48,117 nt of DNA from positions 1 through 48,117 of the forward strand of contig CAJVXH010000005.1 in assembly GCA_913009835.1 (NCBI GenBank). The letters run 5' to 3'. Under the pieces are notes generated by a model that searched no databases, had not been told where the DNA came from, and saw only the letters and a list, made by a program, of their open reading frames with translations. Shown piece by piece: positions 1 to 48,117 of the stretch (the first letter of the stretch is position 1; every line of letters starts with the position of its first letter). This DNA comes from an uncultured bacterium (GTDB lineage Bacteria; Electryoneota; Electryoneia; Electryoneales; Electryoneaceae). The translations under genes and the position numbers were made by a program.

Positions 1-2
1 TT

Positions 3-683
3 TACGATGAAAAAGGATCGCGGCACAACCTGTCATTGACCTTCACCAAATCTGCCAACCAGGACGAATGGGTCTGGGAAGCGGAAGTCACCGAGCCCGC
101 AATCGCAGGGGCTGGAGCAACAGGTACCGTATCCTTCAACTCAGACGGTAGCCTCAGTGCCTGGAACTATGACGGTGGTGCAGCTGCCTTTTCCTTCGAT
201 CCGGGTGACGGTTCCGCCCTGGTTAACATCGCATTCGATGCCGGAGAATTCAATGGTATGAACGGCGTTACCCAAACAGCTTCAAACTTTTCGACTACAG
301 CTGTCGGGCAAGATGGTTACGCCATGGGGACGCTGGCAGACATCGATTTCAAGTACGATGGCAGAATTACCGGCAACTTCACCAACGGGCAGGAGTTGAC
401 GCTCGGCCAGATCATGCTGGCGGATTTTGTTAACGAAAACGGCCTCGAAAAAGCCGGTAACAACATGTGGCAGGCTACGCAGGTTTCTGGAGATCCGCGC
501 ATCGCCTATCCTGATGTTGATCTGGGCAGCAGCATTGAAGCAGGAAGGCTCGAGATGTCAAACGTTGACCTGGTCAAGGAATTCACCGAAATGATCAAAG
601 CACAGCGAGGCTTCCAGGCCAATGCGCGTGTCATTACGGTGTCCGACCAGATTCTTCAAGAGATCTCGAATCTGAAACGTTAA
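3..683 (+). CDS. flgE: Flagellar hook protein FlgE, C-terminal part (cut by left edge)
   Basis: This is the C-terminal part of the hook subunit that polymerises between the rod and the filament. The frame is open from base 3, and the first codons read YDEKGSRHNLSLTFTK, which matches the 'VYDSLG..H.L...F.K' segment of FlgE proteins. So the true start lies upstream of the window. The C-terminus has the rod/hook signature 'SNVDLVKEFTEMIKAQRGFQANARVITVSDQILQEI', which forms the terminal coiled coil shared by FlgE, FlgF and FlgG. The D2-like middle is rich in Gly, Asp and Ser. It stops at 683, and a hairpin follows before flbD, as in many hook operons. FlgE is favoured over FlgG because of the preceding FlgE-type domain and the flbD/motA neighbours. 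Confidence 0.93.
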   Translation, partial: YDEKGSRHNLSLTFTKSANQDEWVWEAEVTEPAIAGAGATGTVSFNSDGSLSAWNYDGGAAAFSFDPGDGSALVNIAFDAGEFNGMNGVTQTASNFSTTAVGQDGYAMGTLADIDFKYDGRITGNFTNGQELTLGQIMLADFVNENGLEKAGNNMWQATQVSGDPRIAYPDVDLGSSIEAGRLEMSNVDLVKEFTEMIKAQRGFQANARVITVSDQILQEISNLKR

Positions 684-695
684 TTCAGTAGCGTG

Positions 696-723
696 AGGCG
701 GCAACCATATTCGGTTGCCGCCT
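696..723 (+). terminator. Perfect 11-bp hairpin after flgE
   Basis: The arms AGGCGGCAACC and GGTTGCCGCCT are exactly complementary around a 6-nt loop, starting 13 nt after the flgE stop. The sequence after the stem has no T-run, so this is not a textbook intrinsic terminator. It could attenuate transcription between the hook gene and flbD-motA, or protect the 3' end of the upstream mRNA. Confidence 0.55.
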
Positions 724-787
724 TGAAATAAGCTATATATGCCTTGACCAGATAAATGCTCGAGTTCATGTATGGCGTGGAGGGACC

Positions 788-979
788 ATGATTCAGATTA
801 CCCGGCTGGATGACAGCGAACTGATGATAAACTCGGACATGATCGAGTTCATCGAACAGACGCCGGATACGATTATCACCCTGAGTGACGGGAAGAAGAT
901 TCTGACAAAACTCTCTCCTGAGGAAATCATCAATCGGATCGTTGAGTTTCGTCAACGGGTGTTGCAACCCATAACCTAG
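788..979 (+). CDS. flbD: FlbD family small flagellar protein
   Basis: This 63-residue protein matches the small FlbD family (the short family of spirochaetes and Firmicutes, not the Caulobacter NtrC-like FlbD). It starts MIQITRLDDSEL and continues with a 'mINSDMIEFIEQTPDTIITLSDGKK' core, an acidic/hydrophobic beta-rich fold, ending in a helix. In other bacteria the family lies between flgE and motA, exactly as here. Its molecular role is not established. The start is supported by GGAGGG a few bases upstream of the ATG. The stop is 21 nt before motA, so it is very probably co-transcribed with it. Confidence 0.88.
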   Translation: MIQITRLDDSELMINSDMIEFIEQTPDTIITLSDGKKILTKLSPEEIINRIVEFRQRVLQPIT

Positions 980-1000
980 ACACGGTAGCGGGAACGACTG

Positions 1001-1795
1001 ATGGATATTGCAACCTTAATCGGACTGATTCTGGCAGCTGGACTGGTGATTGGATCTATTCTCACCGGACCTGGAGTCGGCTTCTTTTTCAGTTTGCCGT
1101 CTGTGATGATCGTCTTCGGCGGATCTTTCGGGGTTACCTTGATCAACTTTCCGCTCAAAGATGTGCTGGCCGTTAGCAATGTGGCTAAGAAGACCTTCTT
1201 CTCTTCAGCAGATCCACCGCAGAGTATCATCGAAAAGCTAGTTGAGATCGCGGAAAAAGCCCGGCGAGAAGGAATCTTGGCCATCGAACGTGAGATGGAC
1301 ACGATTGATGATCCATACATGAAACTCGGAGTTCAATACGCTGTGGACGGCGTTGAGCCTGAAGCTATTCGTGCCATCCTCGAGAGCGAACTGACCGGGA
1401 TGGAGGCCAGGCACAGCCAGGGAAAGAAAATCTTTGAAGCTCTGGGTGCGTTTGCGCCTGCCTTCGGGATGATCGGAACCCTGGTAGGGCTGATCCAGAT
1501 GCTCTCAGGTCTGGACGATCCCTCAAAGATCGGCATAGGTATGGCGACAGCGCTGGTAACAACGCTGTATGGATCCATGGCCGCAAATATGGTTTTCCTG
1601 CCAATGGCTGGAAAGCTGGAACTGCGTTCAGGCGAGGAAATTCGGATGAAGGAGATGATTCTGGAAGGAATTCTCGCCATTCAGTCCGGCGATAATCCAC
1701 GTGTCGTCCGTCAGAAACTGACAACTTTCCTGCCACCTGCTGACAGAGTCTCAGAAGAAGAAGCTAAAGCGGCAGCAGCTGGAAAAAGTGAGTAA
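1001..1795 (+). CDS. motA: Flagellar motor stator protein MotA
   Basis: MotA forms the proton or sodium channel of the stator with MotB and pushes on FliG. The 264-residue protein is of normal length. It has two membrane helices near the N-terminus, a cytoplasmic loop with the charged 'EKARREGILAIEREMD' segment (about residues 85-100) that normally contacts FliG, and two C-terminal helices. The conserved proline-containing signature 'PAFGMIGTLVGLIQML' begins at about residue 153. The C-terminal tail is acidic and alanine-rich. It lies 5 nt before motB. Ion specificity cannot be read safely from the sequence. Confidence 0.95.
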   Translation: MDIATLIGLILAAGLVIGSILTGPGVGFFFSLPSVMIVFGGSFGVTLINFPLKDVLAVSNVAKKTFFSSADPPQSIIEKLVEIAEKARREGILAIEREMDTIDDPYMKLGVQYAVDGVEPEAIRAILESELTGMEARHSQGKKIFEALGAFAPAFGMIGTLVGLIQMLSGLDDPSKIGIGMATALVTTLYGSMAANMVFLPMAGKLELRSGEEIRMKEMILEGILAIQSGDNPRVVRQKLTTFLPPADRVSEEEAKAAAAGKSE

Positions 1796-1800
1796 CTAAG

Positions 1801-2541
1801 ATGCCAATAAGGAAAAAATGTCCAGAACCCCCACCAGAGGGAGCTCCCGCCTGGATGGTTACCTATGGTGACATGATGACCCTGTTGCTCACCTTCTTCG
1901 TGCTGATCGTTTCATTTTCGTCGACTGAAGTCGTCAAATTCAGAGCTGCAATGGATTCTGTTCGAGAAGGGATGGGAATCTGGCCGGAAAACAATAGCGC
2001 TATTCCGAACGTTTACTTGCGAAATCTTCAGGACCAAGCCACGGAGAGCGAAGAAGTGGTCGAAGAGATAGAAGAGATGCAAAAAGATAATTCGGCCCTG
2101 GAGTTTATCGAGGTATACAACACTCCGCAAGGAGTGCGGCTTATCCTGTCAGATTCACTTCTATTCAACAGTGGCTCGGCAGAACTCACAGAAGTCTTTC
2201 AAAATTTGCTCGAACGGATTGGAGCCGTCGTAGCCAGACGATCATTCAACCTGGTCCGAGTAGAAGGTCATACGGATAACGTCCCGATCAACACTCCGCG
2301 ATTCCCCAGTAACTGGGAGCTGAGTGCGTCGCGGGCAGTACAGGTGGTAAAGTTTCTGGCGGATAATTCCGACATCCCGCCCCAGGACTTGAGCGGAGTG
2401 GGATACGGGCAGTACCGACCACGATCTGACAACGATACAGCTACCGGACGAGCACGCAATCGTCGAGTAGAAATCTTCCTTGAATTCGCGGATCCATTGA
2501 TATCGCCGGAAGCCGCAAGGGGGTACATCATCAATGAATGA
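1801..2541 (+). CDS. motB: Flagellar motor stator protein MotB
   Basis: MotB anchors the stator to peptidoglycan and carries the ion-binding aspartate. The single N-terminal membrane helix follows the signature 'PAWMVTYGDMMTLLLTFFVLIVSF', with the channel aspartate at about residue 24. The second half is an OmpA-like peptidoglycan-binding domain with 'VEGHTDNVPINTPRFPSNWELSASRA' and 'GYGQYRPRSDN...GRARNRRVEI'. Its 3' end overlaps the fliL start by 8 nt, indicating translational coupling. Length (246 residues) and gene order motA-motB-fliL are typical. Confidence 0.95.
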   Translation: MPIRKKCPEPPPEGAPAWMVTYGDMMTLLLTFFVLIVSFSSTEVVKFRAAMDSVREGMGIWPENNSAIPNVYLRNLQDQATESEEVVEEIEEMQKDNSALEFIEVYNTPQGVRLILSDSLLFNSGSAELTEVFQNLLERIGAVVARRSFNLVRVEGHTDNVPINTPRFPSNWELSASRAVQVVKFLADNSDIPPQDLSGVGYGQYRPRSDNDTATGRARNRRVEIFLEFADPLISPEAARGYIINE

Positions 2542-3058
2542 AGAAAACCCTGAAGTTGAGAGTGTAGAATTGCCTGAGAGTGATCAGGAATCTGGCGAAA
2601 TTGTCTCCGGAAAACAGATGAAACCGGTGGTGTTTATCGTCATTCTGGTGATCATGCTCGGATTCCAGGTATCATCCTCCTGGTTGCTGATGAACAGAGT
2701 TCTTGAGGACAATCCATACTTTCCTGGAAGCGCGCCTGACCCTGAGGCGGGGCTCTACGGCATTCTCCACACACTGGATGGTATCATCATCAATCCCACC
2801 GATTCAAATGGTTCGAAAGTTCTATTGGTGGACATTGGATTCGAAACTGGCAGTGAGGATGTCGTGTTGGAATTGCAGAAACTCGAACCGTTGCTGCGAG
2901 ATAACATCAACACATTTTTGTCGGCACAGAGGTTACCAGTGCTGACGGACATTCGCATGCGAGACCTCATGCGCGAAAAGGTGAAAGAAATTGTAAACCA
3001 CAACCTGACGTCTGGCAAAGTAGGACGAGTGTTTTTCGTCCGCTACGTACTTCAATAG
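2534..3058 (+). CDS. fliL: Flagellar basal body-associated protein FliL
   Basis: FliL is a single-pass inner-membrane protein that surrounds or supports the stators. This 174-residue protein has an acidic cytoplasmic N-terminus, one membrane helix at about residues 32-55 (VVFIVILVIMLGFQVSSSWLL), and a periplasmic domain with the FliL pattern 'LVDIGFETGSEDVVLELQKLEPLLRDNINTFLS'. The C-terminal 'REKVKEIVNHNLTSGKVGRVFFVRYVLQ' is the usual FliL ending. It overlaps motB and lies 18 nt ahead of fliM. Confidence 0.92.
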   Translation: MNEENPEVESVELPESDQESGEIVSGKQMKPVVFIVILVIMLGFQVSSSWLLMNRVLEDNPYFPGSAPDPEAGLYGILHTLDGIIINPTDSNGSKVLLVDIGFETGSEDVVLELQKLEPLLRDNINTFLSAQRLPVLTDIRMRDLMREKVKEIVNHNLTSGKVGRVFFVRYVLQ

Positions 3059-3076
3059 CCGAAATATGGTGTTGCG

Positions 3077-4069
3077 ATGAACAAAATCCTCTCACAAGAC
3101 GAGATTGATGCCCTGTTAAGCAGTGTGTCCAAGGGCAAGACTTACGATAATCTCGAGCCGGATTCCAGAAGGACGGTGACGGTTTATGACTTCAAGCATC
3201 CGGATAGGATCAGTAAAGAACAGATCCGGTCAATGCGAACGATTCATGAAAACTTCGCACGCTTGTTCGCAACATTCCTCTCAACAAACATGCGTGCTTT
3301 GGTCGATGTAAACGTTATCTCAATTGATCAGGTGACATACAGCGAATACACAATGTCCTTGTCGATGCCATCAAGTCTGTATCTACTCGGTTTCGAGGAA
3401 ATGGAAGGCAAAGCCGTTGTCGAGATCAGCCCGCAACTCCTGCTGTTCATCGTTGATCGTCTGCTGGGGGGATCGGGTGAAACTGAGATCGAAGTACGCG
3501 AGATTACCCTGATCGAGCAGAACATCGTTCAACGCATCATCTCAAACCTGATAAACACTCTAAACGAAGTCTGGTCACAGGTTTTCCCACTGAACGCACG
3601 GTTTGATTCGTTCGAAACCGACCCACAGTTCGTGCAGATTGCACGTTCCAGCGAAACAATCGCGATAATCTTCTTTGAAGTTAAAGTGAGAGGTGCGGTT
3701 TATCCGATGAACGTCGGTTTCCCGTATTTTGTCCTCGAACCGATCCTACAGAAACTATCCTCACAAACCTTCTTCTCCACTAGCAAAAAGGTCAGTGACG
3801 ATGAATTGAGGATGATGGAGGAGCGGCTGAAAGCCACAAATATCCAGCTGAGCGCAGTGTTTAATGAAACCAACATCAGGGTGAGTGAATTCCTTTCACT
3901 GCGTAAGGATGACATCATTCAGCTGGACAAGAGTATAAACGAAGAGCTGGTGATTCAGGTAGGAAAACGAACTAAAATGTTTGGCGTGCCGGGACGGTCT
4001 GGACGTAAAATGGCTGTTCAGGTCACCCGTCAGTTGTCACCTGAAGAGAAGCTCTCTCTCGAACAGTAG
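3077..4069 (+). CDS. fliM: Flagellar motor switch protein FliM
   Basis: FliM is the middle C-ring protein; it binds phosphorylated CheY and controls rotation direction. The N-terminal LSQDEIDALL (about residues 5-14) is the CheY-binding EIDALL motif. A long middle domain with the FliM core 'RTIHENFARLFATFLSTNMRALVDVNVISIDQVTYSEYTMSL' follows. The C-terminal SpoA-like domain contains 'ELVIQVGKRTKMFGVPGRSGRKMAVQVT'. At 330 residues it is the family's normal length. It precedes the FliY-like fliN by 8 nt. Confidence 0.95.
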   Translation: MNKILSQDEIDALLSSVSKGKTYDNLEPDSRRTVTVYDFKHPDRISKEQIRSMRTIHENFARLFATFLSTNMRALVDVNVISIDQVTYSEYTMSLSMPSSLYLLGFEEMEGKAVVEISPQLLLFIVDRLLGGSGETEIEVREITLIEQNIVQRIISNLINTLNEVWSQVFPLNARFDSFETDPQFVQIARSSETIAIIFFEVKVRGAVYPMNVGFPYFVLEPILQKLSSQTFFSTSKKVSDDELRMMEERLKATNIQLSAVFNETNIRVSEFLSLRKDDIIQLDKSINEELVIQVGKRTKMFGVPGRSGRKMAVQVTRQLSPEEKLSLEQ

Positions 4070-4077
4070 AGGTAATC

Positions 4078-5022
4078 ATGGCAATCGATCCGATTTACAC
4101 GAACGTGATGGACAAGGCGCTGGAGATCATGACAGATGTTCTGCGTCCCATCCTCAATCGGGATGTCGAAATAGGTCTTACCACTCTGAAGGATGCATCC
4201 CTCGAGATGCTCAAGCAAACATTTGATGATGAGATGGTCATGGTCAAGGCACCCATGAGCGGGGCAATTGACATCGACCAATACTATTTCATGAGTAAAA
4301 AGCTGGCGGCATCCATCACAGACCTGATGGTAATGGGTGATGGTACTGCTGACTTCAATGAAAGCGAATCGCTGGATGGCGTTTCGGAGGCCACAAACCA
4401 GATTGTTGGGGCGCAAGCCACTCAATGGGCTGAAGAACTCAAAACAGACCTGACCCCCAGTGGGGCACAGAGCAGTGTTGTTCTGGAAAAAGATCTGGAT
4501 ATTGATCTGCCTCAGTTTTACGCTGCCAAACTGAAGATCAGTATTGATGATTGGGGCGAGGAAAACATCTGTTACTTCGCGAGCAGATCACTGTTTGAGG
4601 TTCTAAAAGCTCTGGTTGATCCTTCTCAGGTGCAGAGTCAGTCTGGGGAAGCTGAATCTGGCACCGTTACGGATAGTGGTGGGGGTGAGGATAAATCTGT
4701 CAAGAGAGCTGTGTTCGGAGAATTCGATTCCGAAGATGGTTCCAGCTTGAACGGTGACATCCCTCGCAATCTCGATCTACTGATGGACATCTCACTGCCG
4801 GTAACAATCGAGCTGGGACGAACTGAAATGCTGATTCGGGATGTACTGGAATTGGGACCAGGATCAGTTATCGAATTACAAAAGCTGTCGGGCGAACCTA
4901 TTGATCTGTATATTAACGACAAGCAATTTGCACTGGGCGAGGTCGTTGTTATTGATGAAAACTTTGGTATCCGCATAACTGAATTGCTCAGCGTGGAGGA
5001 TAGAATCAAGGCGCTTAAATGA
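4078..5022 (+). CDS. fliN: FliY-like motor switch protein FliN with CheC-like N-terminal domain
   Basis: The last 80 or so residues are a SpoA/FliN domain ('LLMDISLPVTIELGRTEMLIRDVLELGPGSVIELQKLSGEPIDLYINDKQFALGEVVVIDENFGIRITELLS'), the C-ring part. The first ~190 residues resemble CheC/FliY phosphatase domains and make the protein 314 residues instead of the ~100-150 of simple FliN. The CheC motif D-xxx-E-xx-N is visible as D100, E104, N107 (DGVSEATN), so dephosphorylation of CheY at the motor is plausible. I see only one such motif, whereas Bacillus FliY has two. An acidic, Ser/Gly-rich linker joins the domains. It overlaps fliO by 4 nt (ATGA). Confidence 0.9.
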   Translation: MAIDPIYTNVMDKALEIMTDVLRPILNRDVEIGLTTLKDASLEMLKQTFDDEMVMVKAPMSGAIDIDQYYFMSKKLAASITDLMVMGDGTADFNESESLDGVSEATNQIVGAQATQWAEELKTDLTPSGAQSSVVLEKDLDIDLPQFYAAKLKISIDDWGEENICYFASRSLFEVLKALVDPSQVQSQSGEAESGTVTDSGGGEDKSVKRAVFGEFDSEDGSSLNGDIPRNLDLLMDISLPVTIELGRTEMLIRDVLELGPGSVIELQKLSGEPIDLYINDKQFALGEVVVIDENFGIRITELLSVEDRIKALK

Positions 5023-5450
5023 GAGCAAGACTTTTACACATACTGGGATATGTGATTGGCTGGGCGCTGTTATCAGCACCACTGGCCTACGCAGAGAGCG
5101 AGATGATCCCCAGCCTGACCTTCAGTCTGCTAAGGGCATTTTTGGCTCTCGTGCTGGTCCTCGCTCTCTTTTTTCTGCTAATCTTCGTTGTCCGGAGATA
5201 CTACCCTAAAGTTCTTCAACAGCTGCCGCGCGGTCCCCGAAAAGGAGAACATATTGATATTCGCAGTTCATGCTCGCTTGGTTCGAAACGATTTCTATAC
5301 GTGGTCAAAGTGGGAAAAACCAACTATCTGATCGGCGGTACGGACAGCTCACTGAACAAGATTGATCAATGGTCTGAAGGTTGCGAGGAAGATGTTGAGA
5401 ATTTCTCAGAAAAAGACACCTTGAATAAGTCTAGAATTGGCACACTATGA
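5019..5450 (+). CDS. fliO: Flagellar biosynthesis protein FliO
   Basis: FliO is a small membrane protein that helps assemble the FliP ring of the export gate. The 143-residue product starts with a signal-like helix ending ALAYAESE and has a second strong membrane helix (LLRAFLALVLVLALFFLLIFVVRRYYPK). A small cytoplasmic beta domain with 'RSSCSLGSKRFLYVVKVGKTNYLIGGTDSSLNKI' follows, the usual FliO core. It overlaps both fliN and the FapA-family gene by 4 nt, so these are translationally coupled. Confidence 0.87.
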   Translation: MRARLLHILGYVIGWALLSAPLAYAESEMIPSLTFSLLRAFLALVLVLALFFLLIFVVRRYYPKVLQQLPRGPRKGEHIDIRSSCSLGSKRFLYVVKVGKTNYLIGGTDSSLNKIDQWSEGCEEDVENFSEKDTLNKSRIGTL

Positions 5451-7060
5451 GCATGTTTCACCCACATAACGACCCTGAATTACGACGGCTTTATCAAGTC
5501 ACTCAGGAAAGCGAGGCGATGGGAGATCCCGACGCCTCAGAGTTTGATACCGGCCGGGCAGAGCATCCCCAGGAGAGCTTGGATCATATCGAGGTGGAAG
5601 CGCTTGACGATGCGGATAATCGTGATCTCGACGAAGAAGGCAGCGGACCTCCAGAGAGTATTGATGATGCAACCAATCAACCCATCAGCGTGGCAGTCTC
5701 AGACAATGGACTGCAAGCCTATGCTATAATCCGTGTCAATCGACGTGTTGCTAATTCGACAATAAAGAAAGCTCTGGAAGAGAATGGGATTATCTATGGA
5801 ATCGACGAAGGAGCAATAACCGAGTTGTGCTCGGATGAAGGTCCTCGTGGTTTTCCCACAATTGTCGCAAAGGGAGATAAACAGGGCGCTGGGACAAATG
5901 CGGTCATGCACCTCTACTTTGAAAGAGCACCGAAACCCACTATCACTTACGATGAACAGGGACAAGCAGATTATAAAGAGAGCGGGGTTATCCAGCAGGT
6001 AAGAAAGGGCGCCCTACTCGCAAAAAAAACTCCAGCCGAACGTGGAAAATCCGGGACGACAGTTACCGGCGAGAAAACGTCGGGACGAATGGGCCGTGAT
6101 CTCAAAATTGTCGCAGGGGCAGGAACAAAATTTGAGGATTCTGAAGGACTTCGGTTGATTGCCCAACGTGGTGGAGTTGTTTCGTTACACAAGGGTAACG
6201 AGATCTCCGTATCCGACGAATATATTATCGAGGGAGATGTCGATTTTTCAACAGGAAATATCAAATTCGACGGGGCAGTTGTGGTTCGAGGAAATGTCTT
6301 GAGCGGATTCAAGATAGTCGCAACTGGAGATATTGAAATAAAAGGTGTTGTAGAAGATGCTGAAATTCACTGCGGAGGCAACCTGCAGATCCGAGGTGGA
6401 TTTATAGGAAAAGGTAAAGGGATTGCCCGGGTTTGTGGAGAAACACATATTCGCTTTCTTGAAAATCAGAACGTTATCTGTAACAATGATGTCTACGTAG
6501 CTGAAGAAATTGTCTTCAGCAACGTAACCTGTGGTGGCGAGTTAATGGTCAAGTTCGGAAAGGGAACGATAATCGGTGGCGTCGCCAATGCACGACGCGG
6601 CATCCAGATGAAAGTGGCTGGAAATCTGCACCACCAGAAAACATCATTGATATCAGGGCAGAACAAATCCCTGACAGAACGTTACAGGTTGGCCGTTGAT
6701 CCCGCTCCAGCGCTCGTGATCATGAAGGATCGGATTCAGACGGCATTGGATTCACTGGTAAAACGTAAGTACAGTGATAATGAGGAGCTGACAAAAGAAG
6801 AGTCTGAGGCTATGGACTATTTATATAAACAAATGGCCGGAATTGATGGTTGGGCTGAGGAAATAGGAAAAATCCGCGAAAAAATGGATCATGAGATCAC
6901 GAAGTTGGAAGCGAATGCCTATATTCGAATCGAGCAACGCGTTTACGAAGGCGTAACAGTAACTATCGGTAATCGACCTAGAGTGATTGATAAAGAAACG
7001 GGACGCTCTGAGTTTCGTCTGGCGGATGGGGAGATCGACAACATTGTGACAAAAAAATGA
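5447..7060 (+). CDS. FapA (DUF342) family polymer-forming-type protein
   Basis: The protein belongs to the FapA/DUF342 family. After an acidic disordered N-terminus (about residues 1-80) comes a FapA N-terminal domain. A glycine-rich right-handed beta-helix follows, with repeats such as 'DFSTGNIKFDGAVVVRGNVLSGFKIVATGDIEIKGVVEDAEIHCGGNLQIRGG'. The C-terminal ~140 residues are a helical coiled coil (IREKMDHEITKLEANA) and end in a small beta segment. FapA proteins occur near flagellar and polar-localisation genes (e.g. in Vibrio), but their exact role is not settled. The position between fliO and fliP, with 4-nt overlaps on both sides, ties it to the export apparatus. I would not give it an enzymatic role. 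Confidence 0.85.
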   Translation: MSMFHPHNDPELRRLYQVTQESEAMGDPDASEFDTGRAEHPQESLDHIEVEALDDADNRDLDEEGSGPPESIDDATNQPISVAVSDNGLQAYAIIRVNRRVANSTIKKALEENGIIYGIDEGAITELCSDEGPRGFPTIVAKGDKQGAGTNAVMHLYFERAPKPTITYDEQGQADYKESGVIQQVRKGALLAKKTPAERGKSGTTVTGEKTSGRMGRDLKIVAGAGTKFEDSEGLRLIAQRGGVVSLHKGNEISVSDEYIIEGDVDFSTGNIKFDGAVVVRGNVLSGFKIVATGDIEIKGVVEDAEIHCGGNLQIRGGFIGKGKGIARVCGETHIRFLENQNVICNNDVYVAEEIVFSNVTCGGELMVKFGKGTIIGGVANARRGIQMKVAGNLHHQKTSLISGQNKSLTERYRLAVDPAPALVIMKDRIQTALDSLVKRKYSDNEELTKEESEAMDYLYKQMAGIDGWAEEIGKIREKMDHEITKLEANAYIRIEQRVYEGVTVTIGNRPRVIDKETGRSEFRLADGEIDNIVTKK

Positions 7061-7842
7061 GCATGAAAAGATCCGCTACCATGATCGGTAAATGGTCGTC
7101 AATGCTGATTCTCGTCTGCTTAATCGGAATCGCCTTATCGATCCCCTCCGCACACGCCCAGGCACCAGGAATCCCCGCGATTACGATTGATGTTAACCAG
7201 TCGGACAGTCCAGAGGATATCGCTGTTACGCTACAGATTATGCTGCTGCTTACGGTGATTACCCTGGCGCCATCTATACTCATAATGATGACCAGCTTCG
7301 TGCGGCTTATTGTCGCTTTCCATTTTCTGCGTCAAGCATTGAGTACTCAGAGCCTGCCTCCAAACCAGATGATAGTTGGGCTGGCCTTGTTCTTGACAGT
7401 ATTTATAATGTCCCCGGTAATTACCGATATTTATGAAAATGCCTGGCAACCTTACTCTGCGCAAGAGATCACTCTGGAACAGGCGTGGAACAGAGGGCAG
7501 GAGCCATTGAGGGATTTCATGCTCTCACAAACCCGAGAGAAAGATCTGGCACTGTTCGTTCAAATAGCCGACATTGCACAACCAGGGACGCCGGATGATC
7601 TTCCCATGCGAATTATCATTCCAGCGTTTGTTATCAGCGAACTGCAGATCGGTTTTCAGATAGGTTTTCTTATCTACATGCCCATGTTGATCGTGGACAT
7701 GGTGGTTGCATCGGTATTGATGTCAATGGGTATGATGATGCTGCCGCCGGTGATGATTTCATTACCGTTCAAGTTGCTGCTGTTTGTGCTGGTTGATGGC
7801 TGGTATCTCGTCGTCGAGTCACTGGTAAAGAGTTTCCAATGA
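7057..7842 (+). CDS. fliP: Flagellar type III export gate protein FliP
   Basis: FliP forms the core ring of the flagellar secretion pore in the inner membrane. It begins with a cleavable signal peptide ending SAHAQAPG, as FliP proteins typically do. It continues 'LLTVITLAPSILIMMTSFVRLIVAFHFLRQALSTQSLPPNQMIVGLALFLTVFIMSP' and carries the family signature 'SELQIGFQIGFLIYMPMLIVDMVVASVLMSMGMMMLPP'. The length of 261 residues is normal. It overlaps the upstream FapA gene and the downstream fliQ by 4 nt each. Confidence 0.96.
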   Translation: MSMKRSATMIGKWSSMLILVCLIGIALSIPSAHAQAPGIPAITIDVNQSDSPEDIAVTLQIMLLLTVITLAPSILIMMTSFVRLIVAFHFLRQALSTQSLPPNQMIVGLALFLTVFIMSPVITDIYENAWQPYSAQEITLEQAWNRGQEPLRDFMLSQTREKDLALFVQIADIAQPGTPDDLPMRIIIPAFVISELQIGFQIGFLIYMPMLIVDMVVASVLMSMGMMMLPPVMISLPFKLLLFVLVDGWYLVVESLVKSFQ

Positions 7843-8102
7843 CAGAACAATTGGCCATCGAGATCGTAAGAGAAACCCTGGTCACCGCGTTGATTATAGC
7901 CGGACCAATGCTGCTGTCTGGCTTGATTGTGGGCGTGTTGATCAGCTTGTTGCAGTCTGTTACCCAGGTTCAGGAGTTGACCCTCACATTTATTCCAAAG
8001 ATTCTTACTGTTGTGACGGTGTTGATCCTGTTGTCGCCGTGGATGCTCGGCATCATGTTCAAATTCGTTCATATGATCTATGGATACATTGGCCAAGTCT
8101 AG
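7839..8102 (+). CDS. fliQ: Flagellar export gate protein FliQ
   Basis: FliQ is a two-helix membrane protein packed around FliP in the export gate. The 87-residue product has two hydrophobic hairpin helices and the family pattern 'ETLVTALIIAGPMLLSGLIVGVLISLLQSVTQVQELTLTFIPKILTVV'. It overlaps fliP by 4 nt, and its last 23 nt also carry the start of the histidine kinase gene in another frame. fliR, its usual neighbour, is 3.1 kb further on because two signalling genes intervene. Confidence 0.95.
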   Translation: MTEQLAIEIVRETLVTALIIAGPMLLSGLIVGVLISLLQSVTQVQELTLTFIPKILTVVTVLILLSPWMLGIMFKFVHMIYGYIGQV

Positions 8103-9840
8103 TAACATCAACCCCTTGATCGCCGAAGAAGACGGTCCTCCTGCTATCCTCGTCATCGATGATGAGGAGAACGTGCGTGTTCTGCTTCAGCGCGCATTGG
8201 AATTTGGTGGCTATAAAGTGTTCGCCGCCGAAAATGGGCAAGAAGGAATTGACCTTCTCAGAAAAGGGAGCGGTATCCATGTTATCCTTACCGATGTGAT
8301 GATGCCGGTAATGGATGGCCTGGAAGTGCTGGGGGAAGCGCAAAAGATTGACCCGGACGTTGAAGTCATTGTGCTCACCGGACTGGGTACTCAAGAGAGC
8401 GCAATAGAAGCGCTGAAGAAGGGCGCATACGACTACCTCCAGAAACCTATGAACATGGAGGAGTTGTTTCTTACGGTGCAGAAGGCGATGGAACGTCATC
8501 GCCTGACTCGGGAAAATCAGGCTTACCAGAAAAATCTCGAAGCAATTGTCGAGAAACGTACTGCCCAACTCACCGAAACCAAGACCTTCCTGCAATCAGT
8601 GCTGGATTCTTCCTGGGATTATGCGATCATAGCTGCTAATCTGCGAGGCAACATCTCTCTGTTTAATGAAGGCGCAGTACGGATGCTGGGCTATTCGCAA
8701 GACGAAATAAATGGAGAATTGACAAAAACGCTGTTCCCGCCGGGCAAGAAGAACGGCAGTGGGCCTTTCGGAGTAGATTCATCAAAATTGATGCCGGAGC
8801 AGGTTCATCAATGTGAAGGCATTTTCAACAGTAAAAGTGGAGTGTTGATAGTCGTTTCAATGTCTATTGCCACTCTGACAGACAAGAGCGGGAAAGTCAT
8901 TGGCGTGTTGTGTATCGCCAAGGATATTTCGGAACAGAAGAAGCTCGAACGTGAGATAAAAAAGCACACTGAGAATCTTGAACAGCTGGTTGAGGAACGT
9001 ACTCTGGAATTATCCTCCCGGAATGTCGAGTTGGAGAAGACTCTTAAGCATTTGAACGAAGCGCAGGAACAGCTTGTATCATCGGAGAAAATGGCCTCAA
9101 TTGGTCAACTGGCAGCCGGAGTTGCCCACGAAATTAATAATCCGATCGGGTTTGTTCGCTCCAACCTGAGTACCATGACCAAGTATACCCAAAAAATCAC
9201 CGGTGTCCTTGAAGCCATGAAAGAGAAACTATCAAATGACGAAGAAATAGAGCAAATGTGGAAGAAGCAGAAGATCAGCTTCATCCTGGAGGATCTGGAT
9301 GAGCTGCTGAGTGAATCATATGATGGCACCAATCGAGTCGCTACCATCGTGAAAGACCTGAAGAATGTCAGCAACATTGACCGTTCGCAGATTATGGACT
9401 CGGATCTGGAACAGGCGCTGGACAGTACGCTGAACATTGTTTGGAACGAGATTAAATATAAGGCGGAAGTAGAGAAGGAATATGCAGGAATCCCCAGCGT
9501 GGTGTGTAATCCCCAGCAAGTTAACCAGGTGTTTTTGAACATTCTGGTTAACGCGTCGCATGCTATCGAGGATCCGCCGGGCAAGATCATTGTGAGAACA
9601 GTAAAATACAGCGACAACGAGGTTGCTGTCGAGATCCAAGATGATGGTATGGGAATGGATGAAGAAACCCGCTCCAAGATTTTCGACGCTTTCTACACTA
9701 CCAAGGAAATTGGAAAGGGAACGGGATTGGGTCTGTCAATCAGTTACAGAATTATACGTGAACACGGTGGAAGTATTGAAGTTGAAAGCGAATTAGGAGT
9801 AGGTACCACATTCAGGATTATTCTGCCAGTTGGAAAATAA
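8080..9840 (+). CDS. Sensor histidine kinase with N-terminal receiver domain (REC-PAS-HisKA-HATPase)
   Basis: This soluble histidine kinase has a receiver domain first (about residues 22-135; acidic pair DD27-28, phospho-acceptor D72, lysine K122 in YLQKP). Then come a coiled coil, a PAS domain (about 168-285), a second coiled coil, and the kinase core. The H-box AAGVAHEINNPI puts the phosphorylated histidine at H350. The ATPase domain has an N-box (VNQVFLNILVNASHAI), G1 (DDGMGMDE) and G2 (GKGTGLGLS). No membrane helix is seen, so it senses in the cytoplasm or is fed by another phosphoprotein through REC. The ATG lies inside fliQ (23-nt overlap) without a clear ribosome site. It probably pairs with the next gene. 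Confidence 0.88.
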   Translation: MDTLAKSSNINPLIAEEDGPPAILVIDDEENVRVLLQRALEFGGYKVFAAENGQEGIDLLRKGSGIHVILTDVMMPVMDGLEVLGEAQKIDPDVEVIVLTGLGTQESAIEALKKGAYDYLQKPMNMEELFLTVQKAMERHRLTRENQAYQKNLEAIVEKRTAQLTETKTFLQSVLDSSWDYAIIAANLRGNISLFNEGAVRMLGYSQDEINGELTKTLFPPGKKNGSGPFGVDSSKLMPEQVHQCEGIFNSKSGVLIVVSMSIATLTDKSGKVIGVLCIAKDISEQKKLEREIKKHTENLEQLVEERTLELSSRNVELEKTLKHLNEAQEQLVSSEKMASIGQLAAGVAHEINNPIGFVRSNLSTMTKYTQKITGVLEAMKEKLSNDEEIEQMWKKQKISFILEDLDELLSESYDGTNRVATIVKDLKNVSNIDRSQIMDSDLEQALDSTLNIVWNEIKYKAEVEKEYAGIPSVVCNPQQVNQVFLNILVNASHAIEDPPGKIIVRTVKYSDNEVAVEIQDDGMGMDEETRSKIFDAFYTTKEIGKGTGLGLSISYRIIREHGGSIEVESELGVGTTFRIILPVGK

Positions 9841-9865
9841 CTGACATTCAAAGTGGGAAGTGACC

Positions 9866-11185
9866 ATGTCAGAGAGTGGAAAAATCGTCTTTGTTGACGA
9901 CGAACCTAATATCCTCAAGGCGCTGCAACGAGTCTTTTTTGAGGATGATTATGATATTGAGACGTTTACTTCGGGACAAGAGGCGCTGGAATATATCAAG
10001 ACGAATGATGTCGTACTCATCATCTCTGATCAACGTATGCCCGGCATGACTGGCACCGAGTTGTTCAATGAAGTCGCAAAAGTAAGACCTGAAACGAAAC
10101 GTATAATTCTCACTGGATTTGCGGACATGACCGCAGCTGTTGACGCGATCAATACCGGAAGTATCTATCATTTCGTTTTCAAGCCTTGGAATGATGAGGA
10201 ACTGCGATCCACTATCAGCCGGGCCATTCACCAATACGCGCTGGAACGTCAAAATGAAAACTTGATGAGCGAATTGCAGGTGAAGAATGATGAATTGGCT
10301 AATATGAATGATGAACTCGCCGTTCGTGTGAGAGAACGTACTGCCATCATTGCAAAGAAGAATATTGAGCAAGGGAAGCTCAACGCTGAACTCGAAAAAT
10401 CACTGGTCAGCACGGTACGCTTTACTATCAACATGATGGAGATCACTCGTCCAGAGCTCTGCCGGGAAAATCGAGCGATGGCAAAATTAGCTATCAATAT
10501 CGCAAAACGCCTGAAATGGCCGGAAGATAAAATCCGTCGGCTGGAAATCTCCACGCTCATGTCGAACGTGGGAAAGATGGGTATTCCCGATGCCATCTTG
10601 AATCGTCAATTGCAATACTTGAGTGAAGATGAACGCCGGTTGATCCGTCACCACCCGGTGATGGCTCAGACAATGCTTGGTACCATTCCTTCATTTACAG
10701 ACGTGTCGCGAATAGTGAGGCATCAGGATGAATGGTATGATGGGTCAGGATTCCCTGACGGACTCAAGGGTGAAGATATCCCTGAAGAGTCGCGCCTGCT
10801 CACCACATGCACAACATATTTCAGATTGAAGAACAGGGAAGATGGTAGCAGCCGACCGTTTATTCTTAAATATTTCCGCAACAATTCAGGCATTCAATTC
10901 GATCCCCAGTTTGTTGATATCTTGATAGAGCTGGTGTTTAGCGACGATACAAAACTAGACGCCACCAAACGTGAGATTGCTGCCTACTTCCACGAAATTA
11001 AACCTGGAATGGTGTTGGTTGATGATCTGAAAACGGGCAAGGGGATATTTCTTCTGCCAAGCGGACAACTGCTTACCAAGAGTAACATAAGATCTATTCA
11101 GGATATCCAGCAAGTTGATCCTATTGAGGGGAAGATACACGTGTATGTTTCCCAAACTCCGGATATGGCGAAGAGCACTTTATAG
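9866..11185 (+). CDS. Response regulator with degenerate HD-GYP domain
   Basis: The N-terminal receiver domain has the phospho-acceptor aspartate in 'VLIISDQRMPGMTG' and the lysine in 'FVFKPWNDEEL', the RpfG/HupR-type pattern. After a coiled coil comes an HD-GYP-like domain, recognisable by 'VGKMGIPDAILNRQLQYLSEDERRLIRHHPVMAQTML' and 'DEWYDGSGFPDGLKGEDIP'. The HD pair that should precede VGK is SN, the HHH/HHE cluster reads HQDE, GYP is GFP, and the usual D-x-(F/Y)-D-A segment is TTCTTYF. So the c-di-GMP phosphodiesterase is probably inactive and may act as a binding module. I chose ATG 9866 (GGGAA 7 nt upstream) over GTG 9860. It lies 25 nt after the kinase gene and 23 nt before fliR. Confidence 0.85.
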   Translation: MSESGKIVFVDDEPNILKALQRVFFEDDYDIETFTSGQEALEYIKTNDVVLIISDQRMPGMTGTELFNEVAKVRPETKRIILTGFADMTAAVDAINTGSIYHFVFKPWNDEELRSTISRAIHQYALERQNENLMSELQVKNDELANMNDELAVRVRERTAIIAKKNIEQGKLNAELEKSLVSTVRFTINMMEITRPELCRENRAMAKLAINIAKRLKWPEDKIRRLEISTLMSNVGKMGIPDAILNRQLQYLSEDERRLIRHHPVMAQTMLGTIPSFTDVSRIVRHQDEWYDGSGFPDGLKGEDIPEESRLLTTCTTYFRLKNREDGSSRPFILKYFRNNSGIQFDPQFVDILIELVFSDDTKLDATKREIAAYFHEIKPGMVLVDDLKTGKGIFLLPSGQLLTKSNIRSIQDIQQVDPIEGKIHVYVSQTPDMAKSTL

Positions 11186-11208
11186 CCTTATCTGGCAGAG
11201 GTTACCGG

Positions 11209-11994
11209 GTGGAAATACTTAACTTCACCATTGATGAGCTCGAACGATGGTTTCTGATGCTGTTTCGCATCGGAAGCATGTTGATGGTAATGCCGGTCTT
11301 CGGTTACAACTCGATTCCCGCCTTAGCACGCATCGCAGTCGCATTTCTTGTTACCTCCGTTCTGTTTCCGATGCATCCGGAAATGCAGCTCACCCTTATG
11401 CCGGGTGTACTCGAATTCTTCGCGGTCATCATTCGCGAGGTGTTCATCGGCCTGTCCATCGGACTTGTCACTATCTTCATATTTACTGGCGTGCAATTTG
11501 CCGGGTATATCATGGGTCACTCTATGGGATTTTCGATGATCAACACCATCGACCCGATGAGTGAGCAGAATATGCCGATACTCGGGCAGATACTCACCAT
11601 GCTGGCCCTGGTCATATTTCTGATGATGGATGGTCACCATTTCCTGTTGATGGCAGTGGACGAATCATTTGTCCAAATTCCAATTGGAACTGGTGCGCTG
11701 TCTGACAAGGCAATTCAAGGATTTGCGATGTTGAGCGCGGATATTTTCAACATTGGGATAAAGCTCGCTGCGCCAGTGTTAGTCACAATTCTTGTGTCGG
11801 AAGTTGCTCTGGGAATAGTCGCACGCACGGTTCCTCAAATGAACGTGTGGATTATCGGTTTCCCACTGAAAATAATGGTAGGCCTGGTGACCTTGAGTCT
11901 GGCGTTGCCCATGATAGTCTATGTGTTCCAGAAAGTTTATCGAGGGTGGCAGGGGGATGTGATCGACTTCATTAGGGCATTGGTAAATACTTAA
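11209..11994 (+). CDS. fliR: Flagellar export gate protein FliR
   Basis: FliR completes the FliPQR export gate. The 261-residue protein is strongly hydrophobic, with about six membrane helices. It shows family patterns 'LFRIGSMLMVMPVFGYNSIPALARIAVAFLVTSVL' near the N-terminus, 'GVQFAGYIMGHSMGFSMINTIDPMSEQNMPILGQILTMLALVIFLMMDGHHFLL' in the middle and 'VARTVPQMNVWIIGFPLKIMVGLVTLSLALP' near the end. The start codon is GTG. It is followed not directly by flhB, as is common, but by a 261-nt repeat-bearing spacer. Confidence 0.94.
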   Translation: MEILNFTIDELERWFLMLFRIGSMLMVMPVFGYNSIPALARIAVAFLVTSVLFPMHPEMQLTLMPGVLEFFAVIIREVFIGLSIGLVTIFIFTGVQFAGYIMGHSMGFSMINTIDPMSEQNMPILGQILTMLALVIFLMMDGHHFLLMAVDESFVQIPIGTGALSDKAIQGFAMLSADIFNIGIKLAAPVLVTILVSEVALGIVARTVPQMNVWIIGFPLKIMVGLVTLSLALPMIVYVFQKVYRGWQGDVIDFIRALVNT

Positions 11995-12009
11995 AACTGT
12001 TTAACTGGT

Positions 12010-12109
12010 GTCATTCTGAACGAAAGGCTGTCATTCTGAACGAAAGGTTGTCATTCTGAACGAAAGGTTGTCATTCTGAACGAAAGGTTGTCATTCTGAA
12101 CGAAAGGTC
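12010..12109 (+). repeat. 20-bp direct tandem array (5 units) between fliR and flhB
   Basis: Five back-to-back 20-bp units beginning GTCATTCTGAACGAAAGG run from 12010 to 12109 and differ only at the last two bases. The next bases (12110 onward) are the same head joined to a complete palindromic element. The array therefore looks like an amplification of the first 20 bp of that element. Confidence 0.95.
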
Positions 12110-12210
12110 GTCATTCTGAACGAAGTGAAGAATCTAGCCGTATCCTGTACGATACTAGTCAGTTAGGTTCTTCGCTCACATTGCTACGCAATGCAGCGCA
12201 GGATGACAAC
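12110..12210 (+). repeat. REP-like imperfect palindrome between fliR and flhB
   Basis: The left arm GTCATTCTGAACGAAG...GAAGAATCT pairs with the right arm AGGTTCTTCGCTCAC...CAGGATGAC, giving an interrupted hairpin of about 100 nt with a small inner stem-loop (TTGCTACGCAA). Elements with this GTCATYCTGARCGAA head are widespread intergenic repeats in several environmental phyla. No T-run follows, so it is not an obvious terminator. The remaining 45 nt up to the flhB start hold GGGGTAAG, a likely ribosome site. Confidence 0.85.
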
Positions 12211-12255
12211 AATATTACCGTGAGCCCGGAATAGTGTTGCATACGGGGTAAGATA

Positions 12256-13347
12256 TTGCCAAAAGAAAATGAACAAGGTCAGCAAAAGACTGAAAAGCCT
12301 ACCCAGAAAAGGGTAAGCGATGCCCGCAAGGATGGTAATGTTGCAAAATCTCAGGATTTCAACAGTGCCATTGTTCTTGTCGGTGGCGTTGTTCTGCTCG
12401 CTATTTTCGGCGGTTTTGTTATGACGAGATTGACCGACTTCTCCGTCGGAATCTTTGGTCAACTGGATGAGATCAACCTGGATGGAACAAACTTCAGAGG
12501 ATATCTCCTCGGAGCGGCCAAATACCTCCTATTTACCATCGCACCATTCTTTCTCATCATCCCGGTTATCGGCGTTGTTGCCAACTTGATGCAAGTTGGT
12601 TTTCTCTTCTCGACCAAGGCAATAAAACCCAAGCTGGATAAACTGAATCCTGTAAAAGGGATGAAAAACCTTTTCAACCAGCAGGCGGTTGTTCGGCTTG
12701 CAATGAACATCATTAAGGTAGCCATTATCGGGTATGTGGCGTACATCGTTGTGCGCAATGAGTGGCCGAAGTTCTTGCCGTTGGTAGACTCCGAGGTTCC
12801 GGCAATCTACTTGTTCCTGATGCATACTATCCTGAAAGTATTGATCTATACAGTCCTGGTATTGTTCATCCTCGCTATAATTGATCTGACTTACCAGAGG
12901 TATAAGTACACTGAGAACTTGAAGATGTCGAAGCAGGAGGTGAAGGATGAACGGAAGATGGTTGAAGGCGATCCGAAAGTGAAAGCCCAGCAACGACAAT
13001 TACAGATGCGGATCGCTTTCAACCAGATGATCAAACAGTTGCCGGAAGCTGATGTGATCGTGACAAATCCGACTCATGTCGCGGTGGCACTGAGGTACGA
13101 TACCCAGAGTATGGACGCACCAAAAGTAATCGGCAAGGGTCTGCGAAAGCTGGCCCAGAGGATCAAGAAGATCGGTCGTGAAAACGACATTCCCATAGTG
13201 GAAAACCCACCCCTGGCTCGTTCCCTCTACAAGATGTGTGAGATCGGTGAAGAGATTCCCGGCGAATTTTACCAGGATGTGGCGGAAATAATCGCCCAGA
13301 TCTACCGACTCAAAGAAGACCCCGAAGCTGTAGAATCAATGACTTAG
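12256..13347 (+). CDS. flhB: Flagellar export switch protein FlhB
   Basis: FlhB switches export from rod/hook to filament substrates by self-cleavage. The autocleavage motif NPTH is at residues 271-274 in 'DVIVTNPTHVAVALRYD'. It is preceded by the charged linker 'NLKMSKQEVKDERKMVEGDPKVKAQQR', and the first ~210 residues hold four membrane helices. The N-terminus 'EKPTQKRVSDARKDGNVAKSQD' is also typical. The start is TTG with GGGGTAAG upstream. At 363 residues it is full length. Repeat arrays flank it on both sides, separating it from fliR and flhA. Confidence 0.95.
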   Translation: MPKENEQGQQKTEKPTQKRVSDARKDGNVAKSQDFNSAIVLVGGVVLLAIFGGFVMTRLTDFSVGIFGQLDEINLDGTNFRGYLLGAAKYLLFTIAPFFLIIPVIGVVANLMQVGFLFSTKAIKPKLDKLNPVKGMKNLFNQQAVVRLAMNIIKVAIIGYVAYIVVRNEWPKFLPLVDSEVPAIYLFLMHTILKVLIYTVLVLFILAIIDLTYQRYKYTENLKMSKQEVKDERKMVEGDPKVKAQQRQLQMRIAFNQMIKQLPEADVIVTNPTHVAVALRYDTQSMDAPKVIGKGLRKLAQRIKKIGRENDIPIVENPPLARSLYKMCEIGEEIPGEFYQDVAEIIAQIYRLKEDPEAVESMT

Positions 13348-13351
13348 CCTT

Positions 13352-13367
13352 TGGCCCCCGGCTTGCA
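13352..13367 (+). promoter_or_regulatory. Predicted sigma-54 promoter for flhA
   Basis: The sequence TGGCCC-N5-TTGCA matches the sigma-54 -24/-12 consensus TGGCAC-N5-TTGCA, with GG and GC exactly ten bases apart. It starts 5 nt after the flhB stop and 319 nt before the flhA start. Transcription from it would give a ~300-nt leader that contains two tandem arrays. Confidence 0.7.
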
Positions 13368-13432
13368 CCAATGTTCCTGTTGAGGGAGAACTCTCCTTGA
13401 AGAAAAGTAGAGACGGTATCCCTATGTAACAC

Positions 13433-13525
13433 GAGTTATCCTGAAGGAAAATCGAGTCATCCTGAAGGAAAATCGAGTCATCCTGAAGGAAAATCGAGTC
13501 ATCCTGAACGAAGTGAAGGATCTCG
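13433..13525 (+). repeat. 21-bp direct tandem array (3 units plus a variant fourth) in the flhA leader
   Basis: Units GAGTYATCCTGAAGGAAAATC start at 13433, 13454 and 13475. The fourth begins at 13496 and diverges into CTGAACGAAGTGAAGGATCT, the head of the same palindrome family seen upstream of flhB. The pattern repeats what is seen on the other side of flhB: a short head segment amplified in front of a longer copy. Confidence 0.9.
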
Positions 13526-13560
13526 TCTTGAACTTCGGATAATCCGCGTTTGCAAGCAAA

Positions 13561-13660
13561 CACGGGCCTGAATACACGGGCCTGAATACACGGTCTGAAT
13601 ACACGGGCCTGAATACACGGGCCTGAATACACGGGCCTGAATACACGGGCCTGAATACAC
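13561..13660 (+). repeat. 14-bp direct tandem array (7 units) directly upstream of flhA
   Basis: Seven units of CACGGGCCTGAATA, six of 14 bp and one of 13 bp (CACGGTCTGAATA, 13589-13601), run to 25 nt before the flhA ATG. The unit length is not a multiple of three, and open frames across it on the - strand are repeat artefacts. Together with 13348-13560 this accounts for the whole 338-nt gap between flhB and flhA. Confidence 0.95.
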
Positions 13661-13685
13661 ATCATCTGAGTCGAGAACCCGTTCC

Positions 13686-15827
13686 ATGTCCGAAGCACAA
13701 TCCAAAGGCTACCTGAACACCAAGCAAAAGCTTGAAGCGTCGCCGTTCCTCGACAAGCTGACCAAGCGTGCTGATGTTGTCCTGGCAGTCGCTGCGGTCG
13801 GCGTCATCCTGCTGATGATCATTCCGATCCCGGCAGTGATGATTGATTTCCTGATCGCGATGAACATCACCACGGCACTTGTGGTGTTGATGGTCTCGCT
13901 GTACATGGACCGTGCCCTCGATTTCTCTGTGTTCCCGGCCTTGCTGCTGTTGCTCACCTTGTTTAGACTCGGCCTGAACGTTGCCACCACACGAATGATC
14001 CTGGGAGAAGCCTACGCCGGGAAAATCATTGAATCGTTCGGATCGTTCGTCGTCTCAGGCAATTTCGTGGTCGGTATTGTCATATTCCTGATCTTGGTGC
14101 TGATTAATTTCATGGTCATCACCAAGGGTTCGGGGCGTATCGCGGAAGTCGCAGCACGTTTTACCCTCGATGCCATGCCCGGCAAGCAAATGGCCGTTGA
14201 TGCGGACATGAACAACGGTATTATCGAAGAATCTGAAGCAAATCAACGACGTGAAGACATCCGACGTGAAGCGGATTTCTACGGTGCGATGGATGGTGCG
14301 GCCAAGTTCGTCCGTGGAGACGCAGTCGCGGGAATCATTATCACCATCATCAACATTCTCGGTGGTCTGGCAATCGGGTTCTTCCAACGTGATATGGAGA
14401 TCGGACAGGCACTGCAAACCTATTCGCTACTCACCATAGGTGATGGACTGGTATCACAAATCCCGGCGCTTATCATATCATTGTCGGCTGGTTTGATCGT
14501 GTCACGCGCTGCTTCTGAGATGGAGATGGGACGTGAGTTCGCGGGGCAGATGCTGATGCACCCGCGTGCGGGATTCATCGCGGCAGGAGTAGCAATATTC
14601 TTTGCCTTGGTGCCGGGAATGCCCACATTCCCATTCCTCATTCTCGGATCATTCCTGGGCTGGGTTTCATGGAAAACAAATCAGTCACGCAAAGAGAAGA
14701 TTGCCCAAGAGAAAACTGAGCTGGTCGAAGCAACCAAGGGCGCTACCGAACAAGACAAGATCGAAGACTACCTGTTCGTTGATCCGATGGAGCTGGAGAT
14801 CGGGTACAGCCTGATCCCGCTGGTTGACAAAGAGCAGGAAGGTGATCTGCTCAACCGAATCACTCAAATCCGCAAGCAGCAGGCGATGCAGATGGGGCTT
14901 GTCATTCCACCGATCCGCATCCGCGATAACATTCAGCTTAAACCGAATGATTATGTCATCAAAATACGCGGCAATGAGATAGCCCGCGGTGAGATGAGGA
15001 TGGGGCACTATCTGGCGCTGAACCCTGGCACTGCCACTGAAAAAGTGGATGGCATCCCAACTAAGGAACCGACGTACGGTCTTCCAGCTTTATGGATCAA
15101 TCGTAAGACTAAGGATCGTGCTGAAAATGTTGGCTACACTGTCGTCGAACCAACTGCCGTGCTGGCGACCCATCTCGTTGAGGTGATCAAGAATAACGCG
15201 CACAAGCTGCTGACCCGTAAGGATGTTAACACTCTGATCGAGAACCTCAAGGCGGATAACCCGACCGTCGTCGAGGAATTGATTCCGAACCTGATGACCG
15301 TGGGTGCGGTGCACAAGGTGTTGCAACGTCTGCTGAAGGAAACTATTCCCATCCGTGATCTGGGCATGATCCTGGAGACACTCTCCGATTACGCGCCGAT
15401 GACCAAGGACACCGATGTGCTGGTTGAGTACATTCGCTACGCCCTGTCCCCGACAATCACTGAGAAATTCGTTGATGAGGATGGCAAACTGTATGCCTTG
15501 ACGCTAGATCCATCTATCGAACAGACACTCTCGGATTCTGCCCAGCAGTCCAGCCGACAGGGACAGTTCGGCATAGTCGATCTGCCACCACAGCAAATCA
15601 ACGCGATATATGCAAGCCTGTCGAAGCTGGTTGATGAGATGATTGCCAGCGGACGACAGCCGATAGTTGTAACCTCACCAACAATCCGACAGGCGTTTCG
15701 CAGACTAACCGAGCCTGTTTTACCACAACTTATCGTGTTATCTTACGGAGAGTTGCTGGTAAATGTTCAGGTGGAATCAGTCGGAACGGTTGCCTTGCAA
15801 GCGGCAAAAGAACCGGCGCTTGCATAA
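13686..15827 (+). CDS. flhA: Flagellar export platform protein FlhA
   Basis: FlhA is the large export gate protein; its cytoplasmic nonamer receives substrates and chaperones. The N-terminal half has eight predicted membrane helices and the cytoplasmic FHIPEP signature 'RREADFYGAMDGAAKFVRGDAVAGIIITIINILGG'. The C-terminal half (from about residue 335) is the soluble domain, with 'LTRKDVNTLIENLKADNPTVVEELIPNLMTVGAVHKVLQRLLKETIPIRDLGMILETLSDYA'. At 713 residues it is full length. The leader contains repeats and a sigma-54 promoter match. flhF and flhG follow. Confidence 0.96.
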   Translation: MSEAQSKGYLNTKQKLEASPFLDKLTKRADVVLAVAAVGVILLMIIPIPAVMIDFLIAMNITTALVVLMVSLYMDRALDFSVFPALLLLLTLFRLGLNVATTRMILGEAYAGKIIESFGSFVVSGNFVVGIVIFLILVLINFMVITKGSGRIAEVAARFTLDAMPGKQMAVDADMNNGIIEESEANQRREDIRREADFYGAMDGAAKFVRGDAVAGIIITIINILGGLAIGFFQRDMEIGQALQTYSLLTIGDGLVSQIPALIISLSAGLIVSRAASEMEMGREFAGQMLMHPRAGFIAAGVAIFFALVPGMPTFPFLILGSFLGWVSWKTNQSRKEKIAQEKTELVEATKGATEQDKIEDYLFVDPMELEIGYSLIPLVDKEQEGDLLNRITQIRKQQAMQMGLVIPPIRIRDNIQLKPNDYVIKIRGNEIARGEMRMGHYLALNPGTATEKVDGIPTKEPTYGLPALWINRKTKDRAENVGYTVVEPTAVLATHLVEVIKNNAHKLLTRKDVNTLIENLKADNPTVVEELIPNLMTVGAVHKVLQRLLKETIPIRDLGMILETLSDYAPMTKDTDVLVEYIRYALSPTITEKFVDEDGKLYALTLDPSIEQTLSDSAQQSSRQGQFGIVDLPPQQINAIYASLSKLVDEMIASGRQPIVVTSPTIRQAFRRLTEPVLPQLIVLSYGELLVNVQVESVGTVALQAAKEPALA

Positions 15828-15904
15828 CTTGAAAGATTGTTACAAATTGCGATTGTCACCGGATATTGGCAGCGGAATTTCCTGGCAAACTGCGGACTCT
15901 CTGA

Positions 15905-17254
15905 ATGCTGATTAAGAAATTCACCGGTTACACAATGAACGAGGCTCTCGCCCAGGTCAAGGCTGAACTGGGAGAGGATGCCGTCATTCTCCAGTCACGT
16001 AAACTGGATAAAGGCGGTCTGCTCTCGATCGGCGGAAAATCACAGGTGGAAGTGACGGCGGCAACGCCTGATCGGCATCCAGCTCCAACCACACCAGAAA
16101 TCACCCCGAGGAAGGAACGGCAGGAGAAGAGATCCAGCCGACCCCGCCCTGACACTCTGGCACCGCCTCCGGCTTTGCTGGGGATACGGGAATACGCTCA
16201 ACAAACAGGTTCAGAACCATCCAGCACTTTTGCCGCCGAACCCGGCAGACCAAGACCGGTGGTTATGCCCAAGTTGGGACGGCCGGGATCATTATCAAAA
16301 CCACATGGCAATGACAGTGACTCGTTTCAGGATTTGCGATCAGAGATTGAGATCCTCAAGGGGTCGATTCGAGAGCTATCAGAGAAGCTGGCTCAACAGG
16401 ACATGACCGAGATCGGGGATGGGCTGGGAGTATTCAGAGAATCCCTTCTCGGAAATGGATGCGGCAGTGAGATCGTTTCGACTATCCTTGCTTCCATGTC
16501 GAAAGAACTGAAACCGTCAGAACTTGAAGACCTTGAATTGCTGGAAAGCTGGCTTCATGAAGACATTGCCAGTCGATTCCCGACGGCATCGCTGAATGAG
16601 CTCCTGGCGGAATCGAACAAGCCTTCGGTGGTCGCGGTGGTGGGGCCAACGGGCGTCGGCAAGACCACATCCCTCGCGAAAATGGCGACTAACTTCGATG
16701 TTTTCGGACGACGTAAAGTTGCCCTGATCTCAACCGACACCTATCGTGTCGCAGCGGTAGAGCAGTTGCGAACGTTTGCAAGCATCGCCGGGCTACCGAT
16801 GGATGTAGTCTACCGTGCGGAAGAACTGCCATCTGCCATCGAACGTTATCGCGACTACGACATCGTTCTGCTTGACACTGCCGGTCGAAGTCAGAATGAC
16901 GAAGAAGCGTTGTCTGAACTCGCTGAGTTCGTCGAGATGGCAAACCCCACACGCACTGTGCTGACTCTGTCTGCCAACACTCGCCTTGACGATCAACGTG
17001 AAGTGATTCAGAAATACCGAAAGCTGAAGTATACCGACATCATGTTGACCAAGCTGGACGAGGTCAGTAGTGCAGGGCATATGCTCGATATGGTCGCAGC
17101 GACCATGCGCACACCGTGGACCTATTTAACAACCGGTCAGGCAGTCCCAGATGACATTATTCAGGCCGATGCATATCTGCTTGCGGCGATGGTTGTCAGG
17201 AAGGAATACTTTCTGCATCTGCGAGCGCAGGCGTTCACAATGATGTCGGATTAG
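15905..17254 (+). CDS. flhF: Flagellar placement GTPase FlhF
   Basis: FlhF is an SRP-type GTPase that sets the site and number of flagella. The N-terminal B domain (MLIKKFTGYTMNEALAQVKAELGEDAVILQSRK) is followed by a proline-rich linker (about residues 52-140), a helical N domain, and the G domain. Walker A is GPTGVGKTT at 247-255, and later come 'STDTYRVAAVEQLRTFA', 'DTAGRSQND' and 'TKLDE'. The length of 449 residues is typical. A 77-nt spacer separates it from flhA. It forms the usual regulatory pair with flhG downstream. Confidence 0.94.
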   Translation: MLIKKFTGYTMNEALAQVKAELGEDAVILQSRKLDKGGLLSIGGKSQVEVTAATPDRHPAPTTPEITPRKERQEKRSSRPRPDTLAPPPALLGIREYAQQTGSEPSSTFAAEPGRPRPVVMPKLGRPGSLSKPHGNDSDSFQDLRSEIEILKGSIRELSEKLAQQDMTEIGDGLGVFRESLLGNGCGSEIVSTILASMSKELKPSELEDLELLESWLHEDIASRFPTASLNELLAESNKPSVVAVVGPTGVGKTTSLAKMATNFDVFGRRKVALISTDTYRVAAVEQLRTFASIAGLPMDVVYRAEELPSAIERYRDYDIVLLDTAGRSQNDEEALSELAEFVEMANPTRTVLTLSANTRLDDQREVIQKYRKLKYTDIMLTKLDEVSSAGHMLDMVAATMRTPWTYLTTGQAVPDDIIQADAYLLAAMVVRKEYFLHLRAQAFTMMSD

Positions 17255-17330
17255 AACTGTGTACAGGTGAAATTGTAAGACGTTCGGTCATCAAATATGT
17301 GGAATCCGAACAAAACGATCGGAGGTTGGT

Positions 17331-18203
17331 TTGAACGATCAGGCGTCCAGCCTGAGAAGCAGGAAGTATTCCCGTCCGACTCCCCAGGAGGATGGGCTAC
17401 CTCGTGCCCGCCGAATTGCTATCACCAGTGGTAAGGGTGGTGTGGGTAAATCCAACGTCAGCCTGAACCTGGCTATCGCCCTCGGTCGGATGGGGAAAAA
17501 CGTACTTCTTGTTGATGCCGATACAAACCTCGCGAACATAGATATTCTGCTGGGGTTGAGAGTTGACCTAACTCTCGGCGATGTGATCTTCAACAACGCC
17601 TTCCTCAACGATGTGCTCATCCCGGGTCCGGAGGGGATAACCATCCTGCCAGGGTCCAGCGGCATGGTCGAGATGCTGGAAAAGGACGATGCATACCGTC
17701 AGCGCCTGATGGATACATTCGAGACCCTCGAAAAGGAATTCGATGTTCTCATCATAGACACCGGAGCAGGTCTGTCCGAAAATGTTGTCAGGCTGGTTGC
17801 TGCGTCAGATGAAGCACTTCTGGTAACTAATTCAGAGCCGACGGCAATCACCGATGCCTACGCAATGGTCAAGGTGGTGACACATATTAACCCAAATCAG
17901 AAAGTACACGTAGTAATCAACCTGGCGCGAAAGCAACAGGACGCGCTGGCCACATTCGAAAATCTGCAACTTGCTGCCCGGCAATTCCTGCAGCGTGAGC
18001 TGACTATGCTCGGTCACATGCCATATGATAAAAATGTCCCACTGGCTGTTGAGAAACGTGAACCATTCCTGCTCATGTTCCCACGCAGCGGCGCCAGCAC
18101 GGCAATAACCATGATGGCGCGCAAATTGCTCCGGATATCCTACAAGCAATCCAGCACAGACAATTTCCTGTCTCAGGTTCTTGACAAGAGGGAAGACGAA
18201 TGA
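17331..18203 (+). CDS. flhG: Flagellar number regulator FlhG (MinD-like ATPase)
   Basis: FlhG (FleN/YlxH) is a MinD-type ATPase that limits flagellar number and activates the FlhF GTPase. The N-terminus carries DQASSLR (residues 3-9), matching the DQAxxLR activator motif that inserts into FlhF. The deviant Walker A is KGGVGKS at 35-41, followed by 'VLLVDADTNLANIDILLGL' and 'DVLIIDTGAGLSENV'. The start codon is TTG, preceded by a strong GGAGG (17321-17325). It overlaps the next small membrane gene by 4 nt, and fliA follows. Confidence 0.93.
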   Translation: MNDQASSLRSRKYSRPTPQEDGLPRARRIAITSGKGGVGKSNVSLNLAIALGRMGKNVLLVDADTNLANIDILLGLRVDLTLGDVIFNNAFLNDVLIPGPEGITILPGSSGMVEMLEKDDAYRQRLMDTFETLEKEFDVLIIDTGAGLSENVVRLVAASDEALLVTNSEPTAITDAYAMVKVVTHINPNQKVHVVINLARKQQDALATFENLQLAARQFLQRELTMLGHMPYDKNVPLAVEKREPFLLMFPRSGASTAITMMARKLLRISYKQSSTDNFLSQVLDKREDE

Positions 18204-18496
18204 GAAGCGGTTGGCGTGATATCAGCAAGATCATAGGTGTGATTCTCGCCCTCTCGCTCATTGCCTATAACCTCTATGTCGGCACCGATATACTCAAAGC
18301 CCTCTTTCGCGGTGTATCAGCATATCTCATCTTCGCCATTGCCAATATCCTGTTCACATCTATTATATACCGAATTGTAAGTGAGTTCGAGCAAAAAAGG
18401 CTGGAAGAACTGAACCAACTCGAAGGTGATCTCTCATTTGACGATGATGAAGATGATCTTATCGAGCCGACAGTTGCGGAGGGCCATCCTGAATGA
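18200..18496 (+). CDS. Small two-helix membrane protein between flhG and fliA (unknown)
   Basis: I do not recognise a family. The 98-residue product has two predicted membrane helices (about residues 8-28 and 38-60) and a strongly acidic C-terminal tail (EGDLSFDDDEDDLIEP) that would lie in the cytoplasm. It overlaps flhG and fliA by 4 nt on each side, so it is clearly a translated operon member. Small unassigned membrane proteins at this place are seen in other flhFG-fliA operons. No function can be read from it. Confidence 0.75.
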   Translation: MRSGWRDISKIIGVILALSLIAYNLYVGTDILKALFRGVSAYLIFAIANILFTSIIYRIVSEFEQKRLEELNQLEGDLSFDDDEDDLIEPTVAEGHPE

Positions 18497-19278
18497 GCAC
18501 ACCTTCAATAATCAGCATTTCAGATGATGAAATCTGGCAGCTCTGGGTTCAGGATCCCAATCAAGAGTTGAAGGATGAGCTCGTTTTACGATACCTGCCA
18601 CTAGTCGAACAAACTGCTGGAAGAATGAGAATCGGCCTGCCACGATCTGTTCAATTCGATGAACTGGTTAACGCGGGCATGATCGGTTTGATATCAGCCG
18701 TAGATAATTTCGAGCCGGAACGCGGATTCAAATTTGAAACCTATGCCGGAAATCGAGTCCGTGGCGCAATTCTAGATGCACTCCGTGATTATGACTGGAT
18801 GCCACGATCTATCCGCTCAAAAACAAGACAGCTCGAAAATGCCCTGATGAAACTGGAAGGCCAGCTGGGAGAAATACCTTCTGATGAACAGGTGGCCGAT
18901 GAGCTGGAAATGAGCCTGCAAGACTATTATGCAATGATCGATGAAGTGAAGGTCGCATCAATCCTCTCGTTGGATCAGCCGATTCCCGGGCCTGAAGGTG
19001 TAATGAGCAGCCTCAGCGAACTGGTTACCGATGAAAGTGTTGAAGACGCTCATGATCTGCTGAGATGGAAAGATGCGAAAGCTCTTGCGAAAAAAATGAT
19101 ACAGGGATTGAAACAGCAGGAACGATTGGTGATCGCGCTCTATTACTACGAGGAGTTGACTCTACGTGAGATCGGGGATGTGCTCGGAATTAGCGAATCA
19201 CGGGTGTCCCAGATTCACAGCAAGGTTATGATCACACTTAAGGGAAAACTGCGGCATAGAATGGGAGAGGGCGCTTAA
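18493..19278 (+). CDS. fliA: RNA polymerase sigma factor FliA (sigma-28)
   Basis: FliA directs polymerase to late flagellar promoters. Region 2 is '[77 protein letters not shown]', region 3 is '[25 protein letters not shown]', and region 4 is '[41 protein letters not shown]' in pattern (the sequence itself has LKQQERL). At 261 residues it is normal. Two excellent sigma-28 promoter matches upstream of fliC and fliS in this window are its likely targets. It overlaps the small membrane gene by 4 nt. Confidence 0.94.
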   Translation: [261 protein letters not shown]

Positions 19279-19293
19279 CGCCCGCGCAATCAA

Positions 19294-19647
19294 GTGCCAC
19301 CACGACCAATAGACTCACGGAACGTGTACCAGAAAACACTGCATGTACAGCGTGAAGTAGAACATTTGCAGGATTGGGCAGAAAAAAACAAGCAACTGCG
19401 ATTGCAATTTACGTCTGAGGAACATGATCGCCGTAAGAAGGATACGGTTGATGTGACCGATGAACGAGCATCGACCAGGCGATCGCAAAAAGACGCGCAC
19501 CGTGAGAAGCGCAGGGACTATAGAGAGAAGGAAGAGGCTGAAAGCGCCAAAGATGAGGTGCTCGAAGACGATGATGTGCAGGAGATGAGGCGCAGGAATG
19601 AGGAAGATGACCACGGTAAGGGCGAGCGTTTGGATATAGAGGGATGA
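19294..19647 (+). CDS. Highly charged protein downstream of fliA (unknown)
   Basis: No family is recognised. The 117-residue product (GTG start) has a possibly helical N-terminus (YQKTLHVQREVEHLQDWAEKNKQLRLQF). The remainder is almost entirely Asp, Glu, Arg and Lys, with stretches such as RREKRRDYREKEEAES in character, predicting an extended or coiled-coil, non-membrane protein. It starts 15 nt after the fliA stop and is likely in the same operon. The strongly biased composition could also arise from a low-complexity noncoding stretch, so confidence is moderate. Confidence 0.6.
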   Translation: MPPRPIDSRNVYQKTLHVQREVEHLQDWAEKNKQLRLQFTSEEHDRRKKDTVDVTDERASTRRSQKDAHREKRRDYREKEEAESAKDEVLEDDDVQEMRRRNEEDDHGKGERLDIEG

Positions 19648-19770
19648 AGGTTATTGAACTCTCATTTTGTTAGTTTTATCTGTTCCCATCCCAAAGATTT
19701 CCATATTCTAACTGGACACAATGATTCGCAAGATTTTGCTGGTGATAGCGATTCGTAAACACACAGTGGT

Positions 19771-21027
19771 GTGACAGTGACGCGACAAAACAGACAATGG
19801 CGAGTTGGAAGAGATCTTCCGATCAATCTCATGATGGCAGCCATATTGCTTGTCATGAGTGTGCCGGGATCTGTTTGGGCAGTTTCACTCTGGAATGTGG
19901 AGGCTCACAGTCTTACTGAAGGCGAGTTGATAACGCTCAAATTCGATGAAGATCTAACTCTGGCACTGAGCGGATCCGCTTCCCAGACTCTGAATCTTAA
20001 ATCAAATAACAAGTTCTTTCTGGACGCCATCGTTAATAGTAGCGAGCTGATTCAGAGTATGGGAATGGATGCTGCGGGGACGACCCTCTCCATCCAATGC
20101 CAGGAACCTGTTCATGCAGAACTCAGGCGAGCGGGTGCAGGGATCTATCTGCTGTTCGTTCGGGCTACTGGGCAACCTGCCCCACCTGTTTCTTCTCGTC
20201 AGGACGATGCCACCGAATCAGACAGAACGGATGACTCAGAAGATCCCTTCGACAGGGCTAATAATCTGGCTTCCCATAATCAAATCGAAGATGCTATAGT
20301 CGAAGCACAGACTATTCCGAAGAATTCACCAGATTATCCCTGGGGTCAGCTTCTTATCGGTGAGCTCGAGGAAGGTCAGGGCAATCAAACCGCCGCCGAA
20401 CAACACTTCACTAATGCCCTCGATGAGGATGAAACCCAGGTAGCCGCAGCCACTAACCTCGCATTGCTCTATTCCAAACAGGGCAACTCGGAAAAAGCTG
20501 AGACGATGTGGAACCTCGTACTCAGAGAAGGTCAACAACAGGTCGAACCTTTCGACGGTGGGTTGACAGACGCTGGCCCGGGAAGTTCATCAACGACGGA
20601 GAATTCAGGCATTGAATTCAATTCCGGTGAGGCGGTTCAGTTCTTCAACTCCACACTACTGATCATTATCGCGTTGTTCATCGTCGTCGTAGGTGGTGCC
20701 GGTATCGCCTTCATGTACTGGCGATCCAAACGCCAGAAGTCATCACCTCCTGAAGATGAAGACGAAGTGTTCTGGGGTCAGGAAGACGGAGTCGAAGATG
20801 ATAGCGGAGGATTGTTGGCTGCTGCAATGGATGACCAGGTCGAAGGGAAGAAAAAGAAATCGAAACGTGTTTCCCGTGAAGAAGCAGTATCTGAAGAAAC
20901 ACGCAAGCGCCTGGTCGAACTCAAAGTGCAAGGGAATTCAATTCGTGAAATGGCAGAGATCACCGGCATGAGTCAAGATGTTATCCGAATGGCTTTACAG
21001 ATGGAAGGTGTCGCAATCGAAGTGTAA
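19771..21027 (+). CDS. TPR protein with membrane anchor and C-terminal HTH, SwrB-like position
   Basis: The 418-residue protein begins with a signal/anchor helix (MMAAILLVMSVPGSVWA) and a beta-rich domain with AMIN-like features (about residues 38-130). TPR-like helices follow (about 155-245: 'WGQLLIGELEEGQGNQTAAEQHFTNALDEDETQVAAATNLALLYSKQGNSEKAETMWNLVL'). After a spacer there is a strong membrane helix (LLIIIALFIVVVGGAGIAFMYW), an acidic cytoplasmic stretch, and a final helix-turn-helix (KRLVELKVQGNSIREMAEITGMSQDVIRMAL). In Bacillus, SwrB (anchor, then a DUF6115 HTH-like C-terminus) follows sigD in the same way. Function is inferred only; GTG start. Confidence 0.7.
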   Translation: MTVTRQNRQWRVGRDLPINLMMAAILLVMSVPGSVWAVSLWNVEAHSLTEGELITLKFDEDLTLALSGSASQTLNLKSNNKFFLDAIVNSSELIQSMGMDAAGTTLSIQCQEPVHAELRRAGAGIYLLFVRATGQPAPPVSSRQDDATESDRTDDSEDPFDRANNLASHNQIEDAIVEAQTIPKNSPDYPWGQLLIGELEEGQGNQTAAEQHFTNALDEDETQVAAATNLALLYSKQGNSEKAETMWNLVLREGQQQVEPFDGGLTDAGPGSSSTTENSGIEFNSGEAVQFFNSTLLIIIALFIVVVGGAGIAFMYWRSKRQKSSPPEDEDEVFWGQEDGVEDDSGGLLAAAMDDQVEGKKKKSKRVSREEAVSEETRKRLVELKVQGNSIREMAEITGMSQDVIRMALQMEGVAIEV

Positions 21028-21035
21028 TACATTCC

Positions 21036-21292
21036 CCGGCATCCGGTTATCCAGTTGCTTCAGCTGGGGTTGCATCATGCCCACGACATTTATGTCGTGG
21101 ATTATCCGACGATGAATATGCCCCTGTTACCGCCGCAGGCGATAGCAGGGTTGATCCGCAAGTTACAAGATGCCTGTTTGATTTCTCAGGACTCAGGACA
21201 GTCGTTAAATGATCCCTGCGAACCGCCAAAAAGACGGCGGGTCACAGGGGCATGTATCATAGCTGAGTTATCTGGATAACCGGATACCGGCA
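21036..21292. repeat. Nested 255-bp inverted repeat (possible MITE or structured element)
   Basis: The outer arms CCGGCATCCGGTTATCCAG (21036-21054) and its complement at 21272-21290 match at 18 of 19 bases. A shorter TCAGCT match lies next inside. An inner pair, ATGCCCCTGTTACCGCCG at 21119-21136, pairs imperfectly with 21236-21254. The left side has an extra hairpin, CCACGACAT-TT-ATGTCGTGG (21081-21100). ATTCC occurs just outside both ends (21031 and 21293), possibly a target duplication. No open frame longer than ~75 codons lies inside. Confidence 0.8.
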
Positions 21293-21433
21293 ATTCCTCG
21301 ACTATTGTATGAGCTACACGGCAGTTTCTTCCGCACAAACAGGCAACCCTGCTCGTATAGATAACCCGCTTCTGTATATCAAAATACCTCGTAACTGCCT
21401 TCTATTATTCTGAATACAGCCTGATCTACCTCC

Positions 21434-21449
21434 CGGCATACTGTTTGCA
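21434..21449 (+). promoter_or_regulatory. Predicted sigma-54 promoter for the flgF operon
   Basis: CGGCAT-ACTGT-TTGCA fits the sigma-54 consensus TGGCAC-N5-TTGCA, with GG and GC ten bases apart. It lies 43 nt before the flgF ATG, an ideal distance. The rest of the 200 nt between the inverted repeat and flgF holds nothing else I can identify. Confidence 0.8.
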
Positions 21450-21491
21450 AATTCCTCCGTGACAGCTCCGTGAACTCAGTCGAGATACAAG

Positions 21492-22229
21492 ATGATCCGA
21501 GGAATCTATCACAGCGCGGCGGGCATGCTCCCGCGTTACCACAAGCTGACCAACATCTCCAACAATCTGGCGAATGCCTCGACTACAGCATTCAAGGCAG
21601 ACCGTCGCTTCTTCAGCTTCACCCTTAATAATGAGCTGACTCAGCCCGGGATTAACGGGCAGGCTAAGAAGATTGAGCGCCTTAACGAAGGTTTGTACAT
21701 CGATTTTGAGCAGGGCGCGCTTACCCCAACGGGACGCAAGACCGACTTCGCTATCAAGGGGCAGGGATTCTTCGTCGTCCAGAATGAAGAAGGCAAGCAA
21801 TTTCTCACTCGTGATGGTCGCTTTCGTATTAACGATGCCCGTGAACTGGTCACACCCGCCGGATACAATGTTCTGGATGATGGGTACACACCGATTCAGA
21901 TTCCGGATGGTTCCTTCTTCACCGATGACACAGGTATGATCTATGTCAATCAGGAAGAGAATTCACGATTCCTCATCGCTGAGCCACCGTCAAGAGATGC
22001 AATTCGCAAGATCGGTGATAATCTCTACGAACAGACCAACGACGATGATCTGACGGAAGTGGAAGACGCATCCGTACATCAGGAACATTTGGAAGCGTCG
22101 AATGTCAACGTGGTCCGTGAAATGGTCGAAATGATCTCACTCAACCGTACTTACGACACTTCGCAACGAGCGTTGACGGCGCAGGATAACACACTCGGTC
22201 GTCTAATTGATCGCGTGCCAAGATTCTAG
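21492..22229 (+). CDS. flgF: Flagellar rod protein FlgF
   Basis: FlgF is a proximal rod subunit. The protein opens with 'MIRGIYHSAAGMLPRYHKLTNISNNLANASTTAFKADRRFF', the rod-protein N-terminal signature. It has the 'GYNVLDDGYTPIQIPDG' middle, and ends 'EHLEASNVNVVREMVEMISLNRTYDTSQRALTAQDNTLGRLIDR'. At 245 residues it is in the FlgF range. FlgF and FlgG are similar in sequence; it is called FlgF because it is followed by a gene that is a better FlgG. The predicted sigma-54 promoter starts 58 nt upstream. Confidence 0.88.
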   Translation: MIRGIYHSAAGMLPRYHKLTNISNNLANASTTAFKADRRFFSFTLNNELTQPGINGQAKKIERLNEGLYIDFEQGALTPTGRKTDFAIKGQGFFVVQNEEGKQFLTRDGRFRINDARELVTPAGYNVLDDGYTPIQIPDGSFFTDDTGMIYVNQEENSRFLIAEPPSRDAIRKIGDNLYEQTNDDDLTEVEDASVHQEHLEASNVNVVREMVEMISLNRTYDTSQRALTAQDNTLGRLIDRVPRF

Positions 22230-22231
22230 AT

Positions 22232-22325
22232 GAGTTACGAGTTGTGAGTTACGAGTTGTGAGCTATGAGTAGCAATGGTTGTCAGGTGTTTAGCTCAGAA
22301 CTCACAACTCAGAACTCAAAACTGA
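22232..22325. repeat. Inverted array of GAGTT-type heptamers between flgF and flgG
   Basis: The left side repeats GAGTTACGAGTTGTGAGTTACG and the right side carries the complementary CTCAGAACTCACAACTCAGAAC. The two can pair into a hairpin across most of the 106-nt spacer. Such short STRR-like repeats (GAGTTNNGAGTTGTG) are typical intergenic repeats in some lineages. No terminator T-run follows, so flgF and flgG may still be co-transcribed. Confidence 0.8.
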
Positions 22326-22335
22326 GGATAAAGCT

Positions 22336-23127
22336 ATGATGCGAGCACTACGTACAGCCGCCAGCGGTATGTACGCACAACAACTGCAGATCGACTCGAT
22401 TTCCAACAACCTGGCGAATGTGAATACCACCGGGTACAAGAAATCAAAGGTCGAGTTTCAGGACTTGATCTATCAGACAATCCAGGCCACCCACTCAGTG
22501 CGTGGTTTGGGAACGACTGTCCCGGCTGAACTACAGATTGGCCACGGAGTTAAGCCTGTTGCCATTGAGAAAAACTTCAGCCAGGGATCTCCTTCACAGA
22601 CCGGCAACATGCTGGACATGTCAATCGAAGGTGAGGGCTTCTTCCAGATCATGCGTCCCGACGCGTCCATAGCCTACACCCGAAACGGGAATTTCAGCGT
22701 CAGCCCGGATGGTCGTATCGTCAATAGTGACGGCTACTTGCTGGAACCGGAAATCATTATCCCGCAGGATGCTCTGGAGATCACCATTGATCGCGAAGGC
22801 TATGTCTTTGCGAAGATGTGGGGAGATACCGAATCAACAGAGGTCGGGCAGATCGAGTTGGCACGTTTTACCAACCCCACAGGTTTGAGGGCGATGGGGC
22901 AGACCCTGTTCAAGGAAACAGAAGCCTCTGGTATTCCGATTCTCGCCAATCCAGGACAGGAAGGTTTTGGTGAAGTGCATCAGGGCTATCTGGAAGCATC
23001 AAATGTGCAGGTGGTGGAAGAGATGGTTGATATGATCATAGCTCAACGAGCGTACGAACTGTCATCGAAGGCAATCAAGACCGCTGATTCGATGATGCAG
23101 GAAGCTAATAACCTGAAGCGTGGCTGA
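22336..23127 (+). CDS. flgG: Flagellar distal rod protein FlgG
   Basis: FlgG is the distal rod subunit. It has the classical start 'MMRALRTAASGMYAQQLQIDSISNNLANVNTTGYKKSKVEFQDLIYQTIQ', the core 'FFQIMRPDASIAYTRNGNFSVSPDGRIVNSDGYLLEPEIIIPQDA' and the ending 'QGYLEASNVQVVEEMVDMIIAQRAYELSSKAIKTADSMMQEANNLKRG'. At 263 residues it is normal. It shares one nucleotide with flgA (TGATG). A palindromic heptamer array separates it from flgF. Confidence 0.96.
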   Translation: MMRALRTAASGMYAQQLQIDSISNNLANVNTTGYKKSKVEFQDLIYQTIQATHSVRGLGTTVPAELQIGHGVKPVAIEKNFSQGSPSQTGNMLDMSIEGEGFFQIMRPDASIAYTRNGNFSVSPDGRIVNSDGYLLEPEIIIPQDALEITIDREGYVFAKMWGDTESTEVGQIELARFTNPTGLRAMGQTLFKETEASGIPILANPGQEGFGEVHQGYLEASNVQVVEEMVDMIIAQRAYELSSKAIKTADSMMQEANNLKRG

Positions 23128-23819
23128 TGAAAACACCGCTCCTCATAGTCGCCCTGATTGGATTATGTGCGCTGCCAGTGATGGCAGATGCATCGTCCTC
23201 GCTGCGTTCCGCAATTGACGAGTACGTCACCGCGGAATGGGGAGAAGGGAATGTGGAGTGGGTCGAGTTGTCCATGCCTGCGGAAAAACTGTTCAACGGC
23301 AGCACCTGGACCCTCGAAGGTTCAGAGAAACCGCGCGGGCGAGTGGTGTTGTACCTGAATGTCCTCTACGGGAACACCGTATTGCGCAGGATACCATTTC
23401 GCATACAGGTGATGCCCTTTGCATGGACACCAGTGGTCGCGCAGCCGCTGCAGCGAAACAGCCCGATTACATCTGAGAACATCCGTTGGGACAAACGGGA
23501 AGTGACCGAAATCAGACACACCTGGCCCGAATCTCCTGATGAGATAAACAATCTGAACTTGCGAGCAAAGCGTTCACTCTCACCCGGCAAGGTGTTGCTG
23601 TGGCAGGATGTGGAAATCGTACCGGAAGTGTGCCAGGGTGACCTGGTGAGATTGCGTCTGGAAAAAGGAACAGTGGTCATCGAAACCGAAGGCATCGCGC
23701 TACAAGATGGACGTGAAGGCGAAGTGATTCGAGTCGAACAGACTGAGCTCGGAACACTGCTCAGAGTGAGAGTTGCAGGATACAAACGCGCTGATGTCAT
23801 CAACGCGCTAGGACGGTAG
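23127..23819 (+). CDS. flgA: P-ring assembly chaperone FlgA
   Basis: FlgA is a periplasmic chaperone for P-ring subunits (FlgI). The 230-residue product has a signal peptide (LLIVALIGLCALPVMADASS), a first domain that ends with 'RIPFRIQVMPFAWTPVVAQPLQRNSPITSENIRWDKREVT', and the SAF-type second domain 'RAKRSLSPGKVLLWQDVEIVPEVCQGDLVRLRLEKGTVVIETEGIALQDGREGEVIRV' ending 'RVRVAGYKRADVINA'. It precedes flgH by 8 nt, with a strong GGAGGAAT ribosome site for flgH. Confidence 0.9.
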   Translation: MKTPLLIVALIGLCALPVMADASSSLRSAIDEYVTAEWGEGNVEWVELSMPAEKLFNGSTWTLEGSEKPRGRVVLYLNVLYGNTVLRRIPFRIQVMPFAWTPVVAQPLQRNSPITSENIRWDKREVTEIRHTWPESPDEINNLNLRAKRSLSPGKVLLWQDVEIVPEVCQGDLVRLRLEKGTVVIETEGIALQDGREGEVIRVEQTELGTLLRVRVAGYKRADVINALGR

Positions 23820-23827
23820 GAGGAATC

Positions 23828-24418
23828 ATGAGTCGTTTACTGATTACCGGGATCATTGTGCTCATCGTGCTGATAGCGGCGATAATCGCGCCAGCACAGA
23901 CGATCAACAATGTCGTCGCACGATCCCTCTATTCCGACCAGAAGGCAATCGGTGAGGGTGACATCATCACGGTGCTGATCGTCGAATTCACCCGTGGCGC
24001 GAACCAGACTGACACTCGTACCAATGCTGATAACCGCACCATCGTCGATGTCAGATCCAGCGGGACTTTCAACGATCTCCTGCCCAGCCTGGGATTGGAC
24101 AACGATCTCTCAAACCGCAGCACCTCCTCCGGCAAAACGGAAAGCCGTAACAGCCTGGAAAGCCGGATGACCGCAGTAGTGACCGAAGTTCAGGAAAATG
24201 GCATGCTGGTCATTCAGGGCACCCGGACGCTGGAAGTTAACGGTGAAACTCAGACAACCACGGTAACAGGGATTGTGCGGGCTGAGGATGTCGGATCGGA
24301 CAACACTGTATTCAGCTACAACATCGCCAACGCGACCATCAGTTATACCGGTGATGGAATGGTCAATGATGCCGGAAAGCCTGGTTTCCTGACTCGAATG
24401 TGGAACTGGTTCTTCTAG
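23828..24418 (+). CDS. flgH: Flagellar L-ring protein FlgH
   Basis: FlgH forms the outer-membrane L-ring, which proves a diderm envelope. The core 'SLYSDQKAIGEGDIITVLIVEFTRGANQTDTRTNADNRT' and 'GTRTLEVNGETQTTTVTGIVRAEDVGSDNTVFSYNIANATISYTGDGMVNDAGKPGFLTRMWNWFF' is typical. The N-terminal hydrophobic segment (LLITGIIVLIVLIAAIIAPAQT) has no cysteine, so the usual FlgH lipoprotein modification is absent; it reads like an ordinary signal peptide cleaved near APAQ. Length 196 residues. It is followed by flgI at 18 nt. Confidence 0.92.
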   Translation: MSRLLITGIIVLIVLIAAIIAPAQTINNVVARSLYSDQKAIGEGDIITVLIVEFTRGANQTDTRTNADNRTIVDVRSSGTFNDLLPSLGLDNDLSNRSTSSGKTESRNSLESRMTAVVTEVQENGMLVIQGTRTLEVNGETQTTTVTGIVRAEDVGSDNTVFSYNIANATISYTGDGMVNDAGKPGFLTRMWNWFF

Positions 24419-24436
24419 AGAGAGGGTTTCTGATCA

Positions 24437-25567
24437 ATGAATAACTGGGAAACAGCAAATTGGCGGCGATGTTCGACTCGAATCATGTCTTGCATGATGA
24501 TTCTCCTGTTCATTGCAGCGTCCGCATATGGTCAGCAACGGATCAAGGACATCTCAAATCTCCAGGGCCAGGGCGGAATTCCGCTCATAGGGTATGGCAT
24601 CGTGGTTGGACTGGAAAGCACTGGCGACAGCCCTCGTTCCCTGTTTACCAACCAGGCGTTGGGCAACATGATGGAACGCTTCGGAATCTCGATCAATTCA
24701 GACCGTGTCCGCACCCGCAATGTCGCTGGGGTGATGGTCACGGCAACCTTGAATGATTTCGCCAAGCCTGGCCAACGGCATGATGTGACTGTCTCATCAC
24801 TGGGCGACGCACGCAGCCTACAAGGTGGAACACTTCTTCTGACAGCGCTGGTCGCACCCGATGAAACGGTTTATGGCATAGCCCAGGGACCGCTGAGCGT
24901 CGGTGGATTCAACATTCAACAGGGTTCAGTCAGCATTCGTAAGAACACCTCGTCAGTAGGGCGGATTCCCAATGGTTTCCTGGTCGAATTGTCGCCTGGT
25001 AAAACCATTGAAGATATGCAAAATATCGAATTCATCCTCAACGAACCGGATTACACCACCGCCAGACGGATGGCCGTGGCCATCAACACCGCCATGTGCG
25101 AGGAAATCGCTTCAGCGTTGGACCCAGTCTCAGTGGTAGTTGAGATCAAGGAAGACTATCCGGGCGGAACGATGGCCCAGATCTCAGATATCGAGCTGCT
25201 GATGGTAGTTCCAGATGTCGAAGCGCGGGTAGTGGTTAATGAACGTACCGGAACAGTTGTGATTGGTGCGGAAGTTGGTATTTCCAGCGTGGCGATCAGC
25301 CACGGCACCCTCTCCATCAGCATCGTCAACACGCCGGTAATCAGCCAGCCCGGAGCATTTTCGCAAGGTCAGACTGTGGTGCGGAATGCCACCCAGATCG
25401 AGGTGAAAGAGCAGGGCACGGGAGTGGTCGTTATGCAGGAAGCTGCAAGCGTAGGGGATGTGGCGGCTGCGTTGAACAGTCTCGGAGTGACCCCACGTGA
25501 CATCATCGCAATCTTCCAGGCTTTGCAACAGGCCGGGGCATTGCGCGGCGAACTGGTGATTATCTGA
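24437..25567 (+). CDS. flgI: Flagellar P-ring protein FlgI
   Basis: FlgI forms the periplasmic P-ring around the rod. After a signal peptide (about residues 10-32, ending AYGQQRIKD) it has the family start 'RIKDISNLQGQGGIPLIGYGIVVGLESTGDSPRSLFTNQALGNMMERFGI'. Later come 'NVAGVMVTATLNDFAKPGQRHDVTVSSLGDARSLQGGTLLLTAL' and the C-terminal 'LNSLGVTPRDIIAIFQALQQAGALRGELVII'. At 376 residues it is full length. It shares one nucleotide with flgJ. Confidence 0.96.
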   Translation: MNNWETANWRRCSTRIMSCMMILLFIAASAYGQQRIKDISNLQGQGGIPLIGYGIVVGLESTGDSPRSLFTNQALGNMMERFGISINSDRVRTRNVAGVMVTATLNDFAKPGQRHDVTVSSLGDARSLQGGTLLLTALVAPDETVYGIAQGPLSVGGFNIQQGSVSIRKNTSSVGRIPNGFLVELSPGKTIEDMQNIEFILNEPDYTTARRMAVAINTAMCEEIASALDPVSVVVEIKEDYPGGTMAQISDIELLMVVPDVEARVVVNERTGTVVIGAEVGISSVAISHGTLSISIVNTPVISQPGAFSQGQTVVRNATQIEVKEQGTGVVVMQEAASVGDVAAALNSLGVTPRDIIAIFQALQQAGALRGELVII

Positions 25568-26466
25568 TGCTGACCTCAAGCGCAAATATCGCCGGTAGTC
25601 TGAGTAACGGCTGGATCACCCAGCCCGTTCCCAGGAACGTCGTTGATCCGGAAACGTTTAAGGCGGCGCGTGGATTCGAGTCCTATTTCGCTCAGTACAT
25701 GGTCAAACAGATGCAAGGCAGCACCAGCATGATCGGAGGAGAGGGCTTCGGGGGAGATATGTACAACTCGATGTATACCGAAGTTCTAGGCGATCAATTG
25801 GCAGGACAAGGCGCGCTAGGCATCACGGACATGATCTACCGGCAATTGATGGAACAGAAGGGCGTCGAGCCATTTTCCGATGAAATCAATGAATCCAGTC
25901 CGTCACTGTATCAATCTCCACCCAACGATCTCCTCGCCCAAATGACCGCCAGCCACACTTCAACGAGGGCGGATTTCGAAACACTAGCTATTGAGGCGGC
26001 TGACCGATACGATCTCGATCCCAGGCTGGTTCAGGCGGTCATACGCGCCGAATCTGAATGGGACAGCACCGCTGTTTCCTCAGCCGGAGCCATGGGATTG
26101 ATGCAACTAATGCCAGATACCGCGACCGAATTGGGAGTGATGGACGCGTTCGACGCGGAACAGAACATAGATGGTGGTGCCCGCTATTTGAGACAGATGC
26201 TCGACCGTTACGACGGCGAATTATCGGTAGCTCTGGCTGCCTATAACGCTGGCCCCTCTGCCGTGGATAAACACGGTGGAGTGCCACCATTTGAAGAAAC
26301 ACGGCAATACGTACAGAAGATCCTATCCTGGCTGGCAATGCCAGGATCAGCAGAACCCCTCATACGTGATGAGGCTACAACGCAAACTGCACGAGAGTTC
26401 ATACATAATCTCCAGAGTAACTCTGGGACGACGTTCGACACGTCGGGGAGGAACCATGGAAGCTGA
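25567..26466 (+). CDS. flgJ: FlgJ rod-cap domain fused to SLT lytic transglycosylase
   Basis: Residues ~25-100 are the FlgJ rod-cap domain ('FKAARGFESYFAQYMVKQMQGST...EVLGDQLAGQGALGITDMIYRQL'). After a linker, residues ~137-285 are a Slt-type lytic transglycosylase ('LDPRLVQAVIRAESEWDSTAVSSAGAMGLMQLMPDTATELGV...GGARYLRQMLDRYDGELSVALAAYNAGP'), with catalytic E162 and the AYNAGP motif. Gamma- and betaproteobacterial FlgJ instead carries a glucosaminidase, so the cell-wall cutting domain differs here. It presumably caps the rod and opens the peptidoglycan. It overlaps flgN by 11 nt. Confidence 0.9.
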   Translation: MLTSSANIAGSLSNGWITQPVPRNVVDPETFKAARGFESYFAQYMVKQMQGSTSMIGGEGFGGDMYNSMYTEVLGDQLAGQGALGITDMIYRQLMEQKGVEPFSDEINESSPSLYQSPPNDLLAQMTASHTSTRADFETLAIEAADRYDLDPRLVQAVIRAESEWDSTAVSSAGAMGLMQLMPDTATELGVMDAFDAEQNIDGGARYLRQMLDRYDGELSVALAAYNAGPSAVDKHGGVPPFEETRQYVQKILSWLAMPGSAEPLIRDEATTQTAREFIHNLQSNSGTTFDTSGRNHGS

Positions 26467-26959
26467 GCTGGTTGCAACGCTGATTGATATCATCAAGCGC
26501 GAGGAAACACTGCTGAACGACTTTCTGGAGCTGCTTGAAGAGCAGAAAGGGCTGCTGGTCAAGAACGAGACTGAGACCTTCGAAGCCACTGTCATCAAAC
26601 AGGAAGCGTTGATCGAGCAGATTCGGGAATTGGAAGAACAGCGGATCGCGAAAGTGCGAAAGATCGCTGAGAACCTCGAGGTTAAGGAAAGTGAGCTGAC
26701 CATAACTCGCCTCGTGGAACTAAGTCTCGGCACAGTTTCAAACGAACTTCGCCAGCACAAACAGAGCATGAATGGACTGGTCGGACGCATTCGACGTGCC
26801 AACCAGGTCAACCAGTATCTGATCAAGCGTTCGTTAAACCTGAACCATCGAACCATTGATATCCTGATTGATGAAAACCTGCGGGATGTCACGTACGAGA
26901 AGGATGGTACCACGCATGGGCAGGATCGTCGCAGCCTGATGATCAACAAAACGCTCTAA
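26456..26959 (+). CDS. flgN: Flagellar chaperone FlgN
   Basis: FlgN is the export chaperone of the hook-filament junction proteins FlgK and FlgL, encoded just downstream. The product is about 167 residues of helices and coiled coil ('LIDIIKREETLLNDFLELLEEQKGLLVKNETETFEATVIKQEALIEQIRELEEQRIAKVRKIAEN'). A C-terminal helical part 'NQYLIKRSLNLNHRTIDILI' resembles the FlgN family ending. The ATG at 26456 has the ribosome site GGGGAGGAA 4 nt upstream, which decides the start. It overlaps the end of flgJ. Confidence 0.85.
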   Translation: MEAELVATLIDIIKREETLLNDFLELLEEQKGLLVKNETETFEATVIKQEALIEQIRELEEQRIAKVRKIAENLEVKESELTITRLVELSLGTVSNELRQHKQSMNGLVGRIRRANQVNQYLIKRSLNLNHRTIDILIDENLRDVTYEKDGTTHGQDRRSLMINKTL

Positions 26960-27089
26960 GCAGGCTACAGGCTACAGGCCACTGAAAAACATGAAAATCC
27001 ACACACAGTAGTCAAAAGCCGACAGTTAGTAGCAGCGTTCTGAGAAATGTGTGACTGAGTACCTGTCCATTGTTTGATTGGGGTCGCTT

Positions 27090-28502
27090 ATGTACAGCAT
27101 CAACACTCGAGGTAGCACCGGAAACAGCCTGTCCGCCCAACTGGTTATGGCGCGCGATGCCCTTCTCGCGCATCAAAATCATATGAACACCATCAGCCAT
27201 AACGTGGCCAACGTCAGCACCCTGGGATATCACCGGCAACGCACCATACTGGGCGCTCGCCAGGGAAATCCGGGTGTCAACGGCATGTATGGCTCCGGCG
27301 TTGGTGTCCTAGGCATAGAACGATCGCAAGTAGCCTTCATCAGCAACCAGGAACGTCTGGATGCGAGCTTGACAGGCCGATGGTCGACTCAATATGACAG
27401 CATGATGCGCGTCGAAGAAGCGCTCAACGAAATCAGTGAAAATGGTATCGGTGGTGCGCTGGACGCCTTCTGGAATTCCTGGGAAGATCTGGCAAATGAC
27501 GCCGATTCCAGCGCCCTGCGAACTGATGTGATGAACAAAGCTGAAGACTTGGGATATGCCTTCGCATCAACCTACGGAAACATGGATTCCCAGCGGGAAC
27601 AGATCAATGTCCAGATGCGAGGACACGTTGAAGGAGTAAACCTGATCGCAGGCCGAATTGCCAACCTTAACCAGCAAATCGTTAGCCTGTCCACATCTGG
27701 TCAGGCTCCGAACGACCTGCTTGACCAGCGTGAACTGCTGCTGCGTGATCTCGCGACGTTGGTAAATATCAACGTCGAATTCGATGAAAATGGTGCGGCA
27801 AACGTATATCTGGGAAGCGAAGAGATCGTGCATCGCGACTCAAACAGGGAATTGAAATGGCAGGAAGCTGATGATCCCAGCATGGGTAAGGGAGCAGGCC
27901 GAGTAGTCTGGACTGACACCAAGCGGGAAGTGGATATCAGCGGCGGGATGATCTTCGGATTGCAGGAAACTCGCGACAAGATAGGCGAAATTCTTGGCGA
28001 ACTGGATTCTCTGGCCGACGTGATTCGAGATCAGGTGAATGGTATTCATGTTGAAGGCATCGGCCTTGATGGGACGACCGGGAATATTTTCTTCCGCGAC
28101 GATGTCAGTGGCGCACGATCGCTGGAAGTGTCTAATGAGATCAGGGAAAACGTTGATAAAATCGCTTCATCCCGAGTATCGCCGACGGGTGCAAACGACC
28201 TCGCACATGAGATGTTTGAATTACAAAACGCCACACCGTTCGGCAACAACCTGACGATCAATGGTAAATATCAGACGATGGTAAGCAATATCGGCAGCGC
28301 CACGCAGAATGCAGGTCTGCGTCTGGAAACTGCTCAAGCTGCGCTCGTTCAGACCGAGAACCTACAGCAGCAGTATACGGGCGTCAGCCTGGATGAAGAG
28401 ATGTCCGCCATGATTACTGCCCAATACGCCTTCACGGCAGCATCGAAAATCTTTAACGCCATTGATGAAATGATGGACACCGTGGTCAAAGGGCTCATTT
28501 GA
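27090..28502 (+). CDS. flgK: Hook-filament junction protein FlgK (HAP1)
   Basis: FlgK joins hook and filament. The N-terminal 'NSLSAQLVMARDALLAHQNHMNTISHNVANVSTLGYHRQR' and the C-terminal 'TGVSLDEEMSAMITAQYAFTAASKIFNAIDEMMDTVVKGLI' are the FlgK D0/D1 signatures. The total of 470 residues is short for the family, so the exposed variable domains are small. I chose ATG 27090 (GGGG upstream) over the TTG at 27078. The 130-nt gap after flgN holds a short CAGGCTA heptamer repeat (26961-26980) and no clear promoter. Confidence 0.93.
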   Translation: MYSINTRGSTGNSLSAQLVMARDALLAHQNHMNTISHNVANVSTLGYHRQRTILGARQGNPGVNGMYGSGVGVLGIERSQVAFISNQERLDASLTGRWSTQYDSMMRVEEALNEISENGIGGALDAFWNSWEDLANDADSSALRTDVMNKAEDLGYAFASTYGNMDSQREQINVQMRGHVEGVNLIAGRIANLNQQIVSLSTSGQAPNDLLDQRELLLRDLATLVNINVEFDENGAANVYLGSEEIVHRDSNRELKWQEADDPSMGKGAGRVVWTDTKREVDISGGMIFGLQETRDKIGEILGELDSLADVIRDQVNGIHVEGIGLDGTTGNIFFRDDVSGARSLEVSNEIRENVDKIASSRVSPTGANDLAHEMFELQNATPFGNNLTINGKYQTMVSNIGSATQNAGLRLETAQAALVQTENLQQQYTGVSLDEEMSAMITAQYAFTAASKIFNAIDEMMDTVVKGLI

Positions 28503-28520
28503 TATCAGGGGAGTCTCAGC

Positions 28521-29459
28521 ATGAGAATCACTAACCAGATACGTCGTAACCAGATGCTTGTGGATTTGGAGCGACTTCAAACTGATCTGTACAAAGCACA
28601 GACAGTGCTCAGCAGCGGACGGGAAGTAGAACGTTCCAGCGATGATCCGATCCGAGCGCAACGGGCGATGGTTCTGCGCAGTTCTCTCGCTCAGCGGGGC
28701 CAGTACCTGGAGAACCTGAGGACAGGGATGTCACGCTTGAGCTTCGCGGAATCAATATTGATGTCGATTGATGATCTACTCGCGGAAGCACGCGCTGATG
28801 CGATTAAAGTCTCAAATGATCCCTCCATCCCGGCTGAAAAAGAAGCCGTTGCGCAAAGCATTAACGGACTTCTGGAAGAATTGCTCAGCAACGCCAATTC
28901 AAGACAGGATGGCGCCTACCTCTTCGGTGGGTTCAACACGCAGGAACCTCCATACGTGGCCATTCGAGATGAGGAAACCGGTGATATCACCCAGATAGTT
29001 GGAAATAGTACGCACATGGGTGGGAAAATCATGATTACTGCGGCAGACGATCTCTCAGTCCAGATAAATATGAATGGGAACGAGATGTTCCAAACCGGAC
29101 TGCCCGGTGACGAGGGAGATATGTTCCAGGCATTAATCGACATGCGCGACGCTTTACGCATCGAGAATAATGAGGAAGCAATCGCACTTCTTGAGAACTC
29201 CATTGGATTGATAGACAACTCATTGAGCAAGATTCACACCGGAATGACTGATCTCGGTGGACGGTATAATCGCCTGCTCTCAATCGAACAGAGTCACCTC
29301 GATATGGAAATTCGTGAAGAGGAGGATCTAGGGGAAGCTGAGGATGGTGAGCTGGCAGAGTGGATCACCCGTTTTCAACTACAGACTGTCGCATTGCAGC
29401 AGGCGATGGCAGTCGGGACTCAAGTCCTGAATTCATCCATCATTAACTTCATGCGCTGA
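28521..29459 (+). CDS. flgL: Hook-filament junction protein FlgL (HAP3)
   Basis: FlgL is the second hook-filament junction protein. The flagellin-like N-terminus 'MRITNQIRRNQMLVDLERLQTDLYKAQTVLSSGREVERSSDDPIRAQRAMVLRSSLAQRGQYLENLRTGMSRLSFAESIL' and C-terminus 'LAEWITRFQLQTVALQQAMAVGTQVLNSSIINFMR' fit FlgL. The middle has 'DGAYLFGGFNTQEPPY', a FlgL marker. At 312 residues it is typical. It begins 18 nt after flgK, with a GGGG-type ribosome site. Confidence 0.94.
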   Translation: MRITNQIRRNQMLVDLERLQTDLYKAQTVLSSGREVERSSDDPIRAQRAMVLRSSLAQRGQYLENLRTGMSRLSFAESILMSIDDLLAEARADAIKVSNDPSIPAEKEAVAQSINGLLEELLSNANSRQDGAYLFGGFNTQEPPYVAIRDEETGDITQIVGNSTHMGGKIMITAADDLSVQINMNGNEMFQTGLPGDEGDMFQALIDMRDALRIENNEEAIALLENSIGLIDNSLSKIHTGMTDLGGRYNRLLSIEQSHLDMEIREEEDLGEAEDGELAEWITRFQLQTVALQQAMAVGTQVLNSSIINFMR

Positions 29460-29466
29460 GACCAAC

Positions 29467-31650
29467 ATGACTGATAACACAACACTCAACAATGATCTCG
29501 CTGAATTGCTGGCACGTTTGCAACCAGATGGATTCGTTCTGGACGCACGCAACGGTAAACCTGATCTGCTGTCGAGTCTACACTGCCTTCCAACTCTTGG
29601 TGAACGGGGGAGGATGGAGGAAGCCAAACGTGTGACGCAAGCCGTCCTGGATGCCCGCGATGAAGAGGGCGGCTGGGATGAAACCTGGACGACAGTTATA
29701 GGCGTGGAAGCTCTGGTTGCACTCAAACTGCGCAATCTTCCCATAGATGGCGTAATGAATGCCCTGGAATTTGCGGTGAGCAGCCTGCGCTCAGCCACAC
29801 CATTGTCGCCGATGGAGCGAGAACTCCGACTGGCAAGGGCATTGGTCCTTTCCGGGATGGCGAGAAAGGATTCGACACTAATTGATGCTGGCATTCTACG
29901 CATCCATGGACTGCTCGACACTACCAGTGATTGGTCGGGAGAGATATCTGAAAACCTGCATGGTCTACTCAGCCTGGTTGATCTGTTGACTGTTAGCAAA
30001 GACGCAAATACCAGGGAGTTGATTGAATCGAAGATTGCTGAAACAAATATGGCGAACGTGAAAGCATGGGCCCATGGCGCGGATGAATGTGTCAGAGCGC
30101 GAGCTGGGATTATCCTGTTCAAACTGGGACGCCCCGAACCAGCAAATGAACTGCTCATCCTGGCGACTATCACACCTTCGGCACGATGTGACACTATCAC
30201 CCTTAAACACAGAATTGAACTCGCCGTGCGTTTGGGTATATCCGAGAATTCACCTGAAGAGAAGAGCATAGTTGGAGAAGCTGAGAGCGTTTTGAACAAC
30301 GGCTTGAATGATCGCTCGAAGGAAAGTCTTGATGAAGAGTTTACGCCGGTCGTTTCGAAAACTGGTGAGGATTCTTCTATGAAACATTTGTCGTTTTCAG
30401 ATGCCGAAAGATCTCTTCTGCTGCTTGAGGAGCTGCCTGGATTCTGGGTAGATCATCCTGATGCAGCCCCGATGAAATCCGTGAAAAAAGGTGTATTGAC
30501 ACAGTTACGTGCGGAAGTGTCTAACAAGTGGAATCAGGCTAACCGTCCACTCGTCAGCCTCATTCTCTTCATGGAGAAGGTGGACGAAAAAATCGCACCA
30601 TTTGTGCAAAGCATTCTCGAAAATACAAATGAAATTCCATTTGAAGTGGTTGCCTGCCTGCCCGGAAGTTCAAACGAAACGCTCGAGCGCATTCTCGATG
30701 AAGTTGGTGCGTTGACAGTGCAATCCAACGAAGGCGAAACCCGTCATCAGGTTATGCACCGCGCGGCAAAAGAAGCGAACGCGCCATACTTGGCATTGCT
30801 GAGAGTTTCTGATGAGATAACGCCGGGTTGGTTGCGGAAAGCGTTCGCTGAGGTCATGGATCAAAGCCGCGAAGGCAACTCTATTCACCTCGTCCGAACG
30901 GAAGCGTTTGACCCTGAAGATTTCATGGCGCTGCCATCCGAAACTGTGGCGCAGGATCATCAAGGTGGAAGCATAGCTGATATGCTGGTGAGAGCTGATA
31001 CCTTGATCAAGGGCGGTGATTACTCTGATGCGGAATCCGAATTACTTGATATGCAGTCCAGTTTGAATGGGTGTAAACACGAGAATGTCACCTTCTGGAC
31101 ACTACTGGGGGATGCAACTTTCCGTCAGAATCGCCCGAAAGAGGCCTATGAATGCTATTGCAAGGCGGTCAAAGATGACGCTTCCGCCGAACGAGCATGG
31201 ATAGGAATTGGTGCCTATCACCTGATCAGCGAAGAGCTGGAAGAGGCTCATTCAATATTCAACCGAGTGACATCGCTGAATCCAATTAATTCGCGTGGTC
31301 ATCTCGGACTGGGCAACACCTTCCTCAAGGAAGACAAACCGGCAGAAGCGATACCACATTTTAAAGAAGCCTTGCGTATTGATTCAGGGTTCCGCCACGC
31401 AGTAATCGGATTGGTAGCAGCAGCGGTGCAAGCCGAGAAAATGGAAGACGCAATCCAAGGCCTGACAAGCTACCTCAATGAACGCCCGGAAGATGTGGAA
31501 GTGCGTTTTCATCTGGCAGCGATCTATTTCGGTACCAATGAAATCAAACTGGCCAGTGAACACGCTATAAAAGTACTGAAGGTGAACCCAGATCATTCCG
31601 GTGCCCAGCAGATAATGAGTCATCTCACTGGCTCAGCACAAACCGGCTAG
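29467..31650 (+). CDS. GT2-like/TPR multidomain protein of the flagellin glycosylation island
   Basis: The 727-residue protein has three parts. Residues ~1-300 are helical repeats, with 'EEGGWDETWTTVIGVEALVALKLRN' resembling alpha/alpha toroid segments. Residues ~360-490 resemble a GT2-family GT-A fold ('LVSLILFMEKVDEKIAPFVQSILENTNEIPFEVVACLPGSSNETLERIL... YLALLRVSDEITPGWL'), but the usual DxD/DDD metal motif is not visible, so activity is doubtful. Residues ~540-727 are TPRs ('AYECYCKAVKDDASAERAWIGIGAYHLISEELEEAHSIFNRV' and following). It starts 7 nt after flgL with a weak ribosome site, and three or four glycosyltransferase genes follow. It could be a scaffold or inactive transferase. Confidence 0.6.
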   Translation: MTDNTTLNNDLAELLARLQPDGFVLDARNGKPDLLSSLHCLPTLGERGRMEEAKRVTQAVLDARDEEGGWDETWTTVIGVEALVALKLRNLPIDGVMNALEFAVSSLRSATPLSPMERELRLARALVLSGMARKDSTLIDAGILRIHGLLDTTSDWSGEISENLHGLLSLVDLLTVSKDANTRELIESKIAETNMANVKAWAHGADECVRARAGIILFKLGRPEPANELLILATITPSARCDTITLKHRIELAVRLGISENSPEEKSIVGEAESVLNNGLNDRSKESLDEEFTPVVSKTGEDSSMKHLSFSDAERSLLLLEELPGFWVDHPDAAPMKSVKKGVLTQLRAEVSNKWNQANRPLVSLILFMEKVDEKIAPFVQSILENTNEIPFEVVACLPGSSNETLERILDEVGALTVQSNEGETRHQVMHRAAKEANAPYLALLRVSDEITPGWLRKAFAEVMDQSREGNSIHLVRTEAFDPEDFMALPSETVAQDHQGGSIADMLVRADTLIKGGDYSDAESELLDMQSSLNGCKHENVTFWTLLGDATFRQNRPKEAYECYCKAVKDDASAERAWIGIGAYHLISEELEEAHSIFNRVTSLNPINSRGHLGLGNTFLKEDKPAEAIPHFKEALRIDSGFRHAVIGLVAAAVQAEKMEDAIQGLTSYLNERPEDVEVRFHLAAIYFGTNEIKLASEHAIKVLKVNPDHSGAQQIMSHLTGSAQTG

Positions 31651-31659
31651 GTGCAGCGG

Positions 31660-33078
31660 ATGCGCTCCCAACACACAGGGATTCTGCAACTCGCCAGGTT
31701 TGGCGATCTGATCCAGACCTCACCTCTGATTCAGCAGGTCAAACGGATGCGTCCCAATGCATCCATCTGCCTTTTCGTAGACGCTCGCACCAAAGCCGCC
31801 GCAGAAATCATCGATGGAGTTGATGAAATCGTACCCATCGATCTGTCAAGGCGCCCGTGGCCGGTAAAGGCATCACTCGCCCAGCAAACGTTAGACAGTC
31901 TGGAATGGCAGAAGTCTTTCGCTGACCGTGATCCTCTGGACAAGCTCATCATCCTCAACCAAGACCCCATTTCCGGCGCTATTGGCGAGTTGATTCCGGC
32001 AACAGAACGCCGTGGTCCACGACTGCGCTGTGTCCTGCCCGCACCACACCGATACCTCACACTGGCGGTGCAGGATCGCAAGTACAACCCGATCCATCTG
32101 TGCGAAATCTGGGCTGCCTACAGTGGTAACCGAAACCCGGTACCCTCCCCAATATTAGCGAATAATGCACTCGGCACAGGCTTTGCCATGATAGAGGGGA
32201 GAGATAGACCTAGCTCTATGAAATTCAAGCGTTTCGCTATCAATATGGGTGCGAAAGCGGCAGGAAGACGTCCGCCATGGGAAAAGCTTGCCGAGATCGC
32301 CAGTCAACTGCTGGATTCTGGTGATTGTCGGATCGTGCTGTTGGGGATGGATGAAGATCGAGCATCAGCGATGAAGATGATCCGTTCGATGCCTGAATCC
32401 CAACGAGAACGGATTATTGACCTTTGTGGCGAGACGACTTTGCAGGATCTGCCCGGTGTACTCAGTGGATGCGATGTCCTGATAAGTAGCGACACCGGCA
32501 CCCTGCAACTGGCTTCAGCGACTGGAACGAGGTGCATCGGCCTGTTCATGGCGGGTGCGAATCCGGTGGAAACGGGGCCGTATGCGGAAAACGCTATAGC
32601 CGTGGTGAGGCGAGACACGCTTGATTTCAACGAACAACAGCGGGACGATCTGAACGATCTGCCTGTGAGAACTATCGTTTCAATCGCAAGCAACCTTGCG
32701 AATAGGGAAGAGCCTGACGGGAGAAACATAGATGCAAGCAATGCCTTCGCTGTGCTGGTGGCCAGACCTGACGCTGTGGGTATCCGCTATTCACCCCTCA
32801 ACAAAGAGGATAGCGTACCGCTCGGTCAGGGGGAACGATGGTTGCCTTATCTCCGACGACTCATCAACCACGAAGCCTTCAGGCCCAGTGGTGAACAAGT
32901 ATTACGAGCTGAACTCGATGAGCAACAACTTGACGTTCTCGAACGATTGATTGCAAGGCCCGATACAGCGTGCACAGGCGAAGAACGCTGGTTGGGTAGT
33001 ATCGCCCAGGCCTTCGTGAGGGAGACGATGGGCCTGTTAAACGCAAAGCATGAATCAGCAAAGTTGCATCGGAGCTGA
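31660..33078 (+). CDS. Glycosyltransferase family 9 protein (heptosyltransferase-like)
   Basis: The N-terminus 'ILQLARFGDLIQTSPLIQQVKRMRPNASICLFVD' matches the GT9/ADP-heptosyltransferase start (R-x-GD..l..PL...L). The C-terminal nucleotide-sugar half has 'CDVLISSDTGTLQLASATGTRCIGLFMAGANPVETGPYAENAIAV', the D-T-G-t.hLA motif of the family, here with GTLQLAS. The substrate cannot be determined; in this position it probably helps build a glycan on flagellin. The start is taken as ATG 31660 (AGGTG 6 nt upstream). GTG 31651 is an alternative. About 90 residues after the transferase core have no clear match. Confidence 0.82.
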   Translation: MRSQHTGILQLARFGDLIQTSPLIQQVKRMRPNASICLFVDARTKAAAEIIDGVDEIVPIDLSRRPWPVKASLAQQTLDSLEWQKSFADRDPLDKLIILNQDPISGAIGELIPATERRGPRLRCVLPAPHRYLTLAVQDRKYNPIHLCEIWAAYSGNRNPVPSPILANNALGTGFAMIEGRDRPSSMKFKRFAINMGAKAAGRRPPWEKLAEIASQLLDSGDCRIVLLGMDEDRASAMKMIRSMPESQRERIIDLCGETTLQDLPGVLSGCDVLISSDTGTLQLASATGTRCIGLFMAGANPVETGPYAENAIAVVRRDTLDFNEQQRDDLNDLPVRTIVSIASNLANREEPDGRNIDASNAFAVLVARPDAVGIRYSPLNKEDSVPLGQGERWLPYLRRLINHEAFRPSGEQVLRAELDEQQLDVLERLIARPDTACTGEERWLGSIAQAFVRETMGLLNAKHESAKLHRS

Positions 33079-33079
33079 C

Positions 33080-33385
33080 ATGCAATTGAGCTATTTACGG
33101 AAGCGCATAATCATGAACAAGGTGCCAGAAGAGATTGGTTTCGGGTCAGCCTCCGATAACCGGATAAAGGTGGCAGGGACACCGTATTCCATCTTTGTGC
33201 ACGCATCTCCCATTTACAAAACAAGCGAGCTGGTTGCCAAGCGTAGTGCACGACCGGGATCTCGTCCCCACGGACGACCGAACCGTATCCTCCCGCTGCG
33301 TCCCGATGGTTACCCATATGCAAACCGACGCTGGAGTGGACGGCTGGGGATGAAAATATCAGATAGCAGTGAGGAGGCGGCATGA
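33080..33385 (+). CDS. Small basic protein of unknown function in the glycosylation island
   Basis: No family is recognised. The 101-residue product starts right after the GT9 stop, with GGAG upstream, and overlaps the next ribosome site and start by 4 nt, as operon genes do. It is rich in Arg, Gly, Pro and Ser ('KRSARPGSRPHGRPNRILPLRPDGYPYANRRWSGRLGMKI'), with no membrane helix. An alternative ATG is at 33113. The reading frame on the opposite strand is a shadow. I am unsure that it is expressed. Confidence 0.45.
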   Translation: MQLSYLRKRIIMNKVPEEIGFGSASDNRIKVAGTPYSIFVHASPIYKTSELVAKRSARPGSRPHGRPNRILPLRPDGYPYANRRWSGRLGMKISDSSEEAA

Positions 33386-34995
33386 ATCTGCTTCTGCTCA
33401 ACGATACCTATTTCGGGTCAAACCTGGAAGAGGCCGATGTTAACGTACTTCGCATCGGGGTCACAGAAGACAACGATATCGTTGTTGACCCTGCTCAGGA
33501 TGATATCTCAGAAGTTATTGCCAAGCTCGGTTTTCCAGCGGATGTAGTGCTTCAAGTGGACTGCATTGACAGTCGCGTATTCTTCAAGGGACTGGAGAAA
33601 ATTAAGGCTCCGCGCGCGTTCTATGCAATTGACGGTCCGATAAACGACTTCTGGCAACACGACTACTCTTACATGTTCGACCTGGTCTGGACAGATCAGG
33701 CGGCAATAGAGGATGCCTGGCGGAAAGATGGTATTCACTGGGCGCATTGGCTACCACTGGCAGCTGATCGCTCAATCTATTACCCACCGAATGATGAAGC
33801 CGAACGTGATCTGGACGTCGTTTTCGTCGGAACAATGGACTTCGCTCACCGACCGAAACGTTCAGCAATCCTCCACCGCCTGAGACAGATCGCGGACGTC
33901 ACCCTGATTGATGGTAGCGGTCAACGATCCGTGCAGCCCGACGAAGTGGCTGACTACTATCGTCGCGCGAAGATCGTGCTGAACGAACTCCTCTTTGACG
34001 GTATCAACCTGCGCACCTTCGAAGCGATGGCCTGCGGGGCTGTCCTCCTGACAGAAGAAGGACGAGGAGAAGATAAACTCTTCGTTGAAGGGCAACACCT
34101 GGTCGGTTTCAACGCTCGCAACCTTGAGGGTGTTGTCACTGACATTCTCAGCAATTCTGGGAAACAACGCGGTATCTCTGAGAATGCGACTGATGTTATT
34201 CGTGCTAATCACTCCATACAGCACCGAGCGCGTAAAGTTCTGCGTGAACTGTCCAGTCTAAAACCTCGCATAGACAGGGATACCTCCAAGCATCAAGCGA
34301 TGGCTGACTGGGCAATGTGGATGGCTTCCTGGAAGTGGAAACACTTTGAAAGCTTGCGACATGATGCCGCAGAACGATTGGTTGACAACTTCGACCAGCT
34401 CGATCCGGCGCGACAGACCATCTTCCTGGAAGGAGTTGGTCAGGCTGAACAGGCTCGAGATTATTTGAAAGAGCTACTCGCCTCCGGCAAGGCCAGCCCC
34501 TCGCTGAAACCGGTTCTGGCAAGCCTGGCATTGTCTATCGGTGATGAGGAGACAGCGACTGAAGCGCTGGATATGCCAGATGCCAACCGTATGGCCCTGC
34601 ATCTGAACACTGCTGATCGACTGCTGGCCCTGGGAAAGGATCTGACACCGGGATTCAACCGTTTGCAGGCACCACGCAGTTCCTGGAATGCCTTTGAACA
34701 CTACCAGATTGCCTATTCGTTCGATGAGAATTGTCGGGAAGCCCTGGAAGGCATGGACAAGGTGCTGATCAAGCACCATTCACCAGAGTTCATGCTGCCA
34801 CTATGGCAACGATTCCACTCAAACAATCCCAAGCAGAACGATGTGGAACGATTGCTGATCCGACGCGCAAAATCAGGATATTTCATCCCCGGCAAGCAAA
34901 CTGGAGGTGGAAAGAGCAGCCGCCCTTTCTCGAGCTCATGGCAACCTTCTTCGAGGTCGGAAACTCCCTTGGAACCGAGGAGGCGGATGGGATGA
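33382..34995 (+). CDS. CgeB-family glycosyltransferase with C-terminal helical repeats
   Basis: Residues ~1-300 match the CgeB/Glyco_trans_1_2 type. 'PRAFYAIDGPINDFWQHDYSYMFDLVWTDQAAIEDAWRKDGIHWAHWLPLAADRSIYYPP' is followed by 'LDVVFVGTMDFAHRPKRSAILHRLRQ' and 'NLRTFEAMACGAVLLTEEGRGEDKLFVEGQHLVGF', the GT-B sugar-nucleotide end. The next ~200 residues are helical, TPR-like. The last ~35 residues (GGGKSSRPFSSSW...) look unlike the rest; see the possible frameshift finding. A GAGGAGG precedes the ATG. The stop overlaps the next ATG by 4 nt. Confidence 0.8.
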   Translation: MNLLLLNDTYFGSNLEEADVNVLRIGVTEDNDIVVDPAQDDISEVIAKLGFPADVVLQVDCIDSRVFFKGLEKIKAPRAFYAIDGPINDFWQHDYSYMFDLVWTDQAAIEDAWRKDGIHWAHWLPLAADRSIYYPPNDEAERDLDVVFVGTMDFAHRPKRSAILHRLRQIADVTLIDGSGQRSVQPDEVADYYRRAKIVLNELLFDGINLRTFEAMACGAVLLTEEGRGEDKLFVEGQHLVGFNARNLEGVVTDILSNSGKQRGISENATDVIRANHSIQHRARKVLRELSSLKPRIDRDTSKHQAMADWAMWMASWKWKHFESLRHDAAERLVDNFDQLDPARQTIFLEGVGQAEQARDYLKELLASGKASPSLKPVLASLALSIGDEETATEALDMPDANRMALHLNTADRLLALGKDLTPGFNRLQAPRSSWNAFEHYQIAYSFDENCREALEGMDKVLIKHHSPEFMLPLWQRFHSNNPKQNDVERLLIRRAKSGYFIPGKQTGGGKSSRPFSSSWQPSSRSETPLEPRRRMG

Positions 34996-36833
34996 ACAGT
35001 CCGTTGCAGAAAAATGTGAAAGCTCTGCATGAACGTGGATGGGATAGCCTGGCAGCGCTGGCTGAAAGTGAAGCGACCTCCGAAAGGATTGAGGTCGTTG
35101 AAGCACGCTCAGGAGTGCCATCTCTCACGTTTGACGGACGCGCTCTACATTCGCTATACAACCCTGAACGCGAAGCTCTTCAGACGGTCGAAAAACTTAG
35201 CGAAGATCTTCCGGAGGCAGCATCGGTGGTTATCGTCGGTCTGGGGCTGGGATACCTCGCGGAAGCGTGGATGCGCGTTCGTGACGCAGATCGCCTGTTC
35301 GTTATCGAACCCGATGAGGGGATCGCCCATCTTGCACTCAACACCAGAGATCTGAGTGAATTGATTCAACGGGCAACGCTGTATGTCGGTCAGGATGGTG
35401 TCGAAAATCTCGCCAATGATCTGAAAGAATCGGGTCTTGCAAATGGTTCATCACCATTCATATTTGAGTGGCCCAGCATCCGAGAGTATGCCCCCGAAAT
35501 CAGCAAACAGTTACAGCACAAGATGGCTGCCACCTTACCCGGATCGGATGAACAAAAATTGCGGATTCTGGTTGCCGGGCCGGTTTACGGCGGCACCCTG
35601 GCGATGGGACAGTACGTGACCAGCGCCTTCGAGGAACTCGGTCATCACGTCGAATTGTTGGATTATTCAGCATTTGACGAAGGCCGGAAACTTCTGGACA
35701 CCCTGAGCGACGTGAAAGATGAACGCAATCATCTGTTGAGTGATCTGACCCGTTTGCTGGGCCGAGGGATTGTCGCAAAAGCAAAGTCGATACAGGCGCA
35801 GATCGTATTCTTCCTCGCGCAGGCACCGGGTACCAAAGAGACGTTGAAGGCTCTGCGTGATGAAGGAATCACCACTGCCATGTGGTTCGTCGAAGACGCT
35901 GAACTGGCGAACTGGTGGCCGCAGGTAGCACCCGATTACGACCTGTTTTTCCACATTCAGGGCGAGGCGTTTACTAAGGTGTTGCAGGAAAACGGAGTCC
36001 GTTGCGCGCATTATCTGCCAGTGGCGGCTGACCCGAATGTGCACCGTCCTCTCGACCTGACCCCTGACGAAACCGCGCGTTATGGCAGCGAACTGAGTCA
36101 TGTCGGGGCGGGATATTTCAACCGTCGGCGGTTCTTCCTCAACCTCCTCAACTATGATCTCAAGCTCTGGGGAAATGATTGGGAAGAGGCAACCGGTCTG
36201 CAAACTGTGCTACAGGATGATGGTCGACGAGTTTCGACTGAGGAAACGGTTCGCATATTCAACGCCACCCGAATCAACATCAATCTCCATTCGTCCACCT
36301 ACGCCCAGGGCGTAAACCCGCACGGTGATTTTGTCAACCCGCGCACCTTCGAGCTGGCGGCTTGCGGAGCGTTCCAACTGGTCGATAAGCGATCCCTGCT
36401 CGCAGAAATGTTCGAGCCCGGTAAAGAAATTGCCGTATTCAGTGATCTCGATGAATGCAAGTCGCTCATTGAACACTATCTGGCTCATCCCGAAGAAGCG
36501 AACAGCATTGCCCGGGCGGGACGGACGCGGGTTCTGCGTGATCACACCTACACGCACAGAATGGCTGAAGCTATCCGAGTGTTGTGTGAAAACACCAGCA
36601 TTCAACCGGTGAAATCGTCAGGGAATACCGTCGCGGAAATGGTAGCAGCGGCTGGTGATGATGCGGAACTGGCTGAGTTCCTGAAGTCAATTGGCAATGC
36701 TGAAAAAACACTCACCCTCGAACACATAGCGGATATAATCCGAAAAGGTGAAGGAGCATTGTCACGCCCGGAAGCCCTGTTCCTGCTGATGAACGAGTTC
36801 CAACTCAAAGCTGAAGAGAAGGGGCTCACATGA
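34992..36833 (+). CDS. Maf-N/CgeB fusion glycosyltransferase
   Basis: The first ~140 residues resemble the N-terminal domain of Maf flagellin-modifying proteins: 'SGVPSLTFDGRALHSLYNPEREALQTVEKLSEDLPEAASVVIVGLGLGYLAEAW', with GLGLGYL at 83-89, and 'RLFVIEPDEGIAHLALNTRDLSELI'. From residue ~191 (RILVAGPVYGG) on it is a CgeB-type GT-B transferase with 'NPRTFELAACGAFQLVDKRSLLAEMFEPGKEIAVFSDLDECKSLIEHYL' and 'RDHTYTHRMAEAI'. The DUF115 core that normally follows Maf-N is absent. I chose ATG 34992 (GAGGAGG ribosome site, ATGA overlap). Residues 550-613 are helical. It probably modifies flagellin. Confidence 0.78.
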   Translation: MNSPLQKNVKALHERGWDSLAALAESEATSERIEVVEARSGVPSLTFDGRALHSLYNPEREALQTVEKLSEDLPEAASVVIVGLGLGYLAEAWMRVRDADRLFVIEPDEGIAHLALNTRDLSELIQRATLYVGQDGVENLANDLKESGLANGSSPFIFEWPSIREYAPEISKQLQHKMAATLPGSDEQKLRILVAGPVYGGTLAMGQYVTSAFEELGHHVELLDYSAFDEGRKLLDTLSDVKDERNHLLSDLTRLLGRGIVAKAKSIQAQIVFFLAQAPGTKETLKALRDEGITTAMWFVEDAELANWWPQVAPDYDLFFHIQGEAFTKVLQENGVRCAHYLPVAADPNVHRPLDLTPDETARYGSELSHVGAGYFNRRRFFLNLLNYDLKLWGNDWEEATGLQTVLQDDGRRVSTEETVRIFNATRININLHSSTYAQGVNPHGDFVNPRTFELAACGAFQLVDKRSLLAEMFEPGKEIAVFSDLDECKSLIEHYLAHPEEANSIARAGRTRVLRDHTYTHRMAEAIRVLCENTSIQPVKSSGNTVAEMVAAAGDDAELAEFLKSIGNAEKTLTLEHIADIIRKGEGALSRPEALFLLMNEFQLKAEEKGLT

Positions 36834-39709
36834 AAATCGCGGTGCTCGCATTAAGCCGAATGGGTGACATACTGCTCAGCTATCCACTGCTGGACAGACT
36901 CCGTGAACTCAATCCGGCTAGCGAACTACATCTGATCGTTCCGAAGAGTTTCGAGACTGTCGGGATGGGTCTGGATGTGGACTGCGTGCACACGATTAAC
37001 AATGATCGCTTGATTCTGAAAGCTGCGGAACGACCTCCGCATCTCGAACTATACAAGGAAGTTCAGCTTGAGCTGAATGACCTGCTGAATGTCGAGTTCG
37101 ACCAGGTAATGAACCTGGGCTACGATACCCTGTCATCGATAATCAGCTACATGCTGCGGGGTCAAGTAGTCGCCGGGCAATATCTGGATGCGCAGGGACA
37201 AAGACGGATCGCCACCGATTGGGCCCGGATGACAATGACCTCACATCTGGCCCGTGGACTGAATCCTTTCCACCTCGCAGACCTTCAGAAAGGATTCGCC
37301 GGATCACACAGCAGCATCGTGCGGCCTCTTCATTTTTCCATCCCCGATGAGGCAAATCACCGAGCTGAATCCTTGTTGAGAGAATCCGGAGTAGGCAACG
37401 ATGGCAGCCCGTTGATTGTAATTCAGGTGGGAGCGTCTCATCCGAGCAAACGTTGGGACGAAGAATCGTTTGGTCAGACTGCCAGAATGCTTCAGGAATC
37501 CATCGGTGCGACCACGGTCTTCTGCGGGGTTCCCATTGAAATGCCTCTGGTAGAAACGGCGATGCGCTCTGCCGGTACCAAGGCAATCAACCTCGTCGGT
37601 CAGACCGACATCCCGGTTCTAGCGGCTATCCTCGCGCGGGTGAAACTCGTCATCAGCAACGACACCGGCACCATGCACCTCGCCCAGGCAGTGGGCACAC
37701 CAGTGCTCTGCCTGACAACTGGCAACGCCCTCTCCCAGGAAACGGGTCCGTACGGCGAAAACAACCTGGTAGTCGAACCACAACTCGCTTGCTACCCCTG
37801 CGATTTTCAGGTGCAATGCCCGCATTTCAATTGCCGCCAGTCATTCAGCCCGACCCTGGTCGCAAAACTGGCCGTGGACATGCTGGAAAATGCTATCCCG
37901 GATCATTACGAGATCGAAGATGCATCCGTAATCATTTCACGAACCGGATTCGATGAAAACGGCTTCTGGCATTTGAAAAGGCTTGCGGGGCCTGTCAATC
38001 GCATGGATTCGCTGCGAAATCGCTATCGAAGCATACTGTCAGAACGTTTCGGAGTGGTGAACGAGACGGAAGTTGAGACGGCCAGAACTGTTGAACTCAG
38101 CGAACAAGATCGAGCGATCAGCATCAGGCTGCGCGATGTCGCCATGCGCGGTGAACACAGCTGCGTCACCCTGTTGAACCTTCTCCAGGCTGATCCAGAC
38201 CCTGAGAACACATCCGCGCTCGCAGGCCAGATAGACGACCTGCAAGATCAGGTTCTCAACGGATTTCTCCAGGCTGAGTTCTTGCATCCGTTGCTGGCAT
38301 TGTTCCGTTTCGAGCTGGAAAACCTCTCAGACAGCGACGCCGTCAAGCAGATAACCGGGACACAGGCAGCTTTTCAACGATTGGCGACATCGGTAGCTCT
38401 GCTCACTCAGGGCAATGATGTCAACGACTATCAATCAGCACTCAGCAATGAACCAATCGAGACGCGTGAGCTGCTGGAGGCTTCACCCCCAGAGACAAAT
38501 CCACCGTCGCTGTATGACCGGTTCCGACGTCCACGTTTCCGCAGCGAGCGCCTGACCGTCATCCTTCTCGAGAGCGATTACTACCTTCAGTGTGAAATCC
38601 GTGCCGCTTTGCTGAGAATGGGGCATCGAGTGATGTCGATCCGTTACCTGGAGAGTGGCAATGTTATCGAACAGCTATTGCTCGCCAGCATGGAAGCGGA
38701 TCTGTTGATCACGGTAAATCATCTCGGTTTTGACGAAGATGGTGAGCTGGCCGCCCTGCTGGAAAAAATTGAGCTACCCTATGTGTCCTGGTTTGCCGAC
38801 CGTCCCCAATATATCCTGCTCGATCACAACGCTGCAGCCGGGGAAATGGCGCACCTGTTTACCTGGGAGAGATTGACCATTCCCGAGTTGATCGGTTATG
38901 GTTTCGAGCGCGTGGAATACCTGCCTCTCGCCACAGACGAGACGGCTTTCGCTTCACATTCGACAAAGAATGAACCATTGCGCGGGCCATGCTGGGTAGC
39001 GAACTCGATGGTTGAGCCAGTAATCGAGTGGGAACGAAGGGCAAATGTTCGCTCCGCACATCAACCCGTTCTGAGCATGGCGATAGAGGACTTGCTCGAT
39101 GCGCGATGTGATCCATGGGACGCTCTCAACGAAGCAATCAAGCAATACCCCGTCCTGACGCAAGATTGGACACACGGTGACAAATTGCGCATGGCGACGC
39201 TGGTGGCGTTTCGCGCAACTCGCGAAGACAGAAAACGTATCGTGCAGATCTGCCAGCCATTGGGGTTGGAAATAACTGGCGATGAGGGATGGATGGAATT
39301 ATTCCCTGATCTGAAACTCAATGAACCAATACACTATGGACCTGAATTGGCCGCTTATTACGCTAATTCCATTCAACTGAATAGCACCAGCTATCAGATG
39401 CCCAGCTCGGTTAACCAGAGGGTATTTGATGTGCCCTGCGCGGGCGGGATTTTGCTCACTGACGAACAGAGTGACATTCACGAATTGTTTGACTCAGAGA
39501 CTGAATGCATCACCTATCGCACTCCTGAGGAAGCTGGCGAGAAAATTCAGTATCTGCTCTCGCATCAGGATCTGGCGATGAAGATCAGCGAAAAGGCTCG
39601 CAGGCGAATTCTAGCCGAACACACCTACACACAAAGAATACAAACGATACTTGACGTGGTGCGTCAACAACATTCGTGTGCGCACACCGTCTGTAAGGAG
39701 GCAAGATGA
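36830..39709 (+). CDS. GT9-CgeB bifunctional glycosyltransferase fusion
   Basis: The 959-residue protein contains two transferase modules. Residues ~1-350 are GT9/heptosyltransferase-like ('LALSRMGDILLSYPLLDRLRELNPASELHLIVPKS' and 'VKLVISNDTGTMHLAQAVGTPVLCLTTGNALSQETGPYGENNLVVEPQLACYPCDFQVQCPHFNC', with the C-x2-C...C cluster). Residues ~570-950 are CgeB-like ('LTVILLESDYYLQCEIRAALLRMGHRVMSIRYLES', 'FDVPCAGGILLTDEQSDIHELFDSETECITYRTPEEAGEKIQYLLSHQDLAMKISEKARRRILAEHTYTQRIQTIL'). A long helical linker joins them. It overlaps both neighbours by 4 nt. It is likely to add two sugars in sequence, though that is inference. Confidence 0.8.
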   Translation: MKIAVLALSRMGDILLSYPLLDRLRELNPASELHLIVPKSFETVGMGLDVDCVHTINNDRLILKAAERPPHLELYKEVQLELNDLLNVEFDQVMNLGYDTLSSIISYMLRGQVVAGQYLDAQGQRRIATDWARMTMTSHLARGLNPFHLADLQKGFAGSHSSIVRPLHFSIPDEANHRAESLLRESGVGNDGSPLIVIQVGASHPSKRWDEESFGQTARMLQESIGATTVFCGVPIEMPLVETAMRSAGTKAINLVGQTDIPVLAAILARVKLVISNDTGTMHLAQAVGTPVLCLTTGNALSQETGPYGENNLVVEPQLACYPCDFQVQCPHFNCRQSFSPTLVAKLAVDMLENAIPDHYEIEDASVIISRTGFDENGFWHLKRLAGPVNRMDSLRNRYRSILSERFGVVNETEVETARTVELSEQDRAISIRLRDVAMRGEHSCVTLLNLLQADPDPENTSALAGQIDDLQDQVLNGFLQAEFLHPLLALFRFELENLSDSDAVKQITGTQAAFQRLATSVALLTQGNDVNDYQSALSNEPIETRELLEASPPETNPPSLYDRFRRPRFRSERLTVILLESDYYLQCEIRAALLRMGHRVMSIRYLESGNVIEQLLLASMEADLLITVNHLGFDEDGELAALLEKIELPYVSWFADRPQYILLDHNAAAGEMAHLFTWERLTIPELIGYGFERVEYLPLATDETAFASHSTKNEPLRGPCWVANSMVEPVIEWERRANVRSAHQPVLSMAIEDLLDARCDPWDALNEAIKQYPVLTQDWTHGDKLRMATLVAFRATREDRKRIVQICQPLGLEITGDEGWMELFPDLKLNEPIHYGPELAAYYANSIQLNSTSYQMPSSVNQRVFDVPCAGGILLTDEQSDIHELFDSETECITYRTPEEAGEKIQYLLSHQDLAMKISEKARRRILAEHTYTQRIQTILDVVRQQHSCAHTVCKEAR

Positions 39710-40314
39710 TCAACGTAAAACTCAACGGCGATGATGTGTTGTTTGATCATCCGGAAGCGAGTACCATCGCTGATGTTGTCGGTACCATTGCACAGGAGTT
39801 GGAGCAGGACCTGCGCATTGTCAAGGTCAGCTATAACGGCGAAGACATCTCCGGAAAGCCTGAGCGTCACCTCGATCTACTCAATGGCGACAACGTTTTC
39901 GAACTTGAGACCACAAGAGCTGTTGACCTGGCTAACGAAACCCTGGAAAGCATTACCGAATTTCACGGGGCCGTCGTGAAAGAACTGAGCCGGACTGTGG
40001 AAACGTTTCGTGCCGGTAGCTTTGAACTGGCCAACGAACAGCTGCTGCGTTGTCTGGATGGATTGCAAGTTCTGACCAGAACAACCCATTCGGTCGGTAC
40101 GCTGTACCAGGTTACAGCTGTCGATATACAGGCGGGACAGCAAAATCTCGAGAAGTTGACCGAGAAGATATCCAGCATTCTCGAGGAGATGGTCCAAGCC
40201 CAGGAAAACCGTGACGGAATCCTGCTTGCCGACCTGATCGAGTACGAGCTGCAAATGCTTCTCGAAGACTGGAATGTAGCGCTGGAGTACATGAAAACTC
40301 TGGGTGCTGTATGA
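39706..40314 (+). CDS. Beta-grasp-like plus helical protein next to flagellin (unknown)
   Basis: No family is recognised. The first ~68 residues ('MINVKLNGDDVLFDHPEASTIADVVGTIAQELEQDLRIVKVSYNGEDISGKPERHLDLLNGDNVFELET') look like a beta-grasp/ubiquitin-like fold. The remaining ~130 are amphipathic helices ('VVKELSRTVETFRAGSFELANEQLLRCLDGLQVL... LEKLTEKISSILEEMVQAQENRDGILLADLIEYELQMLLEDWNVAL'), chaperone-like. A very strong GGAGGCAAG precedes the ATG. It is coupled by 4-nt overlaps to the GT fusion and to the next gene. Flagellar export chaperone or assembly factor is a reasonable guess only. Confidence 0.65.
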   Translation: MINVKLNGDDVLFDHPEASTIADVVGTIAQELEQDLRIVKVSYNGEDISGKPERHLDLLNGDNVFELETTRAVDLANETLESITEFHGAVVKELSRTVETFRAGSFELANEQLLRCLDGLQVLTRTTHSVGTLYQVTAVDIQAGQQNLEKLTEKISSILEEMVQAQENRDGILLADLIEYELQMLLEDWNVALEYMKTLGAV

Positions 40315-40715
40315 GCGAACAGAACACACGACGGATGCTGCTCGAAAATCTGTATCAGCTGACAAAGCTTGCGCTGCGGCAAGCTAAGATCGAGTATGTC
40401 GAAGCCCTGAATTCAACTCTGGCCGAACGAGAAACAGTTCTGGCAACCATGTGGGGGTACGATCCGCAACAGGGATTGCCCGAGATTGCACCTGACAGCA
40501 AGCTGGTTAAGAAACCTGAACCGAATGCTGAGGATAATGAACTGTTTGAAGAGATTCGTGATCTGGACCGTCAACTGGTGTCAGTTCTCAAGCATAACAT
40601 GAATAAACTCAATGACGAAAAATTGCGGCTCAACAACGGTCAGAAGTACATGAACGATGTTCGCGATGTATACAAGAGTATCTCCAAGAGCCGCTATCTC
40701 GATCACGTTGGTTGA
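40311..40715 (+). CDS. FliT-like helical protein, possible flagellar chaperone
   Basis: The 134-residue product is helical, with 'LLENLYQLTKLALRQAKIEYVEALNSTLAERETVLATMWG' at the N-terminus and 'DRQLVSVLKHNMNKLNDEKLRLNNGQKYMNDVRDVYKSISKSRYLDHVG' at the C-terminus. The small size, helical character and place just before fliC-fliD-fliS are like the FliT/FlgN chaperone group, but no signature residue proves it. It overlaps the upstream gene by 4 nt. A stem-loop lies downstream (40759-40795). Confidence 0.6.
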   Translation: MSEQNTRRMLLENLYQLTKLALRQAKIEYVEALNSTLAERETVLATMWGYDPQQGLPEIAPDSKLVKKPEPNAEDNELFEEIRDLDRQLVSVLKHNMNKLNDEKLRLNNGQKYMNDVRDVYKSISKSRYLDHVG

Positions 40716-40758
40716 ACTATTTCTCGCTCAGATGATCAAAACAAACTGAGCACACTCT

Positions 40759-40795
40759 TCAGGTTTGGAAAGCGTGAAACACCTGTCAAACCTGA
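40759..40795 (+). terminator. Hairpin after the glycosylation/chaperone genes
   Basis: The arms TCAGGTTTG (40759-40767) and CAAACCTGA (40787-40795) are perfect complements with a 19-nt loop. There is no T-run, so termination is uncertain. It lies in the 280-nt gap before fliC, which also holds a TTGTCA/TGACAA stem and the sigma-28 promoter. Confidence 0.45.
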
Positions 40796-40915
40796 TATGT
40801 TGGAACATAATTGTTGTCAGCTCTTTGACAATCGAAGACGATTGACCCTGGGATTGATTGAGGCAGAAGCTGATCAATTCAGGTCTGGACAGCTCTCCGG
40901 ATTTCACTCAATAGT

Positions 40916-40942
40916 TAAGGTTTCCTGCAATCGTTCCGATAT
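40916..40942 (+). promoter_or_regulatory. Predicted sigma-28 (FliA) promoter of fliC
   Basis: TAAGGTTT, 11 bases, then TCCGATAT: a near match to the sigma-28 consensus TAAAGTTT-N11-GCCGATAA with exact spacing. It lies 53 nt before the fliC ATG, which has GGAGGTGA as ribosome site. Confidence 0.85.
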
Positions 40943-40995
40943 AGACGAAAGCAAGGGTTTCCTTAGACAACCGAGTGGAAAATTGGAGGTGAAGC

Positions 40996-41829
40996 ATGAG
41001 TACGCGCATCAACCATAATGTGCTCGCTCTTACAGCCCAGAGGAGTATTCACAACACGCAGAATGATCTGGACACAGCGCTCACGCGTCTGTCGTCAGGA
41101 CTCCGTGTGAATTTCTCATGGGATGATCCGGCCGGTCTGGCCGTGAGCGAAAGGTTCCGTGCACAGATCGCTTCGATGGACGAGGCGGAACGTAACGCGA
41201 ACTACAACATCAACCTGTTGGCCACCGCTGAAGGTGCGCTTCAGACCATTGACTCTACACTGGTCAGGATGCGTGCTCTGGCTGTGCAAGCGTCTAACGG
41301 CGCGCTGACATCTGAGGATCGTACCTACCTCAACACGGAATTCGGCCAACTGCGTTCGGAAATTACCCGAATCGCAAACACGACCAACTACAACGGTCTG
41401 TATCTGCTGAATGGTAGCCTGTCGTCAACCGGTGTTAAGTTCCATATTGGTACTTACAACACCGCAAACAACGACTACTACTACGTGACCCTGAACGGGA
41501 TGAGAGGCTCGGATCTGAGCATTGACAACTTGGCGCTCTCTGACACCAGCGGTGCCCAGTCAGCCATCACAGCACTGGATAGCGCGATCACGACCAAGGA
41601 CACAGAACGTACACGTATCGGTTCCTATGTCAATCGTCTTCAGAACACAGTTCTGAACCTGCAGATTCAGCGTGAAAATGCTACTGCATCCGAATCGCAG
41701 ATCCGTGACGCTGACATCGCTGCCGAGATGAGCAACTTTGTACGTGCACAGATTCTGATGTCGACTGGCGTATCCATGCTCGCACAGGCCAACCAGATCC
41801 CGCAGATTGTCGCTGGACTCGTAGGCTAA
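40996..41829 (+). CDS. fliC: Flagellin FliC (short type)
   Basis: Flagellin polymerises to form the filament. The N-terminus 'MSTRINHNVLALTAQRSIHNTQNDLDTALTRLSSGLRVNFSWDDPAGLAVSERFRAQIASMDEAERNANYNINLLATAEGALQTI' and the C-terminus 'IRDADIAAEMSNFVRAQILMSTGVSMLAQANQIPQIVAGLVG' are D0/D1 signatures. At 277 residues the outer D2/D3 domains are missing, with only a small loop (about 145-185). It is preceded by a sigma-28 promoter and followed by a strong terminator. Its neighbours suggest that it is glycosylated; the loop has many Ser, Thr and Asn. Confidence 0.96.
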   Translation: MSTRINHNVLALTAQRSIHNTQNDLDTALTRLSSGLRVNFSWDDPAGLAVSERFRAQIASMDEAERNANYNINLLATAEGALQTIDSTLVRMRALAVQASNGALTSEDRTYLNTEFGQLRSEITRIANTTNYNGLYLLNGSLSSTGVKFHIGTYNTANNDYYYVTLNGMRGSDLSIDNLALSDTSGAQSAITALDSAITTKDTERTRIGSYVNRLQNTVLNLQIQRENATASESQIRDADIAAEMSNFVRAQILMSTGVSMLAQANQIPQIVAGLVG

Positions 41830-41882
41830 TCACAGGCATTACCCTCACGACACGGAGATTCCGGTCGGACGAGGAAACAGCC

Positions 41883-41936
41883 TACCCATGGAAGTGGCGG
41901 ATTCAGAACTTGAATTCGCCTCCGTGGGTATTTTTG
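41883..41936 (+). terminator. Intrinsic terminator after fliC
   Basis: TACCCATGGAAGTGGCGGATTCA pairs imperfectly with TGAATTCGCCTCCGTGGGTA across a short loop, followed by TTTTTGT. It should end most fliC transcripts. No good sigma-28 or sigma-54 site was seen for fliD, so fliD may depend on read-through. Confidence 0.85.
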
Positions 41937-42003
41937 TGCTGGAGGCTTAAGAAAACGGACCGTTATCGGCATCCACCGAGACGGTCAAATAAGAGGAGGC
42001 ATC

Positions 42004-43641
42004 ATGTCCTCAGCCCCAGCTGCAACATTTTCCGGACTCGCTTCCGGCATCCAGTGGCAAGACACGGTAGACATGCTGATTCAGATCGAAAGTCAGGGTC
42101 TGTATCGGTTGGAAGGTCGAAAGGTCGAAGAACAAACCCGCATTGATGCGTGGGTTTCCGTCACGAGCAAACTGAACGCGCTGCAATCAGCCGCCCAGGC
42201 GATTGACACTGCGAACGAACTGCTCGCGATGACCGCCAGCAGTTCTGATAGCGATTTCCTCACCGTATCTGCAAATGCACAAGCAATCGCCGCCACTCAC
42301 AACATCGAAATAAATCAGCTGGCTCAACAGGAAGTTAAAGTTCATGATGTTGGATGGGCTGATCTGAACCAGACTTCGCTGACCGGGTCCGGCACTGATT
42401 TCTCGTATACATTTGACGGTGAAACTCGAACTCTCACCTTGGCTACCGGATCAACTCTGGCAGACCTGATCGAAGCTATCAACGACGACGAAGACAATCC
42501 AGGGATTAGTGCTTCATCAATTGATGATGGGACAGGCACTGATCCGGTTCACCTCGTTCTTACCGCAAACGAAGCAAACGTTACAACCACTATTGATATC
42601 AATGACGGTGCAACTACTATCGGCGGAGGTTCTTTTGTTGAAGCTAATTGGGCGACCACAAAAGACGCTCAGCAAGCTCAGATCAAGGTTGATGGTTATC
42701 CGCCAGGGGCTTTGGATTGGATCTACCGTGACAGCAACACCATCGAGGACGTTATTGATGGGGTTACATTAACCCTGAAAGACATTACTACCAGCGACGT
42801 TCAGGTTTCTGTCGCCGAAAACTCCGCAGAAACCAAGAACGCTATTGAGGAGTGGGTGGCGGCTTATAACGCATTAATCGTTGAGATTGAAGCAAAGACT
42901 CGCTATGACGCTGAGAACGAAACGCGCGGATTACTGGCAGGCGACACCAACATTCGATCTCTGAAATCCGATATCATGACCATTGTCACTAGCGAAATCC
43001 CCGGAGTTAATAGTAACGCACTATATAAAACTCTCGGATCTGCAGGTATCAGCCTGACCTCAGGTGGAAAACTGAAAGTGGACAGCGCCGAATTGACAGA
43101 GGCGCTCAAGGAAGATGCCCAGGCAGTCGCAGACCTCTTTACTCTCGATACCAGTTCGGATAGTCCATATATCACTTTCTTCAAGCAGGAGTCGGAAACT
43201 GTTGGTGGGGAGTACGAAGTTACGGTCAACTACCTGGCAAACGGAAGCATTGATGCTAGCGCCAATAACACTATCGGTGGTTATGCTGCCACGGTGGAGA
43301 GCGGGCATGTCCTGCGTGGCGCAGAAGGAACGCCAGTCGAAGGATTGCGCATTTACTTTGATGGTCCAGGAGGTGGAGCGGGTACCGAAACTGCGACTGT
43401 TCGTGTGGGGAAGGGTGCAGCATCACAGTTCGATGCCTTCATAGATATCATTACTGATTCCGTAGATGGTAAGATCAAGCAGGCCAAGGAAACCTACCAA
43501 GACTCCATTGAGAGCATAGAGAAACAAATCGAAAATTTCGAAGATCGATTGGCAATAAAACGAGATATCCTTACCCGACAGTTTCTCGCGATGGAACAGG
43601 CAGTGTCGGCTGCTCAGGGGCAATCAGCCTGGCTTGGATAG
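42004..43641 (+). CDS. fliD: Flagellar filament cap protein FliD (HAP2)
   Basis: FliD caps the filament tip and folds exported flagellin. The 545-residue protein begins 'FSGLASGIQWQDTVDMLIQIESQGLYRLEGRKVEEQTRIDAWVSVTSKLNALQSAAQAI', the FliD N-terminal coiled coil. It ends in the matching C-terminal coiled coil 'YQDSIESIEKQIENFEDRLAIKRDILTRQFLAMEQAVSAAQGQSAWL'. The middle is beta-rich. The AAGAGGAGG ribosome site is strong. It is followed by fliS with its own promoter. Confidence 0.95.
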   Translation: MSSAPAATFSGLASGIQWQDTVDMLIQIESQGLYRLEGRKVEEQTRIDAWVSVTSKLNALQSAAQAIDTANELLAMTASSSDSDFLTVSANAQAIAATHNIEINQLAQQEVKVHDVGWADLNQTSLTGSGTDFSYTFDGETRTLTLATGSTLADLIEAINDDEDNPGISASSIDDGTGTDPVHLVLTANEANVTTTIDINDGATTIGGGSFVEANWATTKDAQQAQIKVDGYPPGALDWIYRDSNTIEDVIDGVTLTLKDITTSDVQVSVAENSAETKNAIEEWVAAYNALIVEIEAKTRYDAENETRGLLAGDTNIRSLKSDIMTIVTSEIPGVNSNALYKTLGSAGISLTSGGKLKVDSAELTEALKEDAQAVADLFTLDTSSDSPYITFFKQESETVGGEYEVTVNYLANGSIDASANNTIGGYAATVESGHVLRGAEGTPVEGLRIYFDGPGGGAGTETATVRVGKGAASQFDAFIDIITDSVDGKIKQAKETYQDSIESIEKQIENFEDRLAIKRDILTRQFLAMEQAVSAAQGQSAWLG

Positions 43642-43669
43642 TCAAAAAAAAATGGGGGAATTCCAAGAG

Positions 43670-43696
43670 TGAAGATTCTGTCATAATTGCCGATAG
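43670..43696 (+). promoter_or_regulatory. Predicted sigma-28 (FliA) promoter of fliS
   Basis: TGAAGATT, 11 bases, then GCCGATAG: six of eight plus seven of eight consensus bases with exact spacing (consensus TAAAGTTT-N11-GCCGATAA). It lies 65 nt before the fliS start. Confidence 0.85.
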
Positions 43697-43761
43697 AGTA
43701 AAAAGACGATTGGCGGACTTGCGCCCGGAGTCTGTATGCGGCTAATATTGAGGAATTGCTG

Positions 43762-44169
43762 ATGCCACAGATCAACCCATATGCACAGTACAACGATGTT
43801 TCTTTCAGCACCAAAAGCCCGGTTGGGCTGGTAGTCGTCAGCTATGACGCCGCGGTGCGTGGATTGAGAGAAGCGGCGCGCGCAATGCGTGAAAACGATT
43901 ACGACAGCAGAACCAGGAGCATTGATCTGTCCTTTGAGTTGATCAGTGAGTTGAGAAAATCTCTCAATCCTGTTCAAGGTGGAGAGATCGCTGAGAAATT
44001 GGACTTACTATACGAGTTCTATCAACGTGAGATTGTTGCGGCCAATGCCAGCAACGATCCGGATCGCTTGACCCCGGTCATCGATATGATGGGCACGTTG
44101 AGGGATGCCTGGGAAGAGACCAGGAAGAAGATTCAAGCTGAATCAGATACTGCAACCTATAACGTCTGA
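43762..44169 (+). CDS. fliS: Flagellin chaperone FliS
   Basis: FliS binds the C-terminus of flagellin and prevents early polymerisation. The product is helical, with 'NPYAQYNDVSFSTKSPVGLVVVSYDAAVRGLREAARAMRENDYDSRTRSIDLSFELISELRKSLNPVQGGEIAEKLDLLYEFYQREIVAANASND', the family core. I chose ATG 43762 with GAGGA upstream; TTG 43756 is also possible. The length of ~135 residues is normal. It follows fliD and precedes a FlgM-like gene by 26 nt. Confidence 0.93.
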   Translation: MPQINPYAQYNDVSFSTKSPVGLVVVSYDAAVRGLREAARAMRENDYDSRTRSIDLSFELISELRKSLNPVQGGEIAEKLDLLYEFYQREIVAANASNDPDRLTPVIDMMGTLRDAWEETRKKIQAESDTATYNV

Positions 44170-44195
44170 TTAACAACAACCCGGTAACGGGAGAG

Positions 44196-44666
44196 ATGAA
44201 CATGTTCAGCCACGGAATAGATGGGATGGATCCTGCCGGACCTCTGGCGCCGAAGCCGACTGGCAAAACGCAACGCAGTGATGAGGTCTCTGGAAAAACA
44301 GTTTCTCCAGATTCCAAATCCGCGACAACTCCAATGGATCGCGCGAATATCTCTGCGGACGCAGCCGAGATAGCACGCTATCGGGAGATGGCAGAACTCC
44401 ATCGGGAAGCGTATGGCCCGGTTGATCGGTCTGAGAAGCTCAACGAGGTCAAGGCTCGCATAGCCCAAGGACATTACGATAACCCGGATGTCATTGATAG
44501 CCTCGCTGGCAAAATTACCGACGAATCAATCTCTGCTCCGGCTGGGTCGGAGAATCTGAGCACCGTGCGCGAACGTTCTGCTACTGGATTTTATGATCGA
44601 CCTGAGGTCATCGAAGAAACGGCTGAAAACATGGTGAAGTCAGTTCTACCGAATCCCAGAAGGTAG
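44196..44666 (+). CDS. FlgM-like anti-sigma protein with two repeats
   Basis: The 156-residue protein has a disordered N-terminal half (GMDPAGPLAPKPTG...). FlgM-like elements follow: an 'MDRANISADAAEIARYREMAELH' segment (like the FlgM 'D.v.iS..a' region), then 'SEKLNEVKARIAQGHYDNPDVIDSLAGKI' (residues 79-107), the FlgM sigma-28-binding pattern. A second copy, 'SENLSTVRERSATGFYDRPEVIEETAENMV' (118-147), shows SE-L--V-R---G-YD-P-VI in common. FlgM normally has one. It lies just downstream of fliS and probably restrains FliA. Functional call is inference, the repeat is visible. Confidence 0.75.
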   Translation: MNMFSHGIDGMDPAGPLAPKPTGKTQRSDEVSGKTVSPDSKSATTPMDRANISADAAEIARYREMAELHREAYGPVDRSEKLNEVKARIAQGHYDNPDVIDSLAGKITDESISAPAGSENLSTVRERSATGFYDRPEVIEETAENMVKSVLPNPRR

Positions 44667-44694
44667 AATTGCTCGCAACACCTTTAATCAGATC

Positions 44695-44725
44695 AAAGCC
44701 TTGGCGATATCGCGAAGGCTTTTTT
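44695..44725 (+). terminator. Intrinsic terminator at the end of the flagellar cluster
   Basis: AAAGCCTTGGCGAT pairs with ATCGCGAAGGCTTT (one mismatch), followed by a run of Ts. The hairpin starts 29 nt after the FlgM-like gene. It closes the flagellar supercluster before the DnaJ-like gene. Confidence 0.92.
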
Positions 44726-44773
44726 GTCTCCGTATCTTGCGATTGGCCAACTTCATAAGACCTTGGAATATTC

Positions 44774-45874
44774 ATGCCAGGTAAGAAACACGACTATTAC
44801 GCTGAATTAGGAGTGCAGCCAGACGCATCCCAGGACGATATCCGCTCAGCCTACCGATCACTGGCGAAGAAATACCACCCCGATCTGCATCACGGCGATT
44901 CAAGAGCCAAACGCCGCTTCCAGAAGATTGGCGAAGCCTACCGGACACTGTCTGATCCCGAATCGAGGATGAAGTATCATTCGTCCCAAGGCATGCCTCT
45001 CCGTGAAAAAGCAGAAAGACAGGCGAGTAGAGCACCTGATATGAGCAAGGAAGGTGAGACCTTCGGAGTGATTCTGAAGCGTGCGTTCAAAGCGGGGATG
45101 GGAATTCTCAGCCGAGATGGTAGCGACAAACCGAAGCCGCAACGTGGACGTAATCTCCACACCACACTTGCCCTCAGTCCGGTGCAGATGGCGGAAGGTG
45201 GCAAATTCCTGCTCAAGATCCGAAGAGACATCCTCTGCACGGGTTGTGCCGGTGCCGGAGTTCGTCCGGGAGGACATGGAGCTGAATGCGAACGATGCCT
45301 GGGGCTCGGCGAAATACCGTCCAGCAAGGATGGCAAAACTGTTTTCGGTACATGTCCGCAATGTGAAGGAACTGGCTACTCAAAATACGTTCGCTGTAAT
45401 AGATGCAAGGGGAATGGTCGTGTTGGAAGCGCGGAAACATTACGTATCGCTGTGCCAGCAAGCTCGATTCCCGGACGCGAGATCCGTGTCAGAGGCAAAG
45501 GACACGCCGGAGCGTTTGGTGGTGAGGATGGCGACCTGATCGTACGTTTGACCGAGTCGAAGGAAAGCGGATCCGCGCGAGATGGTGAGGATTTGAGAGT
45601 TACGGTTCAGGTTAACCTGTTGGAAGCATTAGGCGGAAAGACGGTATCTATTCCTACGCCAGATGGTGCAAAGCAGGTGAAATTAAACGCTGGAGTTTTA
45701 GCCGGACGTTCGCAACGTATCAAGGGACTGGGTTTACCGAAAAAAGGTGGTGGAAGGGGAGATCTTATCGTATCCGCCCAACCTCGTATCCCCGATTCAT
45801 TGGATACACAGGCGAAGGAGCTGCTTGAGAAGCTGGTCCAAATGGAAGGCTGGAAGGTGGATCGTAGCGCATAG
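44774..45874 (+). CDS. DnaJ-like co-chaperone with zinc-finger domain
   Basis: The J domain (about residues 6-70) has the HPD motif at 35-37 ('[38 protein letters not shown]'). The cysteine-rich domain has four CxxCxGxG repeats: CTGCAGAG (155), CERCLGLG (172), CPQCEGTG (194) and CNRCKGNG (208). The C-terminal substrate domain has '[38 protein letters not shown]'. The Gly/Phe-rich linker is replaced by a charged one (about 75-125), so it is a divergent type I J-protein, likely a paralogue of the main dnaJ. It starts after the flagellar terminator and is probably not part of that operon. Confidence 0.88.
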
Positions 45875-45930
45875 TCTAAGCGCATAGTCTAATACAAATG
45901 GCTTGATGAACGTAAACAGGGATTACGACA

Positions 45931-46605
45931 ATGAGTCTTGAAAATGAGATCTCGATATGGTCCTATTTACCAATGATAGTATCAGGGATAATCGTTGGCG
46001 TTGTTCTATTTATGATAGATGCCATAATAAAGAGAATATCTCGAAATAATGTTAGGAGAGTGAAAGATCAGGAACACAATACTAGCATATTGGATCAAAT
46101 ACATGAAAATTCTATTATACTAGATAGAGCTAGAGAAATAGTCGTAATAGACATAAAAAGAGCTGGCCAATATCCTAATTATAATATTAAGTCAATAGGA
46201 GTTTCTAGTTCGTTAAAGATTGGTTATGTTGGGGCAGGATCGGTCAATGGAGTTGAATTATTAATCCAACATCCGTTGCCATTTATTTATGATTCTGAAA
46301 AGAGGTGTTATGTACATAAACTGAATGATAGTAGTACTGATACAAGTGTTACTCTATTTCCTATCGGAACGATAGCGTTAGAATCGATAGAACATATCGA
46401 TTGGAATGGTGATGAATACGAGGGGTTACCAAGGTTCTTCGTGAATTATAAAAGATTCGGAAAGGGCCCGTGGAGTAGAATTGAGTATTGTGAATCACAG
46501 ATGTCTAGGGGACGATATCATTACACTAAAGTCAGATATCCTGTACTAGTTCAGATAAGAAAATGGGGATACCCGCGCTGGCGCAAGTATCCCTATATAC
46601 TCTAG
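45931..46605 (+). CDS. AT-rich orphan membrane-anchored protein
   Basis: No family is recognised. The 224-residue protein has one N-terminal membrane helix (WSYLPMIVSGIIVGVVLFMID), a charged 'IIKRISRNNVRRVKDQEH' stretch and a soluble beta-rich C-terminal part ('VGAGSVNGVELLIQHPLPFIYDSEKRCYVHKLN'). The gene is visibly richer in A and T than all its neighbours (e.g. about 27-33% GC in 46021-46140), with AT-ending codons, which points to recent transfer. It is convergent to the biotin carboxyl carrier gene and preceded by a doubled AGCGCATAGTCTA (45867-45892). Confidence 0.6.
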   Translation: MSLENEISIWSYLPMIVSGIIVGVVLFMIDAIIKRISRNNVRRVKDQEHNTSILDQIHENSIILDRAREIVVIDIKRAGQYPNYNIKSIGVSSSLKIGYVGAGSVNGVELLIQHPLPFIYDSEKRCYVHKLNDSSTDTSVTLFPIGTIALESIEHIDWNGDEYEGLPRFFVNYKRFGKGPWSRIEYCESQMSRGRYHYTKVRYPVLVQIRKWGYPRWRKYPYIL

Positions 46606-46652
46606 GTAGATCACACCAACAGATCAGACAGCTTGATACCTCGGAATACGTC

Positions 46653-47183
46653 TTAGGAGGCCTCGATCTCGAACAGGAAGGCACCCTTCTCAACGGCATC
46701 GCCTTCTTCAACACCAAAATTGGTGACGACACCCGAAATCGGAGAACGAATCTCGTTCTCCATCTTCATCGCTTCCATAATCAAAATACCCTGATCAGCT
46801 TCGACGCGGTCACCAAGCTTTACTAACAACTGGCGGATCATTCCAGGCATTGAAGCCTTGATCTTACCATCCTTCTTGCCCACACCAGCAGCAACCAAAT
46901 GTTCTCGGAGAAGGGCTTCCCGCGATGAGAGTACTTCCGTTTCGAAAAAATATCCGTCGCTACTAACACGGTACCGATTAGGTTCAGCATCAGGCATGAA
47001 GGAGAGAAAGAGGCTTTCATTATCAATGAGAAGCGAGTACTGATTGGGTATGTTGTTTCTTTTCATGTCCAGCGAATACTCATGGTCATCAAATAGAACA
47101 TTCCCGTTGTCGAGAAAAATCACCCTGTATTGGTTACCATTTACCTCGACGAGGTAGCTGTTGTGATCTGGCTGGGTTTTCAT
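46653..47183 (-). CDS. Biotin carboxyl carrier protein (acyl-CoA carboxylase type)
   Basis: The C-terminal ~75 residues are a biotinyl domain, with the biotin attachment lysine K140 in the motif EAMKMEN ('VSMPGMIRQLLVKLGDRVEADQGILIMEAMKMENEIRSPISGVVTNFGVEEGDAVEKGAFLFEIE' in pattern). The N-terminal ~90 residues are a beta-rich domain seen in propionyl-CoA and related carboxylases. It carries CO2 as carboxybiotin from biotin carboxylase to a carboxyltransferase. The ATG overlaps the stop of the upstream biotin carboxylase by 4 nt, so they form one operon. Whether it serves acetyl- or propionyl-CoA carboxylase cannot be decided here. Confidence 0.9.
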   Translation of the reverse strand: MKTQPDHNSYLVEVNGNQYRVIFLDNGNVLFDDHEYSLDMKRNNIPNQYSLLIDNESLFLSFMPDAEPNRYRVSSDGYFFETEVLSSREALLREHLVAAGVGKKDGKIKASMPGMIRQLLVKLGDRVEADQGILIMEAMKMENEIRSPISGVVTNFGVEEGDAVEKGAFLFEIEAS

Positions 47184-48117
47184 CGAAGCGCCCTTCTACG
47201 ACCGTTAGCTTTCCAGGATGAGGAAACCGCTTCGGATGTCACCGCAGGCTGCTTAGCGGCATGTTTATTACTTTTATGCTCATTATGGTAACGCCAAGCT
47301 GATCCCAGAGCCGCTATGCGTTCCATCACGGCTTCACGGTCACGGAGTATGTTCACGTCGAACTCGCGCTCAACAAAGGAGGTGTCATAATCGCCCTGTT
47401 GAAAAGCTTTGTTCTTCATCACTAGCCGTCCAAATTGAATCGTTGTGTACACGCCAGTGATGCGATACTCACGTAAAGCTCGGTACATCCGGGTAATCGC
47501 GGTTGGACGATCTGGTCCCCAGGTGATCAACTTGCTGATCATCGGATCGTAATGGATGGAAATGACGTCACCTTCACGAACACCGCTATCCTCACGGACA
47601 CCAAACCCGTCCGGTGAGCGGAGATAACGGATCGTCCCCGTATCCGGCACAAACCCGTTTAAGCAGTCTTCAGTGCAGATACGAACCTCAATAGCATGAC
47701 CCCTCATCACGATATCTTCCTGCACATAGGGTAACTTCTCACCAGCAGCCACGCGAATCTGTAGCTGAGCCAGGTCGATACCGGTAACCATTTCCGTTAC
47801 CGGATGCTCTACCTGTAGACGAGTGTTCATCTCGAGGAAATAGTAACTGAGATCCGTGTCAACCAGGAATTCTACAGTTCCCGCACCCCGATACCCGACA
47901 GCTTTCGCCGCCTCGACAGCAGACTGGCCCATTTTTGCGCGAAGCTCAGGGGTAACCAACATGCTTGGCGATTCTTCGACGACTTTCTGATGACGTCGCT
48001 GGATGGAACACTCTCTCTCGCCGAGATGTATGGTGTTTCCATAATTGTCGGCGAAGACCTGGATCTCGATGTGTCGTGGTCGCTCGAGATATTTCTCAAG
48101 GAAGATGATATCGCTCG
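47180..48117 (-). CDS. Biotin carboxylase, C-terminal part (cut by right edge)
   Basis: The reading frame continues to the window edge: bases 47963-48117 translate to 'EKYLERPRHIEIQVFADNYGNTIHLGERECSIQRRHQKVVEESPS', the ATP-grasp central signature of biotin carboxylases. Then come 'FLEMNTRLQVEHPVTEMVTGIDLAQLQIRVAAGEKLP', the catalytic-site region, and the biotin carboxylase C-domain 'GHAIEVRICTEDCLNGFVPDTGTIRYLRSPDGFGVREDSGVREGDVISIHYDPMISKLITWG'. The start is outside the window. It carboxylates biotin on the neighbouring carrier protein. It ends in a basic tail. Confidence 0.93.
   Translation of the reverse strand, partial: SDIIFLEKYLERPRHIEIQVFADNYGNTIHLGERECSIQRRHQKVVEESPSMLVTPELRAKMGQSAVEAAKAVGYRGAGTVEFLVDTDLSYYFLEMNTRLQVEHPVTEMVTGIDLAQLQIRVAAGEKLPYVQEDIVMRGHAIEVRICTEDCLNGFVPDTGTIRYLRSPDGFGVREDSGVREGDVISIHYDPMISKLITWGPDRPTAITRMYRALREYRITGVYTTIQFGRLVMKNKAFQQGDYDTSFVEREFDVNILRDREAVMERIAALGSAWRYHNEHKSNKHAAKQPAVTSEAVSSSWKANGRRRALR

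Follow-up and report, generated by a model that had tools for sequence, protein, structure and literature searches.

The window, as we call the whole analyzed stretch of 48,117 nucleotides, belongs to a contig that carries the flagellar cluster of an uncultured Electryoneaceae bacterium, whose genome of 3.6 Mb is 86% complete. All genes of the cluster are on the plus strand, in the order FlgN, FlgK (27078-28502), FlgL (28521-29459), a glycosyltransferase island, FliC, FliD, FliS, and FlgM. An earlier note on this DNA had placed the island between flgL and fliC, and the genes are indeed located there: the interval 29467-40715 consists of seven co-directional large and small genes, annotated here as A to G, and one further small gene. 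The note spoke of four large proteins, a count that disagrees with its own list of five. Gene A (29467-31650) encodes a 727-aa protein with a truncated, degenerate GT2 remnant and C-terminal TPR repeats. It is followed by gene B (31651-33078, GTG start), whose 475-aa product is a GT9 protein (PF01075, 63.6 bits) with orthologues in order in relatives, by the small gene (33050-33385), and by gene C (33382-34995), which encodes a 537-aa CgeB-type transferase (Glyco_trans_1_2; PF13524, 73.1 bits). Gene D (34992-36833) encodes a 613-aa protein that combines Maf-N with a DUF3880/CgeB GT-B transferase, and gene E (36830-39709) a 959-aa fusion of a GT9 (PF01075, 89.3 bits) with a DUF3880/CgeB unit (PF13524, 92.1 bits). 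Pfam bears out the transferase families assigned earlier to B (GT9), C (CgeB), D (CgeB), and E (GT9 and CgeB). The last two genes encode a 202-aa protein with a predicted beta-grasp and four-helix bundle, a candidate GlfM-like acceptor factor (gene F, 39706-40314), and a small helical protein of 134 aa (gene G, 40311-40715). The proposed acceptor is a 277-aa flagellin with Flagellin_N and Flagellin_C matches in Pfam, encoded by fliC at 40996-41829.

The genes are closely packed, with 4-base overlaps at the C/D, D/E, E/F, and F/G junctions, FlgL/A and A/B almost abutting, and the 303-bp gap between B and C occupied by the small gene. The true start of this 111-aa ORF possibly lies further in. 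We regard it as a real gene on the strength of its core, which four relatives within the window's family (G001, G002, G004, and G005) share in the same place, at 41-80% identity, and which was not found in the remaining loci examined. The product carries the motifs TPYSIF..SPIY and LP.RPD.YPYA, which occur in the window's own family only. Gene G is also restricted to this family, with orthologues in four relatives; it matches Pfam FliT with 13.9 bits, under the cut-off of 29.5, and is perhaps FliT-like. By Pfam, FliC has N- and C-terminal helical regions only, which agrees with its earlier description as domain-poor, and residues 141-191 include 13 Ser/Thr. Two consensus patterns gave no sigma-28-like site upstream of fliC, and sigma-70-like and terminator-like sites occurred at a frequency at chance level. 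Two more flagellin genes, possible further acceptors, are present in tandem elsewhere in the same genome (G000:C15:28128-30084). Within the window, a 224-aa ORF without a Pfam match follows a DnaJ gene (45931-46605).

Gene A had been read as a GT2-like/TPR protein. The TPR part of this description holds (60.9 bits); a working GT2 does not, with 13.0 bits against a Pfam cut-off of 23.3. Relatives of A with a complete GT2 score 86.5 bits (L066) and 122.9 bits (Electryonea) and contain the motifs DNGS, NNDT, and FEDVDF. In G005 the GT2 is degenerate (42.1 bits). The copies of the window's genus are truncated and without the three motifs, with the 13.0 bits of the window copy and no match in G001. 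The TPR repeats are strong in all of these relatives. We infer from this comparison that A is a TPR adaptor that has lost its own catalytic part, and we propose that it holds flagellin. FlmG of Caulobacter, which consists of TPR and GT-B and whose TPR domain binds flagellin (PMC7591256), resembles A in combining TPR with a transferase domain in the context of flagellin. Unlike FlmG, A carries its TPR repeats C-terminally, and its transferase part is a degenerate GT2 in place of the GT-B. A GT-B of the FlmG type in A was ruled out, as the transferase part is derived from GT2.

Protein D and its family

The ORF of D had been listed with a start at 34731, which overlaps C. The likely start is the ATG at 34992, which is preceded by AGGAGG and gives a 4-bp overlap with the C stop. 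In Pfam, the window copy matches DUF3880 (32.1 bits) and CgeB (142 bits), and its match to Maf_flag10_N (PF20157) of 22.0 bits is slightly under the cut-off of 23.5. Across 42 aligned D proteins, DUF3880 and CgeB (PF13524) are present in every member, Maf_flag10_N is present in 34 (E<=0.01), and the Maf core PF01973 is absent from all 42 by Pfam. In the window's own genome, PF01973 appears only as a sub-threshold match outside the island. The protein is conserved over its full length, with ~70 invariant columns distributed over both halves in 21 members of the phylum. The model of D has a mean pLDDT of 91, and a Foldseek comparison with solved structures returned GT-B transferases of family GT4 (best E 4e-11), so that structure prediction gives D the GT fold that the earlier note expected. 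The Magnetospirillum Maf structure 5mu5 was matched as well (E 1.1e-7). In hhalign, the D profile and the true Maf of family f4 matched with 98.6% probability, convincingly over the Maf-N part only. In family f4, D is directly preceded by the gene of a true Maf that has the PF01973 core, and in three genomes (G009, G021, and G034) a true Maf is present and D is without Maf-N. A Maf-core match was also observed within a 1622-aa ORF of G006. D resembles Maf (e.g., Aeromonas caviae Maf1; structure 5mu5) in its Maf-N domain, its flagellar location, and, probably, its cytoplasmic action on flagellin. It differs in that a GT-B CgeB half takes the place of the core PF01973.

D is present in 34 of the 41 genomes searched. 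With D alone as the query against genome contigs nothing was found; an alignment-based scan of 84,980 species, with one genome per species, yielded 233 stretches with D, and the best 80 of these come from the Electryoneota group, Nitrospirota, Desulfobacterota, other Deltaproteobacteria, Nitrospinota, and Latescibacterota. Among named genomes, Candidatus Electryonea clarkiae has one of the closest relatives, and Tariuqbacter, LCP-89, and genomes named Calditrichaeota have relatives further off. By this protein and by kinship among the genomes compared, rather than by a tree of marker genes, the window is assigned to the Electryoneota group. The D tree is in agreement with this and has 6 label changes by phylum, where the minimum possible is 4 and the shuffled mean is 20.7. 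Based on this grouping, which is largely by phylum, the D family looks old and appears to have descended mostly vertically. As judged from these sequence searches, D represents a widespread family and is no peculiarity of this one genome. The earlier note was right that D joins Maf-N to CgeB without the Maf core; its view of the architecture as unusual gives way to that of a standard ~600-aa family found in several phyla.

The GT9 partner and fusion protein E

A GT9-type gene comes immediately after D in 77 of 80 named loci, and the ends of the two genes mostly overlap or touch. In the window's own family, this GT9 is fused to the CgeB protein, which gives E, and in most of the remaining phylum the GT9 (~580 aa) and CgeB (~430 aa) are separate neighboring genes. 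The two-transferase fusion pointed out earlier is present, and it joins two genes that are adjacent in most relatives. Such fusions and splits among the GT9, CgeB, and Maf-N parts suggest that the parts work together.

Several variants of this arrangement were observed. The Tariuqbacter lineage has very large fusions (L079 14071-18312 and L072 3747-7931); in L079, radical SAM constitutes a third domain in addition to GT9 and CgeB. A radical SAM domain attached to a transferase of a flagellin island points to an additional modification, either of the sugar or of flagellin. A Latescibacterota protein (L076 7990-11559) contains GT9 and CgeB, with a Maf-N match between them, in a single chain. In G003 (L031 1186-3890), the E protein is 479 aa long and has seemingly lost the GT9 core, and the recovered D is without Maf-N; these losses could be either real decay or an assembly fault.

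The close association of D with a GT9 bears on which enzyme acts first. In the main rival to a reading in which D sets the first sugar, a GT9 (B or the GT9 half of E) would set the first protein-linked sugar, possibly heptose, and D would elongate it, with Maf-N being a relic. No other partner of D is as constant as GT9, GmhA-like genes are present in the genome, and GT9 enzymes are able to modify proteins, as exemplified by TibC (PMC4358343). However, Maf-N is retained in 34 of 42 D proteins, and E departs from TibC in its cysteine spacing and in its PDB matches. TibC-type autotransporter heptosyltransferases are GT9-like and have a cysteine cluster, as does E, and TibC modifies a protein. 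The cysteines of TibC are residues 339, 342, 358, and 370 (PMC4358343), whereas the pattern in E is CX2CX5CX4C, and the best solved relatives of the E GT9 half are 3tov and HepII 1psw. A TibC-like iron finger in E was ruled out by the cysteine spacing and the lack of a match. We consider it unlikely that a GT9 acts first and favor D in that position. As for the donor, the island itself contains no donor-synthesis gene. The genome has four NeuB matches (PF03102) and the GmhA-like genes, all of which are outside the window, and neither donor is favored as a result.

Protein F and the link to flagellin

F, which the earlier note left among the small unknown genes, is probably the most informative of these. 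No family in Pfam or NCBIfam corresponds to F, and its model (mean pLDDT 95) has no match among solved structures in the PDB at E<=0.001. The model predicts a beta-grasp of the ubiquitin type and, after it, a four-helix bundle. Four residues, R102, D170, D176, and Y180, do not vary among 28 sequences. F is located after the D-GT9 pair in 58 of the 69 loci with enough DNA. Nitrospirota mostly have a shortened F that lacks the beta-grasp. In Nitrospinota, F was not found downstream of D; in four genomes of this phylum (G052, G056, G057, and G059), F and a flagellin-like gene are in head-to-head orientation and D is elsewhere. Plasmid searches using F gave no match, and a plasmid search using Maf led to a Paenibacillus locus that links F to Maf. 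Two true Maf proteins of Paenibacillus cellulosilyticus are matched over their first 130 residues by the profile of the F bundle, with 29.6 and 22.0 bits against 11.8 for the best reversed decoy (hhalign 95.4%), and are arranged as F-like bundle, Maf-N, and Maf core. This fusion to the N-terminus of Maf ties F to Maf-type glycosylation. Family f4 also encodes F together with a true Maf.

By analogy, F is probably a GlfM-like factor that presents flagellin to D. GlfM is reportedly a four-helix bundle with an essential Asp, and F is predicted to be alike in having such a bundle with an invariant Asp. The F bundle is homologous to the N-terminal domain of a Maf from Paenibacillus, and F is set beside GlfM by description. 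F differs from GlfM in its N-terminal ubiquitin-like domain and in its usual partner, a Maf-N/CgeB enzyme. As far as the account of this Maf-2 factor by Unay et al. 2024 is conveyed in PMC13317340, GlfM shares with F its small size and its co-encoding with a transferase.

A different role for F has to be weighed, namely that of a flagellin export chaperone or regulator which travels with the island and is not a glycosylation factor. Four-helix bundles are common among flagellar chaperones, and F is just upstream of fliC in this phylum and beside flagellin in Nitrospinota. However, the same clusters contain a separate fliS, F comes after D-GT9 at loci without a neighboring fliC as well, and the bundle is fused to Maf in Paenibacillus. 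We regard a chaperone or regulator as improbable and retain the GlfM-like role.

Membership in a GT family says nothing of the acceptor, and, with FlgL and FliD in the same cluster, synteny alone cannot single out flagellin. Across the phylum, the genes keep their order with respect to flgL and fliC, which indicates that the arrangement is not due to chance. The association with flagellar loci that the earlier note relied on extends throughout the phylum. In Nitrospinota, D is away from flagellin, and every such genome tested has flagellin. Further evidence comes from co-occurrence. A Flagellin_N match is present in 34/34 D-positive genomes (raw counts, shared ancestry included), and, of 7 D-negative genomes, five are without such a match, one has a 76-aa fragment, and one has a match of FlgL strength. 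All 22 genomes from other phyla that were chosen for D have flagellin and F (kinship uncorrected), and flagellin is <25 kb from D on the same contig in 10 of them, ~45 kb away in 1, and on another contig in 11. Taken together, the link of the operon to flagellin is well supported.

These data also bear on the idea that the genes serve the synthesis of a surface polysaccharide or lipopolysaccharide, their placement in a flagellar cluster being positional only. The GT9 and CgeB families are also found in polysaccharide and LPS pathways, and many further CgeB genes lie outside this locus in the genome. On the other hand, polymerase, flippase, and lipid-carrier genes were not found in the island, the position relative to flgL and fliC is constant across the phylum, D tracks the presence of flagellin, and F and Maf-N are both Maf-linked. 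We consider a polysaccharide pathway very unlikely. The original interpretation of the locus as a flagellin-linked transferase island is upheld, without the unusual fusion and without GT2 activity of A, and a transferase chain that builds an O-glycan is possible.

Proposed route of flagellin glycosylation

Our current hypothesis, to which we assign a probability of roughly two in three, is that the operon serves O-glycosylation of flagellin in the cytoplasm, with acceptor-handling parts of the Maf type working for a GT-B transferase. D would be the flagellin glycosyltransferase, composed of the Maf N-terminal Rossmann-like domain and a GT-B (CgeB, GT4-like) half that replaces PF01973. F and the Maf-N domain of D would bring flagellin to the GT-B half, with F presenting flagellin to D in parallel to GlfM for Maf-2, and A, its GT2 activity lost, would provide a TPR-based hold on flagellin. 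Among known systems, Maf-1 uses a TPR domain and Maf-2 requires GlfM (PMC13317340). The GT-B half of D would then set the first sugar on flagellin, and B, C, and E, with their GT9 and CgeB units, would extend it, E acting as two joined transferases. Glycosylation would take place in the cytoplasm before chaperone binding, for which Maf provides the precedent (PMC4065374), and the modified flagellin would be handed to FliS and then exported. In this scheme, we infer flagellin as the acceptor, the first-acting enzyme, the order of the steps, the donor sugars, and all protein contacts.

Flagellin glycosylation islands that adjoin flagellin are already known. In Enterobacteriaceae (PMC4875605) and Clostridium (PMC13317340), transferase genes are inserted beside flagellin, as is the case here. 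Those islands vary between strains, whereas here the order and D are conserved in the phylum and donor-synthesis genes are absent. What is new is the Maf-N/CgeB enzyme together with the Maf-linked bundle factor. In the literature searched, the scope of which mostly did not extend to subscription papers, no paper combining flagellin glycosylation with CgeB was found.

More tentatively, and with somewhat less than an even chance of being correct, the proposal may be extended to at least five phyla. These would have kept Maf-N and a GlfM-like factor and swapped the nonulosonate-transferring Maf core for a GT-B CgeB in tandem with GT9, so that flagellin in Nitrospirota, Nitrospinota, Desulfobacterota, and Electryoneota would bear a glycan that does not come from a Maf core. 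If this is true, flagellin glycosylation in several abundant, mostly uncultured lineages would use an enzyme family that has no specific name, and the unannotated small-protein family F beside flagellin would gain a likely role. Recognition of flagellin by the transferase would be testable in cultured Nitrospirota or Desulfobacterota. Maf itself would be a modular machine, in which the catalytic part is exchangeable and the flagellin-handling part is constant.
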